64,000 nucleotides of DNA from Botryosphaeria dothidea (lineage: Eukaryota > Ascomycota > Dothideomycetes > Botryosphaeriales > Botryosphaeriaceae). The notes below the pieces were generated by a model that searched no databases, was not told the origin of the DNA, and saw only the letters and a program-made list of their open reading frames with translations. Shown in pieces: positions 1 to 64,000 of the stretch. The stretch lies in the NCBI GenBank assembly GCA_011503125.2, contig WWBZ02000009.1, positions 434,001 through 498,000 on the forward strand, given 5' to 3'. How positions within the stretch are numbered: the first letter of the stretch is position 1; each line of letters begins with the position of its first letter. A program made the position numbers and the translations under genes.

Positions 1-58
1 GCCTGAATCGAGCGACGACCGTGCTTTGGATTCCTTCAAAGAAACCTACGCTCGTTCC

Positions 59-1107
59 TCATCCACCTCCAAATCTCGTCGCAAGCGTGAGTCTTCTCCT
101 GGCCAGAACCGCCGCTAGTTGCCTTCTTCGATCCCGGCTGCTCAAAATCGTAGGTCCGGCCGTCTCCGTGCTGGTAGAGTTGAATGCAACGTCGACCTGC
201 TCACGGACGGTGTCTAGAATAAACAGCTCTGCAACAACAGCCTGGCCCGAGTTCAATGCGTCCAGAGTGGCTTGCGGGTTGGACTCGGGAATCTCTTCGT
301 CATTGAGTAGCTCGTCTCTCTCGCTTGGAACCCGGTCCTGCAGGGTCGACAACGTTGAGGATCTCCGCAGGATGCCCCGCTCTTCGGAGTCAACATCCTG
401 ACGCGTCGTCGACCGGGAGGCTGAACCTTCTCCAGCTCCTGTTGAAGTGGAGTCGCCATTGGACGAGGTCGATTCCTTTTTCCTCTTCACCTTCTGGAGC
501 TTCAAGGTGGCTGCCAGCATGACCACTTGTAGCGAGAAAACAAAGCAGTCGAGAAGAAACAGCCTGAACTTTGAGGTGGGCCCTTGCTGGCCGATCCAAT
601 CAATCAACAAGCCTCCATGCAGATAGCCTCTTGTAGCTTCACCCGCAGCGGGAGGCGGGAACCACAGATGACAAAACAGACATATCAAATTCGAGCCGCA
701 GATGGGGTATATGTACGGGCGGTTTGAGGGGAGTTCTGGCAGAATCTCCGGCTTGGGGGTAAGCCAGATCAATTGTACAAAAGCGCGGAGGACGAAGCGC
801 AGAAAGGAGCAGCTGGAGGCAAGCGTCAGCAACGAGGGTTTGGATGGCAGTATGGCGCAGCTTACTCAAGGTAGTAGACGGCGGATATCTCGGCGTAGAT
901 CAGGATGTCCAGGTTGCGGAGAAGGTCGTCCAGGTAGCCTACTCGCTTCGAACGAATCTTCCGTTTCTGTTCGGCGAGGATGGCGGCTTCATCTGGAATT
1001 TCCGGGGTCTCGTCTGCATCTCTGTCGGGATCGACATCGTGGTGGTCGAGTGCGGAGCCTGGACGGCGTGGCCAGTCTGCGGTTGATGGGGACGCATCAT
1101 CGCTCAT
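59..1107 (-). CDS. dsc4: Dsc E3 ubiquitin ligase complex subunit 4 (DUF1746)
   Basis: Two exons, complement(59..812, 866..1107), 331 aa. The 53-nt intron has donor GTAAGC and acceptor CCAG, and joining restores the motif YYLDCSFLRF. The N-terminal half carries the DUF1746 core: LDDLLRNLDILIYAEISAVYYL, a hydrophobic FVLRAFVQLIWL segment, and the diagnostic GYLHGGLLIDWIGQ followed by another membrane segment. The C-terminal half is charged and low-complexity, as in other fungal members. In fungi Dsc4 belongs to the Golgi/endosomal Dsc ubiquitin ligase, which cleaves SREBP precursors and degrades orphan membrane proteins. Divergent from the RCF1 gene with about 430 bp between. Family assignment is from motif recognition; the extreme C terminus is the least certain part. 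Confidence 0.85.
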
Positions 1108-1543
1108 ATCGCGAACAGGGTGTGTATTGCTGCGGCGGTCATAGTACCAGGCCTCGGTAGAATGTCAGAGTGAGCCGGAGCTTCACATGGGCCAGGCGCG
1201 AGAGCTTGATGGGGAGGTCGGCGTCGACGTCAGATGTCGTGCGGTGTCAGTGTCGGTGTCAGCAGCTGCAACAGCTTGCTCTGCGGAGCGGCAGCACTTC
1301 CGGGGCCCGGAGCTGCGCGCGCCGACGCCGCCGATGGCCCGCCCAGATAGTGACGCCGTTCATCTCACGCGAGGTCGCCGACAAAACTGCTCAAATTAAA
1401 CAGCCCCGCAGCCTCGCGGTACTGCTCATTCGCCCTCTTCCATCTTCAATCGCCTCCAGCCGAGCTCTGGGGGCACCCGCGACTCTGCGAAACTATCCAT
1501 TTAAACCACCCGCCACCCACCAGCCTCTGCGCAACCGCCCACC
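1108..1543. promoter_or_regulatory. Shared divergent upstream region of dsc4 and rcf1
   Basis: About 435 bp between two divergent start codons. GC-rich, with no clear TATA box on either side; it must hold both promoters. Open frames here are short and look like chance. Confidence 0.4.
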
Positions 1544-2155
1544 ATGTCTGACGCGCCGCTTCCTTCGTCCTTCGATGGCAATGAGTACGTTCTCTTCGAC
1601 TCCTGCCTATCCCCCATCTTTCTCGCCCGGCCAATTGACTGACTCCCGGCAACCAGGGACTTCTACTCCGAAAACCGCTGGCAGAAGCTCACCCGCCGCC
1701 TCCGCGAGGAACCCCTCATCCCGCTCGGTTGTCTGTTGACCTGCTGGGCCCTCCTGGGTGCCAGCCGCGCCATGAAGGCCGGCGACCACCAGACCACCAA
1801 CCGCATGTTCCGCCGCCGCATCTACGCCCAGGGCTTCACCATCGTCGCCATGGCCGCCGGCAGTATGTACTGGCAGGAGGATCGCGAGAAGCGCAAGGAG
1901 TACGATACCCTGCAGCAGCAGAAGAAGGCCCAGGAGAAGCGCGATGCTTGGTTGCGCGAGCTGGAGGCCAGAGACGAGGAGGACAAAGCTATGAAGGCCA
2001 AGATCGAGAAGAGGAGGCAGATGGTCGCAGAACAGAGGGCGGCGGCGGCGGCGGCGGCGGCAAGTGTTACCGAGACGAAGAGCGTGGTCGAGGCGAGTGA
2101 ACAGAGGGGACTTGGCGTGGTCGAGGCTGTCAGGGATCTGCTCGCGAGTAGGTGA
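1544..2155 (+). CDS. rcf1: Respiratory supercomplex factor 1 (HIG1 domain), mitochondrial
   Basis: Exons 1544..1584 and 1657..2155, 179 aa; the 72-nt intron starts GTACGT and ends CCAG, phase 2. The N terminus MSDAPLPSSFDGNE runs into the HIG1 domain: KLTRRLREEPLIPLG, then a membrane helix CLLTCWALLGASRA, then QTTNRMFRRRIYAQGFT and a second helix. This is the Rcf1/HIGD2 signature. The C terminus is a charged coiled-coil rich in Glu, Lys, Arg and Ala, including a run of eight alanines encoded by GCG repeats near 2040. Rcf1 sits in the inner mitochondrial membrane and stabilises complex III-IV supercomplexes. Length is normal for the family. Confidence 0.93.
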
Positions 2156-4695
2156 TGACCGCGGACCTACAATCATTGTGGAGAGGCGTATAAAAAATTT
2201 CGCTTCGGATGTAAATTTTACGGGCCGGGTTGGATATTGCATCTGGAGCTTCTGGCGCATGGGAATGGATAGGGGTCTTCACTCGGTCTTTATGAGCTAA
2301 AAGCTCGCGCTGATACTTGGTAAGGGATGCACAATGAATCATGTTGTAATCATCGACCTTCGAAGGACGAACAAGTCAAATCGGGTACCACTATTGTATC
2401 GCCATCATTGAAAGCTTTCCTTCATCAGCGTCCTGTAAGACGTGTGTTTTGGGAACACAATGCAGCTCTGATGGCCACAGTCAGTTCATTCGTTTGTTCA
2501 AGTCGTCTTGAATACGCCACTACAGTGACGAAACAGGTAAGTTATCTGGAAGTCACCGTTCCATATCTGTCTCCCAATGTTCATCTATCCTATTTTTTTT
2601 TCTTCGAAATGCATCAACCTCTTTGCTGATCGTGCACAAAGGAAAGGAAAAGAAGTATGTTACATGCATCTATCGTGTACTATGCACGAGTTATGTGGAG
2701 CCTTTTTTTTTTTTGAATTAGATACCTCGTGCATGAACACTTGTACAGCGGTGACTCTCATCGTAAGAGACGGTGTCTGGCTCTTTATCAATCCAACTTA
2801 TATTCGGCTTGTCAACTCTACTGATACTGCCTAGAAGACTTTGAGCGCACACGCTGTTCTCATGTGCAGTTCAGGTCCCAGCCTATATATTCCTTAACAC
2901 TTCCCCCTTCATTTCATATGCCTCTTATCCCCTCAATCTCGCCTCAATACTCTTGCATTTCTGGTATCGCGCATCGGGAGAGGGGGACAGGGACGCGACT
3001 TTGTGGGGAGGGTTTCAGACCTTTGCGGGAGGAGCGAGGGGCGTAAGAATAGGCGAACAAGGCGCGCGTGAGACTGATGATTAGGCGCGAGAATGTGGGC
3101 GTGGTAAGGCTGTATGAGGGGCCGGGGTTTGTGGGGGCTGGGGCGTGTACGTTGGTGGAGGCGTTGAGGGCGAACGGGCTTGGGGATGCGGTGCCTAGGG
3201 ACAGGAATGGGAAGAAGTTCAGTAAGTGGAAAGGGCTTATTATCGCGCTGGGGTTGGAGAGGGCGTGGGTATTTTGTTTGCTTGGCGAATGCGATGGGCG
3301 CTGGAGGATAGGAGTAGGCGTCGAGTCATGAAAGACGTACCGAGCGTGGTATTTGGAAGCAAGCACCATTATGTCATTGTGGATCATTCTCAACCTGATA
3401 AACGCTGTCTTCTCATGGTGCTCTGTTCGCTTGATTTTCATTGGCGGTTGCTCTCGGAAGACTGGATGCATGACCACGTATGCAGCTGGGGTTATCGATT
3501 CATCACCAGGCTGACGTTCTCATCAACCTCCACCAGACCAGGATTCTCTCTTTACCTGCTTTGTAGTACAGGTCCAAAGAGCCAGCGAGATGACATCCAG
3601 CAATGTAAATACGAACCTGGAAACTCAAGGTCATGAAGGTATGTATCTGCAGTTATGCAGAACGAGGCTGTGCTGACGTTCCGCAAGATGAGGTCTCCTG
3701 GCGGACAGCCTACCTGAATCTTCTTCCTTGTGCGCTCTGTGTGATGGCACAGCCCTCCGGGAGAGTCTTGAGCTTGCACCCAAGACTAGGCCCTTACCTC
3801 CGCTTCTCTCCTATCATCTGTGGCGTCGATACGCTCATCATCCTGCCTCGTATCTCTGCTTGCAAGATATGTGGGGCCAGTCTGCGGGACTCTTTCCGTA
3901 ACGCTTACACCGCACGATTTCCCGAAGAAACGAACGAGACCAGAAGGTCGTGGAAAATCACTCTTGTAGCTTTTGTCGCCTTGGCGTTGCAATCATCTCA
4001 CTGCCACAATTTCTTGAATCATCGATATATTCCTCACGTCATTCTCATTACTGGAACGTTTATCAACTTTTGGCATTATTAAGCGTATTTGTGCTAGGCG
4101 CGTCTTTCTTCGAGCAACTTCTGTTATTCAATATCGGTGGACTCTTCTTGGATATTCATTTATTTGTTATCGAGGTTAGAAGTCCGGTTTTCGTCCTTCT
4201 TTTGGCTGTTGGTTTAATGATTATGGGGCCTTCTGTACTTGATATCGTGAAGGAAAGGTACGAATTGGAAGTTTTATGTGCTTTCTTTGGCTCTTTTTTT
4301 GGACTGATTGATTAATGTTGGACAAGCGTTCTGTGGTACTGGTTGTGTTATGATCCCGAGGGTCCCTATGAACGCTCTTGGTCCAAGATGTTAGGAGACT
4401 GAACTTGTGATATGGCTGATTTTTAGCCAGCGTTCAGGCACATGTGTGGGCATCATTGAGATATACCATTTGCCCTTGGGTATTCTTCTGGGCTCAGCTA
4501 CTAGTGGTTCAGATTGAGGTTGGATACCGGGGCCCGATGGTTGTGTTCATTGTACTTTCCTTGTTATACTATGATTTCGAATTTCCACGGCATACCTCCT
4601 TTATAAACGAGTGTGTTCAAGAGTAACGACCATACCATCCATAAAATATGTCCCAGAGCGCTGAGTATTTCAGCGTTCTGCGCGTCGGCCCATCA
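2156..4695. other. 2.5-kb intergenic stretch, no recognisable gene
   Basis: The 2160-2900 part is AT-rich with T runs (near 2591 and 2703). The 2940-3330 part is GC-rich with open frames on both strands (177 aa minus, 87 aa plus) whose translations look low-complexity. The 3950-4620 part is AT-rich; the longest plus-strand frame there (121 aa, 3950..4315) is strongly hydrophobic but matches nothing I know. I see no conserved motif, tRNA or terminal repeat. Confidence 0.5.
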
Positions 4696-5787
4696 TCAGG
4701 CTTTGATCTGGATGAGGTCATCATTCACATCAAAGATATCCCACTTGTACGGATCAAGCCCTTTCGGATCCCCATTCAAGCACTCATGCTTGTACCACTC
4801 TTTCAACCCCTCAGGATCCTTCTTCCTCTTCGTGAACAACTCTTTCAGATCCTCCCAACCGCCCGAACCGCCACAGTCCTCCGCACACGGATGACCCTTT
4901 AATATCTCATCAGCAACAGTCGAACTGAGTCAAACCATAGGGTACGAGAGCTTACCTACCCATTCAGGCAACACACCTCCACATCCTCCGGCACCCCGAC
5001 CGTCCTCTTCACCAGCGGATCCATCCGCCCAAGGAAATAAATCAGGTGCATCCAGCCATCTCCCATATCGTACTCGTACGTAAGCTCGACCTTCCCCTTG
5101 TACTCCTCACCGTCGAAAATATCACCCAGCTTGTAGTCCTCCTCCACCCTGACACCATCCGGCTCGAGGCTGTCATCCATGCGCGGACCCAGCTGGAGGA
5201 GCTCCCTGGGGCTGCCGTAGACATGGTTCGGGGACTTTCGCCGTCAGTTTGATTCTATCTTCGGGGAGGGAAAAGGTGGGCGTTACGTCTTCCTGCCCCG
5301 CGATCTGGGTGACCGAGAACGAGTGCAGGTGGCTGTCGGCCCAGCCGAAGGCGATCTGCAGCGCGGCGTGGAATTTCGCGAAGGAGAGGTTGGCGGGCAC
5401 GCAGGAGGCGGTTAATGTTGGGGCTGTCGCTGTTGGCGAGGCGGACGAGGAGGAGGTAGCTGTCTACGCTGCTCGGCTGGAGCCGTGTCAATCGCCGTCC
5501 GCATGCTTGGGGGTCAAGCAAGGCCCTGGGGATACCTGCTGCGGTCTGCTTGCGACGTCTGCTGGGCTGGCGGAGTCTTCGCGTTGGGCGGGCGGATTGG
5601 CGGGCTGGGCCTTTTTCTTGGGGGCTCTTCATGGCTTCTTCCTGCTGGAGCTGGAGCTGGCTTGGGAGTTGGCGGAGCTGCGTCGGGTTGAGGAGCGGGT
5701 GGGCTTCTTGGACGCGTTGGTGTCTTCTGGCACTGCAATTGGATCTGCCCGCGCCGTTGCGGTGCGAGCGTTTCTGGTTTTCGGCAT
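4696..5787 (-). pseudogene. Decayed pRiA4b ORF-3-like (PF07929) domain gene
   Basis: Reading the minus strand from the ATG at 5787, an Arg/Ser-rich N terminus leads to an intron (donor GTATCC, acceptor CTCCAG) and then the pRiA4b ORF3-like domain: YLLLVRLANSDSP, ANLSFAKFHAALQIAFGWADSHLH, a second intron (donor GTAACG at about 5297, branch CTGAC, acceptor AAAG), YEYDMGDGW, and after a third intron GHPCAEDCGGSGGWEDLKE to a stop at 4696..4698. Three apparent lesions break it: an in-frame TGA at 5629..5631, a one-base frame shift near 5397-5402 between RLLR and VPANL, and a TAG at the end of exon 3 (about 4953-4955) next to a canonical GTAAGC donor. The domain is otherwise well conserved, so decay looks recent, unless the lesions are sequence errors. 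Confidence 0.7.
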
Positions 5788-6566
5788 GGTCACGGATGGG
5801 ACTGGAAAACGGGCAATTGATTGAATAGAGGGCGCAACGGAATATCGGAAGAGCGTAAAGCAAGATGGAAGGCGAGGAGACGAGGGATAGATGATGGACT
5901 GGGTCAAAGCGTATGACGCGGGTCGCGTTCTGGCACCCCTGCATTGAGTTCAGTCCCAGCCCGACGCGTAAAAACGTGATCACAGCCCGCTGAATGTAAA
6001 CAACACACACACTCGCTTTGACGTTTCGTGCTTTATCCCATCAGAAATATCTGGACGATGCAGGGCTCGCGAAACGATTCGTTTGTGAGAAATTGTGGCC
6101 AGTTTCCGTGCTTCAACTCCGCCCGGAAAAGATTCCTCGTTTCCGTGGGTTTGGGAAAGTCGCGGCGAACGTCATAATCCGCTCTCCGGACTATATAGAC
6201 GTTAGTAGAGCGTGTGTGAGCCTTGTAGAATGGTGTAAATAACGAAGATTCAGGTGGCTGGTTCTAATGTGCTTTAGTATTCTACGGGAAAGTGCAGCAT
6301 CAACCCGCCAGGCCCCTGCAACACATGTGTCCCACACTTCTCGTCATTTGACATGCGAGTAAGCCCACAAATGATGTGACAGCATCTGCTTTCTGCTGTC
6401 AGATTTGGACCAACACGCACAATGCAGCATTTCGACTTGGAGGAAGGTTTTTTACCAGCAAGCATTATGCCAGAACCAATGGTTTTGTTCGCACTAAAAT
6501 ATGTACAGTCCTATTACTCATTGACCAATTACTCTGCATATGTAGTACATTCAATCATCCAATCAT
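5788..6566. other. Intergenic, nothing recognised
   Basis: About 780 bp lying 5' of the decayed gene and 3' of the secreted-protein gene. Open frames are short and unlike known proteins. TATATA at about 6194 is not followed by a credible gene. Confidence 0.5.
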
Positions 6567-7049
6567 TTAAGCAACAGCCTGGGTGACCTCGACAGTGACA
6601 GAGCCGGTGCAGAGGCGGCCAGTCGCACTGCCGCACGAGCGCTCAAGAGGCGCATTGCCGTAGATGGTAACGTTGGTGTTCTCGATGACAACAGTCTGCT
6701 GGAGGAAGACATCTGCAATCGACAGCATCAGCGAGTGCACTATCATTTCTAAATACCGGGGGGAAAACTTACAAGAGCCGTTGTAGCTGCCGATGAAGGA
6801 AAGAGGGTCCCTGACGGTGGTCTCGCGCTCGTCGCCGCTCAACCAGGGAGAGTAGGTGTAGACCTGAGACGCGGAGCTGTCGTCGCCCGAGTAGACGGCC
6901 TCGAACTTCTCCTGTTTCCAGCCGTTGGCGGCAGAGTTCCAGGTGTAGTCGAGCGCCCAGCTGCCGTACTGGCTGTCGGTGGCGGTCTGCGGCGCGGGGG
7001 CGGCGGCGGCAGTGGCGGCGAGGGCGGCGAGGGCGAAAGCGAAACGCAT
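6567..7049 (-). CDS. Small secreted protein, function unknown
   Basis: Exons complement(6567..6712, 6773..7049), 140 aa; the 60-nt intron runs GTAAGT to TGCAG, phase 1. A textbook signal peptide MRFAFALAALAATAAAAPAP is followed by a mature domain of about 120 aa rich in Tyr, Ser, Thr and Trp. It has only two cysteines (in CGSATGRLC near the C terminus) and possible N-glycosylation sites NGS and NVT. Size, secretion and beta-rich composition recall fungal small secreted proteins and effectors such as the AA1-like group, but I cannot assign it to a family. An AATATATATT element lies about 140 bp upstream. Confidence 0.75.
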   Translation of the reverse strand: MRFAFALAALAATAAAAPAPQTATDSQYGSWALDYTWNSAANGWKQEKFEAVYSGDDSSASQVYTYSPWLSGDERETTVRDPLSFIGSYNGSCKFSPRYLEMIVHSLMLSIADVFLQQTVVIENTNVTIYGNAPLERSCGSATGRLCTGSVTVEVTQAVA

Positions 7050-7187
7050 TTTTGGTGGTGATTAAGGTTGTCGATTAAGCTCGTGAATTAAGAAAGTTTC
7101 AACGGACGGCAAGAGCGAATGATTATCGGCTTCTGAACGAGAGAATGGCGATGGACAGGAACACAAGACGGATGATCCGCGCGGTGG

Positions 7188-7197
7188 AATATATATT
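7188..7197 (-). promoter_or_regulatory. Possible TATA element of the secreted-protein gene
   Basis: The AT-only decamer AATATATATT stands out in a GC-rich flank 139-148 bp upstream of the start codon at 7049. Spacing allows a 5' UTR of about 100 nt. Assigned by position and composition only. Confidence 0.35.
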
Positions 7198-8123
7198 CCT
7201 CGAAGTGCATGGGGCGAGCGGGAGATCAGATCAATCCTGCTATTTTTATCCGCTTGCGTAGTATAGCGCCGTTCCAATAGCCGCATTTACGAGCGCGGCA
7301 ATGTATAAATGCTGGGATGCGACTGGGCGCTCGGGGGTTTTAGTGTACCCGCCGGCTTGTTTCCGTCCAGAACGAGGTCGTCAAACATTGGGGCGCCCGG
7401 CCTCGTTTATGCGGCGAAGACGGCGAATCACACCAAAGAGGCAGCGGTGGAAACGCCAAGATGCGGAGTAGAGCCGCACTAGGACAGGACGCCATAAGAA
7501 TGCCCCTGACGACGGGGCCGCCATTGGATAAGGTTACCAATTGTTTCGTACTCGTCTACGCCGGATTGTTTTCTCGCTGCATCCGATCTCGGCTCAGGCG
7601 AGCATGACGGCACCCAGGAAGCCTACTTCTGCTGGATCAAGCTTAGGGTCTCGGTAACGGGAGCTTACCTCTGTGCATTACATCATGCTGTCGGTACCCC
7701 TAGCTAGGGTACGTTCCAGCGCAGCGTAGGCTTGTGTAGCGCTGCAACATCAAGTTCATCAGAAACCATTTGTCCTATGGAAGTTCTACCGACTTCTTTA
7801 AGCATGTGCGGCGCAAAGTCCCCCGGAAAAGCAACCTTCTGGATAAGTTTGTTCACCAACCAACTTCCACGATGCTTCCCGACTTTTAATATGCGCTTGT
7901 ATATGGTCTATAATCTGATTTGCTTCATTACATGACACTAGTACATTTGCCCTGCTCTCCACGGCTTCGTGTTCATGCTTTTGGCTGCCGCGGAAGCGAA
8001 GAAGAAATACTAGACTGATTAAGATATCAAAACTTATGCAGGATTCGCCAAACCCATACAAAAGGACTGCAAGAATCACCCAGACCTTGTCGTCTATTCT
8101 AGTGTCGTCGGTTCCATGGCCTC
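7198..8123. other. Intergenic, nothing recognised
   Basis: About 930 bp between the secreted-protein promoter and the 3' end of the Old Yellow Enzyme gene. The hydrophobic minus-strand frame at 7798..8205 mostly lies past the true stop at 8124 and shadows the last exon and 3' UTR. Confidence 0.5.
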
Positions 8124-9743
8124 TTAATGAGCTTGTCCAAGCTTTCGAAGCTCGCCAGCATACCAGACCTATACTCATTAGCAATGCCATCCCAAAAATA
8201 ATCACAAGGCACTTACCGTCACCGCACCAGCCCCGACTCCCTTCATACCACTCAATTTAGCCAAGTATGGTGGCTTGACTTTCTTTTCCAGGACCCGCGC
8301 ATCTTCATCCGCTACGCCTTTGTTGAAAATGATTTCCTTGGGGAGCTTGGGCTGAAGTACAGCCGGACGGCCAATTCCAACGAGGTCGCAAGCCGAATCT
8401 GACACCGCAGCATCCATTCCAGCCCGCGTACGGAAGCCCCCCGTGACCATCAACGGAAGTTTCGGGAAATGGCTCCGGATTGCTTTGGCGAAATCCAGGA
8501 ATAATGCCTCGCGAGCGGCTGTGCGGCTGGATGGTTTCTGGGCGTCCTCACCGGTTCCCATCATCTGGAGAGGCTCAGTGGAATGCACTCAAAAAAAAAA
8601 AAAAATCCAGCACAATGAACTATAGCTTATGACGGTCCCAAGCTCTGAGGGAAAAACGAGAGTTCACGTACCCTTGGATCCTCATATGACCCACCGCTTA
8701 TCTCAAGGAAATCTACCCCAGCCTCTTCAATGTACCGAATCTGCTCAATGGATTCTTTGAGTTCCTCGGTAGACTGCAGATCGGCAGAGTTCAACTTCAC
8801 GCCAACACAGAAAGACTTCGGGACCACCTTGCGGATGGAATCGACAATCTCCACCACGATGCGTGCTCTGTTCCGCGGCGAACCGCCGTATTGGTCTGTC
8901 CTTTGATTGCTCTGCGCGCCCGAATCAGCATTCGACACTTACTTTTAGGACCGGGAGAATGACCTTCGCCGTTAAGAATGTAGCTGGTAGCACGTCAGAG
9001 AGCACAGAAAGCCATCCCTTCTCGAGACCACTTACAGAGAAGATACCCATGCGCCGCATGCAACTCGACGCCATCGAAACCGCTCTCCGCCGCCAAGCGC
9101 GCCGTAGTCGTAAACTGATTCACCACATGCCTGACATCCTCCTCCGTCATCTCCCTCGGCGTGCCGAACAGGAGCCCCACCGCGCTCCTCGCGAGCAGCC
9201 CGTCGCCCAGGTTAATCGGGACCGGGCTCGGGGCCAACGTCTTCGCGCACACCGACCGCCGGCCGGCGCCGAGCGGCGACTGCCTGCCGGGATGGCTGAT
9301 CTGCATGACGACCGGCGTCTTGTGCGCCTTGCACGCGTTCGCGAAGCGCGTCCAGCTGGCCACCAGGTCGGCCTCGATGGAGGCGTCGACGAAGTTGTCG
9401 CCAGCGGAGCCGAGGTGGTCGGCATCTACTTGCACGTTTCCTTTTGGTCGAGTTAGCGAGGAGGTGCGGGCCAGGGGGCGCGATGCGGACCTGTGAGGAG
9501 CATGCCCCAGCCGCCGTCTGCCCACTCTTTGTACACGGTGTCGAGTTTCGAGGTGGGGAGGCCGCGGGCGTCGGCCATTGTTTCCGCCAGCGCCGCCTGC
9601 AAGAGTAGGGAATCAGTTTGAGCAGGAAACACTAGGGGTTGCTTGGAAAAAGTCTGTACCTTGGTGAGCCGGTTGGGGAGCACCAGGCCGCATTTCAAGG
9701 TCAGCGGCTTCGCGATGTTGAGATCCATGGTTTGCGGGGACAT
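8124..9743 (-). CDS. NADH:flavin oxidoreductase / Old Yellow Enzyme family
   Basis: Seven exons, complement(8124..8168, 8217..8564, 8672..8911, 8964..8983, 9036..9440, 9491..9596, 9660..9743), 415 aa; all phases close. The FMN TIM barrel shows PNRLTK at the N terminus, ISHPGRQ,  FDGVELHAAHGYLL, SNQRTDQYGGS, FLEISGGSYEDPR, MVTGGFRT and LVGIGRPAVLQP. These are the standard PF00724 landmarks, including the His in HAAHGYLL and the phosphate-binding GGF/GRP loops. The enzyme would reduce activated alkenes or similar substrates with NAD(P)H. Exon 4 is a 20-nt microexon (STFLTAK region) flanked by two 52-nt introns. Its donor GTCATT is weak but is the only choice that gives a normal intron length. 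The intron at 8565..8671 contains a run of 13 T. Confidence 0.88.
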
Positions 9744-10642
9744 TGTACGAAGGGATTTCGCGTGCTTCCTCGGCCCATTGGTATGCTGTGAGTCTTTATA
9801 CCTCTTGCGCTCCTGATAAATCTACTGATAGTGTGCGCTGAGGCTTACGTTCGAGGCTCTCCTACTCGGTATTGTAGCAATCGACACGGGCCGAGGCTCA
9901 TCCGTGCAACAACGGCTTTGGTTTCCTCCGCTGCATCAAATCGTTCGGTACTGCGTTGCAAGATACTCGACGAGAGAAGCACTCGGCCAATCGGGGACTG
10001 GAGACATTGAAGATGTGGTGCGTGATTTGTAAGGGTCGGGGAGATTGTTGTCCCGACTCGGGCCGGGTCCAGCCTCAGTCCGGCCTGGAATTGCCATCTC
10101 GGGTTGGCCACGAAGCTCAAAACGGTAGTTGGTTTCGATTGCATCTTGCCACTGCTGATTTCTAGAGGAAACTTCTGAGGTGGTGCGCGATAAGGGCCCG
10201 ATCAATATCCTTTAGAAATAAGAATGTTCTAACATCAGCTGACAATCGGAAGATCTGTTTAAAGCGCAATCTGGACCAGGTCATTGCACTATTAACGAAG
10301 AAAGATAAATAATGAATGATATCGAGGTATTGTCTGCGAGGCGTTGCGTGGTTGAGAAGGGGAGAAGACATACCAAACTCGGTATGAGGCTGGCACAAGC
10401 CGAGATTTCGAATCAGTTCTGTCTCCCGAACAGATGATTTTCTATCACTTGTTTATACTCAACCAATTCCATGCCGCATTGCTGTAGCACAAGCTGGCAC
10501 ATTCGGCAAAAGGGATTGCGCGTACAGGCTCGGGGCCGAGCGCCGGCCCGACCTGCCCGTCCCCACAACCGAAAAATTTCTCTCCACCAACACACCCCCT
10601 TTCTCCCCTCCACAACAACCGTTCCACAACCAACAAAAGAGC
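9744..10642. other. Intergenic, upstream of the OYE gene
   Basis: About 900 bp with no convincing frame and no recognised RNA gene. It contains the OYE promoter near 9744-9850; no TATA box stands out. Confidence 0.45.
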
Positions 10643-10647
10643 AAAAA
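10643..10647 (-). terminator. Pol III terminator of the tRNA-Pro gene
   Basis: On the coding strand, TTTTT follows 4 nt after the last base of the tRNA acceptor stem (CTTC then TTTTT). This is the normal position and sequence for RNA polymerase III termination and argues that the tRNA gene is live. Confidence 0.75.
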
Positions 10648-10686
10648 GAAGGGTCTTGCCGCGGATCGAACGCGGGGCCTCTCGCA

Positions 10687-10702
10687 AGCAACTCAGGGTG
10701 TG
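10687..10702 (-). other. Canonical tRNA intron (position 37/38)
   Basis: A 16-nt intron after the G that follows anticodon AGG. It begins CACACCCTG and its CCCT can pair with the AGGG of the anticodon, giving the bulge-helix-bulge shape cut by the tRNA splicing endonuclease. Ordinary for fungal tRNA genes. Confidence 0.8.
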
Positions 10703-10721
10703 CCCTAAGCGAGAATCATAC

Positions 10722-10777
10722 CTATTTAGTTGTTAGAATGAGTTGTTGTCGGTGTTGAGATGTCATGATGAACTTAC
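10722..10777 (-). other. Spliceosomal-type intron inside the tRNA D-loop
   Basis: 56 nt on the minus strand, starting GTAAGTTCATC and ending TTCTAACAACTAAATAG. It therefore has a consensus 5' donor GTAAGT, a consensus branch site CTAAC 11 nt before the end, and a TAG acceptor. Length and signals equal those of protein-gene introns in this window. It separates G18 and G19 of the D-loop. The position is not where tRNA introns normally occur in fungi. Confidence 0.75.
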
Positions 10778-10794
10778 CACTAGACCACAAGACC

Positions 10795-11401
10795 GCTGTT
10801 GCGTTGTTATTGGAAACCGCCTGACGTTTGAAGGATATGTACTTCACGAAGGCCTACCGAAGCACAGAGGAGGCTGTGAAGGGAATTGCAAACTGGGGAT
10901 GGCTCCATGGTCATGCACATGCGGTTTGCGGAAAGGGGAAATGGCTTGATCGAGCTCTGCAAATATGGCTTTGATAGATGGAGATTTCCTGCTGTCTTCC
11001 TGCTGACCAGCTTTCATGCTTCAGAAGATCTTGCAGAGTGAGCCTGGCACAGGGCGGAGAAGCAATGGCTGAGAAAGAGGAGACAATTGTTTTTTCTTGA
11101 GAATTAAATGAAGAGATGAAAGCTTGACTGAAAACGCTTCTCTAGAGCGGACTTGGGCTAAAGATGCCGAGAAGGTAGTGCTGACCCTGATGAATGTGAT
11201 GTCTAATAGCGTTGTCAGTCTGAAGACATCTGCATCTTTCTGGTTTATTACTTACTGTGGAAGAAGTCAGCAAGGCTTTCAATCGGTAGGCTCTGCTGAT
11301 TTGCTGTCGAATCATACCTGTCGAACAAGTGGGCCGAGAGTACAAAAGTTTCGACGTGAATCGGCAGAATTGAGTTACTCTCTGTAGAGACACGAGCCTG
11401 G
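10795..11401. other. Intergenic, nothing recognised
   Basis: About 600 bp between the tRNA 5' end and the LYRM2 stop codon. Open frames on both strands near 11124-11405 are opposite-strand shadows without motifs. Confidence 0.45.
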
Positions 11402-11941
11402 TCATCTTGCTTGCTCGTCTATGTATCGTTTCATCGAGTCGAATTCTGTCTTTCCCGTCTGGACGCCATCAGTCTTGAATCATGCAAGAAGTCGGCAGGC
11501 CAAAATACCGATATCAGATATCTTATGTGTGTCTAGAGCCCTGTCAGTATGTAATAGTACAGGATGTTGGTTCAAACTTACAAGGTCTGTCACATTCCGG
11601 TTTCTCTCAAACTCAGCCCTGGCATAGCGATGCAGCTCGTCTCGGGTTGGCGAAGGTGGAATGTCTTGAAAGGTGAGTGAAAAGCCAGAACACGTGCGAA
11701 TGATCAGACATACTGTTGAGAGCTCTGACGATGTCCTTCCATAGCGACAGCACACGCTGTCTCTGAATGAACTGTAATGAATCAGTGGACGATCTGATAG
11801 ATCAACGATAACGCGATAGGTTACATGATCAAGTCCGATTGACGGGAGTTTTCTCCGGCCACTTGGCCTGGCTGGCCTCGAGGCGACAGCAGCATAGGCT
11901 CGAGTCTGCAGACTGAACGGGCGACAACGAGATATGAGCAT
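11402..11941 (-). CDS. LYR motif-containing protein 2 (LYRM2-like), mitochondrial
   Basis: Five exons, complement(11402..11458, 11509..11532, 11582..11664, 11714..11771, 11825..11941), 112 aa; introns of 49-53 nt. The N terminus is an Arg/Ser/Ala-rich presequence. It is followed by the family landmarks RKLPSIGLDHFIQRQRVLSLWKD (an LYR-type segment with LWK), SPTRDELHRYARAEFERNRN, and HIRYLISTGKTEFDSMKRY. LYRM2-type proteins are small mitochondrial matrix factors linked to complex I and Fe-S or acyl-carrier partner binding. Exon 4 is only 24 nt. The gene is divergent from the NatD gene, with 199 bp between the two start codons. Confidence 0.87.
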
Positions 11942-12140
11942 GGTTGTGTGTGAGGACTGCGGAGAAGATCGGAGAATGGATTGGACGGACGGCTGCTTCA
12001 CGGTCCATCTCGTCATCGACGTCCGTGCTTCACCGCCCAGCCGAGCGCGCCCCACCGTCGCGCCTCGACGCGTCTTCCAACCCACCGCGTCTTTTTTCTG
12101 CCGCTTCTCGCCATCCTGACCTGCAATCGTCGACGCCATC

Positions 12141-12866
12141 ATGCCTGGCGGCGTGGCGAAGAGGGCTAAGCGGCCACAAACAGACCCTGAAGCGCTCGTT
12201 GACGAGATCAACGCCCTCGCGCCAGTTGACTTCACCACCCGATTCTTCCCGCCGATGTCCTCGCTTCTCCACTATCGCGACTACGAAATCGCTCTCAAGC
12301 CTGTCACTGCTCTCGATGATGACGAATTAATTTCCTGCTTCAGACTCATCGAGTCCACCTCCGCCGCTGCTTACAGAAACTCCTCTCGAGGCTGGCACCC
12401 AAAAGACAAGCAGCGTGAGATGAGCGAAGACCACATGCGATACCTGCTTGTCCGGAACATTCGCAGCGCCTCTGCCGACCCTGCGAACGATGGCGAAGCT
12501 CCCCGCGGCGAAGCTCCTTCCGATTCGGATAGGAAAGATGCCAGAGACGATGTTATAGCCTTCCTCTCGTTCATGTTCACCATCGAAGACGACTACCCGG
12601 TAGTCTACATATACGAGATCCATCTCGAAGAAGCACATCGCGGAAGTGGGCTGGGGAGACACTTGATGCGCATTGTGGAACACTGCGCCTCCGAGGGTGC
12701 TGTGGACAAGGTTATGCTTACCTGTTTCAGGAGCAACACCGTGGCCTTGGCCTTCTACACCAAGCTTGGGTATGGTGAGGACGAGTTCAGTCCGCCTGCC
12801 AAGAGATTGAGAGGTGGGAAGGTTAAGTTGCCGTCTTACTTGATAATGAGCAAGAACGTGGGCTGA
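12141..12866 (+). CDS. naa40: N-alpha-acetyltransferase NatD (Naa40/Nat4)
   Basis: A single exon of 241 aa from ATG 12141. The GNAT fold shows YEIHLEEAHRGSGLGRHLM with the acetyl-CoA loop R-G-S-G-L-G, then VMLTCFRSNTVALAFYTKLGY. The upstream SSRGWHPKDKQREM segment is typical of Naa40. This enzyme acetylates the N-terminal Ser of histones H4 and H2A. A basic N-terminal stretch (KRAKRP) suits nuclear targeting. There is an Asp/Glu/Ser insertion at about residues 115-135. Shares a short divergent promoter with the LYRM2 gene. Confidence 0.92.
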   Translation: MPGGVAKRAKRPQTDPEALVDEINALAPVDFTTRFFPPMSSLLHYRDYEIALKPVTALDDDELISCFRLIESTSAAAYRNSSRGWHPKDKQREMSEDHMRYLLVRNIRSASADPANDGEAPRGEAPSDSDRKDARDDVIAFLSFMFTIEDDYPVVYIYEIHLEEAHRGSGLGRHLMRIVEHCASEGAVDKVMLTCFRSNTVALAFYTKLGYGEDEFSPPAKRLRGGKVKLPSYLIMSKNVG

Positions 12867-13294
12867 AAATGACGGTTGCCAAATGCGGCTCATTCAGGCT
12901 CTTAAACCGGCACCATATCCCAAATCGGCTTATGACATCGGATTGTTTAGGTTTTCACAGACTTGCCAATATTCCTGGGAAGATGTGATGATGCCGTGCT
13001 TCAACAGACGTGCTGCGGAAATTATCCTTCTAATCGAATGCTTCGAGCAGGTCTGTTGCCGTTGTGGTCATCCCGCAGGGATGAGGAGGCGGAAATTCGA
13101 AGACAAAATGTTCGATCAAATATCAACTATCCCTCTTCACACACTCTCCTCTCTCTCGCGGACATTGTCAAAGTTCCAAGATGTTTTGTTAGCTTCCTCA
13201 GAGATAGAGTGATTACGTCAGCGAACTGGTCCGAGCGCGAGCTGTGAACTTCTCGAGGGCGCGCAGCAGTTTTTCCGTCTCTCGACCGGGGAAA
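12867..13294. other. Intergenic before the DHCR24-like gene
   Basis: About 430 bp holding the 3' end of naa40 and the promoter of the next gene. Frames here do not resemble proteins. Confidence 0.4.
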
Positions 13295-15138
13295 ATGTCA
13301 AGTCCAATTATCCTGCGGGCACGCTCTGCGCGCATTGGTCTTCGGCCCATATCGGCACGTATGCTTCATCACATCCACCCATGGGTTGCATTGATACACA
13401 CTGACTGCGGATTGAAGGATGCGCTGCAACACGCACCGGGCAATCGCCCCTGCAAACTGCCTTTCCAAGATCAACACCGCTGGCACGTGTTTCTCAAGAT
13501 AGCATTGCCAATCAAAATGCTCGTAGCTTTTCCCAATCCTCACGCCTCTCTGCTGCGCCATCAGCCACATCCACCCCATCATTAGAAGAGCATGCCAAGG
13601 CTGTCGCAAAGATCTCCACCGATGTCCGGACCTTCCATGAACGAGGAGAGAAGTTTCGTATTTCGCATGGCTCAACGAACAGCACGCGCCAATCTGCAAC
13701 CAGGCGGAAGACCAACTTCATTGACACCAGTGGCCTCTCGCATGTGCTCAAGGTTGACGTTGAATCCCGCACCGCGCTCGTTCAGCCAAATGTTCCCATG
13801 GATCGCCTTGCCGAAGAGACAATGGAATACGGTCTGATCCCTCCCGTTATCATGGAATTTCCAGGTATCACTGTCGGCGGCGGTTATTCTGGCACTTCTG
13901 GTGAGAGCAGCTCATTCAAGTACGGCTACTTCGATAGGACCATCAACTGGGTCGAGATGGTCCTTGCCAACGGAGAGGTTGTCAGATGCTCGCGAACTGA
14001 GAAGCCGGATCTTTTCCACGGCGCTGCGGGTGCAGTTGGCACATTTGGTGTGATAACGCTCGTGGAACTCCAGCTCAAGGAGGCCAAGAAGTTTGTCGAG
14101 ACGACTTACCACCCCGTTTCTAGCGTGGCCGAGGCGGTCGAGCTGTCCGAAAAGTTCATCAAAGAGCCCGACACCTACGACTACGTCGACGGCATCCTGT
14201 TCTCCAAGACCGAGGGCGCCATTATCACCGGCCGCGCGACCAACAAGCCCTCCCCCAACGCCCCCGTCCAGACCTTCAGCTCCGCCAAGGACCCCTGGTA
14301 CTACCTGCACGTCCAAGACCAGATCAAAGCCGGCCGCGCGAAGACCGAAGCGATCCCGCTCGCCGAATACCTCTTCCGCTATGACCGCGGCGGCTTCTGG
14401 GTCGGCGCGTCCGCCTTCGACTACTTCCACTTCCCCTTCAACGCGTGGTCGCGCGCCTGGCTCGACGACTTCCTGCACACGCGCATGCTCTACGCGGCGC
14501 TCCACGCCAGCGGCCAGTCCAAGCGCTACGTCGTCCAAGACCTCGCCTTGCCCTTCGCGACGGCGGAAAAGTTCATCGACTACACAGCCGACACCTTCGG
14601 CATCTGGCCGCTGTGGCTGTGCCCGCTCAGGCAGAGCCCGACGCCCACCATGCACCCCAACAACCCCGGCGAGGTCGAAGAGGTCGCCAACGTCGACCGG
14701 GGCGCCACCGAAACGCGCCTCAAGCCCCTCCTCAACATCGGCCTCTGGGGCTGGGCCCCCCCGCACGCCCAGAACGACTTCGACGCCTTCGCCGCGCTCA
14801 ACCGCGACCTGGAAGCCCGGCTGCGCGCCCTCGGCGGCATGAAGTGGCTGTACGCGCACACGTACTACACCGAGGACGAGTTTTGGGGGGCGTACGCCAA
14901 CCGCGAGTGGTACGACGCGTTGCGCGAGAAGTACGGTGCGCAGGGCCTGCCCAGCGTGTACGAGAAGGTCAAGGTGGACGTCGAGGCGGAGAAGCGGATT
15001 AAGGAGGAGGGCGGGTGGGCGCGGAGGGTGTTGGATGTTTGGCCGGTGGGCGGGATTTATGCGATTAGGAAGGCGATTCAGAGCGGGTTGTATTGGAAGC
15101 ATAGGAATGCGACGTGGAATAAGCATGGGGGGAAGTGA
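13295..15138 (+). CDS. Delta24-sterol reductase-like FAD oxidoreductase (DHCR24 family)
   Basis: Exons 13295..13358 and 13418..15138, 594 aa; the 59-nt intron runs GTATGC to GAAG with branch CTGAC, phase 1. From about residue 80 the protein is DHCR24-like: EKFRISHGSTNSTR, LIPPVIMEFPGITVGGGYSGT (FAD-binding PCMH fold), FDRTINWVEMVL, LFHGAAGAVGTFGV, then the C-terminal GGMKWLYAHTYYTEDEFW. Family members reduce sterol C24 double bonds and are normally ER-bound. Here about 80 extra N-terminal residues are rich in Arg, Ser and Ala with no acids in the first 60 or so, including ARSFSQSSRLSAAP, which resembles a mitochondrial presequence with an R-x-F/S cleavage context. There is no in-frame ATG between the intron and the domain, so the 5' exon is needed. 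GC is very high in the 3' two-thirds. Confidence 0.85.
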
Positions 15139-15526
15139 GAGTGGGTTGGGAGATGGAAAGAGGTTTTTGAGATGTTGAAGTCGTATTCAGGGAGTATTCT
15201 TATGGTGAGTGCTGCAGAGTACTGTACATACTGCTTTGCCGTGAAAGAAAAACTAACAAATCAAGATTACAGCAAATGTAAATTACTGTCTTGACGCCGT
15301 CGTCCAAGATGATGGTGATGATGATTCAATCCTCGCTATGTGTTATTTTCTCTCCGAACTTTCGCCAATGGCTATGATATGTTGACTCACAAGGCAGCGC
15401 GCTCGACGGCGTTGGTAACCGATGAGAAACGTTGCTCGATTTCACAGAGGGACGCGACGAATCGCTACTCGACAGACCATAAAGAGCAAAGGACGTCTGC
15501 GCGCCATGGTAATCGACCGGCAGGAA
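15139..15526. other. Convergent intergenic, nothing recognised
   Basis: About 390 bp between two convergent 3' ends (DHCR24-like and ankyrin gene 1). No gene seen. Confidence 0.45.
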
Positions 15527-16490
15527 TCACTCGCGGGCACCGTACCCCCGCAGCATTTGCACCATCTCATCCTTACTCGCCGACGATCCCGCCGCAACCT
15601 GCAGCATAGACCGGCCGCTGAGGGAGCGCCGGCCCGGGTCAGCGCCGGCGAGGATCAAATACTCGGCGACGTGGACGTGGTGCCCGAGGATTGCGTTCAG
15701 CAACGCCGTGCCTGAATACGGACCGTCGAGGGTGTTGCTGTCGAGATCGGCGCCCTTGTCGACGAGCCGGCTGACTGCTTCGAGCCTGCCGTCACGGGCC
15801 GCGCGGGGGAGGAGCTGGAGCTCCTTCTCCAGCGGCAGCGGTTCGGCGCCGTGTCTGTGTAGACGGGTGGAAATCAGTTTGAGAAACTAGGAGCAGCATG
15901 AAAAAAAAGACTTACTTTATGAGCAGCGTGGCCAACTCCGGCCAAGAAGATGTAAGGGCGTACTCCATGGGTAGGCCGTGGCTGCTGGGCTTGTTCGGGT
16001 CGGCCCCGCGTTTGAGCATGAGTTCGGTCATGGAGTAGGCGAGCTTGCGGGCGCCCGCAACCCACGTGATTCTGATCGCGGTGGTCAAGGGAGTGCCGCC
16101 ATGGGAGTGGGCTTGGTTCGCGTTGACGAGATCTGGCCAGCGGTCGAGAGTAAGACGCACCGTCTCGAGAGAGCCGTGGACGATGGCTTCGGAAAAGGTG
16201 AAGTTGCCCAAGAGCCAAGTGCTCTCGTAGGGGTAGCGATCGAGCAAGAACCGTAGAGTATCGGCGTGGCCTCCACGAGCAGCGTTGACGTAGAGAAGGT
16301 CGACGGATTGACGGTCGTGCCCATCCATCTCGGACCAGCGCCGTTCGCGGAGTTGACTGACGAATGTGTTGTGGTCCTTGACGACGTCAGTTCTAGCGAG
16401 CATTTCTTTTAGAAGGTCAAGGTGGCCGTCTTCAGCGGCCTTGAACGCCTCTTTTTGGGCTTGCGTGGAAGGAGCCGAGTAGAAAGCCAT
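15527..16490 (-). CDS. Ankyrin-repeat protein 1
   Basis: Exons complement(15527..15854, 15916..16490), 300 aa; the 61-nt intron has donor GTAAGT and acceptor CACAG, phase 2. The protein is almost wholly ankyrin-like helices: AFKAAEDGHLDLLKEML, NAARGGHADTLRFLLDRYP, GTPLTTAIR...MTELMLKRGADPN, YALTSSWPELATLLIKHGAEP, LLPRAARDGRLEAVSRLVDKGAD, TALLNAILGHHVHVAEYLILAGADP. No signal peptide or other domain. Partner and role unknown. A closely related but broken copy lies immediately upstream at 17331..18639, with matching exon structure. Confidence 0.82.
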
Positions 16491-17330
16491 TGTGCAAACG
16501 AAATGAGTAGGGACGGTGCAGAGTTGGAAGATGAGCTGCCGACTGGATCAGGTTTGACGAAGAACGCGGGCTTCGAGGGTAAAGAGCAACAACAAAGTCG
16601 AAACGGAGAGGCTGCGCTGGTGCCTATATGCAAACGGGCGTGTGGGGGCCGTTTCACGGGAATTACTCCAGTCTGAGTCCCTCATGCGTAGGCGCCCTCG
16701 ACATACCCGACGAAGCACCAACTCGAGTCTTGTTCGATTGCGTTCATTTCATATACAGGCCAGATAACTGGATATCGTGTTTGATGACGCCAGGTATGTA
16801 CCAGGCATTATAGATTCGCCGCTTGCCCATTCGATACACAGACGGTTGTTGCTGATATCTGACGTTGCTCATCTGAGACCCAGAAGGCCCACTTGAGGCT
16901 GATTTCTGATGTTAAACGTCTTCGCTTCGTCTTGGCAGGAAAGTCAAAATGGAAGCACCTTCAATCCTAGATTCTATACAAACTCAAGGCAGACTGTTCG
17001 TGAAAGAGAATTCGTGCAAGTAAATAGGTGAATTTACATGCAGTTACTACCTAAAGGCTAGTCGTGAAACAGGAAGCTCCTGGAAAGATGCGAATGCTGG
17101 AACGACAAAAAGTTTAAGTACCCAGTACATAGACATTTATTATACAACATTTCTATGCAGACGGATCGCTTTAAAGATAAAACGAACGTTTGAAAATCTC
17201 TTGTTTGGGAAGTTTTGTTCCCGTTGTGTCGAAGATATAGGAAACAAACAACGGACCAAAACCAATGATAGCAAAGCAATAGATCAGTGACGTCTTGTGT
17301 GACAAGAATAATATCAAAGAAACTGATACA
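16491..17330. other. Region between the two ankyrin copies
   Basis: 840 bp containing the gene 1 promoter and the 3' flank of gene 2. It is AT-rich after 16740. Apart from the upstream element listed separately I see no gene. Confidence 0.45.
16621..16658 (-). repeat. Upstream element shared by both ankyrin copies (copy A)
   Basis: GCCTATATGCAAACGGGCGT followed by GTGGGGG, 130-170 bp upstream of the gene 1 start. It closely matches the element at 18716..18752. It may be a retained core promoter of the duplicated unit. Confidence 0.5.
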
Positions 17331-18639
17331 TCATGCACGGGCTCCATACTCCAGCAAAAGATCAACAATACCCTTCAACACAGGACCCGCACGCTGCGCG
17401 ATTTCCAGCAGGGACCTACCCCTCCAGCCGGGTCCGATGGGATCGGCTCCGGCACGGAGCATGTACTCTACGACTGCGGCGTGGCGACAAGAGACGGCGT
17501 TGTACAGCGGACTCCCCTCGCACGGGGCCTTACCGCAGGGATCCTCGATATCGGCGCCCTTCTCTACTAGCCGAATCACGGCCTCGAGATTGCCCTTGTG
17601 GGCCGCTCGCGGGAGCAGGCGCAGCTCATATTCCAGTGGCATCGGCTTAGCATCGTATCTATAAGAATCACGGAATCAATCACGGCGGACTGGTCAGAGG
17701 GATGAAGAAGGGAATATGTGCACACCTACATCTCAAGTAGCCGAACGAGCTCGGGCCAGGGGGAAAGGATGGCATGCGCCATAGGGCCGCCATCGGAGAG
17801 GTCGAAGCTAGCGTCGGCGCCGTGCTGAAGCATGAACTCGGTCATGCGGAGGGTGTCTAGCCGGCGATCCAACCATAGGGCGTTCTCCAACGGCGACCCG
17901 TAATGTAGGCGGGTGATGCGATTTTTCGGTATCTGCGGATCGAAATCGACCAGCACCTGCATTGTCTCAACCGAAGCGCTCTGGATGGCGTTGATTATGG
18001 CTTCGTCGGTGACGAAAGCATTAGGGTAGGTATTGGAATGGAGCAAAAGGACGGATCACGTTCGATTAATCATTGTGGCCTGGGGGCCTCTCGACCACCC
18101 CCCCCCCCCGGCCTCAACCGGAAAGTTGACTGGCACATGAGACCTCGACAGTAGGGATATCGGTCGAGGAGGTAGCGCAGCGTTTCAGGATGACCTCCGC
18201 CGGCGGCAGCCATGACGAGGAATCTGACCGATTTGCGGTCGTGCTCGTATGTGTCTTGCCACTGATTTTCGGGATGGCGGCGGTCAGCTTCTCGCTGTCT
18301 TTTACAACGCCCGGGCTGGCGAGGAGCTCCTTGTGTCAGGCCCCTCAAGCGCTACCACCCCAGGCAACTGGGTAGATACTCAACAGCAACCAGAGGCCCC
18401 AGCTGTACCAAGGATAACTCGGTCAGGCACTAGGGCACGGGCCCAGCGCTAAGCGACTGGATATATTTACCCTTCGCCCTCTCTTTCCAGACTCTCTTTC
18501 CTTTTCTCCTGGTACATAGATTTTCAGTTGAAAGCAATACCATCATTTCGGCTTTGCTGCCTCACACCTTGAGACGATCAAGCTGGCCTGTGCGGGCAAC
18601 TTTCATTGCAGACTTTTGAGCAGGCGCCAATTCGTGCAT
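17331..18639 (-). pseudogene. Ankyrin-repeat protein 2, decaying tandem paralogue
   Basis: The minus strand follows the layout of gene 1. It has MHELAPAQKSAMKVARTGQLDRLK, a long intron (about 18326-18564, GTGTGA to CACAAG), ELLASPGVVKD, HDRKSV and GGGHPETLRYLLDRYPY, then VLVDFDPQI...LENALWLDRRLDTLRMTEFMLQHGADA, PWPELVRLLE, an intron with TTATAG acceptor, and LRLLPRAAHKGNLEAVIRLVEKGADI to the stop at 17331. Two breaks separate it from an intact gene: a shift of reading frame between VVKDSEKLTAA and the ENQWQDTYEHDRKSV block (about 18270-18290), and a C12 run (18098..18109) after which the frame is lost before the next ankyrin. It may be a real pseudogene or contain sequence errors at the homopolymer. 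Confidence 0.65.
18098..18109. repeat. Poly-C run (12)
   Basis: An uninterrupted run of 12 C at the point where ankyrin copy 2 loses its frame. One of several long G/C runs in the window. Confidence 0.85.
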
Positions 18640-19748
18640 CTTGTTCTGTAAGAAAAAACAACAATTAAGTTTATTGGGGTTGAGGATGGACGCGCCTATG
18701 AGGTGGCTGTATGGGCGCTTATATGCGAACGGATGCGTGGGGGTAGTTGCGGGGAGAACCGGCCACGTAAGGCGTCTAAGTGAGAAGGAAGGTAGCAAGT
18801 CTAAATATTATACCCCCTATACTCGTCTTCGTGGTTGGCTGGCTGCGTCGTTGTTGGTGTTCGAGCGTTAGACAGCAGTCGTTGAAACGGGGCCAACGGA
18901 AACACGTAATTCTGTAATAAATCGTTGGGTAGGTTATACTTGGTGAGTGTCGGGGTCGCTAGACAAAAGGTACTGCAATGGCCAACCTACGGCTGATCGT
19001 GCCCCAACAAGTCTATATACAGGTAAGTTCGTAAGAGTATGTACGTCGTGCATGATGACACTGTACGTCTGCGTCACAATCCACGCTGTGGCTGCAAAGA
19101 TCTCCACCTAGCTGTGTGCACTTTCCTACAATGTTTCTTTCGCTTAGTGATTCTTTGAGTTTAAAACGATATCCTTGCTCCAAGCTGTATGAAAGGTGTC
19201 GGCTGGGGTGCGCTTTATTCCCATCCAAGATACACAGCCTGGCTCAAAAATGGGTTATGGATGGTTTCCCGCCCCCACACATGTCTGACGCTCGATGGAA
19301 GCGGTCGACTTGGAGTTGGATAGATGCTGGGCCGAGTTTGATCCGGCGGGCGCTAACAGCAAAGGGGCAATTTCTGACCTCGAGAATCAGAGTTGCCTAG
19401 TCTGGACACTTCCTTCCCTGCATCGTAAGAAGTGGACGCGAATAGGCCTCAGCGAGGTATCAGATTCTTACGCATGGCTAGACGCAAGGACCGATTGAAC
19501 CGAGAGCGAGGTCGAGGAGTTCTCGTGACCTGATTCGTCTAAGATCTACCAGGATATCAAGATCCCACCTGCTCTAGAGATGGGGGAAGTTAAGGCTTAA
19601 GTCTGAGGATCCATGCTTTTCTTTTCTTTGTTTTGGCTAAGATACATTATGAATTCGCAAAAGCGTCCAACACTCTGAAGTCGTTGCTGAGTCAATAGTA
19701 AAATCCGACTAGGAATAGGGCTAGTGGATGAGGAGGCGTTTCTGCTGG
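18640..19748. other. Intergenic, 1.1 kb
   Basis: Holds the ankyrin copy 2 promoter (18640-18800); the remainder has no recognisable gene. Short frames at 19116..19498 lack motifs. Confidence 0.45.
18716..18752 (-). repeat. Upstream element shared by both ankyrin copies (copy B)
   Basis: GCTTATATGCGAACGGATGC followed by GTGGGGG, about 80 bp upstream of the copy 2 start. It differs from copy A at only a few positions. Confidence 0.5.
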
Positions 19749-19967
19749 TCACGGCCTCTTCGTAGCGGTGGTGCTGGCGTTTGTGGATGCGGCTTGGCCG
19801 TCGGGTGAATGGGTTGCAGCATACTTCTGCATGCTTTCCCTTTCGTTGTAGGTCGGTGGTGCGACGTCGCCCGGTAGCGATACTCCGACCTGTGAGAAGC
19901 TGTGTGCGACGAGCGGCTCGCCTTCTCGGCCTTTGAAGATGCGCTTGAGGATATCTTTCAGAGTCAT
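19749..19967 (-). CDS. Short hypothetical ORF
   Basis: 72 aa from a true ATG. The N terminus is basic and helical (MTLKDILKRIFKGREGEP), the middle contains PPTYNE, and the tail is Ser/Thr/Ala-rich. I recognise no family. It is downstream of the RidA gene on the same strand. It could be a small gene, a terminal exon or chance. Confidence 0.25.
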   Translation of the reverse strand: MTLKDILKRIFKGREGEPLVAHSFSQVGVSLPGDVAPPTYNERESMQKYAATHSPDGQAASTNASTTATKRP

Positions 19968-20202
19968 ATCGAAGTGTTGAGGCTTGCAGGAGAGTGAGGA
20001 TCTGCGCTGTTGGACTGGTGCTTAATCAGGTTGAGGAGGGGATCCAGGAAGTCACGGCAGGTTGGCTCTTTGACGTCAGTGTCGTTACACAGTAGCCAAA
20101 CTTGAAACGGGCACAAAGGGGCGGATTTGAGACATTTCAAAAATCCATTGGTCAAGAAACCGAACTGGAGCCGACTGGTATTGATCAACGACATCGGATA
20201 CA

Positions 20203-20792
20203 CTACAATCGTTCTCCGGTCCCCTTCGCTTGCTCAGGAATGTAAGCTTCCACCGTGATCTCAATGTGTAGAGCGGGATCAAGTAGAGAAGCGACGCCAA
20301 TGCCCGTCCACGCCGGCTTCGTGTTCTTGAGATACTTCCTTGCAGTAGCTAGCACGGCCTCAATCAGCCCGGGGGTCGAAATCTCAAATGTCGTTATCTG
20401 CGAGTAGGGTCAGAAGGTGACTGAGCAGGGGTTGCTTCTGGCTTACCTTGTAGACATGCTCCCAAGCGTCTTCGCCCAGGCCGGCAGCGCGTAGGGCTCT
20501 CTCTACATGCTCGAACGCCTCTTCAACTTCGGAGGCGAGGTCGCTCGGGACGGTGCCGTCATCTTTGAAGCCGACTTGTCCGCCCACCACGACTGTTCTT
20601 GCGTTCGGCGGGATGATGACGGCGTGAGAGAGACCAAACCCTGCAGCCGCTTCCTCCCCTGCAATTTGGCCCTTTCATTAGCGCAGTAGTAACACCTTGT
20701 GCAGGAAAAGTATTATACGTACCCGGGCCGGGCCAATTCCGGAAGCTGAAGCCGTGACTGCAAAGCTTGGAACCTTCGTCGATGAGCACCAT
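20203..20792 (-). CDS. RidA / YjgF family (endoribonuclease L-PSP-like) protein
   Basis: Exons complement(20203..20397, 20447..20658, 20723..20792), 158 aa; introns of 49 and 64 nt. Landmarks in order are GLSHAVIIPPNARTVVVGGQVGF, EVEEAFEHVERALRAAG, VYKITTFEIS, KPAWTGIGVASLLDPALHIEITVEAYIPE. This is the RidA-like trimer fold, although the usual catalytic R-P/A-A-V-x-V-x-L-P context is altered (ASLLDPALHIEI), placing it in a divergent Rid subgroup. Classical RidA hydrolyses reactive enamine/imine intermediates; divergent members often act in catabolic operons. It lies at the edge of a cluster with a monoamine oxidase, whose products are imines. Substrate not determined. Confidence 0.85.
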
Positions 20793-21115
20793 TTTGTTTG
20801 TGTCGGTATGCAGCGGATGCAGATTCCGGCTTCACTCATCAATTTATCAATGCGATCAGATGCCTCTGAGAGAACCCAGCGTTTTCACAGACGGACTAAA
20901 GGCCCCGCAGGACCATTCGTGCGGAGTGTGTACAGTCCCCTTGTCCAGGCTCCGGACTAATTTTTGATTGGCCAAGGCGACCTCTGATTGGAAAGATTTG
21001 GGGGGGGGGGGGGGAAACCAACAACCACAGGACATAATGGTACAACGCAATCTTCCAACCGCAAGGAAAAAAAAAAAAATTCCCCACCACGCTGCTCCTT
21101 CCAAAAACTCCCCCC
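20793..21115. other. Intergenic with a G15 run
   Basis: 320 bp between the RidA start and the TF1 stop, both on the minus strand. It holds 15 consecutive G at 21000..21014 and a run of 13 A at about 21067. Confidence 0.5.
21000..21014. repeat. Poly-G run (15)
   Basis: 15 consecutive G in the TF1 3' flank. Confidence 0.85.
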
Positions 21116-22793
21116 TCACACCAGCGGCACCAGCTCCTCGCCCGCCCGCCTCACCATATCCTGCCAGCTCTCCACCTCGGCCCCCTCGCCCCGCGCGCAC
21201 GCATCCCGCCGCGCCCAAAACTCCAGCACCACCCGCTCCGACGCGCGACTGTTGTTCAGCTCGAGCAGGTGCAGCGCGCGCCACTTGGCGCGCAGGAAGT
21301 GCCGCGCCTCGCGCGCGTGCACCTCCGCCCCCAGCACCGCCAGCGCCCACCCGAGGTTCGACAGCGGGCCCGACGCGTCGTGCACGTGCAGCAGCAGCGC
21401 GTGGCGGAAGACCTCGGCGGCGATGATGGCGGCGCGCGGCGCGGAGGGGTGGGTTGGCGTGAGGGCGGTGTGGGGCGCGGCGCAGGAGATGGCGAAGGTG
21501 ACGGGCGCGCTGATGCTGAGGGAGGCGGTGAGGACTTGTTCTTGGAGCAGCGAGGCGCGGTGGAGGAGCTCGGCGCGGTGGTCGATGTGCGGGGTGGCGG
21601 CGGGTGGGTTTCTGGCGAAGCTGGAGAGCTGGGCGGCTTTGAGCTGTGGAGTGGGTGAGCGGGCTGGAGTGGTTTGGGGGTGGGGGAGGGGGGTGCGGAC
21701 CATCAGTTTTGGGAGGAGGACGGAGCATCCCTGTGTTTGGGCTTAGCACTTGACAGTCTGTCGGTGGGTGAGGAGCTTACGAAGAAGGGGTCGATGGCGT
21801 GGTTCTGTCCGAGATCAAGCCAGGGTTCAATCTCGGGCAGCAGGCATTCTCCCATGTTCATTGCCAGCTGCGTCTCGATCAGTGCAATCCAAGTCTTGAA
21901 GAATGGATGCAACTCGGAAGTGTCACGTTGAGAGCGTATCCATCCTGCTATTCCGCGGTAGTGGATTTTCCAATTACTCGAGCCGTTGAACACCTGTCCA
22001 TTTAGTGCGGGAGATTCATTGAAAGTGTTGCTGTAACTGTAAGCTTACCTCATACGAAGTCAGACACAACATGGTTGCAAGAGCCTGCTCCCCTTTGGCC
22101 GCCTTCGGTGCTTGAAACTGTTCCTGAAGATGCCGCATGGCCTTCCGTAAATACTTCTTGGACTCGGTATCTTTCACTTTGAGCCACTTGCTGCGATGGC
22201 TGGCTGCGACAGCAAGCATAGAATTCAGCAGCGCCGGGTGTTCGAGAGCCATGGAAACCAGCATGCGGTATCCGTTTTCTTTGTAGTCAACGGCGAGTGC
22301 TATCTTGGCAATTTCATCTGCCATCCATCAGCACTTTGCAAATGGAAGAAAAGAAGACACCAGCACCTGTCCAGTGTCGAAGCAGTAAGCGTTCGGCGGC
22401 AACGAATTGGATTGGATCCACGTGCCTCGGCAGCGAAGTGGAATACATCACTATAGAAAAGCATTAGCAGCCATGGAAAAGGCTTGGACTGATCATCGGT
22501 GCACTCACGGCTTGCTCTCCGCCGTCGTTCGGCTGCACGTCGTGCATGACTGGCTACCATATCGGGCCACCGCACACGGACGCCGTAGCCGGCGCATGAC
22601 AAACCGGAGGAGAGACACATAGAACAGCCTTCGTAAAGCATTATTAGCCGTCATGGACGATTATGAAGAGACGTTTGGTACCCGGAAGTGATTCATCACA
22701 GGCCAATCCTCTCTCGGTGCATGTCCAGCATGCCCCGCTGCTCTCAGCAATGCAGGCGGCTGGAAATCTCAGCTCAACGCCTAGAGCAGACAT
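21116..22793 (-). CDS. Zn2Cys6 transcription factor (TF1)
   Basis: Six exons, complement(21116..21730, 21781..21993, 22049..22317, 22367..22450, 22509..22628, 22682..22793), 470 aa; every phase closes. The binuclear cluster spans the first intron: CWTCTERGLAC then CSMCLSSGLSCAGYGVRVRW, giving C-x2-C-x6-C-x6-C-x2-C-x6-C. It is followed by a basic linker (RRAAERRRRAS) and a Fungal_trans_2-type (PF11951) region: VAAERLLLRHW, ALEHPALLNSMLAVAASH, LATMLCLTSYE, HPFFKTWIALIETQ. The cluster lacks the usual basic residues between Cys2 and Cys3 (TERGLA), so DNA contacts may differ. Divergent from TF2 across 271 bp. Likely local regulator of the 20-34 kb cluster, by position only. Confidence 0.87.
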
Positions 22794-23064
22794 GTATGAA
22801 ATGCGGCAAGATGGTTGTGGGAGTCAAGAAATCCGGTGCGGAGTAGCGGACTTTTGCGGAGGGTTTGCTGCAGCAGCTTATCGGGCGGTGCCAGATAAGC
22901 TGGTGGTTTATCAGCAGGTGGGAGCTGCAGCGGAATTGCCGCCACAATCCCTGCAAGCCACTGTGAGGCTTATATGTACCCCGCATTGCCCATGTCCTTA
23001 TTCTGTCTCCTGTAGCCGAGCATTTTTCTGCCCCTTGTCTTTTAGAGTTTCGTACATTCTCAAC
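22794..23064. promoter_or_regulatory. Divergent promoter between two Zn2Cys6 regulators
   Basis: 271 bp separating the start codons of TF1 (minus) and TF2 (plus). It contains paired GATAAGC/GCTTATC-type motifs around 22878-22898 (GCTTATCGG and AGATAAGCTGG), which resemble GATA-factor sites used in fungal nitrogen regulation. Function inferred from motif and context. Confidence 0.4.
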
Positions 23065-25421
23065 ATGTCTCGAGAAGGCAAGAAAATCACTTATGCGTGT
23101 GAAATGTGCCGGAAGCGAAAGGCGCGTATTTTCATGGTATCCATTTTCTGCTTGTCCATTGACAGATATGCCAGGCGCGCTGCAGCGGTGTTGCTCCTTG
23201 CACTTCTTGTCAAAGGCATGCCTTTAGTTGCGTCTTTGACAGAAACCGCCAACGACGAGGCCCGCGGGGTCCACGGCAGAAGAATCTGAATGGGCCAACC
23301 CAGGTCACGGAATCCCCTCAGACCGGGCCACGACAGTCTACGTGTCCGCATGAAGACACCGACGCTGTTTCGAAGAATACCGAGAAAAATGTAGCAGCTT
23401 CGTTCGCTGACGCTTCTGTCCGGTCCGAAGTTCAAGACGCGTTGCCGAGCATGTGTGTGGACATCTCCTGCTCATGATAAATGGACGCTCATAACCTGAC
23501 TCTTTCCATGCAGAAAATCACTAACCAAAAACGAGCAGCACCACTTACTGCAAGTCTTTGAAACGCATGCAAATACGCAACAGTTCCCAATCGTCCCCGT
23601 GCATCTTCTCCACTCCTGGATCACAACAAGAACATGCCCAGAATTTCTTTTCTTGGCGATATATGCCTGCGGAGCACGCTGCTCGTCCAAAAAGTTGCGA
23701 AATTATCAGAATACTCACTCCGCCGAGTCGCAGCTTTCTCTCAAAGCTCGTCAGAAGATGTGCGAGGTAAGAGAAAACAACTGCCTGGCCCACGTATTCG
23801 CTTATTGCGTCTTGGGATTCATCGAGTTTCGCAGAGGATTCGGAGCTCAAGCCTGGTGTGACACAGGTGAGTCAAGCTATTGGCTGGAGAGAAACGCTAG
23901 CACTGCTGATACGGAATTGCTCAAAAGCTGCTGCAAATGCCTTGGTAGAGATATGCAGAGTTCGCGGGCTGCCTGAGAGCTCGCAAGTTTCTGGTCTCAA
24001 GCATGCGATTGCTTACCTCGAGATGATAACCGCAATGTATTCCTTTGGACATCCTTCCATCTGCATTACCACACATATGGACTCAGAGGATTTAGAAGAT
24101 TCTGTCCTCCGACGAATTTGTAGATTGCTCAAGCTCTCTTGCAGGATTCGAGACTTCTGGGCTCAGCCAGCTCACATCACCCACGAACTGCGGCACTGGG
24201 ACTACGATTCCAAATTCATGGACCTGAAGCATGAGTTGGACGAAAGCCTGATCCGCCAGCCAGACGATCTACGTTTCAGCTCTTCAACATTATTGGATAA
24301 GCTTGACCAAGAGCAAGGTGTCGGCGAGTATCTGATCTGGCCTCTAGCTTGGCATTTTGCAGTAATACTGCTTAACCGCGTGTTTCTTCCAATAACGAAT
24401 AGCGACAACCGGCAATATGAAGAGAATATCAACTACCCTGGAGCACCAGATATGTTTATTCAGGAGCGCCTCTCTGCTTTAGAGTCTTCCGCAACAGCCA
24501 TATCGATAATTTGTAGCGATGTGGTTGCCTGCGGCCGTCTCTTCATGGTATGGGAATCTATCTCAGCTGAAACGGAGAAGTTCTGACATTAATCCAGCCC
24601 CCATTCCTTGGCTATTGTGCTTTACAAAGCTCTCTGGTGCACCTGAACACCATTCGAAGACAAAGACAAAACGAACATACCGAGACACTCGAGAACTTGA
24701 AGATGAATTGCACACTACTTACCGGTATGAGACGAATCTACAGACCCGCGGAACTCCGGGTTAGTGCATATTCTGTTTCCTGATAAGTTCAAGCTCACAC
24801 AGATTGCAGCTCAACCAATTGATGGATATCGTGGACCCCAATGTCCATTGCGCCGAGGAGAAAGACAACGGAACTCTATTTCAGGACTATTTCGCACGGT
24901 TCAAAGATATACAAGAGGTTCCGTTCCTCCAAATGGACTTCCTGACCGACGCATCTGCTAGTAAACACGCCAGGGGACACATAGCCGAGCCCATTGAGCC
25001 CATGCTTATCCAGTCTCAGCAACCGAGACCAGACAACGAGGAACTAAATGAAAGGGACGGATGGATATCTCAATACCGTCTCGATCTGGAAGATTAAATG
25101 TCTGACAACAGTGACAGGAATGAAGCCTGTGTAGAGATGGAGCCATTGGGAGACCCGCTCATTCTCTACCAAGGCGGCAACCACACATTCTCGAGCAACA
25201 CGGATGAACCGTCCACTTTACTAGACTCTGATCAAACGTCTCACTTCCATGGATGGCAGCCAGAGCAACACAACGGAAGCACCATCAATTCATCAGACGG
25301 CAGCTCCACTGACGACGGGCAAATCCCTCAACAAGACTGGGCCGCCACCTCCATAGACCTCTTCCTCTCCGACCCCTCCTGGGACATCGAAGCCGCCCTC
25401 TTCCCCACCCCGACCCTCTAA
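23065..25421 (+). pseudogene. Zn2Cys6 transcription factor (TF2), apparently interrupted
   Basis: Exons 23065..23125, 23166..23452, 23514..23866, 23928..24547, 24598..24759, 24810..25097, then an in-frame continuation to 25421. The zinc cluster is ACEMCRKRKA joined to ICQARCSGVAPCTSCQRHAFSC. The body carries a fungal-specific TF domain (FLFLAIYACGARCS, ITAMYSFGHPSICITTHMD, WPLAWHFAVILLNR). Two oddities exist. First, the only possible first intron (GTATTT to GACAG, 40 nt) joins exons one base out of frame, exactly between Cys2 and Cys3. Second, exon 6 ends in a TAA at 25095..25097, but the same frame reopens at once with an acidic 107-residue tail to 25421 that looks like a lost activation domain. 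Otherwise all splice sites are good, so decay is recent, or these are sequence errors. Confidence 0.6.
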
Positions 25422-25433
25422 CACACACGCCTC

Positions 25434-25450
25434 AAAAAAAAAAAAAAAAA
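25434..25450. repeat. Poly-A run (17) between convergent genes
   Basis: 17 A lie in the 37-bp gap between the end of the TF2 tail frame (25421) and the P450 stop codon (25459). Confidence 0.8.
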
Positions 25451-25458
25451 GACAGAAA

Positions 25459-27023
25459 TCACCTCGCCCCCCTCTCTCTCCCCACCACCTCCAACCCATA
25501 CTGCCCCGTAAACCACCGATTCGTAAACCCGACACCCTCCCCCTTCCCCGCCAACTCGAAATCAAACGCCGCCACCACCGCCGCCACGCACCTCGTCATC
25601 TCCACCACCGCCATCCACCGCCCACTGCACGTGTGCGCCCCCGCCCCGAACGCGAAGAAACTCCGCCTCATGCGCCGCAGCCTGCCTTCGTCGCCCGCCA
25701 ACCACCGCTCCGGCACGAACGCGTCCGGCTCGTCGAACACGCGCCCGTCGCGCTGCACGACCCACGGATTGACGCCGACGACGGTGCGCGGGGGCACGAC
25801 GCGGCCGCAGAGGCGGGCCGGCTCGTCGGCGGTGCGTTCCAGCAGCATCCCGACGGACGGGTGCAGGCGCATGGCTTCGCGGATGGTGGCGGCGAGGTAG
25901 GGGAGCGCGGCGGCGTCGGCGTAGCGCGCGGGCGGGTGGGCGAGCAGGTGGATGAAGACGGCGCGCAGGTCGGTCGCGGTGGTGTCGCTGCCGGCGGCGA
26001 TGTTGCCGAAGGCGTGGGTGGTGATGTCGCGGGGCGAGAGGAGGGCCGGGTTGGCGCGGGCGTTGGCGAGGAGGCGGGTGAGGAAGGTGTGCGGGCGGGA
26101 GAGGGTGGTGCCCGTGGTGGGTTCGTCTTCGTCTGCGTCTTCTGGGGCGGCGCGGTGCGTGGCCGCGGCGATTTGGGCGGCGGCGAGCGCGATCATGTCG
26201 TCTTGCGAGGCGCTGGCGGGGCCGAGGAACCAGTTCGCGATGGTGGTGTTGCCCAGGAGGAAGCGGTGCGTCCAGGGGACTTGGCCGAACTGGGAGAGGG
26301 GGGAGGACATGAGTGACGGGTATGGGGGAGGTAGGGGGTGATGCTTACGATGGCCATGTAGTCGGTGAAGAGTTCGATGGTCTTCATCATGCCCGTTTGG
26401 TCGCCTTTGCGGAGGAAGTCCAGGTCCTTGCCGAAGGTCAGGGAGAAGACGGCATCCATGGCGTATCTCTTCAGCAGCTCTCCCAGATCACAAGGGGTTT
26501 GCTTCGCGGCGTGCTCCCCAAGGATCTGGAGCAGCCGGTCTGTTGGGCCGTCGAGCCAGGATTTCATCTGGACTACCGCGTTCATCGAGTACGCGTTGGC
26601 GGCATTGCGCTTCATGCGGGAATGCAGCTCTTTGTCCGCCAACACGAAAGTGTCTGGGACAAGTCCTTCTTCGTCGTAGACGGCCGAGAGCTCGAAGAAA
26701 CGTGATTTGTAGAACTTGGTACCTGCTCCATATATCTGATTTATTTCCTGTGGATCGCTGATGGAGAGCGTGTTGGGTGCGACCCGAACAATGCTTCCAT
26801 ACTTTCGATGGAGGGCAAGGTCATGTTCGTGACTGCGGCCTCGGTAGACCGACCACATGCGGGGGATTGTAGAAATAGAGCGCAGCCATGGCCCGGGGAT
26901 ACGATGGAGCTTGCGTTGATAGCGGTTTGAAAGGAGGTAAACACACAAGGCACACAGCAGAATGACAAAAGGGTGATGTTTAGCAAAGGCCAGCACCGGC
27001 CCCAGAATCTGAGTGGTGGCCAT
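25459..27023 (-). CDS. Cytochrome P450 monooxygenase
   Basis: Exons complement(25459..26289, 26349..27023), 501 aa; the 59-nt intron runs GTAAGC to CCCAG, phase 0. An N-terminal membrane anchor (PFVILLCALCVYLL) is followed by the hinge IPGPWLRSI, the I-helix AGSDTTATD (oxygen-binding A-G-x-D-T-T), the K-helix EAMR (E-x-x-R), PERWL, and the heme loop FFAFGAGAHTCSGRW with Cys ligand. The layout is that of fungal E-class group I P450s of the pisatin-demethylase/CYP57-60 kind. The start at 27023 (MATTQILGP) is the first ATG in frame. It is co-directional with MAO and permease. Substrate unknown. Confidence 0.92.
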
Positions 27024-27423
27024 GGTCGATGCTCTGGCTGCATGTATTGCCTTGAGCAACAGGGAACTCTGTCTGTGAGTGTTCCCCCACTAAATGGTCG
27101 TGAACTTCCCAAGATACCTTGTCGTGCATCATGCTACCCAAGCTTATCGGAAGACCCGTTCTGATGTGAAAGCGGAGGCCCCTCACTGGCCCATCGCATT
27201 TATTCCGCTCGAGCGATACCAACGGACAATTGATAGCGCCGCAAAATGACCGCTTCCCCGCATTCCCAATCGGGTCGGCATGGCGGAGGTTTGGCTGTCT
27301 CCGGCGGACCCATTCCGCCCCCTCGCCTACCCGAAGATGTTTGTCACTGACTCGAACTACAGCATTCCGCACAGCTTGTCAGAGTTCTGCATTTCTAATG
27401 GGAACCTAGTGATTGAAACCAGT
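27024..27423. promoter_or_regulatory. P450 upstream region
   Basis: 400 bp between the MAO stop and the P450 start, both on the minus strand. No clear TATA box; no gene seen. Confidence 0.4.
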
Positions 27424-29068
27424 CTACAGGCGAGGTGCCGGAGAGCCGTTCAGGGCCTCGACGACTGCCAGCGCTGCCTGCGTGCCTTGCTGCACGGCGC
27501 CATCGACCCAGCCACGCCATCCGTCAGACCAATCCGCGCTCGCGAAAAAGATGGAGCCGTGAGGCTTCTGCAGCTCAGCCAAGTATTTGGCCGCATAATC
27601 AGGCTTGAAGAAACACCAAGTCCCCTTCGAGAACTCATCTGCATACCAACCGTGGAAGACCTGAAAGATGTGTCAGTAAACAGTTCGACACATCGACAGT
27701 GACGAACTTACAAGGCGCTTAATCTCCTGGCCCTCGGGAATCATGTGAGCGACCGCCTTTCTCACCGTTTCGACGTCTTCGCCGAGTGGTATTCCGTTGG
27801 GCATGTCTGGTGTTGGCCCGAACAACACCACATGCGTATCGTTGCTGGGGGTCAGATTGTCAGAAATGGCACAGATCATGCCCTCGCCGGGACTGGCAAA
27901 TGAAGTATACGACACGAGATCTGGCCCAGCCACGTCCGCGTGGATCTTGTTCCCGCGATTCGCCTGCCCAATGTGGATGGCCTCTGACTTGAGCGGCGAC
28001 AAGGGCGGTGAGAAGCTGATGTCCGGCAAGACATTCAACGGGATCGTGCAGACGACGCTGCGAGCTCTCCAGCTCTCTGCGCGACGGCACGTCACTTCCA
28101 CTACACCCCCTTTGTCGGTGATAGATGAAACCGGGGTTGAGAAAGAGTAGGACAGACGGCCCGTGGACTTGGCGTGGTCGAATATGCGGCGAGCAAGAGT
28201 GCTTTGCCCGCTGCCAAGACGCGTGCGGAGACCGATGTCATTGAGGCCTGTTGGCGTCCACCCTCCAAGCGCCCACCACCTCATCGCGTCGAGGAATCCA
28301 AGTTGCTCAAGCGGGCCGCCGCCCATCTGGAGAATGATGGCTTCGAGGAGACCGACTTCCTCTGAGGTCAACTGATCATTGATCTGCTGTAGACGGTCTT
28401 TGCACGACAGTTTGTCCCACTTGGCCATGGCGCTGGAATTCCGCATGGAATCAAAGGGATATGGAATGGTCTCCCGAAGAGCAGAGCCATCTACGTCACA
28501 GAAGAGAGACCAGACTTTGGAGAACATTTGCTCCTAACGGCGGATTGGGTCAGCATGAGATAATACGATTGGCTTTTGGTGACTTACTTCTACCTCATGA
28601 CTGATGATCCTTCTCTTCTCCCCCGTGATTAGATTACAGTGGTCTTCTTTACCGCCTGGAGTTTGAGTGACAATGAAGTCATTTTGCAGTCCGTAAAGAG
28701 ACACTTCACGGTAGATGTGAGGCATGTGCCAGTGAATCCATGTACCTCCCATCTCATAGTTGAAGCCGTTGAGCACACCATTCCAGGTGCGACCGCCAAT
28801 TCGGTCTCGAGCCTCTAAGAGCAAGACCCTCCGGCCTGTGAGATATGTTAGCACTAAACAATTTTGATCTGCTGCGGGTTGAGTCACCTTGGGTTGCAAG
28901 ATCTCTTGCCGCAATCAAACCAGCATAACCACTACCCAAAACGATGACGTCAAATATACCTGTCTCAGTCTGAGTGAATGACTGTGCGGGTGTAACAGCC
29001 CCAACGCATGGCATCCCGGTCTTGACGCCGTTTGCCGGCGTCCAATGAATGCCCTCTGCGGTGAACAT
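27424..29068 (-). CDS. Flavin monoamine oxidase (MAO-N-like)
   Basis: Exons complement(27424..27660, 27712..28533, 28588..28835, 28888..29068), 495 aa, the same length as Aspergillus MAO-N. Start MFTAEGIHWTPANG resembles MAO-N. The Rossmann FAD motif is VIVLGSGYAGLIAARDLA (G-x-G-x-x-G), then LLLEARDRIGGRTW, YEMGGTWIHWH, and the C-terminal FASADWSDGWRGWVDGAVQQG, the FAD-contacting block. MAO-N-type enzymes oxidise primary amines to imines, releasing ammonia and H2O2. The MAO-N C-terminal SKL-like peroxisomal signal is absent: the protein ends PAPRL. An unusual Gly-Gly-Gly (LQMGGGPLEQLG) lies near residue 185. Flanked by a permease and a P450 on the same strand. Confidence 0.92.
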
Positions 29069-29678
29069 GATTCCTGTCAGTTGTGATAGCTGCACCGCGG
29101 AACGTGAGCGCTCTTGCTGTTGATAAAGCTCAACAGTCTTTCCGAATAAGGTTGCGGCTGGGCAATCGTGCACTTATAGAATAGATTACGGAGTCAAATG
29201 AGCAGACGAATGGTCCTATCAGCCAACACCTCTGACCATTCTGTACTATTTCGCCGAGATGTATCAGCCCCAACTTGAAGAGTCGAGCGGGAGGATTCCG
29301 GACTCCATGATATCCGTCTGCCGCACGTATCACAATTAATCCGCTTTTCTCCTGCTATTCAACCGGACAAGATTTGCACTGCAATCGGGCTTTCTAGCAA
29401 ATCCTGACATGAGATGTTGAACAAACGTGTTTCTCAGAAGCCCAGTGAGGGAACCAGCCTTGGGAGAAAGAGCACCTCATTTAGCTACGAAACAATCTCA
29501 GAGGTGATTGACTGTTCAGGAATATGATTGACCTACTGAAAGTTGGATCTAAAGACTGCTTGACCAGACAATCGGGTTTCTTCAGGCTACTGCTGTGTTC
29601 CATCCTTTTGCTGTGGCATAACCAGCATCATGATGTTCTCTCATCCACCAGAAACCCATATATCTTCCTGCCGACCAT
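29069..29678. promoter_or_regulatory. MAO upstream region
   Basis: 610 bp between the permease stop and the MAO start. Contains the MAO promoter; no gene recognised. Confidence 0.4.
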
Positions 29679-31831
29679 TTATGCTTCGATAACCACCTGA
29701 TTACCCCCTATACCACCATCACCCTCATCCTTCAACGACGCCCGAGGCGAAACCGACCCACCGGCAACCTCCACCACCGGCCCGTCAAATCTGCCCCGCA
29801 TATACCCAAAATACCACGCCACCCCCATCGCGAGGAACGCCCCAACAATCGCACTCGCGTAATTCCTGCAGCACAGTCAGCCCCGCGATCTCCCTCTCTC
29901 CCCCTCACGGACTCACATGTTCTTCGCACTCGTCGGCTGGTACAGCGGGAAGCACAGGAAAACCCCCGTGAACACCGTCCACGCAAACGCCACCACGTTC
30001 AGCGGCAGCCCCAGCGCCGTGGGCAGCCGCCACGGCCCGTAGGCCAGGGTCCGGTGGCGGGACAGCTTCGCGTGGATGTGCAGCGCGACGACGAGGCCGT
30101 AGCTGAGCATGTACAGCGCCAGCACGCCCGAGATGAGCCCGTAGAAGGCGGTCGTGTTGCCGATGTAGATGGCGCCGATCTGCGTTGCGTGTCAGTCGCC
30201 GTTGCGCGTGAGAGGGTCGTTGGGGGGAAGGGGGGGGGGGGGGGGGACTGTTCACGCACAACCAGCTGCGGGATGGCGGAGACGACGACGCTGGCGACGG
30301 GCACGTCAAGCGAGGGGTGGACGTGGCGCAGCCAGCGCGGGAAGGCGCCGTCGCGGGCCATGGCCCAGAGGGTGCGGGCGCAGGAGCCCTGGGCGTCGAT
30401 GCCGCCGACGAAGGCGAGGTAGGTGGAGAGCGCGGCGAGGAAGATGGCGAGGCCGGCGTTGTTGGTGCTGTTGAAGAAGATCTTGGGGGGCTGGTTAGTG
30501 TTGCCGGCGTTTGGGAGCGGGTGGGGGTGGTGCACCTGGGTGACGGGGCTGACGGGGCCGATTTTGGAGTTGATCACGTCTTCGATGTTGCCGGAGCAGT
30601 AGAGGAGGACTATCAGCCAGGGGAAGGTGATGATGGCGTTGATGAGGGCGGTCCAGAAGACTGTTTAAATCAGCTTTCCGGGCGGTTTTCTGTTGGTCTC
30701 CTGGGAACTCACTGGCTCGGGGAACGCTCTTGCGGACGTGTTGGATCTCCTCTGAGAAGTGGGCGGCTGTTTCCAGCCCTCCGAATCCGAACATAGAGGT
30801 CGAAAGTCCAGTGCAGAAAGCGACGCCGTTGCTGGACCATCCTGAGCTGTTCAGAAAAGTAGTGAATACGTAATCGGCGTTGTGCTTGTCCTTAGTATAG
30901 ACCAGCATGATGATGATCGTGAGGAGATAACCTCCGAGGTGTGTCCCAATTCCTAAGACGAGTCAATAACCTGACGAATAAAATGCTCTGAGAGGCTCAC
31001 CGAATAAGTTCAGAGAGTGAAGTAGTTTCACTCCAAAAATATTTAGGAGAGTGTAGACACTGATTACGGATGCGTATATGATGTACGCATGCCATCTCTG
31101 CGGTTCGTACGAAGATCTACCAAGCGTTACGTATGCTTGCGCCTGCACCGCAACTCCCATAGCGCATGAAGCAGTAGCAAGCCAGGCATAGCAGTAGGAT
31201 AACCAGCCGCCGAGCCAAGACTACAAAATACATTAGCTTTGGGGCTTCTGCGTGTAATTTCTGGCCAACACACTAAAATTGGGCGCTGTCTCGGCGGAGA
31301 TAGCTCTGCAATCCAGTGGTACTGAGCACCAGAAGATGGCCACATACTATATTTTGTCAGCATTACAGTGGAGAGTATTTTCGAACCTCAGCTTTGAAAA
31401 TGAGGGCCTGTTCAAGGCTTGCTTACCTTGCAAGCTCTGCGATTACAGCAGCGACACAAGTCATTGCGATTGCGGTCAGAATGTAGCCATACAAGAGGCC
31501 AACGGGGCCACCAAGGGCCAAGCCCTGGAGAAATGCTGCTACAATGCCTTCCCACTGTCAAAGTTAGAAGCGGACGGACATGAGACGCAGCCAAACGTAC
31601 AGTGCCGCTGATGCAGACAGTAAATCCGAGAGCGCTCCAGAAGTTAAACTTGCGGTGGAACGCCTGGGTCTTCCCGATTGCTTCCAAGGCAGCCCTGTCA
31701 TCCTCGTAAAGAGGATCATGACGGCCTGGGTCAACTGCTTTGTGGAGAGGAGGGTCTGCCAAGGGAGCTGAGCGGTTGTCTTCTGCAAACATCTTCTGCG
31801 AACGGGGATGTGTGGATGTTGTGAAAGCCAT
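29679..31831 (-). CDS. APC-family amino acid / amine permease
   Basis: Nine exons, complement(29679..29865, 29917..30179, 30260..30481, 30536..30660, 30713..30952, 31001..31220, 31274..31346, 31427..31554, 31601..31831), 562 aa; all phases close. The protein has about twelve membrane segments. Family landmarks are FNFWSALGFTVCISGTWEGI near TM1, GPVGLLYGYILTAIATTCVAAVIAELASMWPSSGAQYHWI, GFGGLETAAHFSEEI, and FVGGIDAQGSCARTLWAMARDGAFP. This is the fungal GABA/choline/amino-acid permease group (Uga4/Hnm1-like). The intron at 30180..30259 contains a G17 run. Divergent from the FAD monooxygenase. Next to a monoamine oxidase it likely imports an amine substrate, which is inference. Confidence 0.92.
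30230..30246. repeat. Poly-G run (17) in a permease intron
   Basis: 17 consecutive G within intron 7 of the permease gene (C run on the coding strand), just downstream of the donor GTGCGT. Confidence 0.85.
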
Positions 31832-32228
31832 TGCGTCCCGGCAGGTTGTAATATCCAGCTGATCATGAGAGTCCGTACAGGAAGAGTAGATACGCCAAAG
31901 CTGGTGGTTCAAGGCATATCAGCCAATCAGACATTAATCCGCTGGGGTGGACCGCAAAGGTGGGAAGGGTTCGGGAGCAATTCCGCCCCCAGCCGCCACG
32001 AAATGCTTCGCACACACATCGCCCCTCATCTGCCTCACAAACGCCGCGGCGCAACATGACACTGATAGCGGGGCAAAGGATATGGGCTATCATGTTTCTC
32101 CATTATCGTCAACGGACACCGCGGACCCGTGAGGCCCGTCATAAGAGACGCCGCAGCTGTACATCCAGGCCATAACATGGGCGGCTGAAATCATTCACCA
32201 CGACCATCACAACACCGGTGATCTCAAC
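31832..32228. promoter_or_regulatory. Divergent promoter, permease / FAD monooxygenase
   Basis: 397 bp between two divergent starts. TGATAG and related GATA cores occur (about 32063), which would suit nitrogen control, but this is weak evidence. No gene seen. Confidence 0.4.
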
Positions 32229-33648
32229 ATGAGCCACACCAACCTCCGCGTCATCATCGTCGGTGCCGGCTTTGCAGGCCTGACGGCGGCCATCGAATGC
32301 CGGCTCCGGGGCATGCACTCGATCCTCGTCGAATCGCACCCCACCAGCCGCGACTACGGCGACATCCTCGACTTCTCGCCCAACGGCGGGCTGCACATGG
32401 AGCGGTGGGCCGACGGCAGAGTCGTGCGCAGGCTGCTCGAGGTCTGCCTCAACGACACGGACACGCTCGACTACTTCAAGTACGACGGCACCTTCCTCTT
32501 CTCCGAGCCCTTCCTCCTCAAGAAGGACGACTACTACCGCATGCTCGCCGGCCACCGCGGCGAGATGCACCAGATCGTGTGCGACTACGCCGCCGAGATC
32601 GGCGTCGAGATGCGCTTCGGCGAGAAGGTCGCGCGCTACCTCGACGACGAGCACGAGCGCGGCGTCGCCACCGCGTCGGGCGTCAAGATCCTCGGCGACG
32701 TCGTCGTCGCCGCCGACGGCCCCAAGAGCCTGGCGCGCGAGCAGGTGCTCGGCCTGCCCGAGTCCAAGGTCAACTCGGGCTATGCCATCTACCGCGCCCA
32801 CTACCGCCTCACCGACGCCGACCGCGCCGACCCGCTGCTGGCGCCCTTCTGCCGGAAGAGCCCCAACGTGGCCCGGCTGTGGGTGGGCACGCACCTGCAC
32901 ATGTTCGTGTACTCGTGGAGGGAGGGGCGAGACCTGGGCTGGGTCTTCACGCACAGAGTAACTCCCTCCCCGCAACCACTGCGCCTCGCTGCCCGCACGC
33001 TGACGAGACCAGGACAACCAGGACATCGGCGAGTCCTGGTCCAACCCGGGCAGCCTCGACGAGGCGCTGGCCTATCTCGACGAGGCCCGCTTCGAGGAGA
33101 CGTGCAAGGCCATCGTGCGCCGCACCCCACCCGCCAAGCTCATCGACTACAAGCTCGTCTGGCGCGACCCGCTGGCCACCTGGCTGGGCCCCTCCAGGCG
33201 CAGCTGCGTCATCGGCGACGCCGCGCACTGCCACCTGCCCACCTCGGCGCAGGGCGCGTGCCAGGCGGTCGAGGACGGGGTGGTGCTGGCCGTGTGTCTC
33301 GAGCGGGCGGAGGGGGACGTGGAGCTGGCGCTGCAGGTGTTCGAGCGGGTGCGGTTCAACCGGAGTCATGTCATTCATATGAGCTCGATCTCCGTGCGGG
33401 ATGACTACCACACGCTGGACTTTGAGTCGGACTTGTTCAAGGAGCATCCCGAGATTATCAACGTGCCGCGCCAGGCGTGGGTGCTGGGCTTTGATGCGAA
33501 GAAGAATGCTGAGGAGCATTTTGATCAGCTGGCTGCGGATGTGAAGAGCGGGAGGCAGGGGACGTTGGAGGAGCTCTCGCTGCCGGCTGGTGGGAACTTT
33601 GATCTGGAGAATAGGGACTTTTACGTACCGGAAAAAGCTGTTCTCTGA
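32229..33648 (+). CDS. FAD-dependent monooxygenase (salicylate hydroxylase-like)
   Basis: Exons 32229..32957 and 33013..33648, 454 aa; the 55-nt intron runs GTAACT to ACCAG, phase 0. The N-terminal Rossmann motif is VIIVGAGFAGLTAAIECRLRG (G-x-G-x-x-G). The DG motif is VVVAADGPKSLAREQ, and the second FAD motif is CVIGDAAHCHLPTSAQGACQAVEDG (G-D-A-x-H). This is a class A flavoprotein hydroxylase of the fungal PHBH/salicylate hydroxylase type, without a membrane anchor. GC is very high in the body and falls toward the 3' end. Divergent from the permease; likely part of the same metabolic unit. Confidence 0.9.
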
Positions 33649-36600
33649 CGCTATCGCACTTATCAGTGGATAGAAAAGGTCTTATAAAGAAGTTTTTTAT
33701 GTATGCGTATCTAAGGTATCTAAACACCCTTCCGCTTTACTTTCGTATGACCTCAGGAACAAGGTTTGCGGATTATTGCTATGAATCCGTCGACTGATAG
33801 ACGCTGTCGATATCCTGCATTTTAATGAAGCGCCTCATGACTTTCATTTGCTTTTCAGATGCTGATTGGCTTCCAAGGTGGAGATACAGGTGAAAGAGTT
33901 GGGACACGTAATGTCAAGAATGCGTGAAGACTTCGCACATGGAAGTAAAATCTCCAGGTAGCTACAGTTAGGTGCTGAAGATCCGAGTTCAGTTCTCGTA
34001 ATCCGCCGGAAATTATACTTTCCTCGAGGGTCATTTTGGTAAACATAAAATATTCTCCCTGGAGCCATGGAATTCCTCAACAACAAGAAGTAACTCCTCA
34101 ACCCACAATTCTACTTGCTTTTTTTTTTTTTTTCGGAACTGGCGAGAGAGCATGACCTGTGGCTAGAGAGAGCGTGATCATGGAAACCTGAATTTCTCGG
34201 TGATCCATGTTTTTTTTTTTTTTTTTTAAAATGTGAAACATAGACCTCTTTCCCAAATCATGGACTTGGCTCGCGTACTGCATTTCAAACCTCTACCGCG
34301 CCGGGATTTCCCCTCCTTGTTAAAGATACAACGTTTCGAGAGAATACGATAACACCTTTTCAAGGTGTCCTGATTGTGACCTTTTGAGAAGGTTGGGATT
34401 TTCAGTTACAATTGATCGCGCGTCAAGAACACGTAGTCCAGGCACGTTGAGTGGCTGTAGTCTTTCCAAGTATGCAGCTTCTCTCTGCAATCAGGATTGA
34501 CGATTCAAACAGCTGAGCCCCGATCGTCATAAATGCCATGCTACTTCATAGCCAAGCCACCGGTATCTTTAGCCTAGATCTTCATTGTGGGGCGAATGGT
34601 CTCCTCTCTGTGGGAGCTCCAAGTTAAGTGCTTTGATGTCCTACCATGAAGCTTCGTGGAGGCAAAAGTAGGCGAGGGGTACCTGCTGACTTGACCGGAC
34701 CGGACCGAAAATAGTTATGGTACTGATACATAGCTGTCCGGCCAGACACCGCTACATCGCCTTGTGACCAGCTACGCACGTACGGAGCAGACAGACCATC
34801 CGTAGACAGCAGCAAGAAGCGAAAGGAAAGGGGAGCTCCACATCCACGCGCACCCGTCTCATCAGTGGGACGGTGGAAATGTGGGATGGAGAAACGGCGA
34901 CAATGCGCGCAAATCTGCTCCCCTGATCACTCTGAGTCTCAAACGGCGGAAAACATCTTGAGAGGAATGGCGATGCCCTCGAGGCAGCCCGCCCCACATT
35001 GAAGGTTCGGCCCGTTCGGAACCGGTCTCGCGGTGAATTCTGGTGGTGTGCCTGACTGCTCTCTTCTTCGCCTCCAAACTAAACTCCGAGGGTTCCCTTC
35101 TCGGCGTCCGCGAATACAGAGAGACGGTGCTCGTGCTCGTACGGCTGCGTGCGGGAAGTCAGACAGACGATGTCGCTCATGCCTTGCAAGACCGACCACT
35201 CTAATTAACTTTGCATGCGGCTCCTTTTTCTGTTTCCTGCGTGTAAATGAACGGCCGGGTTTATTGTACAGCCACAGAGACAGTCGTCGTCATCCCGATC
35301 AGCTCCCTGGACTTGCAGCCGACAGACGTCGGAATGCCGTTGGCGGATGTAACGCGGACACAGCAACGATCCTGGACCCACCAACCGTAATTGAGGATTG
35401 TCCTGGGCTGGTCAATGCGTGCATGGGAAGTTCGGGCTCGCCTATACGGTAGAGCAAGCCGGGTCAAGAAAGAGTAGTGTGTTGCGGAAACACCTCCGAG
35501 TGTCCCCGGATCTCGAAACGGGCTATGCTGTCTTTACTGCGGACAGTGCTCGCATGAAGCGGGAGAGGGAGGAAAATCGAGGCATACTTGTGGCTGAGAG
35601 TATATGCACCCCCCCCCCCCCCCGCTAGTGCTGCAGGGCTGGACTGGCGATGGGATGATAGGCATCGACGCCCAGGATGTCGCGCAGAGACACATAAGAG
35701 AGCTTGTGTGGGAGCAAATCTGGCGTTCCCTGTTCCTGCATCACCACCCCCGGTCGAATCTCACGACGACACGGGTTTTGTTCGGCGGTGACATGAGTCG
35801 TGAGCAAGCCAAGCAGAGCGCAGAACACGTGGGCGGACATCTCCCTGAGCCCACTGCTGCTCGTGTTCTCTGCGGCGCGCCTGACGATGATGTTTCCTCT
35901 TTCCGCCACGCCCTCGAATCAGCACTTTCACTTTGGTTTATCCCCCGCAAACACGGCACCCAGTAGGCGCCGTTTCTGGCCGATAACGGGTCGGGCCACA
36001 ATATGCTTTCTCTTCCATCGTCCATCAAGGTGATCTCGAGCTATGGTGTTGAACTTTGCGCCCCCACCCTTCTCTCGGATCTCGGAGTCGATTTCCACTC
36101 CCATCCCCAGAAATGATGGGCGTTTCACCGGATCGATTTTTGGGGGCACCGTTTCAGATGTGCTGGCGCCTCTGCGAAAGGGGAAGCGAAGCCCGCGTCG
36201 AAGGTTCCCACTCACGCCTTGTCGTCCCACATGCATGTAGGACGCTCGTCAAGCTTTACCCTTCTCGGGGCCCCGGTCGTCAAGGTTTGGAGACGAAATT
36301 GAGCGCAACGGTGGGTCCGAGACGCTCTCAGGAACAGGAAGTCGTCTCTGTTTCAACGTGGCGAGCAAACGAAGAATCGAGCCGAAGCGGCCCTTCAACC
36401 CGCCGTATACTGCCGGGACCAGCACCCGTGCGGCATGCCACGTTGTTTCTGTTTGTCTAAGAGCAGCTTCGAAGGAGGCAAAGAACCAACGATTCTAGTT
36501 CTCGAGTGAGACAACAGCCGCATAAACATAATCGCTCCGTTGCCGGGTACCGAACCTTGTCTTGACGGAAAATGCCCTGCACCGTGTTGCTATTCTAAAG

Positions 36601-37055
36601 GCAGGAGAAGTGACCCGCAGTTCCGGAACCATTACCTCAGTGGACCTATAGTAAGATCGGTTAATGCTTGGGGACCGATGAAGTGCTGCTACTGGCCGTG
36701 ACGGAGCTCTGTGCCTGCGGCTCCCTATTGCAGGGCTGCCGGGGGTGTCGCGCTACGCCTCGACTTGGCCTCCTGCAGCCCATGCAGACACTTCGCCAAT
36801 GCCTGTTCCCTACTACCCAACACCCCCAGCCTGCCAAATTCGTAGGGCTGCGAGCTGCGCAAAGCGGCGCAGTACCAAGCCCCGGCAGCCAATGGCCCGA
36901 CGACCCGCAGCCGCCACACACCATCCTGCCGCCTTTGGAAAAGAGCCAAGGCTTGACTCGCCAGAAGACACCAAGCTAAAGAGCCAAGACGAGCAAAAGC
37001 AGGCGAGCCTTGCAGGCACCTGAGTCGCTCAAGCAAACACTCGAGATCTTTCCGT
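33649..37055. other. 3.4-kb gene-poor stretch
   Basis: I find no gene here. Features include two 15-16 nt T runs (about 34117 and 34210), an AT-rich part to 34600, and a GC-richer part 34700-37000 with overlapping open frames on all strands (up to about 140 aa) that look low-complexity and lack motifs. A C15 run lies at 35609..35623. It could be a decayed repeat; no terminal repeats were visible by eye. Confidence 0.5.
35609..35623. repeat. Poly-C run (15)
   Basis: 15 consecutive C in the gene-poor stretch. Confidence 0.85.
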
Positions 37056-37063
37056 TATATAAA
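37056..37063 (+). promoter_or_regulatory. TATA box
   Basis: TATATAAA, a consensus TATA box, 200 bp upstream of the ATG at 37265. The pyrimidine-rich tract between them suits a long 5' UTR of a well-expressed gene. Confidence 0.6.
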
Positions 37064-37116
37064 GTGGGTGTAGGCGTCCAAAACCGCTTCCTTTCTTCCC
37101 ATCCAGCAGCAGGCCT

Positions 37117-37133
37117 ACACACACACACACACA

Positions 37134-37168
<35 letters not shown>
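37117..37168 (+). repeat. (AC)n(TC)n microsatellite in the 5' leader
   Basis: About ten AC units run directly into about sixteen TC units, between the TATA box and the start codon. CT-rich leaders are common in strongly expressed fungal genes. Confidence 0.85.
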
Positions 37169-37169
<1 letters not shown>

Positions 37170-37264
37170 ACCTCCAAACCTCCGCACCGGGCACCCTCGT
37201 TGACCGAGTATACTCTCTTTCAAAACCTCAACCCCACTCTTTCAAAACCAACAAGCAATCAACA

Positions 37265-37792
37265 ATGGCCACCGCTGTCGCTGTCACCATCCTTACTTCT
37301 GCGGCCTCCGCCGTCATCTCCGCCGCCATCAACCAGGTTGCGCCCACCCTCGCCAACCTCGGCAAGTGGGATGAGGTACGTCCAACCATTCAAAACAACA
37401 CCAAGACACCGCCCTAACATTCCCCTCTCCAAAGGTCCGCGAGGCTTTCACCCAGCAGACAGTCAAGTCCATGTGGGACAACAAGACGGGCGACTACGGC
37501 GCGGCCATCTGCTACAACATGGCCTACGAGGTCTCCAACACCGACCTGATGTACGAGAAGACGTCCGCCCGCCTCGAGCTCGAGCTTCTGCACACCGACT
37601 ACGACTGCTTCTTCATGAACGGTCCTGGTGAGTTTTTCTTCCTCCTCCACGAACGCATTGGGCGGTGACTGACGAGAAAAAGACAACCACTTCTGGACCT
37701 ACGGCGACGGCGGCTACATCAACCTCGCCATCTACCACGACGAGAACAAGTGCTGGTACGACGACAACACCGGCGACCTGTACTGCCCGTAA
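37265..37792 (+). CDS. Small protein of unknown function with strong promoter
   Basis: Exons 37265..37375, 37435..37627, 37683..37792, 137 aa; introns of 59 and 55 nt with good signals. The N terminus MATAVAVTILTSAASAVISAAI is Ala/Val-rich and hydrophobic but lacks a clear cleaved signal. The body is acidic and aromatic (YGAAICYNMAYEVSN, LHTDYDCFFMNGPDNHFW, YINLAIYHDENKCWYDDN), with four cysteines and a C-terminal YCP. Predicted all-beta by eye. I recognise no family. Consensus TATA box, CT-rich leader, tidy splicing and consistent frame make it a real gene. Confidence 0.75.
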
Positions 37793-38630
37793 ATATTCTT
37801 TCCGACGATCGTACACCGCTTCAGGGATGATTTCTTGAGGTCGGGCGGGTTGGACTTTCGGCTGTAAATATTTTCCTATACTTGCTTTTTGTTGGTATTT
37901 GTACATGTTTCGCAAGCTTCGTTGTGTAGGGGGGAGAGAAGAAAAATATCAAAGAGAGTGCTGCCCGTTTGGAGGCAAAAAAAAAAAAACAGCCCATTCC
38001 TTTTTTTTTTTTTTTGCTCAGCCTCATCGAATCAGCGTCGCCGATGAGACCCCAGCCATTCCATGAACTGCCTATTCGGTAAGTTCTTCACATCCAATAA
38101 TTGACGTGGAGATACAGAACATCGATCGGCGATGAGTCTCACATCAACCGACATGCAGCGGTGACAGCCTGGTTTGCCAAAAGTTCGACGTTGTAAGGTC
38201 GACATCAGAAGGTGAAACGCTGGCGCGCGAAGCAGTTGGCAACTCTTTGACCACAAGCAGGCCGCCCATATCATCTCAATTCCAGGGACAGAGAAAAGAG
38301 CGCTGGCTTCTGAAGACTTGAGTCTGGAGAGCACCTCTTTCGGCAGCACTTTATCGTACGGAGAATGACTGCGACAGGCAGGAATCGAGAGGAGAATTAA
38401 TGTCACACAGACCATATGTACCGTGATGGCGTGCGATTTGCAGGGTAGGTGCAAGAGCGCAACCTGATTGGAAGAAGCAACATTACTCAATGAGGACGCG
38501 TGGTCAATCAGCAGATGAGTCATGCAGGCACGAATGCTTACCCAGCACCCTGACCGTCTGCCTCCCTTCCTGTCCTATAACATCCCCAGCTTCTGATCAC
38601 AACCAACCCAATCCCACCTCCACCACCTCA
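37793..38630. other. Intergenic with a possible small secreted protein ORF on the minus strand
   Basis: The A10 and T15 runs near 37979-38015 lie in the 3' flank of the previous gene. On the minus strand, 38032..38415 could encode a 127-aa protein starting MVCVTLILLSIPACRSHSP, which looks like a signal peptide, with no intron. No family known and no supporting context; it may be chance. Confidence 0.3.
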
Positions 38631-39380
38631 ATGATCTCCCTGGTAGCCTTCGACCTGGACGGCACGCTCGCCGAGAGCAAGCAGCCGCTCCAAGACTCCA
38701 TGGGCGACGCGCTCGCCGACCTGCTCTCCGTCGCCCACGTCGCCGTCATCTCCGGCGGCGACTGGCAGCAATTCGAGAAGCAAGTCGCCAGCCGGCTGCC
38801 CGCCCGCGCCGACCTCTCCAAGCTGTGGCTGATGCCCACCACCGGCACCAAGCTGTACACGCACTCCCAACCCGCCGGCTGGCGCGCCGTTTACGCCGAG
38901 CTGTTCGCCGACAACGAGAAGCAGCAAATCCTCGAGGCCTTCGACGCCGCGCTCGCCGCCACCGGCTTCACGCCCGAGCAGACGTGGGGCCCGCGCATCG
39001 AGGACCGCGGCTCGCAGATCACCTTCTCGGCCCTCGGCCAGCAGGCGCCCGTCCGCGCGAAGGAGGCCTGGGACCCGGACTTCGCCAAGCGCAGCGTCAT
39101 CCAGGCGGACCTGCGCGCGCGCTTGCCCGAGCTGTCGATCAACATGGGCGGCGCGACGAGCATCGACATCACGCGCAAGGGCGTCGATAAGGCGTACGGC
39201 CTCAGGAAGCTGTGCGATGCGAGCGGCGTTCCGCTCGAGCAGATGATGTTTATCGGCGATGCGATTTTTCCGGGCGGGAATGACTATCCGGCGAAGGAGT
39301 TGGGGCTGGAGACGGTGCGGGTGAAGGATCCGGATGGGACGCTGGCTGCGATTGCTGCGATTGTTGCGTGCTTGAAGTAG
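38631..39380 (+). CDS. HAD-superfamily hydrolase (type IIB, phosphomannomutase-like)
   Basis: A single exon of 249 aa from ATG 38631. HAD motif I is VAFDLDGTLAESK (D-x-D-G-T), motif II is AVISGGDWQQF, the cap-domain segment is WLMPTTGTKLYTH, and the C-terminal motif IV is MMFIGDAIFPGGNDYPAK (G-D-x(n)-N-D). The arrangement fits class IIB (Cof-like/phosphomannomutase-like) phosphatases. It has no intron in a window where most genes have several, and it resembles bacterial proteins in layout. The frame is open 140 nt upstream, but MISLVAFDLDG is the natural start. Confidence 0.86.
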   Translation: MISLVAFDLDGTLAESKQPLQDSMGDALADLLSVAHVAVISGGDWQQFEKQVASRLPARADLSKLWLMPTTGTKLYTHSQPAGWRAVYAELFADNEKQQILEAFDAALAATGFTPEQTWGPRIEDRGSQITFSALGQQAPVRAKEAWDPDFAKRSVIQADLRARLPELSINMGGATSIDITRKGVDKAYGLRKLCDASGVPLEQMMFIGDAIFPGGNDYPAKELGLETVRVKDPDGTLAAIAAIVACLK

Positions 39381-39751
39381 TGGAAGGGGGTGTCTCGATT
39401 CTGAAGCAAAAAACCAAGAGCTGTCTTAGAGGGGTCAAGATGGACGAATGAATGACGACTATCAAAGAAATCGGGGAGGCACTGGCTTTGAAGGGATTCA
39501 AATTGCAGTGCTAGCGGTTGTAAAAGGACGATCATGAATTGACCCCGGATACCATCAATCCTTTACAAATCTGCATGAACGTTGCTCGCGTTTCCAAAAC
39601 TCCGGGTTTGAGCCCGGCGTATTCACCTCGGATGTTTCCCGTTCAGCCCAAAAGTAAACCACCCGCATTCGAGTCCGAATGACGAGTCACATTTGGAGTT
39701 GCACTTCGCTCCTCAAAAGTACTGTCAGTCCTCCACCCATCATACATCAGT
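39381..39751. other. Convergent intergenic, nothing recognised
   Basis: 370 bp between the 3' ends of the HAD gene and the broken membrane-protein gene. Confidence 0.4.
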
Positions 39752-41026
39752 TCAGTATTCCTTGTTTGGCCTCACAATATCCGTGGCACGCTTGTCTGAG
39801 TCATTCGCGAACACAATCTCCACATGATCCCAGCCTGCAGCACGAATATTGACGGGTTCCTTGAAAAGCTCCATCGTCTCAATCCCTGCGCTAGTGTTCT
39901 TGAGCTTGTCTGTCGGCTTAGACAACAGAGCCAATGCTGTCCACTCAGCATTGGAATCCCAAGCAGAAGAGGAGATTCTGGATATTCCAAGGACATAGAT
40001 AATGAAAATGGAGATGTATATGATGTAGACAGTCAAAACCGCAAGAGAGAGTTTTCACGGGTATGCCTTTGGTGGAGTAGACCGGACCGGCTACCCACAT
40101 ACGGTAGGAAGCCGCGAATTTTCCCCTGGTCAAGGATTCGGGAATATCGAATAGGGAGCGGTCATTTGGAAATCCAGGAGAAGAAGGGTCAGGGTAGAAT
40201 TCCGAGTCGAGATATTTGTGTTGAAGCAAAGTAGGCCAGTCCACGCTGCTATCGTATCCGACATTCATCATACCGCTTGCCATCAAGGATCCTATCGTGG
40301 CCTGTAAGGTCTCTATGATAGACTGAGGCGATCCCTGGGTGGTTTCCAAGCCATAAGGATTCATAAGTGAATTAAAAACTGATATGTTGGTGTCGATAAA
40401 TGTCGGTGTGAGGAACTCGGCCCAGTCGCTGGAAATTCTCACGGGTTGTCCGTCCCAAGAAATGTCTTTTGATCGAAATACAACGACATCATCTACTCCT
40501 TTGATAGTAAAAAAAGCCGGTACTCTCGGCCCAACCGGCAATGACATTGCACCATTGGATATCGTCAATCTCTTGAAAAGGAGGGAGAACAAAAGCTCCG
40601 ATTGAAACTCCGGTATGATTGGTATCGACGTCAACCCATTCGATTTGCCATGAAGAACTTTTGATGAGGTTGCTAATGGGGAGGGTAGTCGACCCACGGG
40701 GCCCAAATACCCTGCCGGAGCCCTGCAGACGCTTAATTACGGCCACTGGCTGCTTGCCTTGAGCCACGAAGCCCCCTTGAGAAAGGGTAAACTTTATGTT
40801 CTTACGAAACTCGGGTAGCTTTGCAATCCAATCTCTTCCCAAAGCTTTCATTAATAAAACCATTTGCAACGAAGTGGCTGTGTGCGCGAAGCCCAAACTG
40901 CTGTGTTCGGAGATTTGCGTGCTTCATTTCATCCATATCCGTTTCATTAAAAGTAGACGCACGACTCCACAAGTTGCGCAGCTTCGCCTTGCTTACGAGA
41001 TTCCGGACATCCTTCTCTTGTTCCAT
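39752..41026 (-). pseudogene. Broken fungal membrane glycoprotein gene
   Basis: The minus strand encodes pieces of a large fungal membrane protein. They are an extracellular part with SSWQIEWVDVD, GVSIGAFVLPPFQEIDD and WCNVIAGWAEST; then VDDVVVFRSKDISWDGQPVR and FAASYRMWVAGPVYSTKGIPVKTLS; then a membrane segment TVYIIYISIFIIYVLGI and the tail SSAWDSNAEWTALALLSKPTDKLKNT to the stop at 39752. Joins between pieces need frame changes. One is at a T7 run (about 40509-40515), one base too long. Another is in a CT repeat near 40045-40050, about two bases short. The 5' end is unclear: an ATG at 41026 begins MEQEKDVRNL just before a GTAAGC, but I could not close the next junction. No intron explains the two repeat-associated shifts. 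Confidence 0.55.
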
Positions 41027-42060
41027 TGTGGATCTGAATCCCCGCAGGTAGCCAACCATTCCTTGACTTCTGCCCCTTCGGCATCAGCGTAATCACGGTG
41101 ACGTTTTTCTCAGCAGCTTCACCGTTGCTTCCCAACGGCACAGCCACCTCTTCAACGGCTTGCACCTCGAAGCGCGACCCCGGCATGAACGTGTACTCCA
41201 TCTTGCCCGGGTCGTCCGACAGCGGCGTCACGCACGCCGCCGTCTCCCACGCCACGGACTCCTCAGGGCACTCCGCAACGAGCAGCAGGCCATTCGAATA
41301 CCGCATGGCATCGCCCACGCAGCCGGTGAAGCTCCACGCCATCTTCGTCGTGACGGTCCTGCCCACGGCGAGGTAGCTGGCCAAGGCGCGCGCGAACGAG
41401 TCGACGAGCGGCGCGCCGACGGGCCCGGCGTTACGCGGACACTCGAGGAACTGCACGCCGAAGCGGTCGGCGCCCAGCTGGGCGATGTCCATCTGCCCGC
41501 TGTAGAGCCGCGAAGAGCAGGCGGTTCTCGGCTGCGCTGAAGCGGTGGAGCTCGGGGGCGACGGCCGCAAGCTGCGTCTCGGCGGCTTGGAGGGACGCGG
41601 CTGGGGCCATCATGAAGGAGTGCATGAAGGAGTGCATGAAGTCGGCGTCGGAGGGCTTGTAGGGCTTCCAGGCGCTCGCCCAGATGAGCTGGGCGATGCT
41701 GCGCTGGTCGATGGGGAACGGGGCCTGCCCGACGCCTGTGTACTCGAAGATTTTGAGGAAGACCATCCGGGTGAACGAGGCGGTTGTCCAGTCGTATACG
41801 CACATCGCGAGCTGAAAGCTGTGAGGAGTGAAGGGGAAGAGCCGTTGACCAAGGGCTGTGATTTCCTCTACCGTCTTTCCTGGAGCATCTGGTATGTTCT
41901 GGTAAGGCATATGCTTGGATGCGATCATTTTATCGATGAACGTGACATCTGCGGTGGAAATTGTAGGCAATGGCCTGAGCTTTCCTGACGCGGTTGGCCA
42001 GGGAGTATAGGAATCTGCGCTCGAATGAGCCACTGCAAGTACTACGCAGGATGCTAGCAG
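40947..42060 (-). pseudogene. Secreted ADP-ribosyltransferase-like protein, broken
   Basis: A frame open from 42060 begins with a signal-peptide-like hydrophobic stretch (LLASCVVLAVAHSSA) but has no ATG; a TAA lies immediately upstream. It runs about 180 residues, then the reading frame shifts by one base near 41505-41515 and continues to the stop at 40947. After the shift the segments resemble the mono-ADP-ribosyltransferase fold: LYSG (where the NAD-binding Arg strand lies), MAWSFTG in the S-x-S position, and PGKMEYTFMPGSRFEV where the catalytic Glu strand is expected. Only one Glu is present there. The assignment is from motif order only. The upstream minus-strand frame 41930..42406 (MWCLADVHV...) could be a 5' exon, but the only joining intron would be 34 nt. 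Tandem copies of HSFM occur near 41620. Confidence 0.5.
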
Positions 42061-42406
42061 TTATACCCTTCCGGGAATGCTTCGCCGGGATTGCAATCAT
42101 GCTGATGGCGAAGCTACCGCTCTCAATTGAGAGAAAGAGTAGGAGCCACGGAGAATCATGGCTGTGCGAGGGATCGAATGGGAAGTCATGTTCTGGGCTA
42201 TCTTGAGGCCAGAGGGTCGATCCGTTAGCATCAATCCATTCTTTCCCAATGACTTGCATAACGGTCAGATCCAGGAAGCCCTGTCCCTCAACAATCAGCC
42301 GGGAGGACACTCCAAAGCCGCGCCGAATAGCATCAACTGGTTTGCCATCGCTAAACCAGAGCTTAGTCCGTGAAGGGAGAACATGAACGTCGGCAAGGCA
42401 CCACAT

Positions 42407-43744
42407 TTTGAGAGCTTGTCGGTGTAATATTACGGAGGAAGGGAAAATAGGAAATCAGAGAGCGTTATGAGAGATTTTAAATTTCCAAGATTTACACGAC
42501 GGGTGCGCGCGGGGTCGGCCACCAACTCGGACCTGGCATGGACATGGGGTGACCTCGACTTCAGCTTTTGTGCTCCCCAGCAGAGATGAGCCTATGCGCC
42601 TCCGCGGACTTCTTCAGGGCTCTGGCCTTTGCCGGTAATAGGCCAGGGTGTGCAGATTGGCACCACAAACAGCACTGGGTGTGACGCTCCGGTGTCGCGC
42701 AATTACAGCCTGCACGTACGCTTGCCCCTGTGACAAGTACAGCACCAGTTCCGATACTTACTATGTGGTGCTTCTCTTGACCCATACTAGAGGCTCACCC
42801 GTGGCCCACGTGCAGCTGCCCAATATTTCCAACCCGAGGCCTGATGTTGTCCGCTTTTGCCAAGAACGCAGGGGCGCGGGCCACCGCATGCTGCCGTCAC
42901 ACATCCTGATCTGGACTGTCGTCACACGGAGTTTGCACCGCTGCATAAGATAGCTTCGTCAGTCGCAGGCGAGCAATATGAAGTCAATTTGGTGGTTATA
43001 GAATGAGGGACAGCGGTGACTATCCGGTGGGCAGGTTTTATTGAAAAAGGAATGACCAAGCTTGTGATCACTGGCCTGAGTCGATGTGAACCACCATTAA
43101 TACCTTCTGATTGGACCGCATGTCGTCCGATGGTGCCAAGCTCACTTGGCCCGACGGGATGTAGCTAACCTCTCCCCGAGCCCGAATGACAGGCGAGCTG
43201 AAGCCATCAACGGTTCTTTAGAAATAACGCTCTATCATATTTCGAAACTTCCAGACTGCTGAAAAACCGACATCAGCTTGCTGATTCATGGCTAAATACT
43301 TATAAATCCCCCCCCCCCCCCCATCAAGCATTCAATGGTAATGTGTCTTGCTGAGCGCCTACTATTCGACGGCATATCCGACAGACCTATTGACCGAATC
43401 CAGGTTCGGCCTCGGTGTTTACAGGACCGCACCTGGTTTTCGGTCTTTTCGAAACTAATTGAACCGAATCCGCCACAGCACCTCTAGAATGTCAGATTGG
43501 AGCGTCCAACCAATAAACTACGCCAACTCCAAACAGGGACCCGGCAATAAAAGGCTTAAGTCTGGACCAATCCGCACTACACTTCCTTCAACCTAAACAG
43601 AAAAGCGGTAGTAAAGTCCTTAAATCCGCTGGGAGGAGTATATTTACCGCAGCTTCAAGCTGAAAAGAAAAAAGGGTGATATATCCCTTCAGCTTTCGCG
43701 TCCTCATCTCTCACTTACCGGAATCCGAAAAGTCCATCTACAAG
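42407..43744. other. Intergenic, upstream of the FAD monooxygenase
   Basis: 1.3 kb with no gene seen. A C15 run (43308..43322) follows a TATAAAT, and an AATAAAAGG lies at about 43547. Several short inverted segments near 43390-43460 (AACCGAATC-type) were noted without a clear role. Confidence 0.4.
43308..43322. repeat. Poly-C run (15)
   Basis: 15 consecutive C directly after TATAAAT, about 420 bp upstream of the FAD monooxygenase start. Confidence 0.85.
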
Positions 43745-45035
43745 ATGCCCACTGCACCAAAAATCGCCATCATCGGCGCCGGCCCCGCCGGCCTAACCCT
43801 CGCCCGCATCCTCCAGGTCCACAACATCCCCTGCACCGTCTTCGAAAAGGATCCAACCTCCACCCCTCGCATCACCAATGGCGGCTGCCTCGACCTGCAC
43901 CCCGACTCCGGCCAGGGTAAGAAGCCGATTCTCAATGTCGAAAACACAAAGAGAGCTAACAAGTGCTGAACCGCCTTTTAGACGCCATCAAAGCCGCCGG
44001 CCTCTGGCACGCGTTCCAGCAGCTCGCCCGCTACGACGGGCAAGCCTACATCATCGCCGACGAGACCGGCCGCCAGCACATCATCATCAAGGACCTCGAC
44101 CTCGCCCGCCCCGAGATCGACCGACCACTCCTGCGCAGGATGCTGCTCGACTCCGTCCACCCGGACACGGTGCGCTGGAACCGCCGGCTCGAGCGCGTCG
44201 CCGAAGACGCGGACGGCATCGCGCTGCACTTCGCAGGAGGCGTCGTTGAGCGGGGGTTCGGCCTCGTCGTCAGAGCGGACGGCGCGTGGTCGAGGGTGCG
44301 CGATGCGCTCTGCACCGTCCCGCCCTTCTACGCCGGGCTGTGCGGCTTCGAGATGTGGATCCGCGACCCGGATGGCGACTGGCCGGACGTGTCGGCGCTC
44401 GCGGGGAACGGGTCGCACGGGGCGGCGGGGCGCGACGGGCGGCTGGTCAGCATGCAGCGGCAGGGCGACCGTAGCATCCAGGCGTATGCGTACAAGCGCG
44501 CGCACGAGTCCTGGATCCAGAGGGGGGGGGGGGGGGGGGGGGGGCGCTTGATCACACGGACCGCGAGGCTGTGAAGGCGTACGTGTTGGAGGACTTCAAT
44601 GACTGGGCGCCGGAGTACAAGCGCGTGATTGAGGCGGTGGACGGGGTCGTGATTCCGAGGTCGTCGTATATGCTGCCTGTTGGGACCCGCTGGCCGCATA
44701 GGCGGGGGGTTACGCTGATTGGTGATGCGGCGCATTTGATGACGCCGTTCGCGGGGGAGGGTGTCAATGCGGCGTTGCATGATGCGTTTGAGTTGGCGCG
44801 CCGTATTGCTGCGGAGCCGGGGAACTTGGACGCAGCTGTTAAGGAGTATGAGAAGGAGATGTTTCCTAGGGCGGCTGTCTTTCAGCAGGCGTTATGGGAA
44901 AGCTTGCAGGAGCGGTTTGAAGAGGACGGTAATGAGAAACTAGCAGCTGGATTTAGGAAGGTGGCCGAGGAGCTGCGGAATGGGTCGTATGTCGTTGAGG
45001 CCAGATGCGGTGTTTACTACCAGAGATTAGTTTGA
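43745..45035 (+). CDS. FAD-dependent monooxygenase (TetX-like), frame broken by a G run
   Basis: Exon 1 43745..43916, intron of 65 nt (GTAAGA to TTTTAG, branch CTAAC), exon 2 from 43982. The N terminus is IAIIGAGPAGLTLARIL (FAD Rossmann motif), then CLDLHPDSGQ, the mid-protein GLVVRADGAWSRVRD (DG motif), and the C-terminal VTLIGDAAHLMTPFAGEGVNAALHDAFELA (GD motif). This is the TetX/PHBH-like group A monooxygenase fold. Between ESWIQR and the downstream LDHTDREAVKAYVLEDF block lie 23 G (44522..44544). As written, the upstream frame runs through poly-Gly and stops at 44574, while the downstream half (44571..45035) is in another frame. A run of 21 or 24 G would restore one frame. Either the run length is mis-sequenced, or the gene is switched by slippage, or it is dead. 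Confidence 0.82.
44522..44544. repeat. Poly-G run (23) inside a coding exon
   Basis: 23 consecutive G in the middle of the FAD monooxygenase coding sequence. Its length modulo 3 decides whether the gene is read through. Confidence 0.9.
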
Positions 45036-45916
45036 AAGCCTCTCTGTGGTTCCGAAAGAACAGCTGGGAGTCATCTTAGCTTGTATGATACTGTAGAGCA
45101 TCAGCAGTCTGCTGTATTGATATCTCCACTTCCTCATAGTGTGTTTCCCGTGTAACGGAACCATGGCAAAAAAATATAGCTTGCGTTAATTCCGATCTTT
45201 TTGTTCTCGTGATACTTGATGTACCGAGAGGCTTCATTGAGAATCGTGAGCGCTTTGGGTTGGAGCCAGACGCATAATACACTATATTGGTAACCATCGA
45301 ATGACCTGGGTTCTCCACCCATGCACTTTGCGACGCAGATGCTATCTCTTGAGGACATACCTGATGTATAATGGCCCTCGCTGTCCTTCTTTTCTTCGAA
45401 TGCATCTTGGCATAGTAATTCGTAGTTGCTGTACACGGTGTTCGCATGGGAATGCCAACAATGAGCCAGTGCCTGTGTCAGGACCTGGAATGTCAAGAGC
45501 GACGTTGCTGCCAATTCCAAGAGACCAACATCCGGTATAGCTAAACAAATTGCCACCAGAGAGAACAATGCACGCGAGTTGAGCATGTAGCTTTCTTCGT
45601 TTCGATCTTGCAATCCCTTCGGGACTCGGTTATAAGGACCCCGGGTAACTTCGGGAAGGATTCCAGGATTGCCCAAAGAAGCGGTACATGCTTCCGTTCC
45701 AGGCTGACGCGCATATTGTGGTGACTGGGATCCTTGTCCTCGGTTGACTATACCTAATCGTCTATTGGACAGAGTGCTCCGGTGGTGACCTGACATCCGA
45801 TGCTGTACGACGTCCCTCTCCAACCACCCCTCTGATTCTTCACGCAGCTCGCATTCGCGCAAAGCCTCCACTGCTTCAAGCTCTCTGCCAGCTGCACATA
45901 CCCAAACCACCTCAAA
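45036..45916. other. Intergenic with a possible small secreted protein ORF on the minus strand
   Basis: On the minus strand, 45134..45586 could encode 150 aa starting MLNSRALFSLVAICLA, a signal-like N terminus, with paired cysteines further on (CVAKCMGG, VLCVW). A second overlapping frame (45342..45548) also looks protein-like, so introns may be involved. I could not settle a model. The rest holds the sdhC promoter. Confidence 0.3.
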
Positions 45917-46507
45917 ATGCTGCACCCACCCGGCCTCCGGCTCGCCGCCCGCCACGCCCTGGCACTCACCCGCCCCAAAGCCCCTTCCACGATCCTCTCC
46001 ACGTCGACCAGGCAAGCACCCACAACCACTCCCTTCCCCCCCGCCGCAACCGCACTCATCCTCCCCCACAGGCGCCTACCCACCAACCCGGCGCCCAAAG
46101 CCCCCCTCACCATCCTCGAGCAGCAGCGCCTCCACCGCCCCGTCTCGCCGCACGCCACCATCTACCGCCCGCAAATCACCTGGCTCGGCTCCATCACCGG
46201 CCGCGTCGCCGGCTCGCTCGTCGCCGGCGCGCTCTACCTCTTCTTCGCCGGCTACGCCGTCGCGCCGGTCTTCGGCTGGGACCTGGGGTCGGAGGCGGCG
46301 GTCGCGTTTGCAGCGGGCCTGCCGGGCGCGGTGAAGGTCGGGGCGAGGGCGTTGGCGGGGTGGGCGGTGTCGTATCACTGTCTGAACGGGGTGAGGCATC
46401 TGGTGTGGGACTTTGCGGTCGGGGTCAACAATCGCGCGGTGATGCGGAGCGGGTGGGTGGTGGTGGGGTTGAGCGTTTGCGGTGCGGTGGGGTCGGCGTT
46501 GTATTGA
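45917..46507 (+). CDS. sdhC: Succinate dehydrogenase cytochrome b subunit (SDHC)
   Basis: 196 aa as one open frame from ATG 45917. The N-terminal mitochondrial presequence is Arg/Ala-rich (RLAARHALALTRPKA). The family core is LHRPVSPHATIYRPQITWLGSITGRVAG (quinone-site Ser/Arg), then three membrane helices with SYHCLNGVRHLVWDFA carrying the heme-ligand His. It is subunit C of complex II in the inner mitochondrial membrane. A 60-nt segment (about 46012-46071) starting GCAAGC and ending CCCACAG could be a GC-AG intron; removing it keeps the frame and deletes a low-complexity Pro/Thr stretch. The sequence alone does not decide. Confidence 0.93.
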   Translation: MLHPPGLRLAARHALALTRPKAPSTILSTSTRQAPTTTPFPPAATALILPHRRLPTNPAPKAPLTILEQQRLHRPVSPHATIYRPQITWLGSITGRVAGSLVAGALYLFFAGYAVAPVFGWDLGSEAAVAFAAGLPGAVKVGARALAGWAVSYHCLNGVRHLVWDFAVGVNNRAVMRSGWVVVGLSVCGAVGSALY

Positions 46508-46626
46508 GTTTTTTTTTTTTTTTTTGAGTTTTTTGAATGCAGTCGTTCTCGGATTCTGGTGTCGATATCCCGTGCCGGTTGTGGGAGGGTTTGACGGTGG
46601 AAGCGGGGAGAGCTCGGCAGATGTGT

Positions 46627-47626
46627 TCAGGAAGGCGGGTTCGTTGGCGGTGCGGTCGGAGATCTTTCTCTTGCAACCATTCGGTACCATGTGGCGCGTG
46701 GAGCACCGGGAGCCCTTGTTTTGCTCAGGTGTGGATATTGCCAGTTCATGTACAGCATTGCGAGAGCCATCGGCGTGGCGTCGAAGACGTAGAGGAAAGC
46801 CTCGTGGTCGAAGACGTATCCACCGTACCCTTGGGCATATTCAATTATGCGGAAAATTGAGCGGAGGATGAAGAAGGAGCTGGCCAAGAAGATGGTCCTT
46901 AGGTGATGTTGCCAGTGGATTTGTGAATGTCTCTGCTTTTTGACCGGTGGCAGAGCATCCATTCGCTGGTAGAAGGTGGCCGCGACGGCGACGAAAAAGC
47001 AGTACGTTGCAAGTTGGATGATGAGACCACCGACTATGGTATGCCTTCCTATCTGAGAGCCATAAGAGGTGGCAGATTCGGAAGCCATTAGTCCACCGCC
47101 TGTCTGGCATTTAGCATCCAATTGAAGCTTCGGAAATCTGCGGGAAATGCCTACCAACTGCTGTCATCAAAAAAGCGAAGACGTCTGAGAAGACGAAGAA
47201 AACCGTGATCCACCGTTTCTTGATGATTGAATAGGCCTCGGCGTTGGTGAGAGCGATGATGCGGCCGAGGATGGAATACATCGAAGCCGCTGCAAAAGAG
47301 GGGGCGACGAGAAGACACATGCTTTGCACGACATACGGGCCCATAGACCATTCATTTTGTTTCTGGGTGGCGGAGGTGGAACGAGCAGCGTATCCTACAA
47401 TCTCAACTGCTTTTGCGTTAGACGGAAAGCTGCGCTGGGATCGTCAGCGTCGGATTGACTGACAGAGGCCACCGAGAAGAAATCCAATCATAAACCATGT
47501 CCTGTTTTGGACCAACTGGTAGACGTGGAAAGCCGAGGTCAAGGCAAACAAGGCGCAAAATATACTGGCTCCGAGCAGTGTAGGATCATAGGCGTAGAGA
47601 TGGTAGTCGGGCTCATTGTCGACCAT
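46627..47626 (-). CDS. RTA1-family lipid-translocating/resistance membrane protein
   Basis: Exons complement(46627..47099, 47155..47406, 47464..47626), 295 aa; introns 55 and 57 nt, phases close. Seven membrane helices. Family marks are YDPTLLGASIFCALFALTSAFHVYQL, FEIVGYAARS, LVAPSFAAASMYSILGRII, FFVFSDVFAFLMTAVGGGL, and FRIIEYAQGYGGYVFDHEAFLYVFDATPM. RTA1-like proteins (Rta1, Rsb1) are fungal plasma-membrane proteins linked to lipid movement and to resistance to membrane-active compounds. The start at 47626 is the only ATG in place. Confidence 0.92.
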
Positions 47627-48734
47627 TTTGCATTCTCCCCGGCGGAAGCGGGTTGAGAGACGGAACGGATGGGAGAGGCAGAGTTATAAACTCCTGCGAA
47701 CGTACGATCAGTGCTTATCATTTCAGCTGGCATGGCATCTGCCCATTCCTATCGCGTAGACTCCCAACGCTAAGCATTGACCATTCAATATCCGTATCCG
47801 TTCGTGTTCGCATCAATGGGAGCGGAGACCAATCAGACAGCATCATCTTCGCTTCATAGCGGTAGATCCGAAGGATAGTCCAGGGGTCCACTAATGCAAG
47901 GGCCAGAATGTGTTAAAAATAAGCTCGACCATTCCGATAAAGCTTCGAGGACGGCAACGGTCGCTTGCGTGCCCCGTCAAAGAAAAGCAACGTGACGTTT
48001 CAAGGCGCCGGTGTGGAGCAGCGGACGCCTCGTCCGCTCGGGAGATCCGCATCAGTCAGTTTGTGCCTTGGCAGGCCTCGGTGCGTGTTGGAGGCAGAGA
48101 CAGTGTAGGCTGTAAAGGGGCAGACGAAGCTGAGACTGTGTGGATTATGTAATTTTGTCTCGGAGTGCGGCTCCGGAAACAGTCGTTTACGGAGGCATCC
48201 GCAGCCGCAGCATGCATGCTGGGCCACGTGAAAGCAGAAACACCAGCCGAGATACTCAGAGCCTCTCCCAATGGCTGTCCAAGCCAGCAGAGGCGATTCT
48301 CGACCAACTGGTGTCCGGCGGCAACTCCGCACCTCTCCTCTCTTCCTCTTCGGCCCCCCACTGATGACGAAAACGGCCATCGGTGATTAGCGATGATTGA
48401 CGCGCTGCGCCTTTGGCTGAGTCGTCCGGGCTCAGAATGCGACACCCACAAGGCTGAGGGCTGCATTCCCCGCTGTGCGGAAAAAGGATGCTGGACCATT
48501 GGCCGATCCTCGTGCTCTGCAGCCGTGGCGGCGATGCTGTGCTCGATGCAGGTAAGAGCGGACGCGAAGCATAGCTGGAATCCTCGCAAGGCTGGGGACG
48601 TGGCGCCCGAAAGTCAAGCTGACTGCTCGCCAAGGAACGCCGTCAGCCGCTGCTTCCACCGATGCATATGACGGCCCAGCAGCCCCAGGCCTCTGTTTGT
48701 TCGCAAGACGATTTCCTTGCTCGTCGCGCCCGCA
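47627..48734. promoter_or_regulatory. Divergent upstream region, RTA1 gene / membrane glycoprotein
   Basis: 1.1 kb with both promoters. Overlapping frames at 48000-48670 on both strands are GC-rich shadows without motifs. Confidence 0.4.
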
Positions 48735-50684
48735 ATGCAGCAAGAGTTTCATCAAGACCCGTCCGACCCGCCCCGTCGCCGGACTGGCTTCTTCCGCACC
48801 CTTCAAGCCTGGTACTTCTTTCCTCTCCACGCCGCCCTCGTCATAGCCTTTGGCCTTGTTGCTCTCCTCGTCCTGAACGGCAAGAAGTTTCCAAGTGCAA
48901 CAGACGCCCCTCTCGGATCCACCATTTCGCACATCTTTCGCGGCAAACTGCGGCAGGCCGATGTCACGACTCTCATTTCCGCTGCCCTTGTGCTCGTGCG
49001 GCTGACACTCAATGTTTGTTCCGGAGCCGCCGCCCAGAGGTCCATCTTCATCCTGCTGGAGAAATGCGGAATAACCTTGCGGGAGATCGAGAGCATCTTC
49101 TCCTATGAGCAAGGTCCGCTGGGAGCCAATGGTTTCAAACTCGCCGTCACCGCTCTCCTCCTTCTTCTCATCCCTGCACAAATAAGTGCACCTCTTGCAC
49201 AGGGTGCCGTAACCTGGAACCCAGTGCTGTCTCTCAAGCCAGCAGAGTACAATGTCAGCCTGATCGTGGCTACAAACGGCCCCGATTTTACCGAGTTCCA
49301 GCATCGTTCGGACAACCGGGACTTCTCCATCCGGAGAGCTTCTGGACTCGCTGTCATCCATCGCTTTGGTCCTGACTTCTACTCGGTTACTGATGCTGAG
49401 AGAAAGGTTCCGAGCAGGCGGTGGGCTCCCGCATTTCGAGAGCACGAGCCCTCCAACCATACAAGAGGATATCAAGCGTTACCCGACAATACTACCGTCT
49501 TCAATACCACTTTGCCATTTTTCCGCATGAGCGAGTTCAAGTGGCTCGACTACAATGATAGCTTTGAGCACTATCTGGACAACAACAATTCTCTGTTCAA
49601 CGTCAGTCGTCAGGACAATCCCATCCTGACTCCTCTTCCTGGCAATGCCGTTCTTTTGAGAGACGCGCCAATGGACTCGTGGGTCTCTCCCTGGCCGAGC
49701 CCTTCTCTCCTGAATAGCACTTTCAAGATAGCCATACTCGTGGCGCGGGTGGAAGACGAAGAATCAACCGAAAACTGCACAAACTACAGCACCAAATTCG
49801 GCCCCCTCCCGGACAACAAACAGTACCAGAAAAGCGGCAACTGCTACCTCTTCGGCGAAGTCTCCGTCGTCGCAGGCACCACGCAATGCCACGACTGCTC
49901 CATCATCGCCCCCGGCGTCGTCGAGCGCCCCGGCAACGCCACCTTCCCCTTCGCCGTGTCGCCCGACCCCCTCGTCCCCATCGCGATGGGCATGCTCCCC
50001 GAAACGATGCTCGCCATCGTCACCGCCAACGCCACGTACGCGCCCACGTGGGCCAACCTGCCCGGCTTCGTCGCCGGCGCCTCCGCCGCGGCCTACCAGG
50101 CCAGCTGGAACGACCTGACCGACCGCTTCCTCGGCGCGCAGACGAGCACCAACATCAGCCTGCCCAGCTACCCCTCGCGCGCCGACCTCGACCCCCAGCG
50201 CGTCCGCCTGTGGATGGCCTTCCACCTGCTCGTCGTGCTGTCGGGTGCCGCGCTCGCCGCCCTGCAGGCCCGCTGCTGCCAGCCCGCCGTCGTCGACTTC
50301 GCCGCCGCCTGCCTCCTCGCCGACGCGTCGAGCGTCGTCCGCGGCGCCGCCGCCGCCGCCGCCGACGTGCGCACGTCCGCGCACATAGCGTCGCGGCTGA
50401 GCGCGCGCGTGGGCCCGCTGGTGCTGCGCGAGGAGGGCTCGGGCGACCTGTCCGGCCGGTTCCGCGTGCTCAAGCGCAGGAGGGATGGAGAGAGGGGGGG
50501 GGAGCTGCGGTTCCGGCGCGCGGCGGCGAAGCGCGAGAGCTGGGGCGGCCTGTCGCTTCTGTCGCGGGGGTCGACGCTGTATGATCGCGTGTCGGAGTCG
50601 TCGCAGGGGACGCCGCAGACGGGGGGGAGTTGGGGGGCGTATTCGTCGCCGGGGTATGCGAGGGGCCCGCCGGAGAGGGGGTAG
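48735..50684 (+). CDS. Large fungal membrane glycoprotein, function unknown
   Basis: A single exon of 649 aa from ATG 48735. A short basic N terminus (PPRRRTGFFRTL) is followed by a membrane helix (FPLHAALVIAFGLVALLVL), a second hydrophobic segment (TTLISAALVLVRLTL), and a third (LAVTALLLLLIPAQISAP). Then comes a long extracellular domain with many N-glycosylation sites (NVS, NHT, NTT, NDS, NNS, NCT, NAT, NIS). A C-terminal membrane helix (LWMAFHLLVVLSGAALAAL) leads to an Arg/Ser/Gly-rich cytoplasmic tail. The topology (N-terminal helices, glycosylated ectodomain, C-terminal helix) matches an uncharacterised family common in Pezizomycotina; the broken gene at 39752..41026 is of the same general kind. 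Codon use becomes very GC-rich after about 49800. Confidence 0.8.
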   Translation: MQQEFHQDPSDPPRRRTGFFRTLQAWYFFPLHAALVIAFGLVALLVLNGKKFPSATDAPLGSTISHIFRGKLRQADVTTLISAALVLVRLTLNVCSGAAAQRSIFILLEKCGITLREIESIFSYEQGPLGANGFKLAVTALLLLLIPAQISAPLAQGAVTWNPVLSLKPAEYNVSLIVATNGPDFTEFQHRSDNRDFSIRRASGLAVIHRFGPDFYSVTDAERKVPSRRWAPAFREHEPSNHTRGYQALPDNTTVFNTTLPFFRMSEFKWLDYNDSFEHYLDNNNSLFNVSRQDNPILTPLPGNAVLLRDAPMDSWVSPWPSPSLLNSTFKIAILVARVEDEESTENCTNYSTKFGPLPDNKQYQKSGNCYLFGEVSVVAGTTQCHDCSIIAPGVVERPGNATFPFAVSPDPLVPIAMGMLPETMLAIVTANATYAPTWANLPGFVAGASAAAYQASWNDLTDRFLGAQTSTNISLPSYPSRADLDPQRVRLWMAFHLLVVLSGAALAALQARCCQPAVVDFAAACLLADASSVVRGAAAAAADVRTSAHIASRLSARVGPLVLREEGSGDLSGRFRVLKRRRDGERGGELRFRRAAAKRESWGGLSLLSRGSTLYDRVSESSQGTPQTGGSWGAYSSPGYARGPPERG

Positions 50685-51556
50685 ATTGGCGTTTGATTGG
50701 GAGCTTAGCGTTCTGAAAAGGATTGTAAGGTAGGGCCTTTCTTGATTCGGTGGAGTTTCATGAATGTGGTATGGAGCTCATGGCACTTCTGATCTTGATC
50801 CAGTCTCTCGGAATACGTGCGTCTTTACTCTTCTGCTATATAATTCATGCATATACCGCATTTAACTGGTCAAAATTGAGAAGGGAAACAAGACTTTAAG
50901 AATGAGGAGATCATTAAATCATTCGTTGGAAGGGTCAAGCGGGAAACAGCGTGATTCTTATGGCACCCTGGCAGGGCATAACATAATTGTCCCATTCATC
51001 TCATGTAGTTCAGTAATGGATGTTTGTTGCATATCATATTAGAGTGAGCTGCGAGCTTATACTCCCCCCATCCCGGAACTCATAATAAAATTCCTCATTT
51101 CTATGACTTCACTTCTGGTAGACTTCCATACCGGGGTTGGTGGTACCGCGTACGCTCCACCAGACGGAGAGCTTCAAGAGAAGATACATGGACTCCTGCG
51201 GTATGTGGGATTTCATGAAGGATATTGTCGCACCTGACATCCGCCAAACGGTTCGGCATGGTCTTAATCTTCGTAAATTACAAGAGCCTCAGGACCGGTT
51301 TCTTTTCTCAGACTCCATACGCGCCTATCAAGAGCTCCGTGGAGTCCTCGTCTCTCCCAAAAAGTTCTTTCGAAATTCCCAGCGAGGATCCTCTCGTCTA
51401 TCAATGAACGGAGCCTCGACAGCACAACAAACACAAACCCGAGATTTCAATTCCAGAAGACACCGTCTCCAGGGTCCCCGCCAGCAGCAGCAGCAGCATT
51501 GCACATCCCGCCCGAACCCACGCCCACGGCACACCACGCCCCTCCCCTCCCTCCGC
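50685..51556. other. Convergent intergenic, nothing recognised
   Basis: About 870 bp between convergent 3' ends, AT-rich in the first half. The long plus-strand frame (51137..52144) is the opposite-strand shadow of the DUF7704 gene. Confidence 0.45.
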
Positions 51557-52045
51557 TCAAAACCCCACGCCCAGCAAAAACGCCGCCCGCATCCCCGCCC
51601 CGAACCACAGCGTCCCCAGATTCCCCCAATCCTCCCACCGCGCCCACGCGCCGGGCCACCACCACCACGCCGGCTCGCCCGCCGCGTCCGCCAGGATCTT
51701 GCACCCCCACAGATGGCCCCAGTCGCTGCCGAACAGGATGCCGGCCATGACGAGCCGCCACGCGCCGCGCGAGCGCGCGTACCGCAGGAAGCAGAACTCG
51801 ATGGCGAAGAAGAGGATGTAGAGGGAGCCGACGTTCCAGAGCAGCATGGCCTCGATGGGCGACTGGGCGCGCGTCTGGGCGTGCAGCGCGGGCGGCGTGA
51901 TGCGCGCGAGCAGGTACGGCTGCTGGAAGAAGTACAGGTAGGAGCCGGACAGGGCGGCGAGCGGCTCGATCCAGGTGAAGAAGAGGCGGTAGAAGAGGGG
52001 GATGTCGGCGCCGTCTCTGGACGCGGGGGTGGGCTTGGGCGGCAT
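51557..52045 (-). CDS. DUF7704-like four-helix membrane protein
   Basis: A single exon of 162 aa. The N terminus IPLFYRLFFTWIEPLAALSGSYLYFF is typical of the fungal DUF7704 proteins. It is followed by LLWNVGSLYILFFAIEFCFL, WRLVMAGILFGSDWGHLWGC and a C-terminal helix FGAGMRAAFLLGVGF, making four membrane spans. A Trp-rich loop (EPAWWWWPGAWARWEDWG) lies before the last helix. Function unknown. High GC and strong codon bias support the frame. Confidence 0.75.
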   Translation of the reverse strand: MPPKPTPASRDGADIPLFYRLFFTWIEPLAALSGSYLYFFQQPYLLARITPPALHAQTRAQSPIEAMLLWNVGSLYILFFAIEFCFLRYARSRGAWRLVMAGILFGSDWGHLWGCKILADAAGEPAWWWWPGAWARWEDWGNLGTLWFGAGMRAAFLLGVGF

Positions 52046-53009
52046 GGTTTTTTCTTTTCGTTCGGGTTGGTTGGGTGGTTGATTTTTTTTCTCTCTCTCT
52101 TCTTTTTGGGGGCTTGCTGTGTTGTGCTTTGTCGGGAGCTTTGAGGGTGGCGTGGAGTGGAGGTTTGATGGGATGGGTGAGGGCGTTTTATAGCTTTTGG
52201 TGCGGAATTTAGAGTTCAGGTCGCACGGAACGCCACGGATGACCGCATATCCGAACGCATGAATCTAAGTGTGTTTGACCGAAAGGGGGCAAGGTGATAC
52301 GATTTGCCGGCTATTTGCGAAAACAGAGGAGAGTTTTTCGATATGTATGAAATGGGCGTGAGTGAAAATACTCCACGCTCGCCATGGCGTCCCTCCTGAG
52401 TCATGACATGAGAGACGGAAGATGTGAAAGGAAGAGGACAGAGTCAGTGTCACAGCCTCCATAAATATAACATGCATGACGCAAATGAAAGAAAGTTTGC
52501 GCCATTGAGATTTCTCATTTAGATTCCATGGAGACAGCCTCCAATATTTCTCTTTCTTAAGCGGTTTTCTTTTTTTTTTTTTCATGAGTATTTTTGATTC
52601 AAATCTCACCTTGAATGTATTTCCACCCCTTCGGAACAGTCACTACGTTAGTCACGTTGATAGCAGTGTTCTCGATTCTGCTTCTCGAAGCTTAGCAGGA
52701 TGGAACCGATGCTGTCAAATGTACAAAAAAAAAAAAGAAAAAAAGAGCATGGGCCCAAGGGAGAAGGGCTCTCAACCATGAAACAAGGATCCAATGGATC
52801 TCCATTGAGGTTCTTGGGATCTGTAGGGTCTGTATACATGGCATGCAGGGCTTAACATGGGCACAGCTGTGGGGCTGATAACATAACGTCTCCAACGGGG
52901 TTCACGCACAGTTAGAAGAACTCCAGGCCACAAAATACTGAGCCAGTCATATTTTCATCTATTTCATCTGGCATTACGCTTCACCGACATGGAACAACCC
53001 AAGCATCAT
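52046..53009. other. Intergenic, nothing recognised
   Basis: Contains the DUF7704 promoter (T- and TC-rich 52050-52110) and T or A runs near 52569 and 52725. No gene seen. Confidence 0.45.
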
Positions 53010-54375
53010 CTAAAATGCAACCGGGAAATCCGTAGTCTCGATCTTCGCCGGGTACTTCAGGCCGGCCTGCCGCCTCACCTCGTCCATGACCTCCATGATC
53101 GTGATGCTCTCATCCAAGCTCTCATACTTACCCTCCTTCCTGCCCTCGACGAACGCACTGGCCGCCTCATCAGCCTCCCAGAACATGCCGTGGCCCTCGC
53201 CCTCGGCGTTGACGCCATCGCCAAACCCGTTGAACCAGCCGGACCCGGCACCAGGGCCCGGCTGCGGCCATTCCTTGTCCTCGACGGTGCCATCACGCAG
53301 GATGAGACGCGTCTTGGTGGGGCGGTACAGCGGCGGGAAGATCTGGATCTCGCCGAGGTCGCCCTGGACGCGGGCAGCGGGGCCGGCGCTGTCGCGATCG
53401 CCCTTGGGGTCGGTGGCGTAGCGGATGCCGGTGGTCGCGACGGCGTGCACGTCGCCGTCCTTGCCGCGCGGGAAGGTGAGGAGCACGGTGGTCAGCTCGT
53501 CGGCGGCGCCGGTGCCCGGGTAGATCTTGGTCGAGGAGAGCACGCTCGGCGGCTTGCGCTCGGATTCGGGGAGCGTGGTGTAGACGGTTTGGAAGACCCA
53601 GGTCAGCGAGTAGATGCCCAGGTCGAGCAGCGCGCCGCCGGCCAGGTCCGGGTTGACCATGCGGTGCTTGCCGTCGGCGAAGGCCTTCTCCGGGTCGAGC
53701 GCGTGGCTGTTGTCGGCGTAGACGCGCTGGACGGCGCCGATCTTGCCCGAGGTGATGATGTCGCGGACGTAGATGGAGAGCGGGAAGTAGCGCGTCCACA
53801 CGGCCTCCATGAGGAAGAGGTTCTACATTTGAAGCAGGTGGCGTCAGATCAGAACTCAATGAATGTAGTATTGCCGGGGGCTGAAACTAATCTCAAAACA
53901 TGCGGTGAACCAATGGAAGGTTTGTGAAAAGATGAAATTCATGGATATATCGAGAGACAGCAGAACACGGAATTGGCAATCGTACCTTTGACCTCGCCTT
54001 CTCGACCAACTTCTTGGCCTGAGCAGCATTGACAGTGAAGGCCTTCTCGCACAGCACATTCTTGCCAGCCTCAAGAGCGAGCATGGCATTTTGGTAGTGG
54101 TGGGAGTGAGGAGTGGCAACATAGACGATGTCAATGTTGGGGTCCTTGACAAACTCCTCGTACGAGCCGTAGGCCTTAGCGGAGGACGGAGCGCCAACAT
54201 CCTTCAGGAACTTGGCGGCGCGGTCAGCGCTGGACGAGCTGGCAGCAGCGACGACGGTGTGCTTGATGTGATTGACGCCACGAGTCTTGGGATCGCAGAG
54301 AAGGTCGGTGGTGAAAGTTTTGGCAATTCCGCCCGTGGCGAGAATGCCCCAGCGGACTTCCTTGGGAGCAGCCAT
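53010..54375 (-). CDS. Gfo/Idh/MocA-family NAD(P) oxidoreductase
   Basis: Exons complement(53010..53822, 53986..54375), 400 aa; the 163-nt intron (GTACGA to GTAG) is longer than usual here. The N-terminal Rossmann fold is VRWGILATGGIAKTFTTDLL, then PNIDIVYVATPHSHHYQNAMLALEAGKNVLCEKAF (the E-K-x signature with the substrate-side Lys) and the substrate domain LMEAVWTRYFP, GALLDLGIYSLTWVF. The type is that of fungal D-xylose 1-dehydrogenase/dihydrodiol dehydrogenase-like enzymes. The C terminus (YPAKIETTDFPVAF) is complete. Confidence 0.9.
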
Positions 54376-54779
54376 TGTTGGATGGGATGAAATGAATTGG
54401 ACAATTGAGGCAAACTACGCCCGGGGTATATGTATGGGGAAGGCGAGAGTGGAATGAATGAGGAATGGGAAAAGAAAGTTGGGGCAGGAGTGGTGGATAG
54501 ATATCAATCCGGTACCCCGCCATGCCATCGGGAGCTGTGACCGTCCATGATGCAAGTGGGGCATGGGAAGCGCAAGAACGGCAGGGGAAGCCGCCAGCGC
54601 ACCGCTCCAAGGCCGGTTCAAATGCGGCTAAGCCCCGGGGCGAAGCTTGTGCGGGCTCTATTTTCCCTCGTTGCCGGCACTCCGCGCGGGCAAACACCGA
54701 TCAGCAGGCCCCGATGCACTCGGTCCATTCTTGCCATAATCGTTATCATTGCTCTATTTGTTGTCTATCGACACCTCCC
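54376..54779. promoter_or_regulatory. Upstream of the Gfo/Idh gene and 3' flank of the ACC deaminase gene
   Basis: About 400 bp. A GTATATGTATG lies about 50 bp upstream of the dehydrogenase start. No gene seen. Confidence 0.4.
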
Positions 54780-55799
54780 TCAGCCCTCCTTGAACAGGTA
54801 GCTGTACGCGCTCAGCGCCGGCGCGCCGCCCAGGTGCGCGTACAGCACGCGCGAGCCCTCCGGGAACTCGCCGTTCTTCACCATCTGGATCATGCCGTCC
54901 ATCGACTTGCCCTCGTACACCGGGTCCGTCAGCATGCCCTCGGTGCGCGCGCACAGCCGAATCGCCTCCATGGTGCCCGCGTTGGGCAGCCCGTACTCGG
55001 GCCCGCCGAAGCGCGTGTCCAGCACCACGTCGTCCGCCGTGATGTCGCGCCCCAGCTCGACCAGCCGCGCCGTGTTCTGCGCGATGCGCAGCACCTGCTC
55101 CTTCGTCTTCTCCGGCTTGGCCGACGCGTCGATGCCGATGACCTTGTTGGCCCGCCCGTCGGCCGCGAAGCCCACGACCATGCCCGCCTGCGTGCTGCCC
55201 GTCACCGCGCACACGACGATGTAGTCGAACTTGAACCCCAGCTCCGCCTCCTGCTGGCGCACCTCCTCGGCGAACCCCACGAACCCCAGCCCGCCCTTGG
55301 GGTGCTCCGAGCAGCCCGCCGGGATGGGGTACGGCTTGCCGCCCTTGGCCTTGACGTCCTCCATGGCCTGCTCCCAGCTGGGCCGGATGCCGATGTCGAA
55401 CCCGGCCGAGTCGAGGCGCGTGTCGGCGCCCAGGATGCGCGACAGCTCGATGTTGCCCACGCGGTCATACACGGCGTCGTGGTAGTTGACCCAGTTCTCC
55501 TGCACCAGCACGCACTTGAAGCCCAGGTGCGCTGCCACCGCCGCCACCTGCCTGGTCTGGTTCGACTGGATGCCGCCAATCGACACGAGCGTGTCGTATC
55601 CGCCTTCGATGGCCTCCGGGAGGATGTACTCGAGCTTGCGCGTCTTGTTGCCGCCGAACGCCAGCCCCGAGTTGCAGTCCTCGCGCTTGGCGTAGAGCTG
55701 CACCTTGCCGCCGAGGTGCTCCGAGAGGCGCTTGAGGTGCTGGATGGGCGTCGGGCCCTGGAAGGTGAGCTGCTGCCTCGGGAACTTGTCGAGCTTCAT
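54780..55799 (-). CDS. acdS: 1-aminocyclopropane-1-carboxylate (ACC) deaminase
   Basis: A single exon of 339 aa, the usual length for the family. [25 protein letters not shown] is the standard start. The PLP Lys is in [12 protein letters not shown] (residue 52). Then come [39 protein letters not shown], and [17 protein letters not shown] with the active-site Tyr-Glu that separate true ACC deaminases from D-cysteine desulfhydrases. The enzyme opens ACC, the plant ethylene precursor, to 2-oxobutyrate and ammonia. It has no intron and very high GC. ACC deaminases of fungi are widely thought to come from bacteria by transfer. Confidence 0.95.
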
Positions 55800-56481
55800 G
55801 GCGGCGGATTATTATCGAGGGGTATGCGGAATCGAGAAAAGGCGATACTGCGCTGCCAGCAGCACGCTGCAGCGCCGGCGGCGCCTTTTCAGCAGCACGT
55901 ACTATGCGCCTCGTCGGGTTGCGGCGGCCGAAAGAGTCAGGCGTTCGGCTCGCTCAAGGTGAAGCCGGCGGCCGAGATCGCATCTGCACGGCGTTGTTGT
56001 TGACAGCGAGCTTTACCTCAGGAATGCTGTCCAATCCGGTGTACCAGAACTAGCGCCGGACATTGGGGTCTCCAATTTATTTGGAGACCCTACATCGCAT
56101 TTCTGCAGGGCGGCGCCTCTGGGTGCACGCGCGGCCGTAATGCGGCGCGTGGAGCTTAGGGACGACGCGTTGCGGGGCAAAGATACGCGCATGACGCTCG
56201 GATCATCCCTCCCCAGCTCTCCAATTACTACAAGGAAATCCGGAGTAAATACTATTGCTAACAGAAACAGATAAACGTTGTCCAAACTACAGAGCGTGCT
56301 AGTGCTTCTGTTGTTGCTAGCACCAGCCAACGAGTGCTTCCCCATCCTCCGCTTATTATTGTGTCATTGCCTTTTTTTTTTTCTCCTTTCAGACTTCTAT
56401 CCAGGAACAACAAAAGCTAAACCAAAAACATTCCAAACTCCAAACTCGTACAAACCACTCTGCACTCTGGATCATGACAAT
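55800..56481. other. Intergenic, nothing recognised
   Basis: 680 bp between the acdS start and the 3' end of the next minus-strand gene. A short inverted repeat of TCTCCAAAT/ATTTGGAGA lies at 56069-56088. No gene seen. Confidence 0.45.
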
Positions 56482-57945
56482 CTACGTCCTCCTCTGCGCT
56501 CTGCCCTTGCCCTTCCAGTTCGACTGCGGGTTGCAATCCGGATACGTCGGGAAGACCTCCTCCACCGTCCTCTCCGAGCCATCCCCGTCAAAGAGAATCG
56601 GCAGCGCCTTCTGGAGATCCCACACCCCATCCCTCTCGAACTCCTTCTCGCGCGCCGCCATCATCGGCATATCCTCAGGCGCCGGCAAGCCAAAGCGGCT
56701 CGTCCAAGGCAGGCTCTCCGGATCCGCCATCTGGGGCCTCTTGCCATCCTTGCCTGCACACCCAACCAATCAGCATCCCCGAATAGTTTAAAGATAAGCT
56801 TAAAGGATGAACCTACCTCGAGCCAGGTCCGCCGTGATCTGCACGCTCTGATACGCCTGCGCGAAGACCGTCTCGCCAAAGTCGAACACGGGCGCCCGGT
56901 CCGCCCACCACGTCTCGCCCCACGGCGCGATGCGGTCCTGCGCCGGCACGGGCGGCTCGTCCCCGGGGCGGCGCGAGGGCGGTGGGAACGGGCCTGCTCT
57001 GTCTTTCTTGGGGCCGAAATACCGCTGCGCCGGTTCGTCGTCGTCGGTGTCCTTCCTGCTGCGTTTCGCGGCGGGGGCGGCGCCCTCGGCCCTGCCGGGA
57101 GGAGCAGGGCTGACGGCGAAGCTGACTGCTTTCGCTTTGCCCTTCGGCCGCTTCTGCGTCTTCGCGGGCGTAACAAGGTCGAGGGGGTCGTCGGACGATT
57201 GCTCTTCTTCGTCGGACTCCTCGCCGCTCGAGATCTCCACGATGTCCAGCCTGTCCTTCCCACGCCCCTTCTCAGCATCGTCTCCATTCCCCTCGTCATC
57301 ATCACCACTACCGCCAGCAGCGCCCCTCCCGCGCGTCCTCCGCGCCGGCGTGGACCCGCGCCCACCCCCGCTGCTACTCCCAGCACGCCCCCCACTCCTC
57401 GACGTGCTCCTCGTCGGCCTCCGCCCAGAAGCAGCGTCGCCCGGCTCGGCCGCCCAATCCGGCGCATCGACCTCGTGCTGACCCTTCTCCGGCACCACCC
57501 CCTTCATCGCCGCATCGCCGCGCGGCTTCCCCGGCGCGCCGCCCGTGCTGAGCAGGTCGTACTTGGCGAAGAAGTCGGAGAGGTCTTGCTCCTTGAGGGG
57601 CGTCGAGGGGGCTGAGTGAACTCGCTGCTGCGGCGGCGGGGTAGGGGACAGGTGGTGGGACGGTCCAAGCGTGGGAGATGCGTCCTCGTAGCCGGAGACG
57701 GCGCGGCCCCAGGGCCAGGCGAGCTTGGGGTCTTTGCGAGGGGAGTGCGCTGGGGAGGGGGCGGGGGAGGTTGAAGGCGGTGGAGGGGGGGGAGGCGTGT
57801 ACGCGACGCCGGCTGTGTAAGGCCTGGTGTTGAAAGGGTGTGTGCCTGGACTGTGGCGGGTGGTGGTCAGCTGGGTGCTTTTTTTTTTGTCTTTCTTGAG
57901 GGATTCGAGGGCGCTCGGGATGAGGTAGGATGACGAACGGGCTCG

Positions 57946-57982
<37 letters not shown>

Positions 57983-58073
57983 TGGTGAGTGGTGAGGGGA
58001 GAGTAGAGGCTCGCGAGGATTGGGCTGGAACGACTTACTGCATAGCCATGGCGAGCATCAACCCTGCGGACAT
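56482..58073 (-). CDS. Disordered, probably nuclear protein of unknown function
   Basis: Exons complement(56482..56753, 56817..57850, 58039..58073), 446 aa; introns of 63 and 188 nt, phases close. The first exon is only 35 nt (MSAGLMLAMAM). The body is low-complexity: a Pro-rich stretch, SFDLLST-type FFAKYDLLSTG, an Arg/Gly/Ser region, then acidic VEISSGEESDEEEQSSDD (SUMO/phospho-like) and basic KTQKRPKGKAKA. A folded-looking C-terminal third follows: RYFGPKKD, APWGETWWADRAPVFDFGETVFAQAYQSVQITADLARG, PWTSRFGLPAPEDMPMMAAREKEFERDGVW. I do not recognise the family. The conserved-looking C terminus argues it is a real gene. Confidence 0.75.
57948..57979 (+). repeat. (GT)16 microsatellite in intron 1
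   Basis: About 16 GT units inside the 188-nt first intron of the disordered-protein gene. It probably explains the unusual intron length. Confidence 0.85.
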
Positions 58074-58904
58074 GGTGGCGGCGTTGTTGCGCGTGGTGGC
58101 GCCAATTTATGTGCTGAGGTGAGTACTGTTTCGTGGCGAATTTCTCGAGATGCTGTGGTGCTTTCGGTGTGCTGTCTCAGTGACGATGACGACGTCGTGC
58201 GTTCGAGATGCGATGGGGAGAGAAAGATACCCTCCAGATGGGAGAGCACTGGAAACACGGGATTTTCGTCCGCGTGAATCAAACTGTCCTCTTGGTGTGG
58301 GAAGGGTCCCGCGGTTGTTCTAGAGTTGTGACGACAGACGATCGGATTCCCTCAGAGTCTAGAAGAGGTAGGAGGGGGGCGGTAGGTGCCAGAAGGCTGA
58401 AGAAAAAGAAACGGACATCGTTGAGCAGTGACAAAGAAGGGGATGGAGTTTGCCATGCTTGGCTGTGTGATGTGCGCGGAGGGCCGCTTGCGGGAGGTCT
58501 TCTTCGCGGACAGCGGTAGAAAGGATCAAGGAGATGCAACTGCCTCGGCCCGTTGTAACGCTCTCTTCCCTCCAGATGCAGTCTGCTGCGTGCGGAAGGA
58601 TAATGAATGAGGTGCGGATGGTTGCCTCTCGTTTCGGCTGCTGTTGGTCGTGGCAAACAGTCTTGAGGGCTTGGCGGAATGGATGCTTGGCTAAGGGGGC
58701 GGGAAACCAAGAGATATTGCAGGAAGACAACTCTGAGAGACAACGCAAGATGTGAGCTGGAAAAAATAATGCTCAGATTCATGAAATGTGAGGGATATCT
58801 CGCAAGCTAAAGCAAAAGCGCTAAACTATCATATCATCTAAATGCACTAGATATGCCGCACACTTTGGTCCCAAACGCCCCACCAGCTAATTATGCTATT
58901 ACTG
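58074..58904. other. Intergenic, nothing recognised
   Basis: 830 bp with the promoter of the disordered-protein gene and the 3' flank of the pepsin-like gene. Long minus-strand frames (58279..58782) look low-complexity and lack motifs. Confidence 0.4.
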
Positions 58905-60749
58905 CTATTTCTGTTCGGCAAGCCTTTGCTGTTCCACTTCCCTCATTGCTGATACTCTCGTCTCATGCGGGGCTTCCAACTCCGCACGCGGCGTCTGCGC
59001 TCTAGACCGTTCATCTGGCGTCTCCAGTTCCGGCAGCATGACGTCCTCATTTGCCGGCATCTCAAACACAGGCGTTGATTGGCCCTCCATCTCAGCGTAC
59101 TTGCGTGCCTCGACGCCGTAAAGTTCTGCCTTGACTGTCTCTGATCCTTGCATCTCATGCCTCGTGTGGTCGGCCTCCAGTTCCGTCTTGTTGCCAACGC
59201 CGGCATCGCCTGGTCGCCCGTCTCGCCCTGCGTCCATCTCGGTTTGTGCCTTTGCCTCTGCTGCTGCTGCTGCTGCTGCTTCTGCTTCTGCGGTTTCCGC
59301 TTCCACAGCGGCTGCCTTTTCTTGACGTTGCTTCTTGCGGCGATACGCGAGCCAGAAGATCAGGGCGAGAATGGCGACAACAGCAGCAGCACCAACTGCA
59401 ATACCTGCAATTGCGCCAGAGCTGAGACTGCTGCCTTGCGTAGAAATGGAAACTTCTTGGATGGGGACGATGTTCTGAGTGTTGGTAGATTCAGGAAACA
59501 GGGCCTGATGGACGGAAAAGTTCTGATGGTCATAGTCCGCAATCACGTAGGCGTTTTGCAGAAAGGCGCGTCCGAGCGTATATTGGCTGTCGTTGACGGC
59601 GCGTTTTAGCGGAAAGTAACGAGTCGCATTCGGGTAAACGGGCCAGGAAGCGTTCAAGGCGAGACTCTCATAAGGCAAAACGATGTCGACCGTCTCGCTG
59701 GTGGTAGTATTGGCTCCAATGCGCATTGTTACAGCCGCCTGCTGCTCCAGCAGGGTGCTGTGTTGAGTGTCGTTGATGAGATATATGGAATATTCATCGT
59801 CCCACTCAATCCCAAAAGCCTCCTCGAACGCAGTGCAGACATCCTCAGGGAACCACATGGACGCGACCAGAGAATCGATGAACCAGAAGTTAGCCGTAGA
59901 CATGAGCGGCGAAGAGCTGATATTGGTGGTGACGGATTGGACAGCGCAAAGCAAATCTCTCGAAATATCAGGACCGAATGGAATGCTGACATCGTTGGGC
60001 ACATAGCGGCTGGTATCCTTTCCGCCCAAAGTTAAGCTGCCAAAGACCTTGGGTACGCGGTTGTACGAGCCGGCGGTGTAAGACCAGGATGTGCTAGGGA
60101 TCAACGATTGGTTGACTAGAGTCTGCAAGACGGTGGGGTGTGGATTATTCAGGTCGGTGAAGTTGACAGGCCGCGGACTCAATGGGAGGGTGCCCTCGTA
60201 GATGGACTTGTCGGCGATTCCTCCAACGACCTGGTTGTCCAGTGATGGCAAGCCGTACGATGGCCAGCCTAGATTCACGGTGTCGAAGCCATAGTGAGCT
60301 CTGGCGTCAGAAGCCACCCCCAGCTGGTGCTCAACAAACAGTGTCGACAAGCCGTAGATGCCCTGTTCAACCCAAGATGTGGACTGGTTTGTGAGGAAGA
60401 CTTTGCCGCGGGCGTCGGCACATTCGGTCTCGGTGCGGTTGTCGTTCCAGCAGCCCTCAGGGAGGATGGGCCAGACTGCGGATTGACCGGTGGCAGGTAG
60501 GAGTCGAAGGCTCTGGGCGGGAGTGCCGATGCTGATGGCGAAGGTAGACCAAGGCCCGTCGTTCCCGTCCCTGAAGAATTGAGGTGGTCAGAGGCGGCGG
60601 ATCAGCGGATACGAGCTCCTTGAAACATACCAGAACTGGCTGGTCTGCAGCGAGATGGGCGCGGGCGTGTTCGATGACGCTGCTCGGCCAAGACCGGCAA
60701 ACAACAGCAGGGCGCTGCAGCACAGCACGCGCTCGAGGAGCAGACTCAT
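58905..60749 (-). CDS. Membrane-anchored pepsin-like (peptidase A1 fold) protein, probably inactive
   Basis: Exons complement(58905..60570, 60631..60749), 594 aa; the 60-nt intron runs GTATGT to TTCAG, phase 2. A signal peptide (LCCSALLLFAGLGRAASS) is followed by the pepsin-like ectodomain: GPWSTFAISIGTPAQSLRLLPATGQSAVWP, LGWPSYGLPSLDNQVVGGI, FWFIDSLVASMWFPEDVC, YTLGRAFLQNAYVIADYD. Then come a membrane helix (AIAGIAVGAAAVVAILALIFWLAY), RRKK, and an Ala/Glu-rich tail. Where active enzymes have D-T/S-G, the first site reads P-A-T-G and the second I-D-S-L, so at least one catalytic Asp is lost. It may be a cell-surface sensor or binding protein. Confidence 0.83.
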
Positions 60750-61830
60750 GGTGTATGAGTGCCGGTGGAGGCAGCGCGCGCACGGTAGCGAGCAGAAGAG
60801 AGTGAGGATTGGCAGATACGAGGAGCAGCGATCGAAACGAACGACGACGACATGGGTGCGAAGCGAGTGATGAGGAGGGCGAGCAGGCCGCCGCCGAGGT
60901 GGCTCTGCTCGCGGATTTTACACTCGCAGATCGGCCATGTCGAATGCTGGCAGTGTTTAGCGCTGCCGGGCTGGTGTAACCGCGCTGGCGTTGGATTTGG
61001 GGGGTGAGGGCGAAAGCTGCGGACCGCGGCGCGCGCGCTGATTGGCGTTTCAGCCCGGGCGGGAGGGCCTGCGGAAGTACCCTCTATTTTGGGCGCTTCT
61101 CCCTCGCACCTGCCGTGCCGGAACAGGCGCCAGTGCTCCATCAGCTGTTCCCCACTCCCCATCCTATTGGTTGTCTGTTTCACGATGCTTTTGACAGCTA
61201 CTGCGCCTGCTGCTGCTGTGCAACACGGCGCATTCTCCCTCGCCCGCCTGCACCTCGAGATACCATCACCGCGTGAAGAATTGTCCCGTCCGAGGAATTC
61301 GACTGTTTGACCTCGCGTGGTCTGAGCGTGGGCAGTCTGACAGCCTCGTGCATCATTCAGGCGTCCGGAGGGATCCTCCCGCCCTGGCCAAACGGCCCCC
61401 AATTTTTCCCGCCGCCCCCATCCATGACTGACACCTCGCGCGCCGCCGTTCGAGATGCGGCCGAAGGATTCACTTCCATGGTACACTTGAGCCGTCCGCC
61501 AGACACGGCTCTCACTGTCAGCCCCCATCCTGTCCACGGCAAAATCCTGATTACACTGGCCACTCACGCGGCCGCCATACAGTGCACGATGCAAATTGCA
61601 TTGAATGCCGACCCGTCTCGCCAGTGGCTGCTGACGCCCAGGTACAACGGCTGAAGCTAACCACACCAAGCCAAGTCTTCTCGTATTATTAGATCGCGTG
61701 CTGCCTCTGCCCTGCCCCAGTTCTTCTGTCAGAGTGACTCTCTTCGTTTTCAACCTTCGGGGTTCGTGCGTCTCTCGTTTTTCAGTCTTGGCTCTGCGCT
61801 TCTCGCATCACACGTCGATCGTTCACCATC
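60750..61830. promoter_or_regulatory. Divergent upstream region
   Basis: 1.1 kb between two divergent secretory-pathway genes. Overlapping GC-rich frames, including a 335-aa minus-strand one, lack motifs. Confidence 0.4.
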
Positions 61831-64000
61831 ATGCGCGCGCCTACGGGAGCATTGGCGGCTCTTGCGGCGGCACCATTTGTGGGGGCCTTTCCTCAGCAGA
61901 GTAAGAAGCCTAAAACGCCCCCGTGAATTCCAAAGCTGAATGTTTCACAGCTGTGCAACCAAATGCCACTTCGCCCGTTTCGACGCCTGGCGTCACTGCT
62001 GCTCCTTCATGCGGCAGTTGCTCGGTCAATATTCCCAAGTTCTACCAGTATTCGTGGACGACGAATGTGGTCACCGCAAACATCACTTATGCCACCGTCA
62101 TCACCATCATCAACACGGTCCGAAACACCACCAGATACGTGACAAGCACCGTTGACTTGCCTGATGGCTACACGCTCCCGCCGACCAACGAAGCTGGAAC
62201 CGTGGTGTGTCCAGCCACGCTCTACGACAACACCACCACATTGCTGTGAGCTTTCCAGCCAAAACACTCACAATCGCATACTAACCATGGTCAGGACATA
62301 TCCCAATTTACTTGGCGACTACGAATCCACTTACAGTTGGGGCGGTCGACTTTTCACCACCAAGGCAGATGACGCGAGCTCGACCTTCTGTTCAGACTCC
62401 CCAGGAGAAACGGTGACGCTAAAGTCGCACCCCGATTTCAATGCCTGGTGGTCAACTTACAGGACATTGTCTCCCGATACGTCCACAACAATAACCACGC
62501 TGGACCCCATCTATGCAGACCCCCGGGGTCTCAACTGGGGTTGCGTTCAAGAAACCGGCGATTTCGGCGCGCAACAGGCGTTCCTGTCGACTTCATTTTC
62601 TGGCGAAGCAGCAATATTCACTTGCGATCAATCCATTGCAGGCCCCGTTGGGGCAGAAGGGACAGCAGCGTTCCTGACCGCCAGTTCGATCTCCTACGAG
62701 GGTGACGATGGCGCAACTACCACTGAACCTGACGGGGAAGGGCCCACGACGCCTGCAACTGCACACATTGAAACTTCAGTGCCAGTGGAGGCTCCGGCGC
62801 CAAGTCCTACGGGTGACGACGTCACTTCCTCAGCACACATTGAAACCTCAGAGGCAGTCAAGCCGCCCACAACCACAGATGCACAACCTTCCGCGCATAC
62901 GGAGATTTCGACAATCTTGAACCAGCCAACGCCAACGGATGACGGTATCGCTTCGTCTGCGCACACTGAGATTTCAACAAGCCTAAACGCTCCCACAGTC
63001 ACGGTGGCCCCTACTGCGCATATCGAAACTTCAGCGACTTTGAAGCCTCCCACAGGATCAGATACTGAAGTTGGTACCGTGGTGAATCCGCCAAACCCAC
63101 CGGATGTGACCTCAACTGCCCACACAGAAGAGTCTACGGACGTTGAGCCGCCAGTCACATCAGCGCCAGGTTTTGCCCATACTGAGGACTCAGCAAACCC
63201 CGTGCCACCTTCAACTACTAGCGACAAAACTCTTTACACAGCGCATACGGAATTACCACAATCACTTGGTGAGCCCAGTAAACCTGTCACTGTTATACCG
63301 CCATCAGAGGTTGGAACTGTTGTCCAACCCGGTCCCGGCACGACTACGAATGCAGGTGGTGTAGGTGGGGTCATCGGGTCTCTCATTGGGAGTTATATCT
63401 CAACCGGAGGCTCGCTCCCAACGAATGTTCCAGCACAACCTCAGCAGGGGTCCGGAAACAATCCTCCAGCTGGAACTCAGGCTCCTCCTACTACGTACAT
63501 CCCAGTCGGCACTACCTCCGTTGCGGTTGTACCAACCAGCATCCCGACAGTCATTGCCGGTACAAGCACGAACGTTCCAGCTGTAGTTGTTGGATCACAG
63601 ACTGTTGCAGCTGGCCAGACCGTCGTGGTGGACAACACCCCTATCTCAGTGCCCACCGCCAATTCTCAAGCACCATCGAACGGGCAGCCCCAGCAGAACG
63701 GCCAAGAAAACAACCAGCTCCAAGGCCAATCTCAAGCCCCCGCAGTCATCATCGGAGGCAGCAGCACGGTAGTCTTGCCAACCGCTGCGACTGCACCTTC
63801 ACCAGCACCTCCAGCCCTCACCATCGGCGACCAAACCATCCAACCATCCGGCACCGCCTACGTCATCTCCGGCCAAACAGTCTCCCCCGGCTCCCCCATA
63901 ACCCTCGGCGCCGGTTCTTCCGCGACCGTCGTCGCCCTAACCACCAACGCCGCCGGCTCCTCCGTCGTCGTCGTCGGCAGCAGCACGATCCCCTTCGCCG
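61831..64000 (+). CDS. Secreted Ser/Thr/Pro-rich cell-wall type protein (partial)
   Basis: Exons 61831..61900, 61951..62245, 62295 onward past the window end; introns of 50 and 49 nt. A signal peptide (MRAPTGALAALAAAPFVGAFP) is followed by a short globular region with a C-G-S-C motif and several N-glycosylation sites (residues about 30-190). Next is a repeat region of eight units, each with the core AH(I/T)E(T/I/E/D)S, then GVGGVIGSLIGSYIS and a long VVVGSQTV/PAVIIGGSS-type beta-rich, Thr/Ser/Val tandem region typical of fungal surface proteins. No stop before 64000. Probably a GPI- or wall-anchored adhesin-like protein; the anchor would lie outside the window. Confidence 0.83.
62761..63258 (+). 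repeat. Eight in-frame repeats with core AHxExS
   Basis: The core begins at 62761, 62833, 62893, 62959, 63016, 63118, 63175 and 63241, mostly 57-72 nt apart. Units alternate A-H-I-E-T-S with A-H-T-E-(I/E/D)-S and share a Pro-Pro spacer. Confidence 0.85.

Follow-up and report, generated by a model that had tools for sequence, protein, structure and literature searches.

Can a nuclear tRNA gene be interrupted outside its anticodon loop by an intron of the kind that the spliceosome removes? Canonical introns of eukaryotic nuclear tRNAs lie between positions 37 and 38 and are processed by tRNA endonuclease and ligase. The initial annotation of the window (the whole 64,000-nt stretch of Botryosphaeria dothidea DNA analysed here) claimed that a tRNA-Pro(AGG) gene carries, in addition to such an intron, one of spliceosomal type in its D-loop. 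Direct sequence reading and script mapping confirmed the gene, at 10651-10794 on the minus strand (Table 1). Of the span first proposed, 10652 to 10794, the start is right but the end falls one base short, the true end being the discriminator base C73 at 10651. The rest of the proposed anatomy held: the 56-nt insert with its splice signals, the retained anticodon-loop intron (whose boundaries were set manually, not by a tool), the fully paired acceptor stem, and the A box, B box and terminator. The A box survives the insertion because its last G doubles as the intron's opening base, as had been suggested.

Table 1. Features of the interrupted tRNA-Pro(AGG) gene, in window coordinates.
Feature	Position	Strand	Basis
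5' exon, tRNA-Pro(AGG) positions 1-18 (acceptor 5' strand and 5' half of D-arm)	10778..10794	-	sequence reading, script mapping
56-nt spliceosomal-type intron at the G18/G19 junction, GTAAGT...CTAAC...TAG	10722..10777	-	sequence reading, script mapping
CTAAC, branch-point-like, 10 nt from intron 3' end	10732..10736	-	coordinates derived from script mapping
Middle exon, positions 19-37, anticodon AGG	10703..10721	-	script mapping
Ordinary 16-nt anticodon-loop (37/38) intron	10687..10702	-	script mapping
3' exon, positions 38-73	10651..10686	-	script mapping
A box TGGTCTAGTGG; final G is base 1 of the intron	10777..10787	-	script mapping
B box GTTCGATCC, intact in the window copy	10663..10671	-	script mapping
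TTTTT, Pol III terminator-like run	10643..10647	-	sequence reading, script mapping

Five placements of the insert are equivalent in that splicing yields an identical product, and only one of the five has GT...AG ends. After splicing, the gene is recognised by ARAGORN as tRNA-Pro(agg), with acceptor, anticodon and T stems fully paired. Run without introns, ARAGORN called no tRNA at the window gene; with introns allowed, it named a tRNA-Ser(gct) with a 72-nt intron. Interrupted tRNA genes of this type can be misannotated, and they may be commoner than thought because the program missed or misnamed this one.

The window gene is one of many. The genome searched, a 51.7-Mb assembly in 78 contigs and the only fungal genome in the comparison, holds at least 16 distinct interrupted tRNA genes with 20 inserts, covering eight isoacceptors and four amino acids (Pro, Ala, Asp, Arg); the numbers of genes and introns are lower bounds. 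One window protein is consistent with a Botryosphaeria relative: among the best 120 of 7918 matches it shows 99% identity to a protein of Botryosphaeria dothidea and 95% to one of Macrophomina phaseolina. Seven inserts lie in the D-loop, twelve in the T-loop and one at position 9/10, and at the GT...AG placement the exact sites are 9/10, 18/19, 19/20, 55/56 and 57/58. A BLAST-type search with the window locus gave six matches at five places, all of them tRNA-Pro genes: Pro-AGG with the D-loop insert (L002, L003), Pro-AGG without it (L004) and Pro-TGG with it (L005). In L002 and L003 the insert is at the same site as in the window gene, and a Pro-TGG and a Pro-CGG gene are interrupted too, which is more than chance would give. 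A pattern built on the Pro arms, one mismatch allowed, had eight matches, seven of which are tRNA genes (four AGG, two CGG, one TGG); five of these seven have D-loop introns, and L003 (Pro-AGG) and L059 (Pro-CGG) carry one in the T-loop (57/58) as well. Four of the seven lie within 36 kb of one contig (G000:C12:1451326-1487195), as an intact AGG gene, an intact CGG gene, a CGG gene with three introns and a TGG gene with two.

The other amino acids follow. The Asp-GTC arm pattern matched eight places, seven of them tRNA genes, four with a 57/58 intron. The Ala-TGC pattern matched four; two of these are tRNA genes, each split by an intron at 55/56 and one of them by the 9/10 intron too. Additional patterns led to two distinct Ala-CGC genes and one Arg-TCT gene, and two Ala-AGC genes have 19/20 introns, one of them also an intron at 57/58. 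Second copies of Ala-CGC_2 and Arg-TCT on contig C78 resemble assembly duplicates, and each gene was counted once. On a wider scale, the 3-kb locus pairs L031/L033, L103/L105 and L104/L106 on C36 and C78 are identical, and the distance between the members of a pair stays close to 885.7 kb; C78 thus seems to repeat part of C36 collinearly (as a haplotig or assembly duplicate) and inflates gene counts. A tRNA-family search, which scored only 63 of 1497 candidates, had 62 matches, 46 of them outside contigs C14 and C26 (taken as mitochondrial); among these 46, one, the Ala-TGC gene L056, is interrupted in the T-loop, by an intron at 55/56. The same genome has a tRNA-Lys copy (L055, G000:C58:2826308-2826373) that lacks part of its T-arm and retains the acceptor, and is probably a pseudogene.

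Raw pattern counts are no evidence in themselves, because most patterns match no more often than their reverse (forward vs reversed: 9 vs 18, 8 vs 9, 13 vs 13 and 24 vs 28). A match was therefore counted only where a tRNA could be read around it. We examined 16 of the 24 Arg-TCT matches and five of the six for Ala-AGC (the remaining one shares its word with L139). Judged by eye, the matches at L060-L063, L065, L073-L075, L078, L079, L084, L091, L092, L095-L098, L101, L104, L106, L107, L129, L131-L134, L137, L139 and L140 are not tRNA genes. A BLAST-type query made of concatenated yeast tRNAs yielded no candidates. With Rfam cmscan, L001-L005 gave nothing at E<=1, a result that is uninformative because the intact Pro-AGG gene L004 was missed as well; its sole tRNA match in six further loci, in L093, was to a neighbouring gene, and ten other weak matches were all below the gathering scores of their families. 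Prokaryotic and viral contigs, in collections without fungal genomes, held no comparable split tRNA: a plain D-loop word matched 19 viral contigs, none with a tRNA continuation by eye, and stricter patterns matched none.

The inserts form a class of their own. All 20 are 50-61 nt long with GT...AG ends, and in each a branch-like motif precedes the 3' end by 8-13 nt (11 CTAAC, 5 CTAAT, 3 CTGAC, 1 TTAAC). Their 5' ends read GTAAGT (11), GTAAGA (4), GTGAGT (2), GTATGT, GTAAGG and GTTAGT (one each), and six end in AAG. For sixteen, a shift of a few bases leaves the product unchanged, and each of the 20 has exactly one GT...AG placement. Fifteen surfaced without any requirement for splice signals at that site, while the search pattern demanded the 5' splice signal for the other five. 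The canonical introns of the same tRNAs are different. In the set of 21 genes (16 interrupted, 5 uninterrupted), the anticodon-loop introns are 13-87 nt long by manual boundaries; only one of the 21 has a GT...AG placement, none has a branch motif and none has both. The longest belongs to Arg-TCT (L136, 87 nt), and long anticodon-loop introns also occur in Gly-GCC genes (L046, L052, L053), which span 118-137 nt.

The likeness in length to protein-gene introns, also part of the original description, is borne out: 22 candidate mRNA introns have a median of 55.5 nt (45-100 nt allowed). These candidates came from the window and 93 loci (347 kb) through interruption of reading frames, and controls with nonsense signals yielded 4 and 1. 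The set is small and was picked by the same signals, with a YAG end required, and only length was compared; CTGAC is present in 17 of the 22, vs mostly CTAAC in the tRNA introns. An attempt with longer frames in the window alone gave 21 candidates vs 16 and 13 in controls, and a score filter left three. Runs of four or more T occur in 2 of the 20 tRNA introns vs 3 of the 22 candidates, and depletion of T-runs is thus no guide to whether Pol III transcribes them.

Could these introns instead be cut by the tRNA endonuclease, their GT...AG ends being a coincidence? D- and T-arm introns are reported for the nucleomorphs of cryptophytes and chlorarachniophytes and for Cyanidioschyzon merolae, and those of Guillardia theta, of 3-24 nt, are ascribed to the splicing endonuclease (PMC4090602). 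Those tRNA genes, like the present ones, can hold more than one intron in these arms, but the introns described here look spliceosomal and some bear a B box. A crude strict-register count of the central helix of a bulge-helix-bulge does not tell the two classes apart: new introns form 1-4 of 4 pairs and canonical ones 0-4. The Pro D-loop inserts reach three of four pairs, and four of four in Pro-TGG, with G-U counted, which would suit the endonuclease, whereas the T-loop junctions form only one or two of four and the predicted minimum-energy fold of the window precursor has, by eye, no bulge-helix-bulge at the D-loop junctions. Together with a position other than 37/38 and the combination, in 20 of 20, of GT...AG ends, branch-like motif and narrow mRNA-like length, this makes cutting by the endonuclease highly improbable, and argues for removal by the spliceosome.

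As to the internal Pol III promoter, D-loop introns are placed so that the A box's final G either opens the intron or lies ahead of it, and a consensus A box starts at position 8 in 15 of the 16 interrupted genes, the exception being Ala-TGC_2, which has the 9/10 intron. The T-loop introns interrupt the native B box (GTTCRANNC), which is kept in 4 of the 16 genes; the remaining 12 have a B-box-like motif in the intron, and the motif is found in 12 of 12 T-loop introns, 4-15 bases in. It is one base off the strict consensus in four of them (Pro-AGG_3, Asp_3, Asp_4, Arg-TCT). For statistics we excluded three T-loop introns (Ala-CGC twice, Arg-TCT), whose search patterns demanded the motif. The core RWTCRA is present in all nine others (four Asp, two Pro, two Ala-TGC, one Ala-AGC) vs 1 of 22 mRNA-intron candidates (Fisher 5e-7, with copies that are not independent and perhaps represent three or four origins), and in one of the eight introns located in the D-loop or at 9/10. 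The strict nine-base consensus is found in 6 of 9 vs 1 of 22 (p 0.0007); the figure for shuffled introns is 8%. A simple tandem copy of the T-arm was considered as its source and rejected, similarity beyond the B-box core not being evident by eye. Downstream, a run of at least four T lies within 100 nt in 16 of 16 genes; in the two Ala-AGC genes it is at +35 and +43, and the terminator of Ala-AGC_1, at +43, is only T4.

Are the interrupted genes still in use? The initial annotation had left room for a newly silenced tRNA, and had proposed counting other intact tRNA-Pro(AGG) genes; pattern and BLAST-type searches found one. Pro-CGG also has one uninterrupted copy and Asp-GTC three, so the inserts in these isoacceptors need not be spliced for survival. 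Insertions might accordingly have silenced redundant genes while intact copies do the work. According to a review (PMC4090602), D- and T-arm insertions in eukaryotic tRNA genes mostly affect one of many synonymous genes, which are therefore supposed to be pseudogenes, and the acceptor mismatch of our Arg-TCT gene points the same way. The exons argue otherwise. All 21 spliced genes are recognised by ARAGORN as tRNAs with the expected anticodon, and four have a single mismatched pair each: 6-67 in both Ala-TGC genes, 2-71 (acceptor) in Arg-TCT and 49-65 in Asp_4.

Yeast tRNA-Ala likewise has U-U at 6-67. The exons of the three interrupted Pro-AGG genes are identical (72/72), while their D-loop introns have diverged (34/59, 41/59 and 36/67 identical aligned columns). 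The 120-nt flanks of the window gene align with those of the other two no better than shuffles; against the intact L004, its downstream flank scores 18.0, marginally above the shuffle maximum of 17.5. Double changes that conserve pairing across introns occur at 5-68, 7-66 and 49-65 in Ala-TGC and at 5-68 in Ala-CGC; there is another at 50-64 in Ala-AGC, a pair of genes of which just one is interrupted in the T-loop. Both Ala-TGC genes found are interrupted, as is the one Pro-TGG gene found. It is plausible that Ala-TGC and Pro-TGG decoding needs splicing, and only plausible because the patterns, which allowed one mismatch to one sequence, may miss divergent genes and because wobble by other isoacceptors could cover the codons. 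Every copy retains its splice signals, and the T-loop introns retain B boxes. With exon identity and stem covariation the interrupted genes look alive, and we consider such silencing very unlikely.

How did the introns arise? Three pairs of genes (Pro-AGG_3/Pro-AGG_4, Pro-CGG_1/Pro-CGG_2 and Asp_3/Asp_5) have 5' flanks that are alike, scoring above 300 shuffles, and 3' flanks that are not. The partners also share their 37/38 introns, and the new introns are exactly absent from one of them. In both Pro pairs the D- and T-loop introns are missing together with the 37/38 intron kept. Their joint loss would fit copying of a precursor caught after the spliceosome and before the tRNA endonuclease; independent gains would fit too. 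The initial annotation favoured a mobile, introner-like origin, and recently active elements of this sort might have hit tRNA genes as they hit other places, a matter of origin only and compatible with spliceosomal removal. Several positions and isotypes are affected, as such activity would predict. Alignments reach z>4 in 15 of 190 intron pairs, some across isotypes (6.5 for Asp_1 with Ala-AGC_1, 6.2 for Asp_2 with Ala-CGC_2), values inflated by the shared B box and branch motif. However, the introns of paralogues have diverged, no target-site duplication was seen by eye, and the BLAST-type search with the window locus, which skips very common words, found no high-copy family of near-identical introns and no near-identical 56-nt intron outside tRNA-Pro genes. 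That search is not decisive, but it leaves the introner origin unsupported, and we regard it as unlikely.

The reading that best accommodates these data, to which we give a probability of about 87%, is that spliceosomal (U2-type) introns reside outside the anticodon loop in working nuclear Pol III tRNA genes. The dual-machinery version of the original proposal is thus the favoured one, and it extends from one gene to 16 genes and 20 introns. From the sequences we infer transcription, splicing machinery and order of steps as follows. Pol III, directed by the A and B boxes, would transcribe the gene in full. D-loop introns, beginning at the end of the A box, would leave it intact, and T-loop introns, which wreck the native B box, would provide their own a few bases into the intron. 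The spliceosome would then excise the 50-61-nt intron in the nucleus, allowing the D and T arms to fold and pair. End processing and export would come next, followed by tRNA endonuclease and ligase acting on the 37/38 intron.

There are precedents for parts of this arrangement. The U6 snRNA genes of some fungi have spliceosomal introns, and are likewise Pol III genes; unlike a tRNA, U6 is itself part of the spliceosome, and we know of no promoter element inside its introns. Spliceosomal introns also occur in the nuclear rDNA of some ascomycetes (a 1993 paper cited in PMC11782384, judging by its title, reportedly described an mRNA intron in 18S rDNA). There too, filamentous ascomycetes have introns of mRNA type in genes for structural RNAs, but these are Pol I genes organised in tandem repeats, not tRNA genes. 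Among the matches listed in a search of the open-access literature, which mostly leaves out subscription papers, none described a spliceosomal intron in a nuclear tRNA gene.

In the textbook division, tRNA introns belong to a protein endonuclease and mRNA introns to the spliceosome, with its close ties to Pol II. Working tRNA genes with spliceosomal introns, if confirmed as such, would cross this divide. They would link translation directly to the activity of the spliceosome, and would include Pol III genes that outlive the loss of their B box through a spare one in the intron. We lean, without great confidence, towards the broader view that in a whole fungal lineage much of the nuclear tRNA gene set may have come to rely on the spliceosome, with up to three introns per pre-tRNA removed by two unrelated machines in a fixed order, T-loop introns supplying the B box, and the decoding of some codons dependent on the spliceosome.
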